Source: Amphiura filiformis
Taxonomy: Eukaryota; Echinodermata; Ophiuroidea; Amphilepidida; Amphiuridae
Assembly (NCBI RefSeq): GCF_039555335.1
Contig: NC_092628.1
Coordinates: forward strand, 99,777,893-99,841,892
Length of the DNA stretch: 64,000 nt
Direction: 5' to 3'
Shown: piece after piece, positions 1 to 64,000 of the stretch
Layout: every line of letters begins with the position of its first letter
Numbering within the stretch: position 1 is the first letter of the stretch
Translations under genes and position numbers: made by a program
Notes under the pieces: model-generated
Databases searched by the model: none
Seen by the model: only the letters and a program-made list of their open reading frames with translations
Told to the model about the DNA's origin: nothing

Positions 1-3000
1 TGGAGCCGATACCTAGGAACACAAGACCGACACTAATATAAACATATACTACTATTTTATTCGGCGTTTGCGTGCGTTTGTTTCCGTTGAGACAAATACA
101 ACGCGATTTGGTGGTACCGTTACTCGGCTTCGACCAAGATTTACGGCAGTTAATGTGACGTGGTATATCGAAAGGAGACACTTTTGGGCAGGATCGTAAA
201 TGGAGGAATATCAAAAAATATACCCGTGGTGATTTTTTCACAATTTGAGTTTGTTGCAAATTTGTGATGATGTTATTGATAGGGTGGTCACATGAAAATT
301 TCAAACCCACCCCTGGAATTACTTTTTCTGTCAGGATTGTTCCTTGTGCAACATGATTTTAAAAACCTTTTGAATCAACTCAATCGGACAATCCGTTGCG
401 AAGATACAGCCTTTTAAAGATTCACAAAATTGGCCATTTTTAGGAAAATCCTGATTTTGTCATAAATTTGCATATTCATGAAGCGATAATTGGGGGAATA
501 AAGCCAAAGAAGGCATGAGATGTATTTTTTTTGTTTATTTAATGTTCATTTATGCAAAAATTAAAAACCCAGGGTCATAATTGCTATATTTGCTTCTTTA
601 CAACATTTTTAAAATGGCTGAAATCACACAAATAACTCTTTTGCCAGGACTTTTAACGGTAATATGTGTGATTTTCACCATTGAGGGCGCTATTATGTGC
701 CAATTATGACCTTCAAAGGCCTGTATTTCTTAAACTACACAACCAAATTGTCTGATTTTTGCACAGGATTTTGCTCTGAGGGTCTGGATTGTAAAACTGA
801 ATATAGCATAATTGTACATCTTTGGGAAAATAGTTTTATGTGATGACAAAAATTTATTTTGTGCCTACCTTTTTTATGCGTGACCGTAAAAAAATGCTAT
901 ATTCACCTTCATTACGAGCAGAAAATCTAATTAGGTAGTCGGGTTTGCACAGAAGTTACTAGGAGACAAATTATATGGAATTCAAAATGCCCAAAAGTTT
1001 TCCAACTGCTGCAGAATCTGTTACAATTTCCACCATACATTTGTGTATGTAGGCAGGGGTACACACAATAGCTATCATTGTGGCCACCCTATTATTAATG
1101 TTTAAAATATTGTCTGATAGTTTCAGACCGAAATATAACTGGCATCTTATATTTTTTGAGACATATTTCAAGGTAATTCCAACTCTCAACATTGTTGGCC
1201 GATATCTCAATTCCAATTTTATAATACCATAACTTACGAACTCAATATCATCGCTTAGCAATGTCCGATTTCATTGGGGCAAACAGCGTTGTGGAGCAAA
1301 ATATCTCTTTATTGATAACCTACCCAAAAGTGTCTTTTTTTGATATACCATGTCACAAATGTCTGGAAAACAGAGTAAATTCCTCACAATTCTAAAAGTA
1401 ACTTTCATCGAAATATTCTTACCACCCCATCCAGTTGCGAAGTTTCTATTTGGATCAGTTCCCATGCAGGGAGATCCTTCGTTTGGTTTACGCGTCTTCC
1501 TCCACAAACGATTCTGCGTGGTTAAAACAAAGTGATCAGTTTATTACATAAAGTAGACCAACATTAAGCATATCATTTATTACCAAACATTTCAGCACTA
1601 TGATAGTTGTTGATACCTACATATCACCTATTCAATTGCTGCTGTTTCACTTGAATTGTATATTATGTGCTGTATCTCAAGTACCTCTGCTCAAGTACGT
1701 CGCATTGATATTTAGATGTTGCACTTTGATTTTTTTTCGTTTTTTTTTTTGGGGGAGGGGTTTCATTTTTTCTCCTTTTTTGTATTTTGAGCATCATAAA
1801 TGTGATGTTCAACGGTATGTGTCGACTGTGACGATGCTAATAATGATTATAGTATATTGTTGAATTATTCCATAATTATATTCTTTTATTCGATTATGTT
1901 CTCCTTCTTGTTCTTCTTCATTCTCCTTTCTTCTTCTGAAAATGATCATAGTCATACACAGATCAAGTATTACTCACATCGGTCCATGTAAAGGAGTATC
2001 CATCGCCATTTAACACAGGAATTACATAAAAGTCAAATTTGTTCAACAGGTCCTTGGCATCAGTACCTCCTTCAACAAGCTTGTATATAAAAGACAACAT
2101 ACATTATTCGAAAAATACTATGTTAGTGTTTGCTTAATTTTGTTTAATTTTGCTTCAAACTGGTGTCACAAGTATACACATAATCATAAATGCGGAATAT
2201 AATAATTAATGCTAAATATTTCTAACACCATCACAAAGCAAAGGGATTGCGAAGTACTACTTCGGTACAACAAAAAACATTGCTATCTTTATTATAAAAA
2301 CGTGTTATAATTCGTCAGACGTACGATCCACCGGGTAATTACATGTATTCAAATTAAGATTTTACATTTGGCTCGGAAACTTCCAAAGTCTGCTCCTGAC
2401 CTACCACCCACCATATGCATATGTTAACCCACAACGTCATGATAAAGCAGTGTTAATATTCTTTATCATTTTCCTAAAAAGTTAAGAATGGCAGATATAG
2501 TCCATTCTCATGGTTTTAAATCTTTTGCGATTCCCATCTACTAATATATTTTTCTTACATATTTTGCCAGATAAAGAACAGTTGCTGGGGAGATCCATTC
2601 AGCAGCATGGATGCCTCCGTGAATAACAACAGCCTTCTTGTTAGTACCACCTGTTGATATCTAAAAAGTTAGAAACAACAAATTGATTAGTTATTACTGT
2701 TATCGCGCATTACGCTTCAGAGTTATTAAACAAATCAGTCATTTTTGCCAACGTTTTAACAGAAAAGAGGATAATTCGACCATTATACATCCAAGTATGT
2801 GCTTGTGACACATGGTAAGAAGCATTTGACAACCAATTTCCGAAAACCTGAACTGAACAAGGTAATTTGACGTAACTGACTCCATCATGTCCATCTGGAT
2901 CATATCCGATTACGACTGTTTGGCCCATGCACCGAATGCACCCAAAACACCGAATAGTTGAATACGTTCATATGCACGAGACAGTTACGGGCCACACCCA

Positions 3001-4913
3001 GCTACACCCGATTACCTAATATTATACAAACATATATATCTGTAAGTATTTGAAGGAATTGGAAATGCATAACAAGTAAAAACAATGCACGGAGCTTTGT
3101 AAAACTACTCTATATAAAATGTATTGCTTTTGTATTATTCTTTAACTTTTCCCTATCTATTTTTTTAGTAAATAATGTATTGCTTTGGTGTTTTTTTGGT
3201 GTTTTTTTTACTTTTCCCTTATCCATCTCCGTTGTTTGGCTAGCTCTCCTGTTATAATGTGGAGACTGCTTTACCCGTTGTTCTACTCAAAATGTTTCCA
3301 ATTGCTCACGACTACTTGTAAAGGACATGCGAGTCAATTGGTCATGGCTCATTGTTTGATAACCGGTGACGCTGAATCGTGGGTTGGTAGAAAACATATT
3401 ATTGACAAGTGTATTGACATTCAAAGTTGAAATAATACTAAACAGGAGAAATAAAAAAACGCACGCTATAATACATTTTGCATACGCGTAATAACTAAAT
3501 TGCGCACTTTTTATCGAATACAATTGTTTTTTTATTGAAGTTTAAAGTTACTTATAGATATTGTACCTTCAGGTAGCCAATATTCCTTTCTTCATATGAT
3601 TTACCAATGGAACCCTCTGTTGCCGTATCATACACTGCTGCCGTTTCTGTTATCCATTCTTGAATCTATAAATTGAACAAAAGTTGAAATACCCTTTGAC
3701 ATGTCTATATTTATTAACTCCTTCAAAATGTTACATTTACAATACTAGTATTCTAATGTATAATGACTATAATTTAAAATAGTAGTCAGATAATTGGTTA
3801 TAAAATTGTCCTATGTTTCTCGCAATTTCGTTGTAAATACAAATTTAAAACACAACATTTTATATACACTCCTTACCGTTTCATAAGTATTGTATGCATT
3901 GTAAGCAAAAGTAGAGCTGTTCAACCCTTTCTGTTCTTCATTAATCAACTCTTGCACATTCTTTATCATAACCTTGGTATGAATTCCTTTGTGGGCTAAA
4001 TATGTTGTGATTTTTTTCACGTAGGATGGTGATATCATGATGTCCACTGGTTTTGTTACATTCGATGGCTCTCTCCAGAAACTCAACTGAAAAATAATTC
4101 GTTAAAAGTCTAATAAACAAACAACTTTCACACCATTTTCAATCCCTGTTAAGCATGGGATTTTTGTACGTAGAAGTAGTGATGTAATATGATTAATTAC
4201 CATAGAGATGGGTCTACACTAGTTTTGAATGCATTGTCCTGAACTAGACGTTTACTTGTTCTCTATATTGTACCATTATTAAATAACAGGCAAAGATCAT
4301 ATTCAATCTACATGTATATTAGCACACATAATACAGGTGATGAGTACTACCTACTTGGGCAATATGTTTAAAATTAGAGTAGACCCATCGCCATGGTAAT
4401 TAATCCTGTTGCATCAACACTTCGTGGAATTGAACACGATATCTAGTCTGTTTCACCTACAGTGACACCTCATACCAGGGCCTGACTTTGGTGAATTAAC
4501 AAGTGCCGGCCGGGACGCGTAATTTCTTTCTGCAACCATAATGGGCCGCAATGCGATAACACATAGTACATACATGTAATTATAGGCCTATGAGGCTAGA
4601 TATAACACGAGTTTATTACCATTATTATTTCCTCTTACTTAATAAAATAAAAAGAAATCGATAGAATTAAAATTCTACAACGGTTTACCTGGGGTTCGAA
4701 CCCACAATCTATGTACCCATAGTCTAATGCCTATACGACTGTGCTATGATTCGTTGTGCCAGAAAGGTGTTTGTTTATGATACTTATTAATAACGGAATA
4801 AAGTGCATACACACAATATACTATTACTAGTATATTAGTACTAATAAATACGAATATAATCCTAACCCTAACCCTAACCCTAATCCCTAACCCTAACACT
4901 TACCCTTATCCTA

Positions 4914-4945
<32 letters not shown>

Positions 4946-7900
4946 ACCATAACCCTAACCATAACCATAACCATAACCATAACCATAACCAGGGGAGAGT
5001 GGGGTAAGTTGAGCCAGGGGGTAAGTTGAGCCACCCCCTCTAGAAAGAAAATTAAAAACTTATCTTACTTTGCAGTTCCAATTATTTGTATATGACATAA
5101 CAGAGGCTTCTCAAGTGTAATATGGAATCACTTGCACATAGGGTAAGAAAGCTGCATTAGAAAGTTCATTTTTCGCACTTTTGTTGAACTTTTGGCAAAA
5201 AACAATTTTTTTTCATGTTTCACCCAGGAAGAAAAAGGCTAAAATGATAGCATTCTGGGTATTGAGGATGCGATATATGAACACTATTTTACACAACTAT
5301 TTACAACTGTAACAAGTTTTAGTCAGGTGGGAGGCTTGGTTGTTGACAAAAAGGGATCACATGGGGTAAGTTGAGCCACAGGCCATGGGGCAAGTTGAGC
5401 ATAGGAAAAACCTGCAGAAATTTCCCCAATTGTTTTATTCAATGTAAAATCTTCTCAGAAATTACTTGTATGCAATATTTAGATCAAACTACTTCTATAT
5501 CAAACTATTTTTCGAAATAAATACCTGAAAACAACAATTAAAAAAAAGGCAAAATTGAATTTCACAGCTATGGCATATACTGTGCATTTCTATGGTGGCT
5601 CAATTTGCCCCCGCGACTGGCTCAACCTACCCCACCGTTGGGGTAAGTTGAGCCAATTTGCAAATTATTTTTGGCGTCTCACTGTGCGAAAGTGCAAAAT
5701 ATTGATTACAATTTTGTGGTGTCATAACCAAGTAAACATACATATGTTTCATTTGTAACACTGCATTTGGGTCCTGCTTAGCGTAGTGAAAGTAAATGTA
5801 AAAAGTGGCTCAACTTACCCCACTCTCCCCTAACCATAACCATAACCCCTAACCCTTACCCTAACCCTACCCATAAGACCCTAACCCTAAGACCCTAACC
5901 CTGACAATAATGAACCTTGCCTCGGACTATGCGGTTAGTGATATATTGCGGCCCATTATGGTTGCAGAAAGAAATTAAGCAGCCGGGACGCTTAATTTCT
6001 TCTGCAACCACAATAGGGTTGGCGTATTGCAGCCCATTATGGTTGCAGAATGTAAATACACGGCCTCGGCGCTTGATTTCCTTTTTCAACCATAATGGGC
6101 CGCAATACCATAATGGGCCGCAATATACCTAAACTTAGGGTTAGGGTTTATGGTTAGGGGTAGGTTTAGCATTGAGTGGTGCATTATGGTTGTAGAAAAT
6201 AAAAACGCGGCCGGGGCATGCACAGTGGTATAGTGTTGATTCAAGATGAAATTAGTGATTTACAAAAACACAGTGGCTGAAACAGATAATAGTATTATAT
6301 TTGCTAATATGCAAGGATACAAAATGATATATGGAAAATGATATATGTGACCATCCAGCACAACTGAGCCCTGAAGTCGCCAATCATCATTTTTGAGATA
6401 TTCAACCAAAATATTTTGCTTGAATATTTTGCATGTATATCATGTCTATAGTACTTGACATTTAAATAGTGAAAAATCAATAAAACAGTCAATAAATCCT
6501 TTGTTTCCTATTGTTTACTGTTAAGTTCAATGGAGCATATCTCAATACTGGTACTGGCGACATCCGGGCTCAGTTGTGGTGGATGGTCACATATGGAAAG
6601 GAATAACCCGGAAGTATAAAAGGAGAGAAAAGGCTATTTTTTCAAGTGACGGAAAAGGACACTTTCGATATGGCAGGATGTGGACTCGGCATAAATATTT
6701 TAGCATGTTTAGTGGAATAGTTCACACACTTGTAGACTGGCTTGTGAAAATAATCACACCTCCTATATCACAAGTAGCAGCACAATGTTCAACTTGGGAT
6801 TTGTTTGTAGATGGCAATATGATATTACTTTTATGATAGTGGTCGATGGACGGGATATTATAAGAAATGATAACAAAAGATTCCATTGTAAGATAAATTA
6901 ATGATAAATAATACGTAGATTACACTAATAGGTAACAATATTATAATAGGCCTAATTTATACAATTTATAATATGAATGAGGTGGTAAATTAAATGTATT
7001 ATTACAAACTAATTAGCATATTTGTGACAATGTTATAGACAGGGAACAGTAGCCTTATTTTGAAACACGTGCTTTTCAGTAGACATGGAGAAAGAAACGA
7101 AACATTGAATATCACTTCATATAACATTTAAATGTACTTCCATATCGGAAGTTATTCAACATTACGTTTGTACATGTACCAACCTGTCCATCAAATTTCG
7201 AATTCTCCAGATTGCTCATTAGATTTCCAAGGATGCTTATCTCATGATGAGTTTTGGGGATAACGCGTAAAACCTGGTGTCTGCAGAATGAAAAATAAAT
7301 TAGTATCAAAATATTCTACAAAATAAGAACACAAAGCAGGATATTTACTTTTTAAAGGTGAATTTTATTTGCATTTGAGCGATTTCCTGTAGTTGGTGCA
7401 CAGTGGTATACTATGGTTTGTGCTTTAAATGGGTAGCTATATGCAAGTTGTTATTTTTTAAACGGTCCCTGCTACAGAATTCGCTTCGAAACTGTGTTCT
7501 TCATTGTTATTCTTAAAGTAAAAACACAGCACCCTCGAATGAATGGCAGTGAGCGTTTAGCACAGGACGGCCATCCAGTGGCAATTATATTAAACTTTAA
7601 AACTGTAGGTGTGAAAAGCTGCTCGCGGTTCGGTTTTCATTTAAGAGCGTTCAATGATGTCAAAATTGAATGATACTTTTCTGTCGCAATGACTGCATGT
7701 ACCCCTTCAGACTTAGCATAACACATTTCATTTTTAAAGCCAACACTAAACGAGTACTTAAAACTGATTGTGTGGATGGTGACGATGATATAAACATGAT
7801 AAATGACAACCGATTACATCCAGATCTCCAATAAGCCTAACATTGCATTAAAACGTGTGATTCGTTTTCATTTATTTTGATGTTAAATATAGTTCTTTAA

Positions 7901-8427
7901 CAGTGCCTGCATTGAATATAAATACATATGTTTGATACTTGATCAGCGATGCGTGCTGTAATGCAGGTCACAGCTCAACACAATACACCCTACATGTACA
8001 GCATACTTGGTATACTTTATGCTATTTATTATTATTGAATGAAATACGAATCTCTTCACAAATAGACACAAAATGAGAAATCTGCCCACAAAGAAATAAC
8101 TTAATAAAGTCTCAGAAAAAATATCTTGACTCGATTGAAAAACAAGGAAAACAAACGAACAAACAGGACACTAAAGTTAGAGACAGTCCAGCTTAAAACA
8201 TATATAAACATGGCCTATTTAGTTTTCATACAAGTTGAAATGATTTCCTTCGTCATTCAAGCGGGCATGGTAACGAAAGCTTAACGAGTGCATTGTGTCT
8301 GGCACTGCAGCAATACTGTATTTCAATTTTGCTTTGAAGTGTAAGTTCCTTACCCATCGTATCGCACTTTCTCTGCCAAACTCAGTGTTGTACAGAACAG
8401 CAGTAGTAGCCACCGACCGGTAGACAT
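1..8427 (-). CDS. Pro-carboxypeptidase A/B-like (M14A), copy A, 3' end off window
   Basis: Secreted zinc exopeptidase precursor. Exons, in gene order: 8354-8427, 7184-7280, 3877-4086, 3567-3665, 2559-2660, 1978-2079, 1423-1513, and the first 12 bases of exon 8 (1-12), where the window ends. Every junction is GT-AG and in phase with copies B and C. Exon 1 gives a signal peptide beginning MSTGRW and ending near LSLA. Exons 2-3 give the activation propeptide. Exon 4 starts the catalytic domain. Exon 7 carries DPNRNF (substrate-binding Asn-Arg). The zinc motif in exon 5 reads HAAEW where B and C read HARE, so both metal ligands are kept but the Arg equivalent to Arg71 of carboxypeptidase A is Ala. 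Exon 4 also differs (GKSYEER against GTSY-GR). No stop or frameshift is seen. Intron sequence is closely similar to copy B. Whether it is active cannot be told, because exons 8-10 are outside the window. Confidence 0.9.
4680..4757 (-). other. tRNA-like sequence (degenerate)
   Basis: On the minus strand there is a B-box (GGGTTCGAACCCC) and an A-box-like TAGCACAGTCG, and the ends can pair (ACAACG/CGTTGT). The T-stem and anticodon stem are imperfect, so a tRNA pseudogene or SINE head is more likely than a working tRNA. Confidence 0.35.
4858..4990. repeat. Interstitial telomere-like (CCCTAA)n repeats
   Basis: Degenerate CCCTAA units, then CCATAA variants. The block continues after the inserted element at 5831-5905 and in reverse orientation at about 6136-6165. 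Similar short blocks occur at 22250-22385 and 30680-30870. Flanked by ordinary gene DNA, so this is not a chromosome end. Confidence 0.8.
4992..5830. mobile_element. 839-bp TIR element inside telomere-like repeat
   Basis: Ends are perfect inverted repeats of at least 24 bases beginning GGGGAGAGTGGGGTAAGTTG. A 6-base TAACCA flanks both sides, though the repetitive target makes the TSD ambiguous. The subterminal motif GGGGTAAGTTGAGCC recurs internally near 5020, 5365 and 5640. No transposase ORF, so non-autonomous. Superfamily unknown. Confidence 0.8.
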
Positions 8428-8480
8428 GATTGCAATGAAATGAAAGCTTGAAGCGGAAAGAGGAACTGAAACAAGAAGTC

Positions 8481-8530
8481 AGTCACGTGATTCAAGTCAG
8501 GTGATTCAAGTCAGGTGACTAAGTTCAGGT
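8481..8530 (-). promoter_or_regulatory. 14-bp direct repeats 54 bp upstream of copy A start
   Basis: On the minus strand the unit TCACCTGACTTGAA occurs twice in a row and a third, shorter version (TCACGTGACT) follows. Each unit contains a CANNTG E-box. The same block stands upstream of copies B and C, so it is conserved across the family. Function as a promoter or 5' UTR element is inferred. Confidence 0.45.
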
Positions 8531-8587
8531 AGAACCAATGAAAGACCCTCGATATTCAGCACAGCTCACGAAAAATGTGTTGCTGTG

Positions 8588-8597
8588 ATATATAGGT
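8588..8597 (-). promoter_or_regulatory. TATA-like box upstream of copy A
   Basis: CCTATATATC on the minus strand, 161 bases upstream of the ATG. The identical motif occurs upstream of copy B at 33796-33805. It would place the transcription start around 8560 and make the E-box repeats part of the 5' leader. No transcript evidence is available. Confidence 0.3.
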
Positions 8598-8694
8598 TTC
8601 CCAGGAAGTAATTTCCCCGATGAAGTTTGGATATAATCAAAAATCAATTCTCCTGTTTAAAGTTTGGAACACAGACTTATTGCTTTTACGTTAA

Positions 8695-10640
8695 GGTGGC
8701 TGTGTACTCTCAGGCATGCATGTAGTAAAAGTGCCATAACTTTGTAATTATTCACGCAAGACATATAAAAGTATACATTTTTTTATAAAGGCAAGACATC
8801 AATGAATACAGATTTGGTGTAAAAACAACAATAATTATTAGTGACGAAAATCACAAACATTTTTGTTATGGTAATGTACATCATTATCATAACAAAAAAA
8901 CACTCTTTCCAAATTTTTTTGTTTGGCTATGTTTTTTTCTTAATCTTGAGGCACCATTCCAAAAACATTTATTTAGTTTTTTGATATTGGCCTTATTTTT
9001 TGAGATATTGACCATATAAGGCATCAAAATGAACTTTTTAGAATTCACAAATGCCTATTTGCACAATATGATGCCTTCAATCGGAAATAGACAAAAATAA
9101 GTCTGTCATGTGATTCAAGTCAGGTGATTCAAGTCAGGTGACTAAGTTCAGGTAGAACCAATGAAAGACCCTCGATATTCAGCACAGCTCACCAAAAATG
9201 TGTTGCTGTGATATATAGGTTTCCCAGGAAGTAATTTCCCAGATGAAAGTTTGGATGTAATCATAAATCAATTCTCCTCTTTAAAGTTTGGAACACAGAC
9301 TTATTGCTTTTACGTTAAGGTGGCTGTGTACTCTCAGATATGCATGTAGTAAAAGTGCCATAACTTTGTAATTATTCACGCAAGACATATAAAAGTATAC
9401 ATTTTTTTTTTTATAAAGGCAAGATATCAATGAATACAGATTTGGTGTAGACCTTTTTTCTCAGACGTCACCAATCAATCGATATTGGGGTCCAGCATTC
9501 GAGTCATCAGCACCCAAACGCAAATACCGCGCCGGCGCGCGCGATCAACTTTGCGCCACTCTAAGCGTCCTGCGCGGAATTTCCAGCTCGCAGTACGCGT
9601 TTAGTTCGCCACGGTGTAAAAGGTAAACAAAAATGTGAAACAAAACAAAGATTAATTTTCAAATAGCATGGCGGTTTTTCCGTATCTTTTGTATTTTGTG
9701 GTGTCAAATGTAACCAGTATACAGTTCCCTTTAAAAAATCATTTTATGGAAGCTAATGTGAAAGATGACAAAACAGAGTAGAAATTACGCAGTATTTGGT
9801 GTTTTCACACTGTCGGCATGTGGGAAACGCACGTGTTGTTTGTTTACATCTGAGACCCCAATATCGATTAGGTGACGTCATCAGAAAAAGGTCTGTAAAA
9901 ACAACAATAATTATTAGTGACGAAAATGTACATCATTATCATAACAGAAAAACACTCTTTCCAAAATTTTTGTTTGGCTATCAACTTTTTAGAATTCACA
10001 AATGCCTATTTGCACAATATGATGCCTTCAATCGGAAATAGACAAAAATATTTAAAAAAATGAGAAAACTTTTTCTTGAGTCGATCTTGCTTTTATGATA
10101 AGCATAATTGCTTACCTATAGATGCTGTATTTATCAAGTTATCGTGTACCTAAATCGTAATTTTACCGAGAAAATGAACATTGAAATTATGGCCGCTGAA
10201 GTTTAAAGTGGTCAAATTTTGCACTTTGATCGAAGCTCACAAGAGACTGCGTTTTTCCACCTTCCATTACGTTGACATCGGGTAAATCCACAGCCATTTG
10301 ACCGCTAGGTTTGTGTGAAATCAGTGCTTTCGTGGTGCTTCCATCCGAATGCAGATAAGCGTTGCGTATGCGTAGCGTATCTGTGCGTTAACAAATTGCG
10401 CGACTTCAAAACACGACGCGTTGTTGCGCGCGTGTACCCCGATTGTACAACGAAGATTTTCATTCCTTTTGAATTGCGGAAACGAGTGAAATAGTGAAAC
10501 AAAATCCATTAAATAGAGCAGTTGGAGTTTACAAATCTGTATTTTCTTTCCTTGTATTAATAAAAAACATAACAAAGTACATAAATTTCAAAAAATCTCA
10601 ATTTCGCGAAAGAAACAATGTCTGAGAGTAGACAGCCACC
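8695..10640. mobile_element. TTAA-flanked transposon in copy A upstream region, with internal tandem duplication
   Basis: Ends GGTGGCTGTG... and ...ACAGCCACC are inverted repeats and TTAA flanks both (8691-8694, 10641-10644). Copy B has the empty site (TTTTACGTTAACGCGG at about 33895). A second left end at 9319, preceded by promoter-region sequence, shows a ~630-bp tandem duplication of flank plus left end. The original insertion is therefore about 9319-10640. No intact transposase. TTAA targets fit piggyBac or Kolobok-type elements. Confidence 0.75.
9450..9893. mobile_element. 444-bp MITE nested in the TTAA element
   Basis: Terminal inverted repeats of about 40 bases (GACCTTTTT...ATATTGGGGTC). 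TGTA flanks both sides, and the tandem copy at about 8820 gives the uninterrupted sequence. GC-rich centre unlike its neighbours. Confidence 0.75.
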
Positions 10641-12373
10641 TTAACGTGGTACCTCTACCGTAACCAGGATTTATTGGGGGCTGATTTTGGATTTTTTTTT
10701 CAAATTTTGAACATTTTTGAACTAGGGACGGATTTTGAAAAAGTGGACTTTTTTTCCTAAATTTTGACCTTTTTTGACCAAAAATTAAGGCATAATTTTT
10801 TTTTCGCTCGTTATGCTCGCAAATGGGACTTGTTGAGCATTTTTGGACTTTGCGGGCGTCCGCCCTCAGCCCCCTGGTTACGGAATATTCATATCATGCT
10901 GATCACGCGCACCTATAAGATTAGTATCTTTGAAAAGAGCGGTATTGTATTTAATCTATGATTGCAGACATACACAGGTGATATTAGTACAAAACAAAAT
11001 GACTTATGCATTATGCATCATAAAAATGTATCAATTGATCAAGATGTTTGGATCAAAAACGTCATTCACAAGATTTTTCTGTGACTTGATGGTTTTTGAC
11101 ATATGACCTCTTGTTATTCATAAGTAGGTATAAATCCACGTTTTTAGTGATTTCTGACATTTTGACACAAACATTACCATTTTCACCATATTTAGCCATT
11201 TCTTGTGAAATGCTTACACAGTAAAGTATATGTCTTCTTTAATTTTAAGCTAGAACGCAGTTTCCATGGCATCGGCCATTTATGTTCAAAATTAAGCAAC
11301 TTTCCCCAGTAAAATTTAGCAAATTTCCCAGTAAAACATAATGGGTGTAAGTAGCCGTTGCCATGGAAACTGTCTTCACTTTGAATTCTCCTAATAGCAT
11401 AAAATTAAAGAAGATCTGTATATCAATAATATAAAGTGTAGTTCAAAGCTTAGATTTTAAGAAATAGCTATAGTTAAAATTTGATACATTTTGGGGGAAA
11501 CGGAATAAAACTCGTGGGTTTTTCCAACATTTTTAGTGACAATTTTGTTATAAAAAATAGCAAAAATCATGGGAATTTTTTTCTTATGCATGAAATAGGT
11601 TAATATAGTGCTGCAGAATGGTGAAACCATTGTTAAAGTTTTGTGAAAAGTGTGAAATTTGGCTCAGATGTTAACAATTTTAGGGGGAGGGCCAAAAATA
11701 TTTTGTCCAAATTGAGTTATAAACCATGCCAAAGTGTTCCTCTGGTCACAGGGATTCAGAAAAAGTATAGATTGACCTATCTGTGATGTATGGTTCTCAA
11801 ATTATGAATTTTTCCCTGTTCGATGACCTCTGTGGCGGCCATATTGGACAAAATATTTTGGCCCTCCCCCTAGAATTGTTCTCCAGACTGAATACTACAT
11901 CTGATCCAAATTTCACACTTTTCACAAAAATTTAATAATTTTTTGCTATGATTCACCATTATGCAGCACTATTAAAGGCGTATCACTCCCTGCGGGGCTC
12001 GTGCATTAACATCTCAGTACGAGTGCATTATTTTGTACAATTTCACTCCCAACAAGTAACATTTATTAACCTATAAATATGACTGAGTCAACGCAATTAC
12101 AAACAACTAACATTAATGTTCACCGCCAGGTGTAAATTATCTTTATTACTTGTAATGTCCCTCAGCAATGCAAAAGGAAGACCAATGTCTTAACTGCATG
12201 TACATAAAAAATACCTCTTTGTGTCATGGTGCAGACTTGATGATTTTTTCAAAATTTGACGCTATAATAAACGTCTTACTTACATGTCGTATTTTTCAGG
12301 CTGTATAGTCCAAGTTAAAGAACTGTGTTTCTACAAATAAGATCAATGACAGTGTGATAAAACCTATGGACAT

Positions 12374-12541
12374 GAATTGATATTAAACTATAATCTAGTC
12401 AACTGGACTTACTATTTTTGAGTGGGAAATTTTCACGTCCAATCCTGAACGCATCATAAGCCCTACTGATGTTGTGGCGGCAAAATTTCCCACTCAAAAA
12501 TAGTAAGTCCAGTTGACTAGATTATAGTTTAATATCAATTC
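12374..12541. repeat. Perfect 60-bp inverted repeat (hairpin)
   Basis: Arms 12374-12433 and 12482-12541 are exact reverse complements with a 48-base loop. The phrase ACCTATGGACATGAA occurs on both sides (about 12362 and 12577), like a long target duplication. Perfect arms suggest recent origin. Confidence 0.85.
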
Positions 12542-15278
12542 TGTTTACTACCTGGATGAATGATAATCTTCACAAACCTATGGACATGAACCTTTATTAC
12601 AAAGGAACTAATTTAAATTTAAATGTTAAGAGTGTTTTCAACGTTGATACTTCTTCAAATCCTGATTGTGCAATTTATTTGCAAATGCCAAGTAATTGTA
12701 TTTTCAAATGCGTTTAATAATTATGTTTCTCCAATATGTAGTGAAAATAATAATATGTGCAATAATAGTGTAAATAATTACAGTGACGCAACTAACACTG
12801 TTAACAATACCATCCTTTCATCCCATCAACCATCTCATTGTAAAGTCGCAAGTGATAACAATACAATTTGTGCTGAGTGTACTTGTAAGATAATCCCATC
12901 TCATCAAACCATTTCATGCATTCAATGTTCATTGATGTTTCATAATAACTGTGTCACTGATTATAATAACAATGGCCCATATTGGTGTCAATCACGTTTC
13001 TATAGGACTTGTTGGAATGAACTTCCTTCTAGTAAAGAGCCTTTTATTGATCTCAAATGTGCTCTTGGCAAAGGGCTAAAAATGGCTCACCTTAATGTTC
13101 AGAGTTTAAAAAACAAAGTTGAGTATATTGACATTGTTCTTCATGATAACAATATTGATATGTTGTCACTAAATGAAACTTGGCTTACAAGTGGTATTGA
13201 TAATTCTGAAATTGAAATTGATGGTTATAATTTGTGTAGAATAGACAGGAAAAATGAAAACCATGGGGAAAATGTAATTTACATTAAGGATAATTTAACC
13301 TTTGTTGAAAAAAGCAATCTTCTTATCAATGATGTTGAAGCACTTTGGGTTGAAATATGTCTTCCTCACAGCAAACCCATCTTAGTTGGTACTGTTTATC
13401 GTGTTCCAGATGCTAAAGCTGAATACACTGATAAGATTGATGCTATGTTTCAAAATTGTGTTTCTATGTATGATAATGTAATTGTCTTAGGTGATTTTAA
13501 TCTTGATGTATCTAAGCCTGGTACTGAATCTAGGAAAGTTACTAAATTAGCAAATCACTCCCAATTTACTCAACTAATTAAGGATTACACTCGTATTACA
13601 GAGAAGAGTAAAACAACTACTAGTATTGATCTTGCTTTTGTAACAAGACCAGAAACAATTGTTGCATCTGGTGTTCATAGTCTGGGACTTAGTGACCACA
13701 ATCTTATTTATGTTGTTCGAAAGATGAAACAAATTAAGTCTACTCCTAAGGTTACTAAAACCAGATCATATAGGAATTTTAATGAGCAAGAGTTTGTGAA
13801 TACGATCAGTAAGACTAATTGGAACTGTGTACAAAGTATTAATGATGTAAATATAGCCTTAGACATGTGGAAATCAATGTTTAATGATGCCTGTAATATC
13901 CATGCACCTATCAGAGAGAAGCGCATAAAAGGTTCTCAACCTGAATGGATCACCAGTGAATTTCTATCTGTTTGCAAAGATCGCGATTTCTACTATGGTA
14001 AGGCTCATAAGACAAATGATTTGCATGATTGGCAAATGGCAAAAATGTATCGCAATAAAGCAAATAACTTGCGTTACACTCTTAAAAAGATATTTTATAC
14101 TGATTCTATCACAAGTAATGTAGGAAACTCTAAAAAGCTCTGGTCTTCAATTAAGAAATTATTGCCTTCAAAATCTTCTTCAACAATCACAACTGTGAAG
14201 AGTGATACTGATAGCGGGTTGACATCTTCTCTTAAAGAAACTGCTAATGTATTCAATGATTATTTTACCTCAATAGGGGCTACACTTGCTAAAGATTTTG
14301 ATGATGTAAATATTAATAGCAACAGTTTTAATACATGTACTAGTACTTTTAAGTTTAGTTATATTACCCCAGAGTTTGTATATAAGCATATTTGCGATAT
14401 TCCAAACAATACGTCACCTGGTATGGATGATTTTAGTGTCAAGTTGTTGAAGCTAGCTGCACCATACATTTGTCATTCTATAGCATATATTTGTAATCAT
14501 TCTTTAAATACATCTGTTTATCCAACAGACTGGAAGTTGGCTAAAGTCACCCCAATTTTTAAGGCAGGTGATAAATTGGATGTTGGAAATTACAGGCCTA
14601 TTTCTGTCCTGCCTCTCATTTCCAAAATTATTGAAAGAGCTGTTCATAATCAATTATATTCTTATTTAACTTCTATGGGTATTCTGTCAGAGAACCAATC
14701 TGGTTTCCGTAGCAATCACTCAACAGCAGCTACCCTGAATGATGTTCAAGATTTCATTTAAAAAAACATGGATAATGGACAAGCCACCGGTGCAATATTT
14801 CTTGATCTCAAAAAGGCTTTTGATTGTGTTAACCATTCTCTTTTAATTGAAAAACTTAGCAACTATGGTATAAAAGGTACAACACTTGAGTGGTTTGAAT
14901 CTTATCTCAAGCTGTTAACATTAATGCCACATTATCTGATTTTAAAAACATTAATATTGGCATTCCTCAAGGCTCTATTTTAGGCCCGCTTCTTTTTATA
15001 ATATTTGTTAATAGTCTTTCTAATAGTGTTGATTGTAAATGTACTATGTATGCCGATGACACCACATTACTATGTACTGCTAATGACTCTTCTACTCTTC
15101 AATCAAAGCTTCAATGTAATTTATCCAAAATTGTTGACTGGTTCAAGAATAATAATCTTACATTAAACATTCAGAAAACTAAGTTCATGGTGTTCGGCAC
15201 TAGCAGAGTGTTAAAAAACTTTACAGATGTTAGTTTATATTACAATAATAATACTATTGAGCGTGTTGATGTATTTAA

Positions 15279-15641
15279 GGGTAGACGAGGTATTGTTGGT
15301 CGAAACAACCTAAAAGTCGATTTTCATTATCTAGATCAATATATTATTGAAAATTAACACCTTGATGTTTTGAAAAAGTTCATTCTACAAATCATATACT
15401 TTGCAAACTTGCTTAATTTATTGTTGTTAATGAGTTATGTACGTTTTACAAAAGTGTTGTTGTTTCAGCCCTCTTTACAACGTAACTCAAGAACCGCAGC
15501 ACCTATAAAAGTATATCTGTGATATTTTAATTCTTCTATATCGCTATATGAATTGAGCAATGCAGTTTTTGCCAAAGCTCACTAACATTCATAAGATGCT
15601 GTGAACTACCAAATCACAACAGTTTAAAATAATTAATAACC
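15279..15641. mobile_element. TTAA-flanked insertion within the LINE
   Basis: Splits the RT reading frame after GTATTTAA; the frame resumes at TTAAGTACC with the text expected after VDVFK. TTAA is duplicated at both ends. No coding capacity recognised. Confidence 0.65.
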
Positions 15642-15723
15642 TTAAGTACCTTGGTGTTACATTTGATCCTACCATGACTTGGTCTGATCGTATTAATGCA
15701 ATGTCTTCCTGTATTTCTAAGCG

Positions 15724-16026
15724 ATGATTGATTGATTGATTCATTTTATTCGATTAAAATTCAACATAAAATTACAGCAAAAACAGAATATACAATATAA
15801 CTTTAAATTACAAATACAATGTATCAAACAATGTTGAATTAAAATCTTGGATTACCCAAGAAAGCCTCCAAAAGGGGGCTTATTTCCATTGGGGTCCAAT
15901 TGCAAAAACATAAAAATATATTAAGAAAAGCACACTAAATTCAATACAGAATCAAGAAAAATCTATGTACATAATTAAAGAGAAGTTGAAAAATAAGCAT
16001 ATATAAAAACACTAATGTGGTGTAAT
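15724..16026 (-). mobile_element. 5'-truncated LINE 3' end nested in the LINE
   Basis: Flanked by TAAGCG on both sides (15718-15723, 16027-16032). Reads on the minus strand toward an (AATC)n tail, as in other CR1/L2 elements. The host LINE frame is continuous when the insert is ignored (CISKR joined to VKPYIPKD). Confidence 0.7.
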
Positions 16027-16939
16027 TAAGCGTGTCAAACCTTATATTCCAAAAGATACCCTCATCATGCTTGCCAATGCAATTGTTATGCCTAATTTTG
16101 ATTATTGTAATACTGTTTGGTCTAACTGTTCTGTTGAGCTCTCCAACTCCCTCCAAATTCTTCACAATAGGCTTGCTCGTATTATTCTTTCCGCTGATAT
16201 CAGAACACCAATTGATGACATGATGAGTACTCTTCATTGGAATAAATTAAATGATAGGTGGTTCAACTATATGGCAACACTTACCTTCAAATGCTTGAAA
16301 TGAATGGCTCCTGGTTACCTTTCCTCTCAGTTCACTTTTATGCATGATATGCACTCTAAAGGAACCAGGAGTCAAACCAACTTTGCTCTTTTTGAACCAC
16401 CATATAATATTAATGCAGGTAAAAGAACATTTCATTCACGTGCTACTAAATTCTGGAATAGCCTTCCAAATGATAGTAGATGTAATTTTAAGTCAATGAG
16501 TATTGCTCAATATAAGCAGTTATTTTTGATAAAACCAGTGTAATATGTCTTTTAATCTGAATTTTCATGTTTTCTCAATTGTTTTCAATTTCATGTGCCA
16601 TTTATAATTTATGTATTTTCTGATTTATTACTGTATATAAAAATTATGCTTCTTGTTCACAATGTAAATGCAGGGCCTCCTTGGAAATCAGTGTTTGACA
16701 TTGAAGGAGCTACCCTGGGTAAAGAAAGTTTAAATAAATAAAATAAATAAATAAATAGGTTCAAATTCAACTTTTAGCGCAAGGCATTTACAACATTAAG
16801 ACCTGTCAAACGAAAGCATAACCAAGCGGTGTTTGTAGTGTATTTCCACTTAGTACATAATTTAACACAGAATGAAGAGAATTTGTTTGTTTGTTTGTTT
16901 GTTTACCCAGGTTGGTCCGTGAAGAAGAATCATAATAAA

Positions 16940-17169
16940 GAGTCTAGTTACCTATGGGTGAGGGCAGTGCTGAAAATGTACAGATTGATTTAAAAGTACA
17001 ATAATTCGGGTAAAGACACTTCTTCAGGTACAGAGGAAGAAACATTCATAATTTGTATTTTTGCATGTTTCTTCCTCATGTACCTGATGAAGGGTCTTTA
17101 CCCGAAATATTGTACTTTTAAATCTGTACACTTTCAGCACTGCTACCACACCCATAGGCAACTGGACTC
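16940..17169. repeat. Foldback element, ~90-bp arms
   Basis: Imperfect inverted repeats 16940-17033 and 17080-17169, starting GAGTCTAGTTACCTATGGG and ending with its complement. No coding capacity. Resembles a MITE. Confidence 0.65.
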
Positions 17170-17554
17170 CCTGTTAGTATATACATATGGCATATTCATT
17201 AGATGTCAGTGACTTATGGCCGCTTATGCAGGGGTGAAATTTCAAATTTGGTCAATTGTTGTTAAAAACCATACCAATGTATAAGGATTCAGAAAAAGTG
17301 GAGTTTGACCTAACTTCGATATACATTTCTTGAGTTATGGGGAAAAAGTCAACTGTCAAAATTTGGATTCCACAGTCGTTTACAATGGAATATTCATGCG
17401 CCTGTGATATGGAGCATTAGTTACTCGCACCAAGTTTAAGCCCAATAAAATGCCACTTACAACGTATGAGGTATTTGGTCAAAAAACTTCATAAGAAATC
17501 AGTGGCTATTGTTGTGAGCCGTCAACGGTGTAAAATAAAGCTGCGCGATGTCAA

Positions 17555-18000
17555 TTAGAATAACATGTAAATCACAGATTCACCACTTTCCTTGACAGAA
17601 CACCTTTTCTCCTTCAGACTTTGATGAACTCCAGAGTTGTATAATTGCACAAGTTGACATCCCCAGGCAGGAGAGCTGATATCTGCATACAGAGGAATGG
17701 TGGCCATGCCCTGGTGGTCATGTGGACGACTAAGACTGTTAATTATTGAAAAGAAAGTGGTTAAACGTGTGATTTTCATGTTGCTTTGATTTTAATTGAT
17801 TTCGCGCAACTGCATTTAACTTGGCTCACAAAAATTGTCACTGATTCCTTATTAATGGTCACACGCCAGTAATTTTACAGTTGTGGGAGGACAAGGTGTT
17901 GATTCAGCTACCAACGCAAGTATTTTGACCAAATACTTCATACTTTTTTAACCTAATGGCATTTTTCGAACTGTATACTTTATTTTGATAACCCTGTATA
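17555..18000. mobile_element. Partial Tc1/mariner-like element (copy of 20045-20850)
   Basis: Shares long stretches with the element at 20045-20850, including the TTAATGGTCACACGCCAGT segment and the end ACTGTATACTTTATT. The left half is missing or replaced. 17170-17555 and 18000-19808 contain nothing I can identify beyond AT-rich DNA. Confidence 0.5.
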
Positions 18001-19808
18001 TGACGGATATATATCGGAACGATACGTTATTGTATAAATAGATTTCAAGAAGCGTGATCACTTTATTCATTTTATAAATAAAATTTATTCATACTACTGT
18101 ATATTACTCGGCTACTTTAAAAAAAAAAAATGTAAGATAATCATCAACAACTGAATAGGTAAATATCTTTAAAATACCGACTTCTGGGAATCTTAACTAC
18201 AATTCTTCATATTAGAAGGGGTGTGTTTCAAAATTGGCCAATCATCCAGTATCTGGAACATCAGTAACACGTACGATATACCATGTTTTATTTGGTGCCT
18301 GGTACAAAATCCATACGACTAATCAAGCGCGTACTTATCATGCTTCTTGAGAAATTTGCATATTTAATACCCAGGATTTAACATTACTTTTCATTCTTTC
18401 CATGACGCTTTCGAAAATCATAACGCCCTTCATTCACATAAACACTTTGAATAATAAACATTATCAAGCCTGCCTGAGAGATCATAAGGGTTCAGAAATT
18501 AGGGCCGGATTTACCTTTTGGGGGCCTGGGCTAGGTCAAAATTTACCGGCCTCAAACACACCATGAAGAAAGGCATGTGCACTCAGGTGGCTGAGTTTTG
18601 ATTTATGTATAGGGGGCCTACTAGAAGACCGATAGTAGCGGCAGAACGATTTCAATTTAAAGGGAGACGAGCATATTTTGTTCCGATTTTACTATGACAT
18701 TTTATTTTCGGACTATTTCAAAGGGCATTTCGTGATCCACAGCCTCACCCCCCCCCCCTCAACATTTCTTGGAAAAAGTTGAGATTTTTATACTACTGGA
18801 AACCTCTGGCTACATAATATTTATGTATAAAAAATTTAAGATTAATTCGCTTAGCAAAAACATCGCCAAATTCGAATTACATTCTGGTGTACCAGAACGT
18901 AATTCGACACAGTGGCATATGGAGCAGTGATCTATGGAGCATAATCATGCATAACTCGCAAACGCAAAATCAACAATCAATCAAATTTTGGGAATAAACT
19001 TTTTAGTGGATATCTATTGAAAATTATCATAAAAAGAGGATGCTAAGATCACAAAATACTTCTTTAAACCAAAATGAAGGCCGGGTTTTGCTAGACACAC
19101 GGGGCCAGTGCGAGCGAATCTCGAGAAATTTTACCATATTTTGGTCCAAAACATGGTGTTTTCGGGCTAAAAAGGAACATGCACAGGGCCCATTTGGCGC
19201 AATGTTAAGTCCGGCACTGATTGAATTGCACGCAAACAAGAACTTTTTCTGAAGAGCACTACCCCGCTGACAATATTGTGCAAAACACGTATTGTAAAAT
19301 AATAAATTACGATTCAATAATGTTTTTCATGAAAACAAATTGCTACTTCTGATAATTCTAAATTTTCACCTCAACCCTCCCCCCGTATTAACGGAAAATG
19401 GGATATTGCACTTTCTGGTCAGTACATGCTTCAATATTAACTGAAGATCGTAATAGCAACACGAAATGTGTTTACTTTCCAACATGCACCTTTGTGTCAG
19501 AGGGAAAATTTATTGTTGAAAGTGCCAAATATACAATACATAAAAAATAATATTATATAGACCCTTCTCAAAAACCACAGTATAATATATGTACCTGCTC
19601 AGTGGCCATTTTATGCAATAGTATTGCACAATTGTATCCATCTTTCAAGTTGTAATCAGCCTTTTTGTAAAATGTGTATTTTACATGTTAAATATATGGA
19701 GCTGAGAAGTAGAGACGGCGTTGTAACCTCCCCCCCAAAAAAAACAACATCGACCTGATACTAATATTAATGTGAAAAGTGATGATAGGTCTCTCTGAAT
19801 GAAACATC

Positions 19809-22800
19809 TCAAATATTGGTATCAACGAAGTCGCAGATGGCTTGTAAAGCAGCCCAATTCTCTTCACCGCTAGGCTGTATGTATTTCGCTGGTAAAAAGA
19901 AACCATATCGGCCTTTGTCTCGGCCCTCAGGAGAGTAGCTGAATTGCACTTTTTGTTCTGCGTACATATAGTCACAGCTACCGCCAGACGCAGGATCTGT
20001 AGTATCAAAATATAAAAACAACAAATCACTATGTGACTAACGTTTTTACTATACAGTGTGTATCAAAATAAAGTATACAGTTTGTAAAATACCACTAGAT
20101 TAAAAAGTATGAGGCATTTAGTCAAAATGCTATAGTCGATAGCTGAATCAACATCTTGTCCTCTCACAACTGTAAAATCACTGGGGTGTAACCATTTATA
20201 AGGCCTCAGTTACTACTTTTGTGAGCCAAGTAAAAATGCAAATGCGCGAAGTGTAAATAAAAATCAAAGCAACATGTTTGACCACTTTTTTACAGTATTT
20301 TACAGTCTTAGTCTTCCACATGGCCATCAGGTCTTGCATGGCCACCATTCCCCTGTATGCAGATATCAGCTCTCCTAAACAAGGTATTCACACCACGTCT
20401 TATGAGAGGTCTGTCCTGCCTGGATGTCAACTTGTGCAATTTTGTGTTTCTGGAGTTCATTAAGGTCTGCAGGAGGACTTGTGAAAACCTTTGATTTCAG
20501 ATAGCACCACAATAAGAAATCCAGAGGTGTAAGATCAGGAAATCTTAGGGGCCATTCCACTTCGTGATTTAAAGCAATCACGTGATTGTCAAACAATTCT
20601 GCATGGCGTTCTGTCAATTACTGTGAAGAAAGTGGGGAAACAGCGATTTTCATGTTATTTTAATTGACTCCGGGCAACTGCATTTTTACACGGCTCACAA
20701 CAATAACTACGGAGTCCTTATTAATGGTCACACGCCAGTGATTGTACAGTTAGGGGGGCAAGATGTTGATTCAGTTATAAACTAAAGCATTTTGACCAAT
20801 TATCTCATACTTTTTTCCAACTGTATACTTTATTCTGATCAGTGGTGATACACCCTGTGCAGCTATATACTGGGTGCTCATGGTCTATGGTGATTTTATC
20901 AATACATTCTAACGTCAGCGAATTAAAACCGAGATTATTGAAATGCCCTACTAGTGCTAGACCAACACCGGTCCTAATGGGAGTGACAAAGTGTCACCAT
21001 TCTGTCATAGTCCGAAGGGTCAACTCTTATATAAACCATATGATCCTTACCCTAATCATAACCCTAAACTTCACCCGAAGTAACCCCCCCCCCAGCTAGG
21101 TACTCTAATGCTATCCGTTCTTTCTGCTTCTTCTTTCTTGCTGGCAATTTTTTCAAATTGCTTCTTCTGCCACAAGCAACATAGGTGACGTCATTTGCAC
21201 ACATGCATTGTTATTACCATGTGAGTTTAGGGTGTTCACAAATTTGAGGTCAAAGGTCATTAAAGGGGCATGCCCGGTCTGAATCGAAATACCTTTAAAG
21301 TGCTTCTTCTGCCGCAAACAGCATAGAAGGGTGACGCCATTTGCACACATGCATTGTTATTACCATGTCCCTTTAGGTTGTTCACAGATTTGGGATCAAA
21401 TGTCACTAAGGTGGTAAAATCTTACAATTGCATTATCTGGACATCTGTAAGGGGTATGGGCTCAAAATCTCATGACCAGGGGAACATTTTGCAGGGGTCA
21501 GGTCATAGGTCATGCAGAGGTCAAATCTTAGAAATGCATTTCTGGACATATGTAAGGGGTACGCGTACGGGGCTCAAATTCGGTGGCAATAAACTTGATG
21601 ACCAGGGTAACATTTCGGAACATTTTACAGGGGTCAGGTCAAAGGTCAGCTGGGGTCAAATCTTAGAATTTCAATATCTGGACATCTGTAAGGGGTACTG
21701 GGCTCAATCTCGGTGACAACAAACCTTATGACCAGGGGAACATGTTGGAACATTTAGCAGGGGTCAGGTCAAAGGTCATCTGGGGCCAAATCATAGAATT
21801 GTGTTATCTGGACATCTGTAAGAGGTACGGGGCTCAAACTTGGTGACAACAAACCTCATGACCAGAGGGACATTATGGAGCATCTTGCAGGGGTCGGATC
21901 AAAGATCATCATTGGTCAAATCTTAGAATTACATTATCCGGACATCTGTAAAGGGTATGGGGTTCAAACTCGGTGACAACAAACTTCGTGATCAGTGACA
22001 ACAAATCTCATGACCAGGGGAACATTTTGCATGGTCAGGGCAAAGGTCATGCAGAGGTTAAATCTTAGAAATGCATTTTCTGGACATCTGCAAGAGGTGC
22101 AGGACTCAAACTCAGTGACAACAAACCTCATGACCAGGGGAACATTTTTGAAACATTTTGCAGGGGTCAGATACCTCCACAACACCAACATGCCCCAGCT
22201 AGGTTTGTGGTCTATCCCATTTGTCACTAGTTCTAACTGTAACCAAACATGATCCTAACTCTGACCCTAACCCTAGTCTAACCCTAGCCCGAACACTAAC
22301 CTTAATAATAACCCTAGCCCTAACCTTATTCCTTACCATAATCATACCATGAAATGCCCAAACCCTAACATTAACCCTTAATGGACCTTTGGACTAATTA
22401 ACTGTTCCCGCTGAATCGGTATGTATAAGATGCTAAATCATACATTTCATGTCATAATATGTGATGCGATCAAAAAAAAATCAGTCTGAAAAAGGCCCAG
22501 GTCAATTTTGGGATTCTAACATTTTCATTTTAGTATATTCAAAGCTCCACATTAGTAAATAAAACCCATGTTAATACGACCATTGGTTACAAAGTTACAA
22601 TTATTTGAACACAAGTACATTAAAAAGAAAGAAACGGAGAAAATCAAGTTTAAAGTTCGAGTACTTTAATTGAGTTATTGATATCTTTGGGTTTTGTGAA
22701 CCATCCTTTGACAAGTTAATGCTTATTACTTTTTGTGTTTTTCGAGTACGTTTAAGGAAGTGTCCGGCAATCACAACATTATGTCTTATTTGTTAGAAAA

Positions 22801-25800
22801 ATAATTATCAAGCACGAATCACGTGGTTTTATTTAAAACAAACTCATATTAACCATCAAAACGAATAAAAACAGCCATCTCTCAACACCCGATATTCAAA
22901 ATTCCCGCGCCGAAATTGTCTAGAGCAATGACCTCCCAATAATTCAATGAAGCCTGACGACAAATTAGCACAAATAACCATGACGTCATTGCTCTAGAAA
23001 ATTTCGGCGCGGGAATTTTAAATAGAGCGTGTTGAGAGATTGCTGTTTTTATTCGTTTTTATGGTCAATATGAGTTTGTTTTAAATAACCACGTGATACA
23101 ACGTTGAAATTTCAACCTGATTTCAACTAACCTCTAGGTTGAAATCGGATTGAAATCAGGTTGAAGTCCATCAGGTTGAAGTCCATTTGCAAATACAACG
23201 TGATTTCAACCTGATTTCAACGTCGAAATTTCAACGTGATTTCAACGTCAGGTGTGCCCACTGGGTGATAATTATTTTCCTAACATATAAGACATAATGT
23301 TGTGATTCCCGGACACTTCCTTTAATTGAGCACACCTAAAATACATGTAAATACATAACAAAACGTAAATCCGTGCTTCTTTTAGAATAATTTTACGATT
23401 TTTTGACAATTATCGAAGTTGGATGGCGGTAAAATAAGTCACTGTTTTAACATTTTCGCTTCGGAATTTAATCAGATATATTTTCATGTAAAAGATGGAT
23501 GTTTTTCCCTTCCATGTTTGCAAAAAAAAAGTTAATTTTGATTTTTGCACCCCTACACATACATTATTTAGCACATATCTCAAAACTAGGATTGCCGAGT
23601 TCCGACTGATTTTGCTTGACCGCATCACATACACCTAGATGGACGGATTAATGTCAATACTTACATATTGTATCGTAAATGTTACCATATTCGTATTGTG
23701 TTCCATGTACCTTTTTGAGAGCATCACACGCAGCTTTACCACCAGCGAGCTGTGTCATAGAGAGACAAAGGGGCAATCAAATCAATGAGACTTCAACTTC
23801 CCTACTCAATTTTATTTAAATTAAATTGCGTAAATTAAAATGCGGGACTTTCATGACATATTTGAATGCCTGTTTCAATATACACGGTGTCCCTGTATAT
23901 CGTTAATGCACCTTTGTGTGTTACGGTAGTCTTGAATTAATACATGGTTAGTTACGTTTCATATGGATGACTAACTTGTTTACCAAATAATATTTGTATT
24001 AAGAAATTATAATAAAATGTCTAACCTGTGTGTCATAATTAACAGGCTTTTCATCTGTGTATCCGTATGGCATCAACCACAGCTGAGAATATGAATGATA
24101 ATCAATATAGAGAGCTACACCATCACCACCGCCCAAACTGGATACAAAATCACGAATAGCAGCGATCTCGGGTTCAGAGAAAGGAGCAGTGCCGTGGTAG
24201 GTTTCAGAACATGTGAAATTGCTGGAGCCGATACCTAGGAACACAAGACGGACACTAACAATCTTAAAATATAATCTTATACTTCGGCGTTTACGTGTGT
24301 TTGTTTCCATTGCGACATACATAACGCCAATTTTGTGGCATCGTTACTCGGCTCCGACAAGTTTTTAACCGATAGCGAACCTTAGAGATAGCGGTCCTTA
24401 GAGATAGCGAACCGTAACCCTGAGCATAGGACAAACCGAATTGTGTGCTTATCTTTCGTATCAGACTATGTCTCTCTCTCTCTCTCTCTCTCTCTAGGTG
24501 CCATATCCTAAGACGTTGGCGATCATGTCATGCCACAATTCTCTGTTATAAGCCATCTCCAGAAGCTCTGTCGCTTTATGTTCAGCTCCCCTTTCTTTAA
24601 GCCAGTCTTTCAGATTTGATAACCACATCACTCTCTTCCTGCCTCTGCTCCTTGTTCCTTCTATTCTTCCTGTCAATACTAGGTTCTCGAAACCATCCTT
24701 TCTGAGGATATGACCAAGGAATTTGAGCTGCTTAACTCTGATTTCACGTAACAGCTTCCTGTTCACATTTGCTCTACTTAGGACATCGTCATTAGACACT
24801 TTATCAATCCACGAGATCTTCATCATTCTTCTAAGGAACCACATCTCGCAGCTCTCCAATCTTCTTTTAATGTCTGTTGTTATTGACCATGCTTCACTTC
24901 CATACATTAATACAGGGACGACATAGCAGTTGAGTACCCGAATTCTGGTCTCTATACTGAGGGCACTGTTTTTTAGGATCTTGTCTAATTTTGAGAACGC
25001 AGACTTAGCCAGTGCAATCATTCTCTTAACCTCCTTAATACATCTGGCATCTTCTGTGATTAGACTGCCAAGGTAGTTGAATGAGGAAACTTGCTTAATT
25101 CTTTGATCTTTCACCTTCAATATGCATGTTGGGCTTTCAGTCTTTGATACCACCATACATTCTGTCTTCTTGCAATTTAACGATAAACCTTTCCTCTCAC
25201 TTTCCTGAACCACCACATCAAGAAGCCTTTGCAGATCCTCCTCAGACTCAGCTAATAGGGCAGTGTCATCTGCATATCTTATGTTCGTGATGTTATGTCC
25301 ACCTATACCGAGACCATTTTCCTTTTCTAGCTCCCTTAGAATCAGCTCACTGTAATAATTAAAGAGATCTGGTGACATCACACATCCCTGTCTGACTCCT
25401 CTCTTAATGCTTGTATATTCACTACAATCTCCATCCACCCTTATGCACGCTGTTTGGTTCCAATAAAGGTTCTGCAACAGTCGTAGATCCTTTCCATGCA
25501 GATCTAGCTTACCAAGATCTTCAAAAAGCTGATCATGTCTCACCTTGTCAAAGGCTTTTGAGTAGTCAATGAAACACATGAAAACATCCTTCTGCATCTC
25601 TACCGCTCTCTCTGTTATCATTCTCAAGACATAAATCGCATTCCTGGTACCAGCATCTTCTACAAAGCCGAACTGCTCTTTACCAATCTCAGGTTTTATT
25701 CTACTTCTTGCACGGAGTAACAGGATTCTTAGAATTATCTTTGTAACATGGCTCATAAGGCTAATTGTACGGTGTTGTTCACAATCCACAGCGCCAGGTT

Positions 25801-28800
25801 TCTTGGGAAGAGCAATAAAGATTGATTTGCTCAGGTCTTCCGGAAATGTCCCATCATCATACATTCTGTTGATGACTCCTGCCAGTTTATGTAAATTCCT
25901 TATTGCCAGTTTATGTAAATTCCTTATAATTATGTAAATTCCTTATAATTCTAAAATCAACATGTGTCGAAATTTACTTACCACCCCATCCAGTTGCGAA
26001 GTTTCTATTTGGATCAGTTCCCACGCAGAAAGATCCTTCGTTTGGTTTACGCGTCTTCCTCCACAAACGATTCTGCGTAATCAGGATAAAGTAGACCCAC
26101 ATTAAGCATATCAATTATTATGTTACCAAACATTTCAGCACTATAGGATAGTTTATACCTACATATCACATAATTCAATTGCTGCTGGAATTGTATATAT
26201 CTCAAGTACTGTTATTTTGATGTTGCGCTTTGACAATATTTGTTTTGAGCATCATAAATGTGATTTATAGGTTAATGAATGGGTTTTTCTTGTTGAGAGT
26301 GAAATTGCACAAAATAATGCACGCATACTGAGATGTTGCTGTGTCTAATGCACGAGCCCCGAAGAGATTTCGCGAGCAACAAGTAATACGCATTTATTTA
26401 CCTATTTCATACACGAGATAAAAAGCCGTGATTTTTGCTAATTTTATAACAAAATCGTCAGTAAAATGTTGGAAAATACGAGCAAATGTAAATGCATCAA
26501 CCCGCAAGGAAAATGAATCAATCCTACGCGATGCGAACGAGTTCGGAAGTACTGCGTGTAGTACGCAGAGTGCGCGCCCGTGCAATTATACAATATTAAT
26601 GCACTCCGCGTATTTTTCTAACGGCCTTTCTGATTGGCTATGTGGTTCTAAGAGTGTATGAATTATAGGTTAATGAACGCGTATTACTTATTGGAGAGAA
26701 ATTAGACAAAATAATGCACGCGCTGATGTTGATGCGTCTAATGCACGAGCCCCTGAAGGGGGGAGTGCATTAGACGCATCAACATCAGCGCAAGTGCATT
26801 ATTTTGTCTAATTTCTCGAGCAATAAGTAATACAAGTTTATTAATCTATTTCATACACGAGAAGAAAAAAACACGTGATTTTTAGTTTTTTTATATAACA
26901 AATTATCACTAAAAATGTTGGAAAACAGAACCAAATATAAATTCATCAACCCGCCCGAAAAATGAATCAATCCTACGCGACGCGAACGCGCGCGAAACAC
27001 TGCGCGTAGTACGCGGAGTGCAATTAGACACAATCAATGCATGGTTTGGATTTTTCTAACGCTTGCTCTGATTGGTTCTCGCTATCGAAGAGTGTATGAA
27101 TATATATTTCAAACATATTTTATATATGCTATATGACGATGTCCACTATGATGATGCTAATGATTATAGTATTATTGGTGACTTATTCCTTATATTTATT
27201 TTTTTATTCAAGCGTGTTCTCTTTCTCGTTCATCCCGTCTCATTCTTCTTCATTCTTCTTTTTCTGATGATGATCATAATGATACACAAATCATATATTA
27301 CTCACACGTGTCCACGTATAGGCATATCCATCAACATTTAAAACAGGAATGACATAAAAGTCAAATTTCTTCAGCAGGTCCGTGGCCTCAGCACCTCCGT
27401 CAACAAGCTTGTATATAAAACACAACATACATTATTCGAAAAATACTATGTTAGTGTTTGCTTTAATTTTGCTTCAAACTGGTGTCACAAATATACACAT
27501 AATCATAAATGGGAATTATTAAAATTAATGCTAAACTTCACAAGATTTCTAACACCATCACAAAGTGAAGGGATTGTGACTCAGGATTAGATTAGAATTA
27601 GGATAAGGTAAAGATTAGGCTTAGCGATTAATAACGTTAAATACTGGCTCAGATTAGGATTGGTGACAACTTCAACAATCGTAACCAAAACGTTTTTTAA
27701 GTACTACTTCGGTACAAAAAAAACATAGCTAGCTTAAAATCATGTTAAAATTCGTGAAAAATACGATCCACCGGATAGTTACATGTATCAGGCATGAGAA
27801 TGATCATCCATGAAAAAAGATTTTGAAAAAGCCTGAAAAGCGCGTGAAATGAGGCTAAAAAAGCCAAAAACGAGCTGAAATTAAAAGAAAGTGCGGAAAT
27901 TTGGACCACTAAAAAGCAGGAAATCCTGCAAAAGCAGGAAAATTCTCATGCCTGATGTATTCAAATTAAGATTTTACATTTGGCTCGGAACCTTCCAAAG
28001 TCTGCTCTCTAAATTTATAACGATACCATTTATACCTATCACCCACCATATATGGTAACCCGCGACGTCACGATGAAGCAGTGTTAATAGTTGTCTATCT
28101 TTATCATTTTCCTAAAATGTTAAGAATGTCAGATAAATTCCATTCTGATGGCTTTGAATCGTTCGCGATTCCATTTACTAATATATTTTTCTTACGTATT
28201 TGGCCAGATAAAGAACAGTTGCTGGGGAGATCCATTCACGAGCGTGGATGCCTCCATGAATAACAACAGCCTTCTTGTTAGTACCACCTGTGGATATCTA
28301 AAGCAGTTAGAAACAACAAATAGATTAGTAATACTTATTACTGTTAGGCGACGAAAAGGAAAACCCTGTTCTACGGGCCCGACCGACCCAGATTGTGTAC
28401 AAATTGGGAAAAAAATTTCCTGTACAAATGAATACCGACCCAAATTTCGACAATTTCAGGAACTATTTTTTTATTTTTTTTTTTTTTTTCCCAAATTGCA
28501 AATATTTACCGATTTTGGTGATTTTTTGGGGGTCATTTCCAAAAAAAAAAAGCCCGACCGACCGACCCTACTTGAAAGGTCCGTCCGCCCGTAGAACAGG
28601 TTTTCTTTTTTTTCGTCGCCTTATCGTGCTTTGCGCTAACAAATCGGTCATTTTTACAAGCGTTTTAACTGAAAAGCGGGCCATTCAATCATAATACATA
28701 TGTATATGCTTGTGACACATGGTAAGAAGCATTTGACAACCAATTTCCGAACACCTGAACTGAACAAGGTCATTTGACGTAACTGACTCAATCATGTCCC

Positions 28801-31800
28801 ACACCCAGCTACACCCGATTACCTAATATTATACAAACATTATATCTGTAAGTATTTGAAGGAATTGAAAATGCATAACAAGTAAAAACAATGCACGGAG
28901 CTTTGTAAAACTACTCTATATAAAATGTATTGCTTTTGTATTATTCTTTTACTTTTCCCTTATCCATCTCCGTTGTTTGGCTAGCTCTCCTGTTATAATG
29001 TGGAGACTGCTTTACCCGTTGTTCTACTCAAAATGTTTCCAATTGCTCACGACTACTTGGAAAGTACATGCGAGTCAATTGGTCATGGCTCATTGTTTGA
29101 TAACCGGTGACGCTGAATCGTGGGTTGGTAGAAAACACATTATTGACAAGTGTATTGACCCCGGGGGGGGGGGCACTTCGAAAAATGTTGGTGGGTATGC
29201 TCCCCCGGAATTTTGAGGTGGTGGGTCCTTGGGAGCTGATGGAGCTGCGAACAAGTAAAATGGGGACTTTTGGAGCTGCGAACAGTCCAGATGAAGGGTC
29301 TTTCTTGGCTTTCTGGTTGACAATCGCCTGAAATGCCCTTTCAGAGCTGAAATTATCAAAATCAAGGGTCTTTCGGAGCTCTATTTTGGTCAAATATAGG
29401 GGGTCTTTCGGAGCTGCGAAATCCAAAAAGGGGGGTCTTTCCGGGGAAGCATACCCGTATGGTCATTTGTGTTGAGTGCCCCCCCCCCCCCGGGTATTGA
29501 CATTCAAAGTTGAAATAATACTAAACAGGAGAAATACAAACGCACGCTATAATACATTTTGCATACGCGTAATAACTAAATTGCGCACTTTTTATCGAAT
29601 ACAATTGGGTTTTTTTTTATTGAAGTTTAAAGTTACTTATAGATATTGTACCTTCAGGTAGCCAATATTCCTGCCTTTATATGAAGTACCAATGGAACCC
29701 TCTGTTGCCGTATCACACACTGCTGCCGTTTCTGTTATCCATTCTTGAATCTATAAATTGAACATAGAAGTTGAAATACCCTTTGACATGTCTATATTTA
29801 TTAACTCCTTCAAAATGTTACATTTTCAATACTAGTATTCTGATGTATAATGAATATAAATTAATTTACAATAGTAGTCAGATAATTAGTTATAAAATTG
29901 TCCTATGTTTCTCGCAATTTCGTTACAAATTTAAAACACAACATTTTATATACACTCCTTACCGTTTCATAAGTATTGTATGCATTGTAATCAAAAGTAG
30001 AGCTGTTCAACCCTTTCTGTTCTTCATCAATCAACTCTTGCACATTCTTTATCATAACCTTGGTATGAATTCCTTTATGGGCTAAATATGTTGTGATTTT
30101 TTTCACGTAGGATGCTGATATCATGATGTCTACTGGTTTTGTCACGTTCGATGGCTCTCTCCAGAAACTCAACTGAAAAAATAATTCGTCAAAAGTCTAA
30201 TAAACAAGCATTAACCACTTTCATACCACTTTTTTTTTAATCCCTGTTAAGCATTAAAAATTCGCCGTAGAAATAGTGATGTAACAGGATTAATTACCAT
30301 AGAGATGTGTCTACACTAATTTTGAATGTATTGTCCTGCATTAGACGTTTACGTTGTTCCTCTGCATTGTACCCATTATCCCGGGCCATTATCAAATAAC
30401 AGGATAGGGTCATATTCAATCTACGTTAACGCACATAATACATGTGATGAGTACTACCTGCTTATATTATAGTGTAGGGCAATACATCAATTACAGTAGA
30501 CCCATCGCCGTGGTAATTAATCCTGTTACATCGACACTTCGGGGAATTGAACACAATATCTAGACTGTTTCACCTACAGTGACACCTTATGCACATTTAA
30601 TACCCGGGTAACGAGTGTCGGCGTGGACGCTCAATTTCTTCTGCAACCACAATGGGCCGCTGCAACCATAATGTGCCGCAATACCCCTAGGGTTAGGGTT
30701 AGAGTTTAGGGTTAGAGTTAAGGATAGGGTTAGGGTTGGCGTATTGCGTATTGCGTAGTTGCAGAAAATAAATACACGGCCTCGGCGCTTGATTTCCTTT
30801 TTCAACCATATAATGGGCCGCAATATCATACGGGCCGTAATATATTTAGGGTTAGGGTTTATGGTTAGGGTTAGGTTTAGCATTTGGTGGTCCATTATGG
30901 TTGTAGAAGAAAATAAAAACGCGGCCGGGGCATGCACAGTGGCATAGTGTTGATTCAAGATGAAATTAGTGATTTACAATAACACAGTAGCTGAAACAGA
31001 TAATAGTAATATATTAGCATATGCAAAGATACAAAATGATAATATGGAAAGGGATAACCTGGAAGTATAACTAGGAAACCGCAGAGAGACATAAAAGGAT
31101 ATTTTTACAAGTGACGGAAAAGGACACTTTTGATATGACAGGGTGTGGATTCTACATAAATTTTTAGCATGTTTAATGGAATAGTTCACACACTGTTAGA
31201 CTGGCTTGTGAAAATAGTCCACTATGTAGAACACACAACCTTAACAACTAACAGCACAATTTCAATATCTTCAACTTCATCATTCACAAAAGGTTATAAA
31301 AGGTTGTCAGAAAATGTTTAAATGTCGGGTTATATAAATGGTACATTAAGGATAAAACGTTTTCATAACATTTAAAAACATTTTTTGATAATCTACTGCC
31401 CAACAAACACAAAATGTTTTACAGAAAACGTTTAAATGTAGGGTTATATAAAGAGTATAAAAACGTTTTAATAACATTCCAAAGACATTTTTTTCTAAAT
31501 AGAATGTTATTTTGGGGTTGAAAAAATATTTTGCCCAAAATGTTTGCCCCAAAAAATAACGTTTTAAAAACGTTTTCACGACCTTTATATAACCCGACAT
31601 TTAAATGTTATTAAAACGTTTTGAATAAAACATTTTAAGAACATTTATGTGTTTGCTGAGTGCAAATATTTTAACAATGTTATTTAAGTGTTGACAAAAT
31701 ATTTGGCAAAAAACATTTGTGAAAATAGTTTACAATAACATTTTTAAAAACATTAAAAAAATATTGTTGTATATAGTATGTTTTCATATAAAACGTTTTA

Positions 31801-33631
31801 AAATGTTTTCATGACCTTTATATAACCCGACATTTTAATGTTATTAAAACGTTTTTACCTAAACCAAAAGCCAAAATATAACTTATTTATAACGTTTTTA
31901 AAACGTTTTTGTGTTTGCTGGGATATTACTTTACGAAAAGAGGTTGATTGACCTGTTAATGTTTTGAGAAATTGTCCTAAAACAACATCAAGATAGTAAG
32001 AGGGCCCTGCAAGCAATTGTTGACTTGCTGAAAGCTTAAATCGCCGCTGCAGACAGGATGTAATAAGAAAATAACAAAAGATGCTTGTTACAAGATAAAT
32101 TGGGCTTATGATACACATAAATTATATTTAAATGTATAATTATGAATGAGTTGGTATAATGTATTATTATAAACTAATTACGCATATTTTTGACAATGTT
32201 ATGGAACAGGGAACAGTAGCCGTTGAATACCACTTCATATAAAATATTTTAATGTTATCATTATACAAGAGGCATGACTTGCATATCAGAAATTATTAAC
32301 GTTACGTTTGTACATGTACCAACCTGTCCATCAAATTTCGAACTCTCCAGATTGCTCATTAGATTTCCTAGGATGCTTATCTCATGATGAATTTTGGGGA
32401 TAACGCGTAAAACCTGATATCTGCAGAATGAAAAAACATAAATTGGTATCAAAATTGTCCTTATAAATATAAACACCTTAAGATAAAGAACACAAAGCAG
32501 ATTTTTTACATTTAAAAAGTGCATTTTTATTTACATTTGAGCGATTTCCTGTAGTTGGTGCACAGTGGTATACTATGGTTTGTGCTTAACCAACTTATCG
32601 GATATTTTGACAGAATATGTAAGCTGTGCTTTTTTTAACGGTCCCTGCTAAATAATTCATAATTATTTTCTTAAAGTAAAATACAACACCCTCGAATGAA
32701 TGGCTGTGCCGTTTAGTTGTGGACGCCCGTCCACTGCATGGCAATCAAATTAAATTGGTAAAACTTTAGGTGTGGAAAGCTCCGTGGTTCGGTTTTCATT
32801 TATTTATGAGCGTTTAATAATGTCAAAATTGAATCATACTGGTATACAATGACTGCATACCCGTAACATAACTGCCAATTTCATTTTTAAAGCCAAGACT
32901 AAGCTGGTACTTTTAAGTTTTAAAACTGATTGTGTGGATTGGGGCGATGATTATGACAACCGCTTACACCCAGCATCTGCAGCATACAACAAGCCCCCAA
33001 TAAGCCTAAACACGCATTAAAACGTGTGATGGAGGGTAGGTGTATAACACAATGGTGTATACTAAGTATTCGTTTTCATTTATTTTGATCTTAAATATAC
33101 TGTTAAACAGTGCCTGCATTGAATACATGTTTGATACTTGATCAGCGAGGCGTGCTGCATGGAGGTCACAGCTCAACACAATACACCCTACATGTACAGC
33201 ATACTTGGTATACTTTATGTTATTATTGATTGAAATTAGTCCGAAATCTCTACACAAGTAAACCCAAAATGATCAATATGCCCACAAAAAGTAACTAAAT
33301 AAAATCTTCGAGAAAATATCTTGTCCTGATTGCAAAACAATGAACAAACAGGACCCTAAATTTAGAAACAGTCAAGCTATACATATGACATGCCATATAC
33401 TTTTAGTTTTCACTACAAGTTGAAACGATTTCCTTCGTCATTCAAGCGGCCATAAGCTTAACGAATGCTCTAAAAACAATGGTGCAATATGTCTGTCAGC
33501 AATACTGTAGGCCTATTTCAATTCATTTTGAAGTGTAAGTTCCTTTAACTTCCTTACCCATCGTATTGCACTTTCTCTGCCAAACACAGGGTTGCACAGA
33601 ACAGCAGTTGTAGCCACCGACCGGTAGACAT
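19809..33631 (-). CDS. Pro-carboxypeptidase A/B-like (M14A), copy B, complete
   Basis: Exons: 33558-33631, 32324-32420, 29963-30172, 29700 region (exon 4, same layout as copy A), 28196-28297, 27306-27407, 25982-26072, 24026-24234, 23665-23749, 19809-19996. The protein is 418 residues, the usual length for the family. Signal peptide 1-18; propeptide to about residue 115, with a Lys-Gly (EEQKG) as a plausible trypsin-type activation point; then the catalytic domain. Zinc ligands: HARE (His178, Glu181) and DYHSYSQ (His305). DPNRN supplies Asn250-Arg251. Tyr357 opens YPASGGS, and the general-base Glu380 lies in SPEGRD. The residue at the position that sets specificity (255 in bovine numbering) is Cys364, so not the Asp of B-type enzymes. 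Introns are swollen by a LINE, several MITEs and the DR1-motif array. Expected role: secreted protein digestion or peptide trimming. Confidence 0.95.
20045..20850 (-). mobile_element. Tc1/mariner-like element with transposase remnant
   Basis: Long inverted ends (about 150 bases, containing AAAGTATACAGTTTG and its complement). The minus-strand fragment 20375-20617 reads [21 protein letters not shown] and then SPPADLNEL, the C-terminal D-to-D/E region of DDE transposases. Too short to be functional. Lies in intron 9 of copy B. Confidence 0.65.
21380..22190 (+). repeat. ~130-bp tandem array with DR1-type motifs (array 1)
   Basis: Six or so units of 130-141 bases (GACATCTGTAAGGGGTACGG, GACCAGGGGAACATTT, GGGTCAGGTCAAAGGTCA). 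The AGGTCA-N-AGGTCA motif recurs at 21500-21512, 21636-21648, 21766-21778, and degenerate at 21896 and 22037. Lies in intron 9 of copy B. A related ~170-bp unit precedes it at 21120-21380. Confidence 0.85.
22756..23321. mobile_element. Long-palindrome element with TTAA ends and nested repeat
   Basis: Inverted arms of about 190 bases, ends AGGAAGTGTCCGG, TTAA at each side. The right arm is interrupted at 23098-23267 by a CAACGTTGAAATTTCAAC-type repeat ending CCCACTGGG. No ORF of note. Confidence 0.7.
24470..25890 (-). mobile_element. 5'-truncated RTE-like LINE in intron 7 of copy B
   Basis: Same orientation as the gene. Its 3' end runs into a (GA)n tract at 24470-24496. At its 5' junction the segment GCCAGTTTATGTAAATTCC is repeated two to three times (25885-25945). 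Copies A and C lack it. Confidence 0.75.
24494..25864 (-). CDS. LINE reverse transcriptase (partial, intact frame)
   Basis: 456 residues without a stop. Starts inside the RT domain ([24 protein letters not shown]). Shows [11 protein letters not shown] (motif A), [14 protein letters not shown] (motif B), the catalytic [11 protein letters not shown] (motif C) and the C-terminal region ([33 protein letters not shown]). The endonuclease is missing because of 5' truncation, and the ATG is internal. The intact frame suggests a young insertion. Clade call (RTE-like) is from motif style only. Confidence 0.85.
   Translation of the reverse strand: MYDDGTFPEDLSKSIFIALPKKPGAVDCEQHRTISLMSHVTKIILRILLLRARSRIKPEIGKEQFGFVEDAGTRNAIYVLRMITERAVEMQKDVFMCFIDYSKAFDKVRHDQLFEDLGKLDLHGKDLRLLQNLYWNQTACIRVDGDCSEYTSIKRGVRQGCVMSPDLFNYYSELILRELEKENGLGIGGHNITNIRYADDTALLAESEEDLQRLLDVVVQESERKGLSLNCKKTECMVVSKTESPTCILKVKDQRIKQVSSFNYLGSLITEDARCIKEVKRMIALAKSAFSKLDKILKNSALSIETRIRVLNCYVVPVLMYGSEAWSITTDIKRRLESCEMWFLRRMMKISWIDKVSNDDVLSRANVNRKLLREIRVKQLKFLGHILRKDGFENLVLTGRIEGTRSRGRKRVMWLSNLKDWLKERGAEHKATELLEMAYNRELWHDMIANVLGYGT
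26270..26870. repeat. Foldback repeats around a long hairpin
   Basis: Arms 26668-26755 and 26758-26846 are near-complementary (TAATGCACGCGCTGATGTTG and its complement). A related partial copy lies at 26270-26420, and fragments at 11990-12070 and 44345-44450. Intron 6 of copy B. Confidence 0.7.
27789..27954. mobile_element. 166-bp MITE in intron of copy B
   Basis: Ends CAGGCATGAGAAT / ATTCTCATGCCTG, flanked by ATGTAT twice. The copy A intron has the empty site (ACATGTATTCAAATT at about 2340). Confidence 0.85.
28347..28620. mobile_element. 274-bp MITE with TTA target duplication
   Basis: Ends GGCGACGAAAAGG / CGTCGCC plus GTAGAACAGG inverted inside. TTA flanks both ends; copy A has ACTGTTATCGCGC uninterrupted. 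A 3-base TWA duplication suggests PIF/Harbinger. Confidence 0.8.
29160..29493. mobile_element. 334-bp MITE with poly-C/poly-G ends
   Basis: Starts with C3 then a run of G, ends with a long C run then GG. 8-base duplication GTATTGAC on both sides, and copy A keeps the single site at about 3412. An 8-bp TSD fits hAT. A relative lies at 39935-40323. Confidence 0.85.
31265..31922. mobile_element. MITE rich in AACGTTTT blocks, intron 2 of copy B
   Basis: Many AAACGTTTT and TTTATATAACCCGACATTT segments in both orientations; right end GTGTTTGCTGGG. Same family as 47893-48857. Absent from the copy A intron. Confidence 0.65.
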
Positions 33632-33688
33632 TATTTATTGCAATGAAATGAAAGCTTGAAGCGGAAAGAGGAACTAAAAACAAGAAGT

Positions 33689-33739
33689 CAGTGATGTGAT
33701 TCGAGTCAGCTGACTCAAGTCATGTGACTAAGTTCAGGT
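33689..33739 (-). promoter_or_regulatory. E-box direct repeats 58 bp upstream of copy B start
   Basis: Same tandem block as at copy A, with substitutions (one unit reads GTCAGCTGACTCAA on the plus strand). Position relative to the ATG is conserved. Regulatory role is inferred. Confidence 0.4.
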
Positions 33740-33795
33740 AGAATCAATGGAAGGCCCTCGATATTCAGCACAGCTCACCAAAAATGTGTTGCTGT

Positions 33796-33805
33796 GATAT
33801 ATAGG
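33796..33805 (-). promoter_or_regulatory. TATA-like box upstream of copy B
   Basis: Same motif and spacing as in copy A, inside the shared upstream block. It may simply be conserved because the duplication is recent. Confidence 0.3.
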
Positions 33806-34914
33806 TTTCCCAGAAAGTAATTTCCCCGATGAAAATTTGGATATAATCAAAAATCAATTATCCCGTTTAAAGTTTGGAACACAGACTGATTGCTTTTACG
33901 TTAACGCGGTACCTCTCCTGTAACCAGGATTTATTGGGCATTGTTGGGGGGGGGGGGCTGATTTTGAAAAATGAAAAAAAATGACCTTTTTTTGCAAAAT
34001 TTGGACCTTTTTAGACCAGGGGCGGATTTTGAAAAAGTGGACTTTTTTTCCAAAATATGTACCTTTTTAAACTAAAAAGGCATAAAAAATCCCCAATTTT
34101 TTTTCACTCGCTATGCTCGCAAATGTCAGGGCATTTTTGGATTGGGGGCTTCCCCAGCCCTCTAGTTACAGGCCTGTAGGTACCTCTGCATTGAACCATA
34201 GATGTCAAAGGATAGGGATAAAGATCTGGATCGTACTATAGAATATTCATATCATGCTGATCACGCGCACCTGTAAGATTAGTATCTTTGAAAAGAGCGG
34301 TATTGTATTCAATCTATGACTTATGCATCATAAAAATGTATCAATTGATCAAGATCGATGTTTGGATCAAAAACGCCAATCACAATATTTTTCAGTTTTT
34401 GACCTATGACCTCTTGAAATTCATAAGTAGGTATAAAATGCACGTTTTTAGTGATTGCGGACATTTTGACACAAAAATGACAATTTTTTACCATATTTAG
34501 CCATTTCTTGTGAAGAAGTTTGAATTACCCTTTAAAGCATGGGTCTTCTTTAATTTTAAGCTAGAACGCAGTTTCCATGGCATTGCCCATTTATGCTCAT
34601 TTTAAGCAAATTTCCCCAGTAACATTGAGCAAATTTCTCAGTTCATAAATTGTGCAAATTTCCCAGTAAAATATAATGGGTGTAAGTGGACTTTGAATTC
34701 TCCTAATAGTATAAAATTAAAGAAGATCTGTATATCAATAATTTAAAGTATAGTTCAAAGCTCTACACATTTAAACAAAAATAGAGCAGAAACTTAAAAG
34801 TTTCTGCTCTATTTAGGTTTAAAGAAATAGCTAGTTAAAATTTGATATGTTTTGGTAAATATCACAAAAATCACTAGTGGCAAATGGTGGTCATAGACCA
34901 CAAACCTAGCTGGG

Positions 34915-36360
34915 CGTGTTGGTGTTGTGGAGGTATCTGACCCCTGCAAAATGTTCCAAAAATGTTCCCCTGGTTATGAGGTTTGTTGTTACCGAGTTTG
35001 AGTCCCGTACTCCTTACAGATGTCCAGATAATGAAATTCTAAGATTTGGCCCCAGGTGACCTTTGACCTGACCCCTGCAAAGTGTTCCAAAATGTTCCCC
35101 TTGGCATTAAGCCCCGTACCCCTTACAGATGTCCAGAAAATGCATTTCTAAAATTTGACCTCTGCATGACCTTTGACCTGACCCTGCAAAATGTTCCCTG
35201 GTCATGAGATTTGTTGTCACTGAGTTTGAGCCCCACTTCTTACAGATGTCCAGAAAATAAAATTTAAAGGTTTGACCCGAGATAACCTTTGACCTGACCC
35301 CGGCAAAATTTTCCAAAATGTTCCCTTGGTCATTAAGTTTGTTGTCGGCGAGTTTGAACCTCGTACCCCTTACAGATGTCCAGAAAATGCATTTCTAAAA
35401 TTTGACCTCTGCATGACCTTTGACCTGATGCCTGCAAAATGTTCCCCTGGTCATGAGATTTGTTGTCACTGAGTTTAAGTCCCATACCCCTTACAGATGT
35501 CCAGATATAACCAAATATCTTCAAAATGCTTCTTCTGCCACATATTACATAGCACAATGACGTCACTTACACATGTGCATCGGCTTTACCCAGTGCCCAT
35601 ACCTTGCAAACAGAATTGGGGTCAAAGGTCATTAAGGGGGTAAAATCTTACAATTGCATTATCTGGACATCTGTAAGGAGTATGGGGCTCAAACTCGATA
35701 CAATAAATCTCATGACCAGGGGAACATTTTGCGGGGTCAGGTCAAAGGTCATGCAGAGGTCAAATTTTAGAAACGCATTTCCTGGACATCTGTAAGGGGT
35801 ACGGGCTCAAACTTGGTGACAACAAACTTAATGATCAGGGGAACATGTTGGAACACTTTGCAGGGGTCAGGTCAAAGGTTATCTGGGGTCAAATCTTTAT
35901 AACTTCATTTTCTGGATATCTGCAAGGGGTATATATGGGGCTCAAACTCATGACAACAAATCTCATGACCAGGGGAATATTTTGCAGGGGTCAGGTCAAA
36001 GGTCATGTAGAGGTCAAATTTTCTAAATGCATTTTCTGGACATCTGTTAGGGGTACGGGGCTCAAACTCCACAACAACAAACTTACTGACAGGGGAACAT
36101 TTTGGAACACTGTGCAAGGGTCATGTCAAAGGTCATCTGGGGTCAAATCGTAGAATTTCATTTTCTGGATATCTGTAAGAGGTACGGGGCTCAAACATGG
36201 TGACAATAAACCTCAAGACCAGGGGAACATTATGGAACATCATGCATAGGTCAGGTCAAAGGTCATCTGGGGTCAAATCTTAGAATTGAATGTTTTGGAC
36301 ATCTGTTAGGAGTACGGGACTTAAACTCGGTGAAAACAAACCCCATGACCAGGGGAGTAA
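34915..36360. repeat. ~130-bp tandem array with DR1-type motifs, two opposed halves (array 2)
   Basis: Left half (34915-35515) runs in minus orientation, right half (35640-36360) in plus, around a spacer with CTTCTTCTGCCAC. The DR1 motif occurs at 35057, 35167, 35283 and 35414 (minus) and at 35739, 35869, 35993, 36123 and 36253 (plus). Located about 1.3 kb upstream of copy B. Confidence 0.85.
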
Positions 36361-36374
36361 TACGCATTTATTAA

Positions 36375-36820
36375 AGCCATATTATAACATTTTCAAACAA
36401 AATAGATTAGCATTTCTTTGCCATAAAATGTTAGATTTTACTGTCAGATATATCCCTTTTATTTTTGAGCCGAACAACTACGGCAAAGCAAAGAAAATTG
36501 GAATTTACTACCAGCGCACATGTCGCCAATACGTACCACTCCTTCGGTCATGTTGTGGTACCACCCTTTGTTGCGTATATCACCGTCCCGCAGTGTGTTA
36601 TGAACATCGTGTATGCGTTCGACTAATAATTCCATCGTAATAATAAAGCGCCGGTTCCGGCGTTTTATTCAAAATCTCGGATTTTGACAAAACTACAGCA
36701 CCTAGAGTCTTGATTTATGCAGGGTATATTGGTTTAATAAAGTACAATTTAATCGTGTAAAAAAGTGAATTTTATAAATTCAGTAAGGGCGTCTTCCTCA
36801 GCAAATGTTATAATATGGCT
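36375..36820. mobile_element. 446-bp TTAA-flanked MITE
   Basis: Inverted ends AGCCATATTATAACATTT / AAATGTTATAATATGGCT with TTAA at 36371-36374 and 36821-36824. The copy A unit keeps the empty site (CATTTATTAACCTATAAAT near 12066). Contains a hairpin GCGCCGG-TT-CCGGCG near 36650. Confidence 0.85.
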
Positions 36821-37731
36821 TTAACCTATAAATATGACTGAGTCAACGCAGTTTACAAACAACTAACATTAATGTTCACCGCTAGGTGTAAATTATATTT
36901 ATTACTTTCAATGCAAAAGGAAGACCAATGTCTTAACTGCATGTACATGAAAAATACCTCTTTCTGCCATGGTGCAGACTTGACGATTTTTTTCCAAATT
37001 TCACGCTATAATAAACATCTTACTTACATGTCGTATTTTTCAGGCTGTATAGTATAAGTTAATAGGTTCAAATTCAACTTTTAGCGCAGGGCATTTTTGC
37101 AACACCTGTCAAACGAAAGCATAACCAAGCGGTGTTTGTACTGTACTTTGTACATAATTTAACACAGAATGAAGAGAATTTTGTTTGTTTGTTTGTTTGT
37201 TTGTTTGTTTGTTTACCCAGGTTGGTCCGTGAGGGACACATGCTAATCCATGGGACGTTCCAAGCTCATACAATAAAAATGCACAAGCCTGGATAACCCG
37301 TGTAGGCTAATAAGATGCATGCTGGCCCAGATAGCTTTGAAAAACAAAGCAAGAAATGGAAGAAAAAGCAAGGAAAAGGAGAAAGGAGAGACGGCCACTC
37401 CCAAACACAATACAATTTTACTCTTAGCCCTTACTTCGTGAGAAAGGAAATTGGAATTCCAATCTCAAGCCCCGATGCAAAGACTATGGTAACACATCAT
37501 TTGGGTTCAACATCTATATAATAACTGGTTTACGTCAACCTGTTACGCTAATGTTAAGTCGTTTTTTTAATTTTGAGAACAAAGAACAAAATGTGGTTCA
37601 AGCATGCATCAGTTACGTAATCACCCTAATTATTTCCGATTATTACCCTTCATTTGTATCATTATCATTTGTTCTTGTGCATAGATTGGTGAATAAATAT
37701 GTTTAAATTCATGCTTGAACCATATTTTGTA

Positions 37732-38113
37732 CCCGGTCCCCGCACTCCGTGCATCCGCGGGTATTCATGCTTGTCGGTGAACTTTAAAAACACCCCCTTT
37801 TGCATCTCATTTCGCGAAGTTTTTAGGGGAAAATCACCCCTTTTTTTAGCGATTTCGCGAATTATTTGCCCTTCGAAAATACCCCTATTTTCGCTAAAAC
37901 ATGAACGATATTTCTAATATGCCCATTTCTGGCAAAAACGCGTAGGCTGCTCGATGAAAATGCCCTTTTTTTCAATTTCGCGAACACGTGGTTTGAAAAA
38001 CACCCTTTTTGTGTGTTTCGCGAACCGCGTTTCTTCATCTGAAAACACCCCTTATTTCGCGAAATTTTCGACGAGCATGAATCCCTGCGGATGCTCGGAG
38101 TGCGGGGACCGGG
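37732..38113. mobile_element. 382-bp MITE with 8-bp target duplication
   Basis: Ends CCCGGTCCCCGCACTCC / GGAGTGCGGGGACCGGG, duplication ATTTTGTA at 37724-37731 and 38114-38121. An 8-bp TSD fits hAT. 38122-38774 shows nothing recognisable. Confidence 0.85.
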
Positions 38114-38774
38114 ATTTTGTACTAGGGAGGACAGCCAATATCTCAGCCAAGCCTCGCTGTCTTCGGTAACGCAATCTGGCGAAGGGATACCCGGCTTTTA
38201 GTAGAGCCCAAAACCATAAAAGTCTGTAGAAAACTGGCAGACTTCGCTGAATTTATACACATCGCTCCAATACATGTACCACCGTTGACCAAAAATCGGT
38301 AGCCTATTTTACGACCATGCTTGAATTGACAACCGCAGATATGCTTATTGATGAGTGGGTCGGTATGTACTTACTGAACACAAAGGAATACTGTTCACTT
38401 GTAAGTATCTAAGACTTGGCTGAGTTCAGCAAACCATTTGGCTGTAATTCCTTTGTGGTGTGATCATCTATAATTTTGGTTAACATCTTGAATGTGTTAT
38501 AGGACCATAAAAGGAAGCTAAAAAGGTTGGTTTGGTAAAGTCAAGTGGGGGATCATCATTAACTGCCCGTAGATACTGGACTAAAGACCTGTGTACCCAA
38601 ACAACAATGTCCCGGCTCTACCCTGCAGCACGTATGAATGAATCTTGAACGAACCACCAAGGAACTTAAATATTGCACTGTCAAGTGAACACCTGCATTT
38701 TTAATGAAGACCAAAACAACAGTAACACGAAAGTAATTGGTATTTCTAAGAACATGGACGACATCAGTAGACTC

Positions 38775-41700
38775 TCAGTATTTGGATACGAAGTCGCAGA
38801 TAGCTTTCAAAGCAGCCCAATTCTCTTCACCGCTAGGCTGTATGTATTCTGCTGGTAAAAGGAAACCATATCGGCCCTTGTCTCGGCCCTCGGGACCATA
38901 GCTGAATTGCACTCCTTGTTCTGCGTACATGTAGTCACCGATATCACCAGACACAGGATCTGTATCATAAAATCAAAACAGAATTGTGAAAGCTGAACAC
39001 AGGACACGCATCAACGATTACTTATAGAACAGCTACCAGCTGGTCATATTAGTAAATTGGGTTTTTTTAATCAGTTTATTTCTTTTTATTTTATCGGTGC
39101 AGTCCTGATTTGAGTGTTTTATTTCTCCATTTCCATCAATAAGGAGCATATAGTAAACCCAATGCTTACAAAGTTGCAACAATCTAAAGCAGCTAAAACG
39201 TTAGATTGTATGCTTTGTGTTACGGGATCATGTAAGATGCTAAATTATAAATTTCCAGCCAACTACCTAGTAATTCTACAGCTAGCCCCGTGGTAGTTAG
39301 CACATGAAACTTGAACTGTTTTAACAAATATTGAATGTTTATGAGTACAATGGTAAAAAATAACAAATTAAATAACAAGAATCTGTGTATGAGTTATACA
39401 AAACAATTTTAATACTTACATATTGTATCGTAAATGTTACCATATTCGTATTGTGTTCCATGTACCTTTTTGAGGGCATCACATGCAGCTTTACCACCAG
39501 CGAGCTGTGTCATAAAATGGCATAACGTTTTGTTTAAATATTTATTTGCGGACTTTCATGACTTGTTTGAATTATACTGCCTTGTTGCCATTCTAGCATT
39601 CGCAGGTACGTTTTGTTCCATGCACACAGACAATGTTGATATCTTGTGATTTGCTCGATGAGTCCTATAATGCTAGACACAATCGGACTGTTCCCTTTCA
39701 GAGAAGGTTATACGACCAGACTAGGTCAACGTGATTACAATCAACAATAAATGTTCTTCGCAAAAATGTAACCTCTATGATTGACAAAATGTTTGTTGTC
39801 TGTAATGATTTTTTTCAACAAAAATACTTTAATTTCTCTGATGCCTACTTAAATTGTAAAACAATTCAAATACCCGATGCTGTTACTATAATATTATATC
39901 ATACCATTGCTTCTTTGTATCATGCTGTGCAGTCCCGGGGGGCACATAAAACATTTTGGTGGGTATGTTCCCCCGGAATTTTGAGGTGGTGGGTCTTTGG
40001 GAGCTGATGGTATACCGGTAAAAGGGGGTCTTTTGGAGCTGCGAAGCGGGCTATGAACAAGTAAAGTGGGGACTTTTGGAGCTGCAAACAGTCAAAATCA
40101 ATGGCCTTTCTTGGCTTTTTGATTGAAAATCGCCTGAAAAAACCCAGAAATATGAGGAATAAGCAATTTTAGAGCTGAAATTCTCAAAATCAAGGGTCTT
40201 TCGGAGCTCTATTTTGGTCAAATATAGGGACTCTTTCGGAGCTGCGAAATCAAAAAGGGGGGGGTCTTTCCGACGGAACATACCCGTGTGGTTATTTGTG
40301 TTGAGTACCCCCCCCCCGGGGGGCTGCAGTCTTGACCTTACACATTTTTAAATTCAACTTCTTCTTTTTTCATATATATGTCATGGATGATTAATTTATT
40401 TACAAAATGTTGATTATATACAATATATATATTACAATAAATGTCTAACCTGTGTGTCATAATTAGCAGGCTTTTTATCTGTGTATCCGTATGGCATCAA
40501 CCACAGCTGAGAATATGAATGGTAATCAATAAACAGAGCTACACCATTACCACCGCCCAAACTGGCTATGAAATCACGAATAGCAACGGTCTCAGGTTCA
40601 GAGAAAGGCGCAAGACCTCGGTAGGCTTCAGAACATGGGTATGCGCTAGAGCCCTCACCTGGTAACACAAGCAAACGAACACTTAATGCCAAGTAGAATA
40701 AATCGTCCCTGCCCTCACCGATTTTTGGAGATTTTCAAATATTATTTGCTTCCTTACTTTGTTTCTAATTATTGTTGTGATGAAAAGATATGTTTAGAAG
40801 TTCTTGGGTATTATTTATAAACCCATTGCAAACAGTTTCGTCAAGCTACACCAAAACCTGATCTTGTTATGACAATTTGATTGATAAGGTCGTGTGCAGA
40901 ATCTTGTTAGCTCCAACTTGATACTAAATTTGCTACCAAACACTCTAAATTCACAGAGATTGAATTTGTGCATAGGAGCCCAAGCATGCCAAGGGTCAAG
41001 CAAGCAAAAGTGATACTATTTTCATACAGGAAGAAAACACTATTTTAAATGACGGAATGCTTGCCTTTTGTACGCAGAAAACATATTAAATGAAAACATT
41101 CCAGAAAGCAAGTTACACCCCAGAAATCTAGAAAAACTGGGGCATGAGGCAGACATGCACCCACCATCCAGATGCAGCACCAGTTTTTAGCAATATAAAT
41201 ACAACCAATTTAATTAGCATTACCTATATTTTTCACAATATATGCTAATAGGCCAAACCAAACCAAAATTGTGCATGACAAGTGTCTATCTTTTGTATTT
41301 AAATATATAAATACCCCACAATTCTGCAATCAACCTCACCATCAAAATATTCTTACCACCCCATCCAGTTGCGAAGTTTCTGTTTGGATCAGTTCCATAG
41401 CAGGCGTATCCTTCGTTTGGTTTACGCGTCTTCCTCCACATTCGATCCTGTGTGGTTCCAACAGGGCAATCATTTTATTATATAAGTATGTCTACATTGA
41501 GCAGATAATATTCTATCAACATTTTCAGCACAATATTTACATTTTATTTATAGTATAGTGATTTTTCTTTTTTTTTCTTCTTCCGCGCATTCTTCTTCAT
41601 TCCCCTTTCAACAACTCTTCTTATACTTTTGTACATCCGTGATGAATCCACACTTTAACAGTAAGCGTTCGCGTATGTTACGCGTGAGCGCGTAAAATTC

Positions 41701-44700
41701 GTCATGTCTGGAGTCTGTGTGCGTATCACGCTTACAAGTTGAATTCAGTATTTGGAAGTAGCGGATAAAGATTGCCGTTTTATTCAGTTTTATTGCTGAT
41801 ATCAACAGATGCGTCCGGCGCGTCTGCGTGGTTTACTTCACTCGGGCTGCCCTCGCGAAGTAAACCACGCAGACGACGCGGACGCATCGTTGTTAATCGG
41901 GGATGAACAACGGTGAAACATGATTCTTCTTCTGATGATGATTATAATGATGTACAAATCATGTATTACTCACGTCGGTCCATGAATAGGAGTATCCATC
42001 GACATTTACAACAGGAATAACATAAAAATCAAATTTGTTCAGCAACTCCTTCGCATCAGCACCTCCTTCAACAAGCTTGCATATAAAAGACAACATATAT
42101 CGTTTGAAAAATACAGTACTATTTATAATAGTTTGCTTCTTATGACTTCAATTGTTGGTTATAAGGGTAAGATTAGAATTAGAATAAGGTACATATTTAG
42201 GATTATCAGTTATTTAAAGTAAGAGTTCAGATTAGGGTAGGTCAAATATTGTAACCAAACCATTTTAAAGCACTTTGCAAGAAAACATAGCTATCTTAAT
42301 TATAAAAACGTGTATCATGGTAAAATTATGTTCCATCGCCACAAGTATTTGAATCGAAATTGTAAATCGGGTCTGGATGGAACAAATTCTGCTCTTTGAA
42401 TTTGTAACGATACCACTACCCACCATACGGTATGCAAATTCGACCCACTTCGTCAGGCATTGTCAATATGTCTAGCAAATTTTCGTGGACGATACAGCCA
42501 CGTTTGTATTGTTTTTGTATACTTTTTTTTTTTCATTCCATTCTAATTTTTATAAATATTTTTCTCACATATTTTGCCAGATAAAGTAGAGTTGCTGGGG
42601 TAATCCATTCACGGGCGTGGATGGCTGCTTCAACAACAACAGCTTTCTTGTTTCCTCCTGTGGATATCTAAAACAGAGACAACAACATATAAAATGGACA
42701 ATTAGTGGCATGATCATTGCGGCATAAAAACAATACAATAAAACATATAGTATAACTTATTGCGCATCACGTGTAGAAAAACCATACCCAAACAAAATCA
42801 ATGCTATATTTGACAACCAAATGCCTCAGGTGAAGGTCACTCTCGGGAAAGCTGGACTGAATCAAGTCACGTGATGTAACTGATTCCCCATTTGGATCAT
42901 ATTCGATTTATAACTGCCGATCCTCAATAATTACAAGCCATGCCTAATGTGGTTAGTGAATGTCATTTTGTAATACGCCAAAATCCACCTAAGTTTGAGG
43001 TGCTCAAAGCACAGAAAACAAGTAATTAGCGAATTACAGGAACAAATAACATAATTAAATATTTTTGAAGGAAAAAATAATGATCTAACGGTCCATAAAA
43101 GTGTTTACTAACCATTACAGTTTCGAGTTTGTAATAGATACCTTAATGTAGCCAATATTCCTGCCTTCATATGAAGTACCAAGAGAACCCTCTGTTGCCG
43201 TGATATAAGATGCTGCAGTATCGGTTATCCATTGTTGGATCTATAAATTGTATATAATTATTGAACACAACGTCAAACTGTTATATTTTCAATATTATGA
43301 ACTTCATTTAAACCGGATTAACATCGGATTAACATGTGTATTATATTTCTCGCCATTCCGTTGTAAATACGAATTTAAAAGAGGTATCGTATAAGCCGGG
43401 TCGTAAACACATCTTAGGTACACTCCTTACCGTTTCATAAGAATTGTATTTGTTGTAATCAATAGCCGCAGAGCTGTTCAACCCTTTCTGTTCTTCATCA
43501 ATCAACTCTTGCACATTCTTTATCATAACCTTGGTATGAATTCCTTCGTGAGCTAAATATGTTGCGAGCTTCTTCACGTAGCCTGGTGATATCATGATGT
43601 CTACTGGTTTAGTCACGTTCGAAGGCTCTCTCCAGAAACTATACTGAAAAATAATGCGCCAAAAATCTAGTAGCTTCTAGTAGACAAACATCTAACAGAC
43701 CATTATTTTAATCCCTGTTAAGCCAGTGATATTTATTACAAACATAATATCCTTGCTATTTATCTGTTTCAGCTGTGATGTGCACTGATTAATTTATTTG
43801 ATTATTTAATTTTTTTACAATTTGAAGTTATTTCATGAGAGAGATGAGAGATGCGAACCCCCTTTCAAGTAATAAGATATAAATGGAGGAATCTCGTTTT
43901 CATCGGGGAAAATACAATCATATCTATATTTGGATCTTGGAAATTCCCATATGGCTCAATGTGACAATTTCATTGCCGATGTAGGGAAGTCCAGGCGGAT
44001 GTAATAAAGGAAAAGTGGGAGAGAAAAAAATTGCTGGGGATTTTCCAGTTTTACTACTTTGGTATAAACGGTTAAAGCAATAATGTTCTCGTGGCAGATT
44101 GTTTCACGAGACTGTACTCAGAGCTCTGGACTGTACTGGTGGTAGGCTCTCTAATGTGTTGAATGTCTATGTGCCTTCAAATAAAGGTACCTGTGAACCA
44201 GTCATTTTGCATAGCCATAATACAGCAATAACGAAGGAGATTTTGAGTACACGACTGCCGGATAAGTAGTAGTTATAAATTAGTGTGATTTTCAAAGTAA
44301 AGTGTATACAATCATGTTTGTGTACGTGTAAAATCATTGTAAATCATATTTCGGGGCTCGTGCATTAGACGAATCAACATCACAGCTGACATCAGCGCGC
44401 GTGCATTATTTTGTCTAATTTCTCTCAGAAGTACTGCGCGTTCATTAACCTATAGCCGTGACTACACGTGTACAGTTACTGACTTCCATATATCGGAAAT
44501 ATAAACATTTATTCAAAATTGCTTTTGTACATGTACCAACCTGTCCATCAAACTTCGAACTCTCTAGATTGCTCATTAGATTTCCTAGGATGCTTATCTC
44601 ATGATGAGTTTTGGGGATAACGCGTAAAACCTGGTATCTGTGAAATAACAAATTGATTGATATTAAATAGTCCTTGCAAAATGGATTATAAACACCATTT

Positions 44701-45578
44701 GATAAAGAACAGGTCTTGAAATTTACTTTTAAAAAATGGATTTTAGTTTCATTTGAGCATTGTCTTGTGGTTGATGTGTGCGGCATTATTTTGAATTAAT
44801 CAATATCAAATCGACACCCAAAACACACGACCAAATCATCAGTATTTTAACAGAAAACTATATAAGTTGTGATTGTGACCAACTGGTCCCTGCTACAGAT
44901 TTGGAACCAAACTGTTTTCTTCAACGTACATATCAGCCCAAATAATTGGATGTGTCGTTTATTCCGTTTAGTATATTGCGGCCATCGTAACATTTGATGC
45001 CCGCATTCTGTCTTATCTTCTTTATACTGTTCTCCTCTCAGCTCCTCTCCTGGTTCAGTCTCAGGTACGGAATGCCAAAAATTGAAATCACATTTTACCG
45101 GCGACATATGATTGCGTCCCTTCAAGTTAAGTAAGTGACTGACTGACTGATGTGTGGATGATAATAATGATAAACATGACAATAGCTGACATATGCATCA
45201 AACCCTCTGAATCTCTTTCTTCTATCAGATTAGCCATAAACACGCGTTTATATTGAGAGAAGTGGGACATATTTTGATCAGCGCGCAGCGATGCATGAAG
45301 TCACAGGTCAGTGCAATGCACCAGGAAGTTGTAAGAATTTTTATTTCACTATTAATATTGAATAACATATCAAGTGTGAATTATGAGCACTAGCACTATT
45401 ATTGTTTGTTGCATTGCATTGAGCATCAACAAAATGACAAATTTGCCCACAAAAATAACTTTAAAAATGTCTTGTCCCGATTAGAAAAAGTGTAACTTCC
45501 TTACCCATCGTATCGCACTTTCTCTGCCAAACACAGGGTTGCATAGAACAGCAGTAGTAGCCACCGACCGGTAGACAT
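38775..45578 (-). CDS. Pro-carboxypeptidase A/B-like (M14A), copy C, complete
   Basis: Exons: 45505-45578, 44541-44637, 43431-43643, exon 4 near 43142-43243, 42569-42667, 41974-42075, 41357-41447, 40450-40658, 39420-39504, 38775-38959. Predicted protein 417 residues. Layout and intron phases equal copy B, with one extra codon in exon 3 and one fewer in exon 5. Signal peptide MSTGRW...LCLA; the zinc motif is HAREW, then DPNRNF, DYHSYSQ, and the catalytic Glu in GPEGRD. The loop after the catalytic Tyr reads [10 protein letters not shown] where copy B has [10 protein letters not shown], so the specificity-pocket residue is Gly and the loop differs. This is the most diverged and compact of the three (6.8 kb against 13.8 kb), with few inserted elements, so it probably reflects an older duplication. 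An ATTAAA signal lies about 70 bases downstream (38700-38705, minus). Confidence 0.95.
39935..40323. mobile_element. Relative of the poly-C/poly-G MITE in intron 8 of copy C
   Basis: Shares GGTGGGTATG, CCCCCGGAATTTTGAGGTGG and GGAGCTGCGAA blocks with 29160-29493. Flanked by TGCAGTC on both sides. Confidence 0.75.
41809..41888. repeat. GC-rich hairpin in intron 6 of copy C
   Basis: Arms 41809-41839 and 41858-41888 (GATGCGTCC...GTTTACTT) are almost perfect complements with an 18-base loop. Probably a foldback fragment. Confidence 0.7.
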
Positions 45579-45615
45579 GATTGCAATGAAGGCTTGAAGC
45601 TGAAGTAACTTACTC

Positions 45616-45679
45616 AGTCAGGCGATTCAAGTCAGGTGACTCAAATCAGGTGACTAAGGTCAGGTGCCTATGGTCAGGA
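45616..45679 (-). promoter_or_regulatory. E-box direct repeats 38 bp upstream of copy C start
   Basis: At least four GTCAGGTG-type units in a row. Copy C is otherwise strongly diverged upstream, so persistence of this block points to selection or to independent repeat expansion. Confidence 0.4.
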
Positions 45680-47892
45680 AGTATATAGTGTGTATCAAAA
45701 CAGTGCTTTCAACATGTTCAAGAAAAGTTGTGTTGCTGCGATGAGGAAGTACATTCATTTAGTATCCTCTCTCTTTGGTTTGACATGGCTAATGACATCG
45801 AGGGCTCATCATCAAAGTTTGGCAAAATTAGATTTTGGTACCAACATTTCTAATAAAATAACGGGCTTTCCCATTATTTAAAAAAAACTGTAATGGCTCT
45901 AAAAGTTTTGAAAGAAGAAGTGAACAAGAAGAATGATAACAGAAAAAAAACCTATGAACATGGTCAGCTTTCCACTGCTGCTGCCGCCAAAAAGAGAAAA
46001 TATAATTCAGCCATAACATTAACCAACACTTAGTCTGAGTATAGGTTCGTAACTAAGAAAAAACAGGTTCTACTCGTCGGACTAGTGCCCTGTTTAATTT
46101 AATTTGTATATTTAGCTTTGTTTACAATTTTAAACCATTCCATGAGAGATAGGAACCACTTGAAAGAGGGTTTTTTTTTTTTTTTTTTTTGTATTATTTT
46201 ATTAGGTTCCAAATGCTATTATCAGTAGATAACAAAACATTTTCAATCATTTTCAATTTCTTTGTCAGTATTTTATTTTTTATTTATTTTTATTTTTATT
46301 CTTGCAAGAGTTGGTGTGTAATGACATTTCTCATGCAAGAGAGAAGTTGCAGTGTCTCTTAGCAGATCTGAGTTAGAGAGAGGGTGTAGGTTTTCTAATG
46401 TGTTGTACAGTTTATGTGCCTTCACAAAGAGAGGTACCCATGTGAGCAAGTCAATTTACATATCCAATAAAATGCTTCTATTCCAGCAATATAACGAAGG
46501 AGATTTCGAGTGCAATAAAGTGCGCTTCAAGGGGAATATTTTCATTTGTCAACTTGCTGAAGTCTGGTTGACAAAACGACACATCTGTCAGTAAAGTGGA
46601 TCAGCGCAGACAAAGCCTGTTTCCCAGAGATAGAGAGTGATCATGGTGATTGTTAAAAGACGCACCATTTTTGGAAATTGTCATCTGTGCGAGGATTTTA
46701 TACCAAAGGATATATAATGTCAAGTCTTCAGAGGACTTTGATGAACAGTGAATTTCGCAGGACAAGTTTGAATAAGGATATACATCAGTTATCCGGAACA
46801 TTGAGTGTAACAGAACTTTGTAATCAAGAAGAAGAAGTCTAACTAAGGCTGCTGGATAAGTTATAGTCCTAAACATTGTATGTTATTTATTCTAAATGAT
46901 TTTATGTACTTATGTTCAGTAACAAAATCATTGTTAAGATCATTGTCATACCTTACTTTTCATTTAAGATTCAGATATTGTTAACTTAATCAAACAGTGT
47001 GTTTTGTTATGCATTCTGAAGTGAATTTGGCGGGAAATTTGGGTAAAAGGTTATTGGTTTTAAGTCATTTACGACTCGTAGCAATGTCTACGGACGTAAC
47101 ACATAATTGATATTTAAAATTATCAGCAAATGGGCAGTTACGTAGTTGCAGTTATGTAGTTGCGGACGCACATTTCAGAAGACTTGGAGGACCCAACATT
47201 TCTAAATTATTGAAGGATCTCTGATAGAATTTAATTTAATTCCAATCCCTTTCTCATTTGGCATGACAGATCACAAAAACACATCCGTTGCGGACGTATT
47301 CACAGAGAGTGAACTTTTTGAGTTACTTGTGTTTCAGTTAAAATTCCCTGTAGTGTTCAGATCTTTGATGGAAACTAATACAGTTTAGTTTGCATCTTTT
47401 GGTCAAATTTTCTCAATGTTCTCCGTTGCGGACGTACATTTTTTTTCGTTGCGGACGAAAACAATGAAAAAGTTTGTATGAAATGACATCATTTTTAAAA
47501 ATAAAATGACATCATTTTTTAATACTGAACAGAGATGCAAAATCAAGACACCTCATGCAGAGAAAGTCAGTTATCAACTTTCAAAACATGATAACTTTAT
47601 TTGTTTGAAACCAAAGAAGACTTTAAACAAAGTGGTTAAAGATGGCAGTTTTGGGAGTGAACGTCCGCAACAGAGTCACAATTTTCACATTTGTACAGGA
47701 TAAAAAATAAATTAGCTCTGATTTTCTTGAAATTAGCAGCAAATTGTTCATCTATTCATGGGGATTCAGAAAAAGAACAGTTTGCACTATCTGCAATATA
47801 AAATTACTGAGATATGATATAAAAACGAGTTTCAAATTTTGACCATTTAGTTGACATAATCACGGAACTGCCCAAATATACACAAGTAATTA

Positions 47893-48857
47893 CCTAGCAA
47901 ACACAAAAACGTTTTAAAAACGTTTTAAATAAGTTATATTTTGGCTTTTGGTTTAGGTAAAAACGTTTTAATAACATTAAAATGTCGGGTTATATAAAGG
48001 TCATGATAACGTTTTAAAACGTTTTGTACGAAAACACACTACAACAATATTTCTAAATGTTTTCAAAAAATGTTATTGTAAACTATTTTTGCAAACATTT
48101 TTGCCAAATATTGTGTCAATACTTAAATAACATTATGTTAAAATATTTGAACCCAGCAAACACAGAAATGTTCTTAAAATGTTTTTTTCATTACCTTTTA
48201 ATAACATTTAAATGTCGGGTTTTTTATTTATTTATTTATAACATTCGGCCGAAGCCAGGCTAAACCCAATAGTGCTCAGAGGCTACTAAATTAAAGGGAT
48301 GCCTCCAGATATGACGGGACAGGGATATGGAAAGAGGTCCGATTTTAGAAGCAGGAGGAAAACCGGAGCACCCGGAGAAAAACCTGCGAGGACGAGCATG
48401 GATCGGCAACCAAACTCATATGTGGCACCGCGGGGAATTGAACCCGGGCCACAGTGGTGAGAAGCGAATGAGAAGACCACTGCACTAACCCGCCCTCCCG
48501 GGTTATATAAAGGTCATGAAAACGTTTTTAAAACGTTATTGAAAATATTTTGGGTAAACATTTTTCGCAAAATATTTTTTCAACCCCAAAATAACATTCT
48601 GTTTAGAATGTTTTGTATCAAGTTTTCAAGAATGTTTTTGGAATGTTATTAAAACGTTTTTATACCCTTTATATAACCCGACATTTAAACGTTTTCTGTA
48701 AAACATTTTTGTTTGCTGAGCAGTAGATTATCAAAAAATGTTATGAAAACGTTTTATAGTCTTAATATACCCTTTATATAACCCGACATTTAAACGTTTT
48801 CTGACAACCTTTTATAACCTTTTGCGAATGATGTCGAAAACGTTTTGTGTTTGCTGG
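47893..48857. mobile_element. AACGTTTT-type MITE (interrupted by a SINE)
   Basis: Left end TAGCAAACACAAAAACG, right end CGTTTTGTGTTTGCTGGG, same internal blocks as 31265-31922. 45580-47892 to its left has no supported gene; it holds AT-rich DNA and two weak repeats shared with 44100-44330. Confidence 0.7.
48222..48498 (-). mobile_element. tRNA-derived SINE
   Basis: On the minus strand: A-box GTTAGTGCAGTGG, B-box GGTTCAATTCC, central CTCCGGGTGCTCCGGTTTTC, and a tail of ATAAATAAAT units. Target duplication CGGGTT at 48216-48221 and 48499-48504. The surrounding MITE sequence is continuous once it is removed. Confidence 0.85.
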
Positions 48858-50477
48858 GTATAGGTCTACGAGTTTTAAAATAAAACTCCATAAAACCTTT
48901 GGTTTTCAAGACCAAACATGCCCCGCATTTCGCCGGAAATCACATAAATCAGGCTACTAGTCATGCTAGTTATTGGATTATTATCAGAAACAATCAGAAG
49001 CTGAAAATTACATTCCCAAAACCACCAATGACTGCTTACAGTAGAGGTGAAACAGTAGATCCGAACTTCCATCTCCAGAAGAATAACAAACATATTATTA
49101 GGACTTCGTGAGGTACACAGACACCGGCGTGATCGAGTACAACATGCTAGTAACTAAAATCACAATTACATCTTTTTAGAAATGTCATCAATTTATAGAT
49201 GAACCTGAAAATGATACGTAATTCTTTGTTATAATTCATCGAGAGAATTACAAGATTAAAAGATTAGTAAAAAAGGATAAGTTTGTCAGATTTTTCAAAA
49301 ACAAATATTACAGATGATAATCTACGCTTATTCCATATTCAAAAATAGCTGAAATATATTGCTAAACATGAGACTAAGAGATCTAGTATAATATGACGAG
49401 TGACAACAGGGTGAGTCAAATGATCTCTACCAAATTTACCATGTTTTTTTTTCTGGCATCTTGGAACACCCTATATAAAAATTAATATTTTCTTATGATG
49501 CTATTTACCGATTAGTTATTTCATTAATAAGATTTGCAACTTTTAACCATTATTATACTGATCCATATTTTGCAACAAGGACTAAGAAAGGGGATGTTGC
49601 ACCACTCCTCCTAATTTTCTATTATAAATGTTATATACTGTTATTGTACAAACATTACCCATATAATATCGCTATGACGTCATAATGTGAGCGTACTCTC
49701 GCAAATGTACAAAAGTGTTTTTCTGCTAAAAATTCAACATGCATGCCCAACACGCACATTTCACCGGATTTTCTCTAAATATGCAATAGTGGATTAACAA
49801 TAACTATAGACTCTTTGCATACCTCACATGCGTAATACTTCGAAACCGACTGAGCCATCAGGAACCAAATCTTAGTCGAAAACATCAAATGTTTGTAATG
49901 GTCAAGGATAAGGCTATTTCTGTAGCATTAGAGTCACGCGGTAGCCGTGACCAGCAAGTTTTTAAAAAAAAAAGACTGTTAAAGAAGACTAATAAGATGC
50001 TCCCGCGAGACTATATTTACAGCTAACATTAAAACACTTGACTTCTATTGTTCTATGATATTTTTCGCTGGGTACAAAGTGTATCTAAAACCATGTTTAA
50101 TGTTATTTAGAGTCCCAAATGTAATATCTTGACAACTCATTAATTAAAAAGGACATCAATCCTACAGTCAACCATTGTTTAATAATAAACAAACACTTTT
50201 GCTTCATTTCACCCGGTATTTCATAGCGAAAATTAGTGGAAAATAATGCTGATCCAGAATTTTTGGACAAGGCTACAGCACTAGCGGGCAATCACCTACA
50301 CACTACTTTTTCAGATATACTTCCAATTATACCCTAGCAATTTCTGAGATACCCTACATAAAAATTCTGAGCCCCATTCGCCAAAAAATCAAGTTTTTCA
50401 CAATTCTTTTGTTCTTTCCGGACGATGCACCCATTCATATAATAAATAATGTATTTCGACATAGCAATTTATAGCAG

Positions 50478-50550
50478 AGTCCCGTTAGCTCAATGGTTTC
50501 GGAGTTCGACTCCGCATCCGGGGATCCGAGTTCGAAACCCGATGACCAAC
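50478..50550 (+). other. tRNA-like sequence (probable pseudogene)
   Basis: TTAGCTCAATGG (A-box) and GAGTTCGAAACCC (B-box) at tRNA spacing, but the acceptor and T stems pair poorly. The surroundings 48860-51770 have no gene I can support. Confidence 0.4.
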
Positions 50551-51784
50551 TGTTTTTTTTCAATATTGTATTAAACAATAATTTTATTGTCATTAATCAA
50601 GGATAACACAATTTTAATCATCCAGTGCTATTGTGATATTATTTTTTTTATCAAAGCAAGATGTTTGATTCTCAGGTTTATTATTTATTATATTAAGGGC
50701 CTATTTAAAAAAAAAACCTATAGTGCAGCCGCTATCGCAGAACAAATAATAAAAGAAATCTCTTTATTACTTTCTTTATTTATTTAAATCTGAACAACAC
50801 AACAATCTGAATAACACAAGAAAATAGATCAGGTTACCAATATTTTCTCATTTAAATAAAGTTCTGTCCTACCACGGGGCGATTCGCATGATAATAGCAC
50901 AATAAACTATGTAATATGTATGAATGGTTGTTGAATCCATGGAGCTATTATAAGATGGAGAGGAAATAGATTACGTAACGCATTGAAACCTTGTGCCGAT
51001 TTGAAATCTGACAAGCTATTCATCGAAAGGTACCTTTTGTTTGGGACAAAGGGCTTCCACCATTAAATCGGTAAGCTGACCCGACAGTGTATTAACGCTT
51101 TACCTAGGAGGCTACTGTCAATAAGTGATCAAATGCAAGTCGCGTGAAAGCGCTTAATGGAATGAAAAGTACCTATTGTTATACATAAACCCAAGGGTGT
51201 GATTGAGTAACCGTAAGCACAAAAGGCGCACATTAGCCGCTAATGCATAGTTCGTTGTCACCCCACTGACATTAGGTGCTTCATTTAAATAAATTGAATG
51301 CGCCTGCTGAATGATTACACATCATGGCTGCCATGTCTATAATGGTATTAAATAGCTACGTCCCGGGAGCTACGTATACATGTAACATATAATAAGTATA
51401 CCGGTATAGGCCTATATAAAAGTTGTTTTACAAATTGAGATTTTATTTTATATTATTTTAAGAAGGAGAATGTCATAATCAGTGGCGTACTGAAGGGGGC
51501 AGCTCTTCTGTGAGAGGTCTTGGGAGGGGATGAGGTTGAAGGAGGGGATATGAAGAATGAGAGGGGACTGGAGGAAGAGAGAACAGGGAAGAAATAAAGA
51601 GAAATAAATAAATAGACGTAAATAAATAGAAAGGTAAGGAAAATGATAGGAATGGGAGGGGACAAAACGTAAGAGGGGATGGAGAAGGGAAGGGAGATAA
51701 GAAGAGGGAGTGATACTTTAGGAAAATAAATGAATGACAAATAAATGTAGGCCTTATAATAATTATTATAGAAACTAAACACAG

Positions 51785-51822
51785 CCCCCCCCCGCCCACA
51801 CACACACACACACACACACACC

Positions 51823-51865
<43 letters not shown>

Positions 51866-51868
51866 CCA
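51785..51868. repeat. (CA)n microsatellite
   Basis: CA runs broken by two CCCC interruptions. A purine-rich tract precedes it (51490-51720). 51870-52640 holds nothing recognisable. Confidence 0.95.
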
Positions 51869-52639
51869 CATATATAGGCCTAACACTAACAGCACTATAG
51901 GCAGCCATTCGATGATGCCAATGCCTTTATGCGTTACGTATTTAAAACGCCCAGTCAGATGTATTTTACACCTGCCAAGCACAAGTCACCCAATTTCGAA
52001 AATTGGACGTTGAATGTACACTCTCATGAATATTGATTGGCAACATTTTCCAATATGTCAGCGCTCAAATCGGACACAATAGAACAATAGACCATTCAGT
52101 GCGTTGGTTGAATCGATCTAGAGACCTGTCTTCAGCTATCGTAGAACTGTATTCAGCATCGAAGTGGTTACGTAATTCTCTTGGTTACCGGATCACGCTA
52201 CTTTGGTATGCCTTCGAGTGCCATATACTTTATGTGGTGATCATTTCGATCGTGGTTCATTACTCTAGCGCGTGATCCCGTTGACATAGTAACATTACGT
52301 AACTTCGATACTGAATTCCTACATGACTGTCATTTCAATTGTTATACCGTTCCGGTTGGTTTGTTGCATACACTCTAGGTGTGAAAAATTGTTCCACTAA
52401 TATGGAAGGCCAGCAGGGACAAAAACGTATCCAAAAAGAGACAACCAAATATGGAAGGCCATTAAAGTCATACGTAAAGACAAATTAGCAAAGCGGCAAA
52501 AATACACAAAGGCCTATTGAAAGGAGGGACTGTCCCCACCACAGACACACAGAACAACTTGGCACAGCTTATAGGAATGTGCAACAAGATTTTCCACAGG
52601 GCTGCGAAGAACCACAAGCCGCGAAATGTTGATAGCCAA

Positions 52640-53740
52640 CAAGCTTAAGCTATTTAATTAACCCTCGATAGAGAGCAGGGCTTGAAGAATGAGGGAAATT
52701 AAAAACACAAATCGCGAAAGACCGCCAACAACCGCCGCTCAATAGGGATGTCAATCTATATTGCCCCGCAGGGCTACAAAGAACCGCAAACAGCGAAATA
52801 TGGATATCCAACCAGTTTAAAAGACAAATTAGCCACCGATAGAGGCCAGGGCCTGAACAAGTAGGGAAATTAAAACCACAAACCGCGAAGGAACGCCAAA
52901 AACCGCCGCTCACTAGGGATATCCAACTAGATTGGCCCGCAGGGCTACAAAGAACCACAAATCGCGAAATTTGGATATCCAACAAGTTAAAACCACAAAC
53001 TGCGAAAGACAACCAACAACCGCCGCTCAATAGAGACATCCAGCTATATTGCCCCGCAGGGCTTCAAAAACCACATACTGTGAAGTATAGTTATCCAACA
53101 AGCTTAAACTATAAATTAACCCCCGATAGAGGGTAGGGCATAAAGAATGAGGGAAATCAAAACCACAAACCGCGAAAGACCGCCAACAACCGCCGCTTAA
53201 TAGGGAAATCCATCTAGATCTATAAATCTAAATAACTACCGGTATCAACTGCAACATTTGGATATCCAACTAGATTGCCCCGGAGGGCTACAAAGAACCA
53301 CACACCGCGAAGTATAGTTATCCAACAAGCTTAAACTATAAATTAACTCCCGATTGAGGGTAGGGCATGAAGAATGAGGGAAATTGAAACTACAAACCGC
53401 GAAAGACCGCCAACAACCGCCGCTTAATAGGGAAATCCAACTAGATTGCCCCGCAGGGCTACAAAGAACTATCAACCGCGAAATTTGGATAGCCAACTAG
53501 ATTGCCCCGCAGGGCTACAAAGAACCACACACCGCGAAGTATAGTTATCCAACGAGCTTAAACTATAAATTAACTCCCGATAGAGGGTAGGGCATGAAGA
53601 ATGAGGATAAATTAAAACTACAAACCGCGAAAGACCGCCAACAACCGCCGCTTAATAGGGAAACCCAAGGGCTACAAAGAACTATCAACCGCGAAATTTG
53701 GATATCCAACTAGATTCCCCGCAGGGCTACAAAAAACACA
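52640..53740. repeat. Satellite-like tandem array, unit about 200 bp
   Basis: Blocks recur in order: GACCGCCAACAACCGCCGCT, CTAGATTGCCCCGCAGGGC, AAACCGCGAA, TGGATATCCAAC, AAACTATAAATTAAC. Five to six irregular units. Long minus-strand ORFs over it come from the repeat phase, not a gene. Confidence 0.85.
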
Positions 53741-54152
53741 ATCATTAAAACATAATTATCTTGCTAAGTCGTGGCACTTAGACGCTTCCGTATAAGCCTT
53801 GCTACATAGTTTCAATTTGAAGTAAATAGGACTGACTCTGTGTCTCGCTGGCATCGTCAACATTGGGTATGTGTTGCTCATATTTACATTTTCTTAGTTG
53901 CCTTGAATAATTAAAGTATATTAAAATGTATATGCATCCCTATTAACATTACAGTCACGCGGTAGCAGCGACCAGTAAGTTTTCAAAATAAACGGTTGAT
54001 AAAGTTTTATTAAATTATTTACTGTCATAAATCAAGGATAACATAATTTCAAACATCTATTTTTCGTTTTATTCGTTTTATGGAGTACCTCGTAACCCGA
54101 TGACTTTCCAAGCTTAGAGCTGCTTGGCTACATTCATAAAAAGAAAGAAACT

Positions 54153-54607
54153 CCACCAAAAAACGTTGACAACGTAAAGAAAGCAGCAAGTTTAAAAAGC
54201 CCCACCTCGGCTCACTTTTTGAAACTTGGTCCCATTTTGAATATCAACAGCAAATCGGTGTTTTTAACGTTTAAACAATAGCATCATTGCCATTAACATG
54301 CCAACTTGTTATTCGTTTAATTCAATCATTGGTCATGAACTTAATAATTATTATAAAACAAAACATATAATATATATTGGCCAAGAACAACATAATAACC
54401 TTTCTGATCGTTCCAGAATGCTAACAACTTAATATCGCATCGGCACATTAAAGATACATAACACTTCTGGAAATGTTTTAAGTTGATAATTATGACAAAG
54501 ATTAAATCAGTATCTTTTACAAATTGGACCAAGTTTCAAAAAGTGAGCCGAGGTGGGGGCTTTTTAAACTTGCTGCTTTCTTTACGTTGTCAACGTTTTT
54601 TTGGTGG
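54153..54607. mobile_element. Foldback/MITE with ~80-bp arms
   Basis: Arms 54153-54232 and 54527-54607 (CCACCAAAAAACGTTGACAA and its complement) match closely. No coding capacity. 54610-56400 is AT-rich and shows nothing recognisable. Confidence 0.8.
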
Positions 54608-56408
54608 ATTATATATACATATGAATACGTCCAAGTAAAATATTTCATTCAATCGCCAAATTATACAAAACACACACTGTTTAGATTTACAAAGCACGTC
54701 ATTTTAATTAAACTAAATAAATGAATAACATACTGCTGATGATTCAGAACTCTTATCTTAAAGTTACTGAATCTACTATCTTACAGCATTTCCAAGTGTT
54801 ATAAGATTATACAAGTTCTTAATAAATAGTATAATTACATCAAAACACTTGTTTTTAAATGAATACTTTTAACAATTCATCATAGTGAAAATATTTTACA
54901 AATTGATAACTATGAGTGTATCAAAATTACAAAGCACACACATTTGTAAACGACTTTCCTAGTTTAATATAGGATATATGGATGGCCAAGAGGCTCAAAA
55001 CACAATACGTCTACACTTGGACGTCCAAGATACAATCTTGAACCTTCAAGATAAATCTTGGACGTCCAAGAATTTCGCGGTAGACTTAAATCAAAGAACC
55101 ACACGGTCAGAAATCACAAAATCTTACGCTTGAGGCTTTTGGTCATACTGATATCAAAAGCTCAAGCACGCATATGATTATAATATTCATGATATTAGGC
55201 GTTTTCTGAGCGTCTTGGTCATCAATAGAAATAAATAGAATAAATAAATTACATAAATACATACTGGTTACGTAGTAGATTACAATTGTATAACATTGTA
55301 ATATCAAATTAAAAAACACTTGTTAGGGGGCCTGATGCAAAAAGGGGTCCTGAAAAAAATGACCACAAATTTTCCTGGGAAAATTGAGTTTATATGCCTT
55401 ATATGGGGTTGACCCATAATTTTCATGTCAAAAAGGGGGCCCTGAAATTTTTGAGATCTCAAAAGGCCCACCCCCTTACAAGTGTTTGTGAACGGTCCCT
55501 AAGTAGCCAACAGTAAGAAATCATTAAGTATGATTAAAATATTGGTTACACTTCAGAAATATTATTTCAGATTAAACTTACTAAGGGTCTTTTAATGCGT
55601 TACAAACTGAATACATGCTTTTTAAATAAAATACCTTGTGTTTGTTCCAACAGGTTAATATAACATAACATAATATTTTAAAATTTTAGATTAATAAAAA
55701 ATACAAAGCACATACATTGTACAAAGCGCTACATTAAATGACTAATACAAAACAATATGTAGTTAAACTCTATTAAATAAGATAATTAAGTATTATTAAA
55801 ATACTGGTTACGTTTCAGAACTCTGGTTTCTGTACCATGTCAACCTAGAACATCATGAAACCTCTCTAAAATGTTTAACTCGATATAAAATTAATACACA
55901 ATGAATTACCCCCATGCGCCTCTTAAGACCTATTATGTAAACATTAGACATACACATCTTGTACAATTAGTCAGCCATTTTGTCTTTAGTCTAAAATTTA
56001 TCTTACATTTTACCCTGAATAACTCTTACATCAGCCTAAATCTGTCTTCGAATATACTTTGTTTAGACCCTGTTTGTTTGTTTGTTTGTTTGTTTTATAA
56101 ATAAGACATTATTAATTTCATTTTTAGTGCAGGAAACGTTTATATACTTAGATTTTATAACTTTATCTACATAGTGCATGTTTTATGTTGATACACATTC
56201 ATTTGCACTTTCAGGGCAAAAACTTTACTTACTTGGAAAACGGGTTTATTGCAGCTATATAATTTATTTATTGTACCCTCATTCCACATTGCATTTCAAA
56301 GGTTTATTTTTAGAAAACCATAAATGTATTATGATATAATGAATAAATATGATATACATTGCATTTACGATATATCTATGATATAATAAATCAATGTTTC
56401 AATATATT

Positions 56409-56414
56409 TTTATT
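56409..56414 (-). terminator. Poly(A) signal of cytokine-like gene
   Basis: AATAAA on the minus strand 37 bases after the exon 7 stop. AT-rich surroundings make a chance match possible. Confidence 0.5.
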
Positions 56415-56450
56415 TATAAATAATATTATATATTTGGCCCCAAAATTGGC

Positions 56451-56765
56451 CTACTTTTTTGTTAAAACATTATACTGGTTTTTGGGTAAAAGAAAAAAGC
56501 CATAGACGGATTTCATAGAAAAAAATATCCATGGCAATATCAGTACGAACACTAAATGTCTACTTGGTTTGTGACGACGGACTGGCTCTGCCTCACTGTG
56601 TTTGCTCTGCAGGCGAGGGAAATCTTGAAGACACATCGGTAAGTACAGGGTCATCTCTTGAAGAATGTAACAATCTCGTTGGTTCCTTATGGCCTCGTTC
56701 TCCTCAGGGTGAAGAACAACTTGACGAATTGGTAGCAGGTCTAGGGTAATATCTAGCAAGGTCAT
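56451..56765 (-). CDS. Cytokine-like gene exon 7 (helix D2 and C-terminal tail)
   Basis: Acceptor TTTATAG directly before ATG, as in exon 4. Helix D of domain 2 is followed by a basic stretch (RRHKPSRH) and a hydrophobic run (LVFVLILPWIFF), then a TAG stop. The hydrophobic tail has no counterpart in domain 1 and could be a membrane anchor or neutral read-through of former 3' UTR. Confidence 0.7.
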   Translation of the reverse strand: MTLLDITLDLLPIRQVVLHPEENEAIRNQRDCYILQEMTLYLPMCLQDFPRLQSKHSEAEPVRRHKPSRHLVFVLILPWIFFSMKSVYGFFLLPKNQYNVLTKK

Positions 56766-58798
56766 CTATAAATTAGAAAAGAAAGGATAGTGTAAGATAT
56801 TTCATAACAGGTCATATATTTTAGAATTTTATTCTTGGATGCAATCGTCGTCAATCAATCAATTATTCATATATCATTCTTTTTCAGCAAGTATAATCAT
56901 GATAATGAAGATTGTACACGGGGATATTATGACGGTCTTCATTTGGCATTCAGATCATTATCAGCTGAGTTTTAAAATAAGGTATTTGCGTGGATTTTAA
57001 TATCAGTGTTATATCACACACACTCCTGTTCGACGCTGAAAAGGTTTCATCCACACCGTTGGTTATCGTAATAAGAATGTGCTTAATTGAACCGAAAAAC
57101 AGTACTAACATCTGCCACTACAATAGACCATATTTAAAAGGACATTGACCTCCCAATCTTAAGATAAATACTTACCACACTCTCCTCGCGGTTTAAGACT
57201 CTCTGTTTCATCAACTGTATGGTTTCAAAGTCAACGGTGAAATCCTTGGGGCTGGTAGATAATTGTTCATCTACGATAACGTGTCCCATAGCTTCTTTAT
57301 AAATGTGGATGTTTGAGTGATGTATTTTCAGTAGTTGTTCCTCCTGAAATGGGGTAACAATAACCGTGATTAATTGCATTTATACAAAAGTAAATTTCAC
57401 TTTAAAGAATCAAGTTAGTGCGACGGAATGATTTAAAATATCAATGTAAGCTTTCGGATTTCTGATACTCCTTGCATATGTATTACTAGTATGTTAATAT
57501 GTGAATTGTTTAGTGGTCTAATAATCCAATAAATGTATATTGTTTCTGTCCTGTTCATATTTCTGTTTGTGTGGTCTGGGTGCGAGTGTGGGTAGGGGTG
57601 GGCTTGCATATGTGTATTGGTGTGGTTATATGAAAGAACGATTGAAAGCTCAAGATCAAGAGATCAAGAGTTAAAATCGTTCTATATTACCAATACAGAT
57701 GAACTTTCATGCTAAGACTGAAAGCTTTTATAGTTAAGTAATACAAAGTAACTTACTGTCATGTGAATCCTTTGCGCAAGAGAAAGTTAAGATCTATCAG
57801 GTATACCAGGAAGATCGACATTCTGACATATAGCTCCACCATTACGATCCATTTGCTGTAATGAAAAATCCACAAAGTAAAGAATAACAGTGTAATATAT
57901 AATACTTGATACTAAAACAATTTGCATTAATTTTATCATTTGTTTTTCCGTCGATTTTATCTTCTCAACCTAATATTTTACTGAAATGTTTTTTTAAATC
58001 GTTCATGTCAAGTTCTGATAATAACACTTACATATTCTTCCAGGACTTTTCCAGCGTATTTAAACAAAGCTGACGTTTCTTCTATAAGGAGTTCATATTC
58101 CATATATATATCAGACGATGGTGGAGGATTGGTGGTAGGTGGCGTTGGAGTAGCTTCGTGGCTCTTTTGCAATCTGGGAAAGTCTACCAATGGAATTGGA
58201 AGGTACCGGTACATTTCTTGAAGTACGTATAAATCGCGGATGTTTCGTACAGCTTCATTTGGTTCAGGATCAAACAACACTGGTTCGGATGGTGGTGGAA
58301 GGCTTGTGAAGTTCAATTCATACATCTATGGATCAAATTAGTGAAAGGCAATTATTAACCTATTTGATCACTACTGTGGTTACCAAAAACACCAAGGAAT
58401 AATCGTCATTTAGATTATAACATAGATACAAATACACCAGGCACAGAAAGAAACTTGTCAGTTATAGTTATCCTTGCTGTTCAGCAACCTGCAATTTCAA
58501 CGATTTTCAATGGGAACGTATCGTTGCATTGCAAACAAGCACCACGGGCCAATCAATAAAGCACACAATGTAACAGGCACAATTGAATAGTTAAAATTAC
58601 AACTTTTGATTTTGAGATTTGAGGGTTTGGAGGCGCATAACTGACGAGATTCTTTTTGTGACTGGTATAGATGGCGGTGCACAAGAAACGATAGGCGGTT
58701 TATGTAAGTATAATTTGTGTATCAAGAACATGTTAGATGTATACAATAGAGAATTGATCACAATGCTGACCATATATAAGTATGGCCTTCCATTCTTG

Positions 58799-58832
<34 letters not shown>

Positions 58833-58884
58833 CGATCGATTGATTAATTGATTGATTGATCGATCGATTTATTGATTGATCGAT

Positions 58885-58955
<71 letters not shown>

Positions 58956-60000
58956 GTACTTACCAACGCGTCCAATCTGTTAAGAGCAAACTGAGTATAT
59001 TCCATAATATTTTGCATAGCTGGGAGAAAGTTGATCGGATCTGACGAGTTTTTCTCATCCAAATACACTTCTTGTACGGCTCCTTTGAATGCAATAAGAT
59101 TTTGACGATGCACCGAGAGTAGTTCTTCTTCAGTCATGTTGAGTCTCTTCAACAAAGGTAGGTCTGATGCATGTGGAAGACCATCCACTGGCAGTGGAGG
59201 AATTATAATATCCGAATTTCCAAATCGTGTTGCTTTCTGTGAAAATAAAACAAAATGATAAACTTGTGAAAATCACTTCACAAGCAAAAAATGACTAAAA
59301 AAAGTAAGTACAAAATATGTTTTACTTGAAATGCTTGCTGCAAAAAAATAAAAATAAAAATCCATCGTTTAATGTGGACAAATTATTGTTATTTTGCTTG
59401 CCAGAAATAATTCTACTTGTTACTAAAAACGTTTTTAGATGTTCTCCGTAAGTACAAGAACGGATACATACATGAAACTGATGCTGAACCCCAAATCACG
59501 TAAATAATGCTAGAATTGTACTAGAATTGAATACGGACAATGAACTGAACTTAACCAAGAGTTCGTACTTACGTAATCTTCGTAGAGACTGCTTTGTTCC
59601 GTGGAAAGCGTTTGACAAGTAAGAATCAAGAACTCGTACAAATCTTTGATATTGGTCGGCTCAGCTTTCAGATGCCTTTTCCTGTCATTGATGTCACCCA
59701 AAAAACTACTGGATTTGTGGAGCTGAAGCTCTGGGGTTGTGAGTTTGCTGTTCTTGATATTCCGAACTCTGAGGAGCTTTCCCTTGTGAATTGGAAATGC
59801 ATTGCAACTCAACACAATCAGACTGGTAAATAAAACTGTAATTCAAAAAAGAAGTATAAATATCAACAATAATCCAAACAACTTCCAATATACCATAACA
59901 GAGATTTTTTTTTAATTACCAGCATGGTATGAACGCAACACAAAACATGAATTAAACATTTACCTGCAAAGCAGAACATTTTAAACATTTGAGCACTCAT
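56451..60000 (-). CDS. Tandem two-domain IL-6/CNTF-like helical cytokine (with in-frame stop in exon 5)
   Basis: Seven exons (59964-60000, 59573-59835, 58964-59236, 58032-58325, 57757-57855, 57176-57343, 56451-56765) join in phase (1,0,0,0,0,0) into 482 codons. Residues 1-25 are a signal peptide. Domain 1: helix A about 73-100, helices B and C 136-191, helix D 215-246 with the signature DLYVLQEM and DFPRLQ. A Pro/Thr-rich linker (248-262) follows. Domain 2 repeats the plan: helix A 263-289, B-C 323-378, helix D from about 400 (DCYILQEM, DFPRLQ). Helix D resembles the LKVLQEL region of CNTF. N-glycosylation sites NMT (133), NSS (163), NFT (196). An RKR at 64-66 could be a convertase site. Codon 312 is TAA. 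An AATAAA lies 37 bases past the stop (56409-56414). Exon structure is seen; family membership is inferred from pattern and gene architecture. Other four-helix cytokines are the main alternative. Confidence 0.75.
57176..57343 (-). CDS. Cytokine-like gene exon 6 (helices B and C of domain 2)
   Basis: 168 bases, phase 0-0, acceptor CCCATTTCAG, donor GTAAGT. EEQLLKIHHSNIHIYKEAM aligns with EEELLSVHRQNLIAFKGAV of exon 3. No stop in frame, so this part has not visibly decayed. Confidence 0.75.
57757..57855 (-). CDS. Cytokine-like gene exon 5 (A-B loop of domain 2, contains TAA)
   Basis: 99 bases, acceptor TTCATTACAG, donor GTAAGT, phase 0-0. The 33 codons align with the first 35 of exon 3 and end IHMT where exon 3 has LNMT. 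Codon 23 (57787-57789) is TAA, in a position where exon 3 has Asp. Both splice sites look intact. Skipping this exon would keep the reading frame. Confidence 0.65.
58032..58325 (-). CDS. Cytokine-like gene exon 4 (helix D1, linker, helix A2)
   Basis: 294 bases, phase 0 at both ends, donor GTAAGT. It carries helix D of domain 1, a linker rich in Pro and Thr, and then a helix resembling exon 2's helix A (DIYMEYELLIEE against DLYEFLILTC). This single exon physically joins the two domains and is the best evidence that they form one gene. Confidence 0.8.
58800..58955. repeat. (TGAT)n microsatellite at exon 3 donor
   Basis: About 150 bases of TGAT with some ATCG units; on the minus strand it starts nine bases into intron 3 of the cytokine-like gene. 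Confidence 0.95.
58964..59236 (-). CDS. Cytokine-like gene exon 3 (A-B loop, helices B and C of domain 1)
   Basis: 273 bases, phase 0 at both ends, acceptor TTTTCACAG, donor GTAAGT. The first 35 codons match exon 5 and the rest match exon 6, so one exon here corresponds to two in domain 2. Helix B begins NMTEEELL; helix C ends FALNRLDAL. Confidence 0.8.
59573..59835 (-). CDS. Cytokine-like gene exon 2 (rest of signal, pro-region, helix A1)
   Basis: Acceptor with a pyrimidine run ending TTACAG, donor GTAAGT. Encodes the end of the signal peptide, a basic 40-residue segment ending in RKR, then an amphipathic helix (IKDLYEFLILTCQTL) that holds the only cysteine of mature domain 1. Ends ...LYEDY in phase 0, the same ending style as exon 4 (...VLEEY). 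Confidence 0.8.
59964..60000 (-). CDS. Cytokine-like gene exon 1 (signal peptide start)
   Basis: 37 bases, ATG then 12 codons plus one base, ending at a GTAAAT donor. A short first exon with a phase-1 intron inside the signal peptide is what I recall for IL6, CSF3 and LIF. Upstream in-frame codons contain no other ATG before the GTG at 60045, so this start is chosen. The joined signal sequence has a hydrophobic core (residues 9-21) and a likely cleavage after SCNA. Confidence 0.75.
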
Positions 60001-60162
60001 ATTGAAGATTCGTGTTCGAGCGGTGTGGGCAATAAAATGTTCCACTGTAAAAAGCTTCTAAAATGTATGCAAAAACTGTCAGAAATTGTTTTCCCGATGA
60101 TACCCGAATAGGTTCTGATTTTGGGGTTATGGATAAACCAGAAGTTTTTAAAAACCTTGCTG

Positions 60163-60173
60163 CTACTAAATAT
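60163..60173 (-). promoter_or_regulatory. TATA-like motif upstream of cytokine-like gene
   Basis: GGTATATTTAG on the minus strand, roughly 165 bases before the ATG. Weak evidence, given the AT content. Confidence 0.2.
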
Positions 60174-60375
60174 ACCATTCGTGTCATCTGCTGCGTGACT
60201 TATTCGTGGGGAATCACGCACTTCCAGGTTGTTTGTTTAGACTTAGAGTCCACGTGTTCAAACAATTTGTTTGTACTTAATTATTTGCACAATGTAAACA
60301 TTTTTGGCAATAGTAAACGGTAATTAATTGTGTTATAATATTTAAGTTAAAAATTACGTTAATATAAATGATAAT

Positions 60376-60440
60376 AAAATAAATAAATAAATAAAAAATA
60401 ATATAAATAATAATAATAATAATAATAATAAGTAATAATA
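60376..60440. repeat. AT-rich AAATA/AAT microsatellite
   Basis: AAATAAAT units followed by AAT units. No gene nearby other than the cytokine-like gene upstream end. Confidence 0.85.
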
Positions 60441-60745
60441 TAACAATTATATAACACGCGTGTCTGTCAAATTTGTAAGTTAATTTCGTTGTAATAATGC
60501 TGTTGTGAAGAAGGCAGACTTTCCAACATCTTCATCGCCTATGTTGTGTATTTACAGACAATATTATTGTTTCCTATTATTTCATCTAAAGCATTTATAA
60601 TCGTACTCGTAACTCCCAAACATGTCTGTTGCCTTTATTCATGTTAATTTTTGTTACCAGATAAGTTACAAACACTTTCTATAGTAGCAAAAGATGTCAA
60701 TTCTTATTAGACAAAACAATTTCAAATCAAGACATGTAATACAGT

Positions 60746-62796
60746 CAGGCGCGGATCCAGGCATGGGCACACCGGGCCCGTGCCCCCCCTTTTCGAGGGT
60801 CCTAATTTTTTTTTTTTTTACAATTTTGTATGAAAAAATAAATATAACACCCCTGTTTTGCTTTTCATTTTTACATCGACGGCCTCCCCTGCCAGTGACG
60901 GATCCATGCAGGGGCTAGACTATGCCATAGTCGATTTTTGATAAATAAAAATGTTATTAATCATGATGAACGCATTCAGTTGAACTCGAAATTATACTGA
61001 TATTTAGTAGGCCTACATCAAAATACTAGTATAAAATGGTTATGAAAAAGTTTAGGCTATATAATTATATTTGTGACAGTAAAAGTAAAGTATAGGCCCT
61101 ACGTAGGCTTATATTATTGAATGCAACATATCATAATGGCATAATTATAATGACACTTCAATACTGAACAATTCTAATTTTAGAATCTGTCAGTTTATTA
61201 TCCGAAAAACTTGGGAAGCTAACAAACAGAGGGCGTACGGTGACTGAAAAGATCAGTTGTGAAAATCTATCAATTGTGCACTCATTAATTAAATCAGAGT
61301 TTTAACTTTAAGCTTAAATGTAATAGCCAGAGTAGTGCACAATTGGCAAGTGGACTACGGAGAAGTCTATGCAGGGGCACACCCGGACCGTGCCCCCTTT
61401 CATGGTCCATGAATTGGCTTCAATTCGGCCTTTATTGTTAATTTTTTTCCAAATACTGAGGGGTCGCATCCTCCCTCAGACACCCTCCCTCCGCGTATGG
61501 ATAAAGAAGTCAGTAGGCTTCTTTTTTAGACCAGGTGCGGATCCAGTGTAATATTTAAAAGTTTGCAAATTGAGTTCGGGACCTTTTTTGTTTTAAGCAA
61601 TGATAAAAGTGTAAAAATGATGCACCAACTTGAATGAACAGGGGACCGCTTTCACTTCTGTTTTGGACATCTGTACACTTTATGTTTTAACATGTTTAAG
61701 CAATAATTAGGCCTACAGTAATAGTGAATAATGGTCTATGAGTGGCTTCAATCGTGCCTTCATTTTCAAGTTGCCATTTTCACCGTTCTGCTTTGGACAC
61801 CAGGCCCTTTATTTTTCAAGCAATAATTGACACAATATTGAAAATTTGTTGACGAATGACTTCAAATAATAGTAGTATTAAAAATTTTCCACCAAATAGT
61901 TTCAATTGGACCTTCATTTTTCAAAATTTTCCAACTTCTCAGAAGGGAACATTCCCCATCTGCGTGCATAAAGAAGTTGCCATTTTCACTTCTGCTTTGG
62001 ACACCGGACCTTTTATGTTTAAAGCAATAATTTACACATTAATAGTGAACAATTGTCGACGAATAACTTCAATTGGCTCTCATTTCACAAATTTTCGGCT
62101 TTTACAAATTAAAACTTTACACAATAATAACAGTGCCAAAATGGTCCACCAAGTACTCCTCAGGAGGGCACATCCCCTCAGCTCAGACAACCCCTGCGTA
62201 TGCATAAAGAAGTGAACCTTTTAAGCTTGTTTTGGACACCCGACCCAATGTTTAAAGCAATAATTTAAACTTCTCGGCAAATGACTTCAATTTTCGCAAA
62301 TTTTCGGCTTTTTCAAATTAAAATTTTACACAAAAATAGTGCCAAAATAGTCCACCAAATGGCTTCAATTATGTCTTTATTTTGCAAAAGTCTCTCACTT
62401 CTGAGGGTGGCACACCTGGGGGCACACCCCCTCAGACACCCCCTGCGTTTGCATAAGAAAAATAACCTTTTCGCTTCTGTTTTGGACACCCGACCCTTTA
62501 TGTTTAAAGCAATAATGTACACGATAATAGTAAAAGCTTGTCGACAAATGACTTCAATTGGACCGTCATTTCGCAAATTTTCGGGTTGTTCAAATAAAAA
62601 TTTTACACAATAATAATGCCAAAATGGTCCACCAAATAGCTTCAATTAGGTCTTCATTTTGCAAAAGTTTCTCACTTCTCAGGGGGCACATTCCCCTCAG
62701 ACACCCCTGCGTCGCGCAAGCGCGACGTACGTCGCTCTGGCGCCGATGATTCTAAGTTTGTGCCCCCCCTTTTCAAAAATCCTGGATCCGCCACTG
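60746..62796. mobile_element. 2.05-kb non-autonomous hAT-like element
   Basis: Ends CAGGCGCGGATCCAGG / CCTGGATCCGCCACTG; 8-base duplication AATACAGT at 60738-60745 and 62797-62804. Interior holds four to five degenerate ~250-bp repeats (CCAAAATGGTCCACCAAAT, TCAGACACCCC). No transposase. 62805-64000 shows nothing I can identify. Confidence 0.8.
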
Positions 62797-64000
62797 AATA
62801 CAGTTACGAAGTTTGTTCTGCCACAAATATTTGCCAACCCGTTAAGTTTAGGTCGTTTCAATTATTATTTATCATGCATACACAGTCATGGACAAAAGTT
62901 TGGAAATTTCTTATTATTTTGCATAGTATCCTGAAAAACTAGGGTATCAGAATATAGCGGTAATGGTGATGCTAAAAGGTAGGCAACACTTATTAGACAA
63001 ATTTTGTTATGTTGCTAAAATCACAAGAATTGGAAAGTTATTAAGTTATTCAATTTATCAAATTCAGGTTGATGAATAACAAAAAATGCCCGACATATAG
63101 TGAAGTGAATAGCGTAATAAAAATAGTAAAATAAAATTTTAGTCTTGTTTGATAAAAAAATAAGATGGCAATACTCACTGTAAGAGAGTGTTTTGAAGTT
63201 CACCAATTCCATTATTAATCGTTTTTCAGTACTATTGCTTGAATGTACAACTTTCGTATGATATGTAGAAATGGCAGTTAAACAGATGTTCATTTAGAGC
63301 TATCAAGACTTATAATGACATATTGCCCAAATTCACACATTTATACATTTGAGATAATCCTTTCACTTTACAAGATAAAAATAACCTTAAAGGGCTATTC
63401 CCAAATTGGGATTTGAACTTGCCAACTGTTTGTAACGATAAGTCACGCAAACATTTTCACGATGCTACGTTACTATAAGGGACTTTATACCTGTTATCAG
63501 CAGCGACCTCCCAGGTGTTATCAGTGGCATATTATTGTATATGTTTGTGTGGGGTCTGAATTACATGATAGAATCATTTTGTCAGTACAAAAAGATTGGT
63601 AGTGCTGTAAATCTGGCATCTCAATACGAAAGTACTTTTTTGCTCAAATTGGAGAAATACACAGTTTTCATGGCTAAAATTGCTACTAAAGTGGACTAAC
63701 CAATCTCTAACAGTAAATTTGTTATGAACAATATGGATAAAAATAGTGTAATGCCGGCAATGCATTACGAGATAAATCAATATATCGATTTTGGATTTAA
63801 GGACCTTAAAACCAATGATAACTCAATTTGGCTAAAGTGAAACTTGGTCTGGTTGTTAACATTCAACCATGTTAATGTCTATGACCCTTTTCATGGCATT
63901 TTCATAAATAGTAAGCAATTTCACGAACATTTATTTTTGTATTTGGCTGCCTCCTTCCATCAAACAAAACCCAAATCATTTTGAAATTAAGATCGCGCAA

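Follow-up and report, generated by a model that had tools for sequence, protein, structure and literature searches.

The locus at 56451..60000 (−) of the window, i.e., of the whole analysed stretch of 64,000 nucleotides, raised the question of whether a single gene encodes two consecutive cytokine domains of the IL-6/CNTF type in an invertebrate, as the preliminary description had proposed; the host is indeed an invertebrate, the brittle star Amphiura filiformis. The locus is very probably one of at least two copies in A. filiformis of a gene whose product, probably secreted, consists of two long-chain class I four-helix cytokine domains in tandem, related to the vertebrate IL-6 (gp130) family and nearest to CNTF/CLCF1/IL-11; exon anatomy, the domain repeat, a stop-free sister protein, recurrence of the domain junction in another database protein, relatives in sea stars and the predicted fold form the basis of this assignment.

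Seven exons were assigned on the minus strand: E1, 59964..60000, start Met and residues 1–12 of the putative signal peptide, closing with a phase-1 donor (window sequence alone); E2, 59573..59835, remaining signal peptide (hydrophobic core, end at ca. residue 25) and helix A of domain 1; E3, 58964..59236, AB loop and helices B and C of domain 1 (93% identity with the A. filiformis protein P0001 over 76 residues); E4, 58032..58325, CD loop and helix D of domain 1, Pro/Thr-rich interdomain linker (58113..58163, residues ca. 246–262 by translation) and helix A of domain 2; E5, 57757..57855, 99 nt of the domain 2 AB loop, broken by an in-frame TAA at codon 23 of the exon (57787..57789), where P0001 has a residue; E6, 57176..57343, helices B and C of domain 2, identical to the A. 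filiformis protein P0002; E7, 56451..56765, CD loop and helix D of domain 2, C-terminal tail and stop (104 of 104 residues as in P0002). All six introns were bounded by GT-AG, with the donor GTAAGT in five and GTAAAT in the first; the phases, in order, were 1,0,0,0,0,0. The gene model comprised a signal-like start (1–ca. 25), a charged stretch, domain 1 (ca. 69–247), the linker, domain 2 (ca. 263–440) and the tail; the hydrophobic core lay at residues 9–20 (mean hydropathy 2.64 in the window model, the single sequence covering this region). The outer ends of the seven exons described earlier, and their splice sites, were retained; the claim that they join in an open frame had to be given up, the TAA in E5 having gone unmentioned. 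The joins E3-E4, E4-E5, E5-E6 and E6-E7 were repeated in P0001; the joins E1-E2 and E2-E3 were seen in the window only, and with them the putative signal peptide and the first helix (A) of domain 1. A long GATT-type microsatellite (58800-58955) was located within intron 3, beginning near the exon 3 donor.

The exon borders of domain 2 fell after model residues 29 (helix A, 2–33), 62 (helix B from 63) and 118 (helix C to 121), that is, close to the ends of helices A and C and just ahead of helix B, all in phase 0; domain 1 had no border between AB loop and helix B, and the first intron (phase 1) interrupted the signal peptide. The genes of IL-6, IL-11, G-CSF and growth hormone have the phases 1-0-0-0 and the succession signal start, helix A, AB loop, helices B and C, CD loop with helix D. 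A published statement of such an intron-phase layout for class I genes was not found in the literature search, and the likeness to vertebrate cytokine genes was used as a lead, not as a test.

Protein databases were searched for relatives. Of 837 candidates in the domain 1 search, P0001 (326 aa, A. filiformis) alone reached E ≤ 1; with the two-domain profile, four of 1205 candidates reached E ≤ 10: P0002 (A. filiformis, 162 aa), P0003 (JGI record, 151 aa), P0004 (Patiria miniata, 155 aa) and P0005 (ENA record, 113 aa); a wider profile gave four among 1405 candidates, P0006 (Acanthaster planci, 157 aa) being new. One domain each was visible in P0003, P0004 and P0006. The models of P0001, P0004 and P0006 started inside the AB loop region and had no signal peptide. 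Profile A1 was run against prokaryote genome contigs and viral contigs; among 109 and 539 pattern matches, respectively, no relative was found.

As assembled, the window copy has 312 codons before the stop, which cover the putative signal peptide, the whole of domain 1, the linker and, in domain 2, helix A with a portion of the AB loop; owing to the stop in E5 it is without an encoded second domain. The placement of E5 was considered correct despite the stop, since in P0001 the corresponding 33 residues are uninterrupted and the exon after them stays in register. The deposited model P0002 started at a Met downstream of the stop and consisted of exons 6 and 7 with the final two codons of exon 5; this identity assigns the window to A. 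filiformis. P0001 and the window differed at 26 of 326 positions, counting the stop and P0001's own first residue, and agreed at 300. In a passage of the A. filiformis genome paper (PMC11310086; for the paper's own assembly, which may not be that of the window), heterozygosity is given as 3.22% and the base error of the assembly as about 0.07%. Because the differences exceed the expectation from this heterozygosity, P0001 was read as a recent duplicate, with a divergent haplotype as the alternative.

The gene copy in the window is probably either broken or an allelic form. The chances that it represents a pseudogene in decay, or else a single broken allele or haplotype, of the intact sister gene, without function as a tandem ligand, were put at about even: the TAA stands in frame in exon 5 and the C-terminal tail encoded by E7 is longer than that of P0001 and extends past its end, but the splice sites and the rest of the frame are intact, the agreement with P0001 is as given above, and the quoted heterozygosity and base error, if applicable to the assembly of the window, leave room for an allele or an assembly error. 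It is unlikely that the copy works as a single-domain ligand, with everything after the stop dead; the putative signal peptide and domain 1 are complete 5' of the stop, but the truncated product would finish halfway through an AB loop, with its last helix (A) unpaired, and exons 6 and 7 are still 91–95% identical to the intact copy (tblastn segments). Interrupted in exon 5, the window copy yields domain 1 and the start of domain 2 only, provided that the stop is neither an assembly error nor allelic. The portion of the E7 tail beyond the end of P0001 (56451-56580, −) was of strongly hydrophobic character and may represent either a membrane anchor or sequence that was once untranslated.

The claim that the two halves align with each other was borne out: domains 1 and 2 were 39% identical, and their alignment scored 269 (BLOSUM62) vs a maximum of 59 in 2000 shuffles; for the two helices A, 8 of 27 residues were identical (70 of 100,000 shuffles scored as high). 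Among 112 paired codons the third position differed most (76 vs 54 and 42 at the other positions), and 31 of 49 identical residues were coded differently, as expected for two coding copies held alike at the protein level. That both domains belong to one gene, as first described, is supported from three sides: within exon 4 a single open frame leads from helix D of domain 1 through the linker into helix A of domain 2; P0001 covers both domains without a stop, although its model starts within domain 1 and has neither helix A nor signal peptide; P0005 has the exon 4 content of the window gene (55% identity over 101 columns), its frame continuing past the same donor. Two separate adjacent cytokine genes, to which the deposited annotation with its separate model P0002 beginning after the stop would correspond, are in the light of this exon and of the two proteins highly improbable. 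In a tree of seven domain sequences (132 columns, long branches), P0003 grouped with domain 1 (96/99); therefore the split between domains 1 and 2 may be older than the divergence of these animals.

No further copies of either domain were found in the window (tblastn with P0001–P0005). Zinc carboxypeptidase exons were located on the minus strand at 3814-4101, 24002-24343, 40435-40734 and 43344-43676 (Propep_M14 twice, Peptidase_M14 twice), which suggests tandem M14 genes; 29906-30196 resembled these exons by eye. Reverse-transcriptase open frames of non-LTR type retroelements were present at 12623-15354 (+), with an endonuclease match, and at 24497-25942 (−). At 52650-53650, repeated open-frame segments with recurrent peptide motifs on both strands suggest a tandem repeat array.

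Domain 2, taken from P0001, was predicted as a long-chain four-helix bundle (pLDDT 91.6): four long helices, long A-B and C-D connections, up-up-down-down, as is characteristic of long-chain class I cytokines and as the preliminary description had anticipated. In the Foldseek search against PDB the best 50 matches listed were all long-chain class I cytokine entries, with no ferritin among them; the best E was 1.4e-3, none being ≤1e-3. Among viral structures the best match was HHV-8 K2 (E 0.12), with none ≤1e-3. Domain 1, by its 39% identity to domain 2, probably adopts the same fold. Whole P0001 as a folding target gave a poor model (pLDDT 57.1, pTM 0.49), because its domain 1 is without helix A; ferritin matches of this model extended over the low-confidence stretch 17-183 and for this reason were set aside.

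In the Pfam scan, of the kind proposed at the outset for IL-6 superfamily/CNTF models, no family exceeded its cutoff. PDB sequence searches gave: domain 1 alone, 5 matches, no cytokine; early profile A1, 20 matches, no cytokine; profile with a sea-star row added, CLCF1 as the sole match at E ≤ 10 among 177,635 sequences, with a weak E of 0.37; profile A4 (one further row), CLCF1 second (E 1.4) behind a capsid protein (E 1.3). On the same PDB sequence set, for scale, human CNTF misses CLCF1 and CLCF1 misses CNTF at E ≤ 10. Profile-profile comparison (hhalign) with CNTF+CLCF1 gave Prob 93.8, score 51.4, over 142 colinear columns; controls: 300 column shuffles, maximum 19.3 (none as high); reversed profile, 19.1. 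Scores with other pairs were: CLCF1+IL-11 40.6, CLCF1+CTF1 35.1, CNTF+CTF1 34.4, IL-11+IL-6 27.1, IL-6+G-CSF 23.9, LIF+CNTF 19.0, and 11.7–13.3 for GH+leptin, LIF+IL-6 and EPO+GH. Single sequences were weaker: CLCF1 Prob 49.5, IL-11 17.9, CNTF 9.5; IL-6, LIF, G-CSF, EPO, GH and leptin 0.1–0.4. HMM scores of CNTF (11.9) and CLCF1 (12.5) each exceeded 500 shuffles, and that of IL-11 (4.7) exceeded its shuffles; CTF1, IL-6, LIF, GH1 and leptin fell inside the shuffle range, and G-CSF and EPO gave no score. Judged from these alignments, the family appears homologous to the IL-6/gp130 family, with a profile link to CNTF/CLCF1 above that to other long-chain cytokines, in agreement with the likeness noted earlier. 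It is very improbable that the protein is cytokine-like by fold only, through convergence, e.g., of a ferritin-like bundle; the sequence signal is weak and the low-confidence model of whole P0001 matched ferritins, but the confident model of domain 2 alone matched none among the 50 listed, the profile match to CNTF/CLCF1 is colinear, and IL-6, LIF, G-CSF, EPO, GH and leptin alone score low.

The receptor faces were compared with those of the nearest relatives. According to the available text of PMC10022904, the motif FXXK at the start of helix D in CNTF, CLCF1 and LIF serves LIFR. The start of helix D was highly conserved in the echinoderm domains (NExxRNxRDLYVLQE type), and FXXK was matched in none of the six domain sequences: the F site was A, A, T, M, L and A, and the K site was N in all six. 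A LIFR-like binding mode is unlikely, since neither site is kept, and for the same reason the family was not classed among the orthologues of CNTF or CLCF1. In six of six rows an Asp stood at the position of CLCF1 D201, a residue linked to the alpha-receptor face. The pattern of residues suggests a receptor pairing peculiar to the echinoderm family.

The following mechanism is proposed. The protein would be secreted; each domain would dock a gp130/Domeless-type receptor by its customary faces, one formed by helices A and C, the other by the AB loop with helix D, and docking would lead to JAK-STAT signalling; the short proline-rich linker would make a covalent dimer ligand gathering more receptor chains than one domain. 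Bridging of two gp130-like receptors, suggested in the preliminary description, may follow from such an arrangement. In the consulted portion of PMC13203501 the IL-6/gp130 family is defined by the use of gp130-type signalling receptors, and IL6R-type receptors are reported in the sea urchin S. purpuratus; induction of JAK-STAT genes during arm regeneration of A. filiformis is stated in a passage of PMC11310086.

According to passages of PMC8226699 (2021) and PMC13203501 (2026), invertebrates possess receptors, JAKs and STATs of the pathway, but both surveys, with BLAST-type thresholds, detected no member of the IL-6 superfamily there; ligands as diverged as the echinoderm family would not pass such thresholds. 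In sea-star wasting, interleukin-6-receptor contigs rise, no such ligand being named in the part of that report at hand (PMC4503460). Our literature search found no description of this echinoderm gene family and no natural tandem class I cytokine. The superfamily is known, the phylum is new within the searches made, and for the tandem architecture we know of no other natural case. An IL-6-like molecule of the sea star Asterias forbesi was reportedly described biochemically by Beck and Habicht in 1996; that factor, from an echinoderm like the window gene, is likened to it by description only. It is conceivable, though rather doubtful, that gp130-family ligands predate vertebrates, with a CNTF/CLCF1/IL-11-like ligand in the echinoderm-chordate ancestor, that brittle stars made of it an obligate bivalent covalent tandem clustering two receptor sets, and that sea-star members underlie the IL-6-like activity of 1996. 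With an echinoderm gene family to name, the question of the missing ligand can be put to a direct test, and a class I cytokine that is naturally a tandem would be novel in its architecture. The known invertebrate JAK-STAT ligand, Drosophila Unpaired (Upd3), is an IL-6-like ligand of Domeless according to passages of PMC7378365 and PMC8226699, and was set beside the window gene by description only. Human IL-11 is a single domain, and its sequence link to the echinoderm family is weaker. Human CNTF, which has no signal peptide, and CLCF1 are gp130/LIFR ligands with FXXK, whereas the echinoderm domains stand in tandem and are without FXXK.
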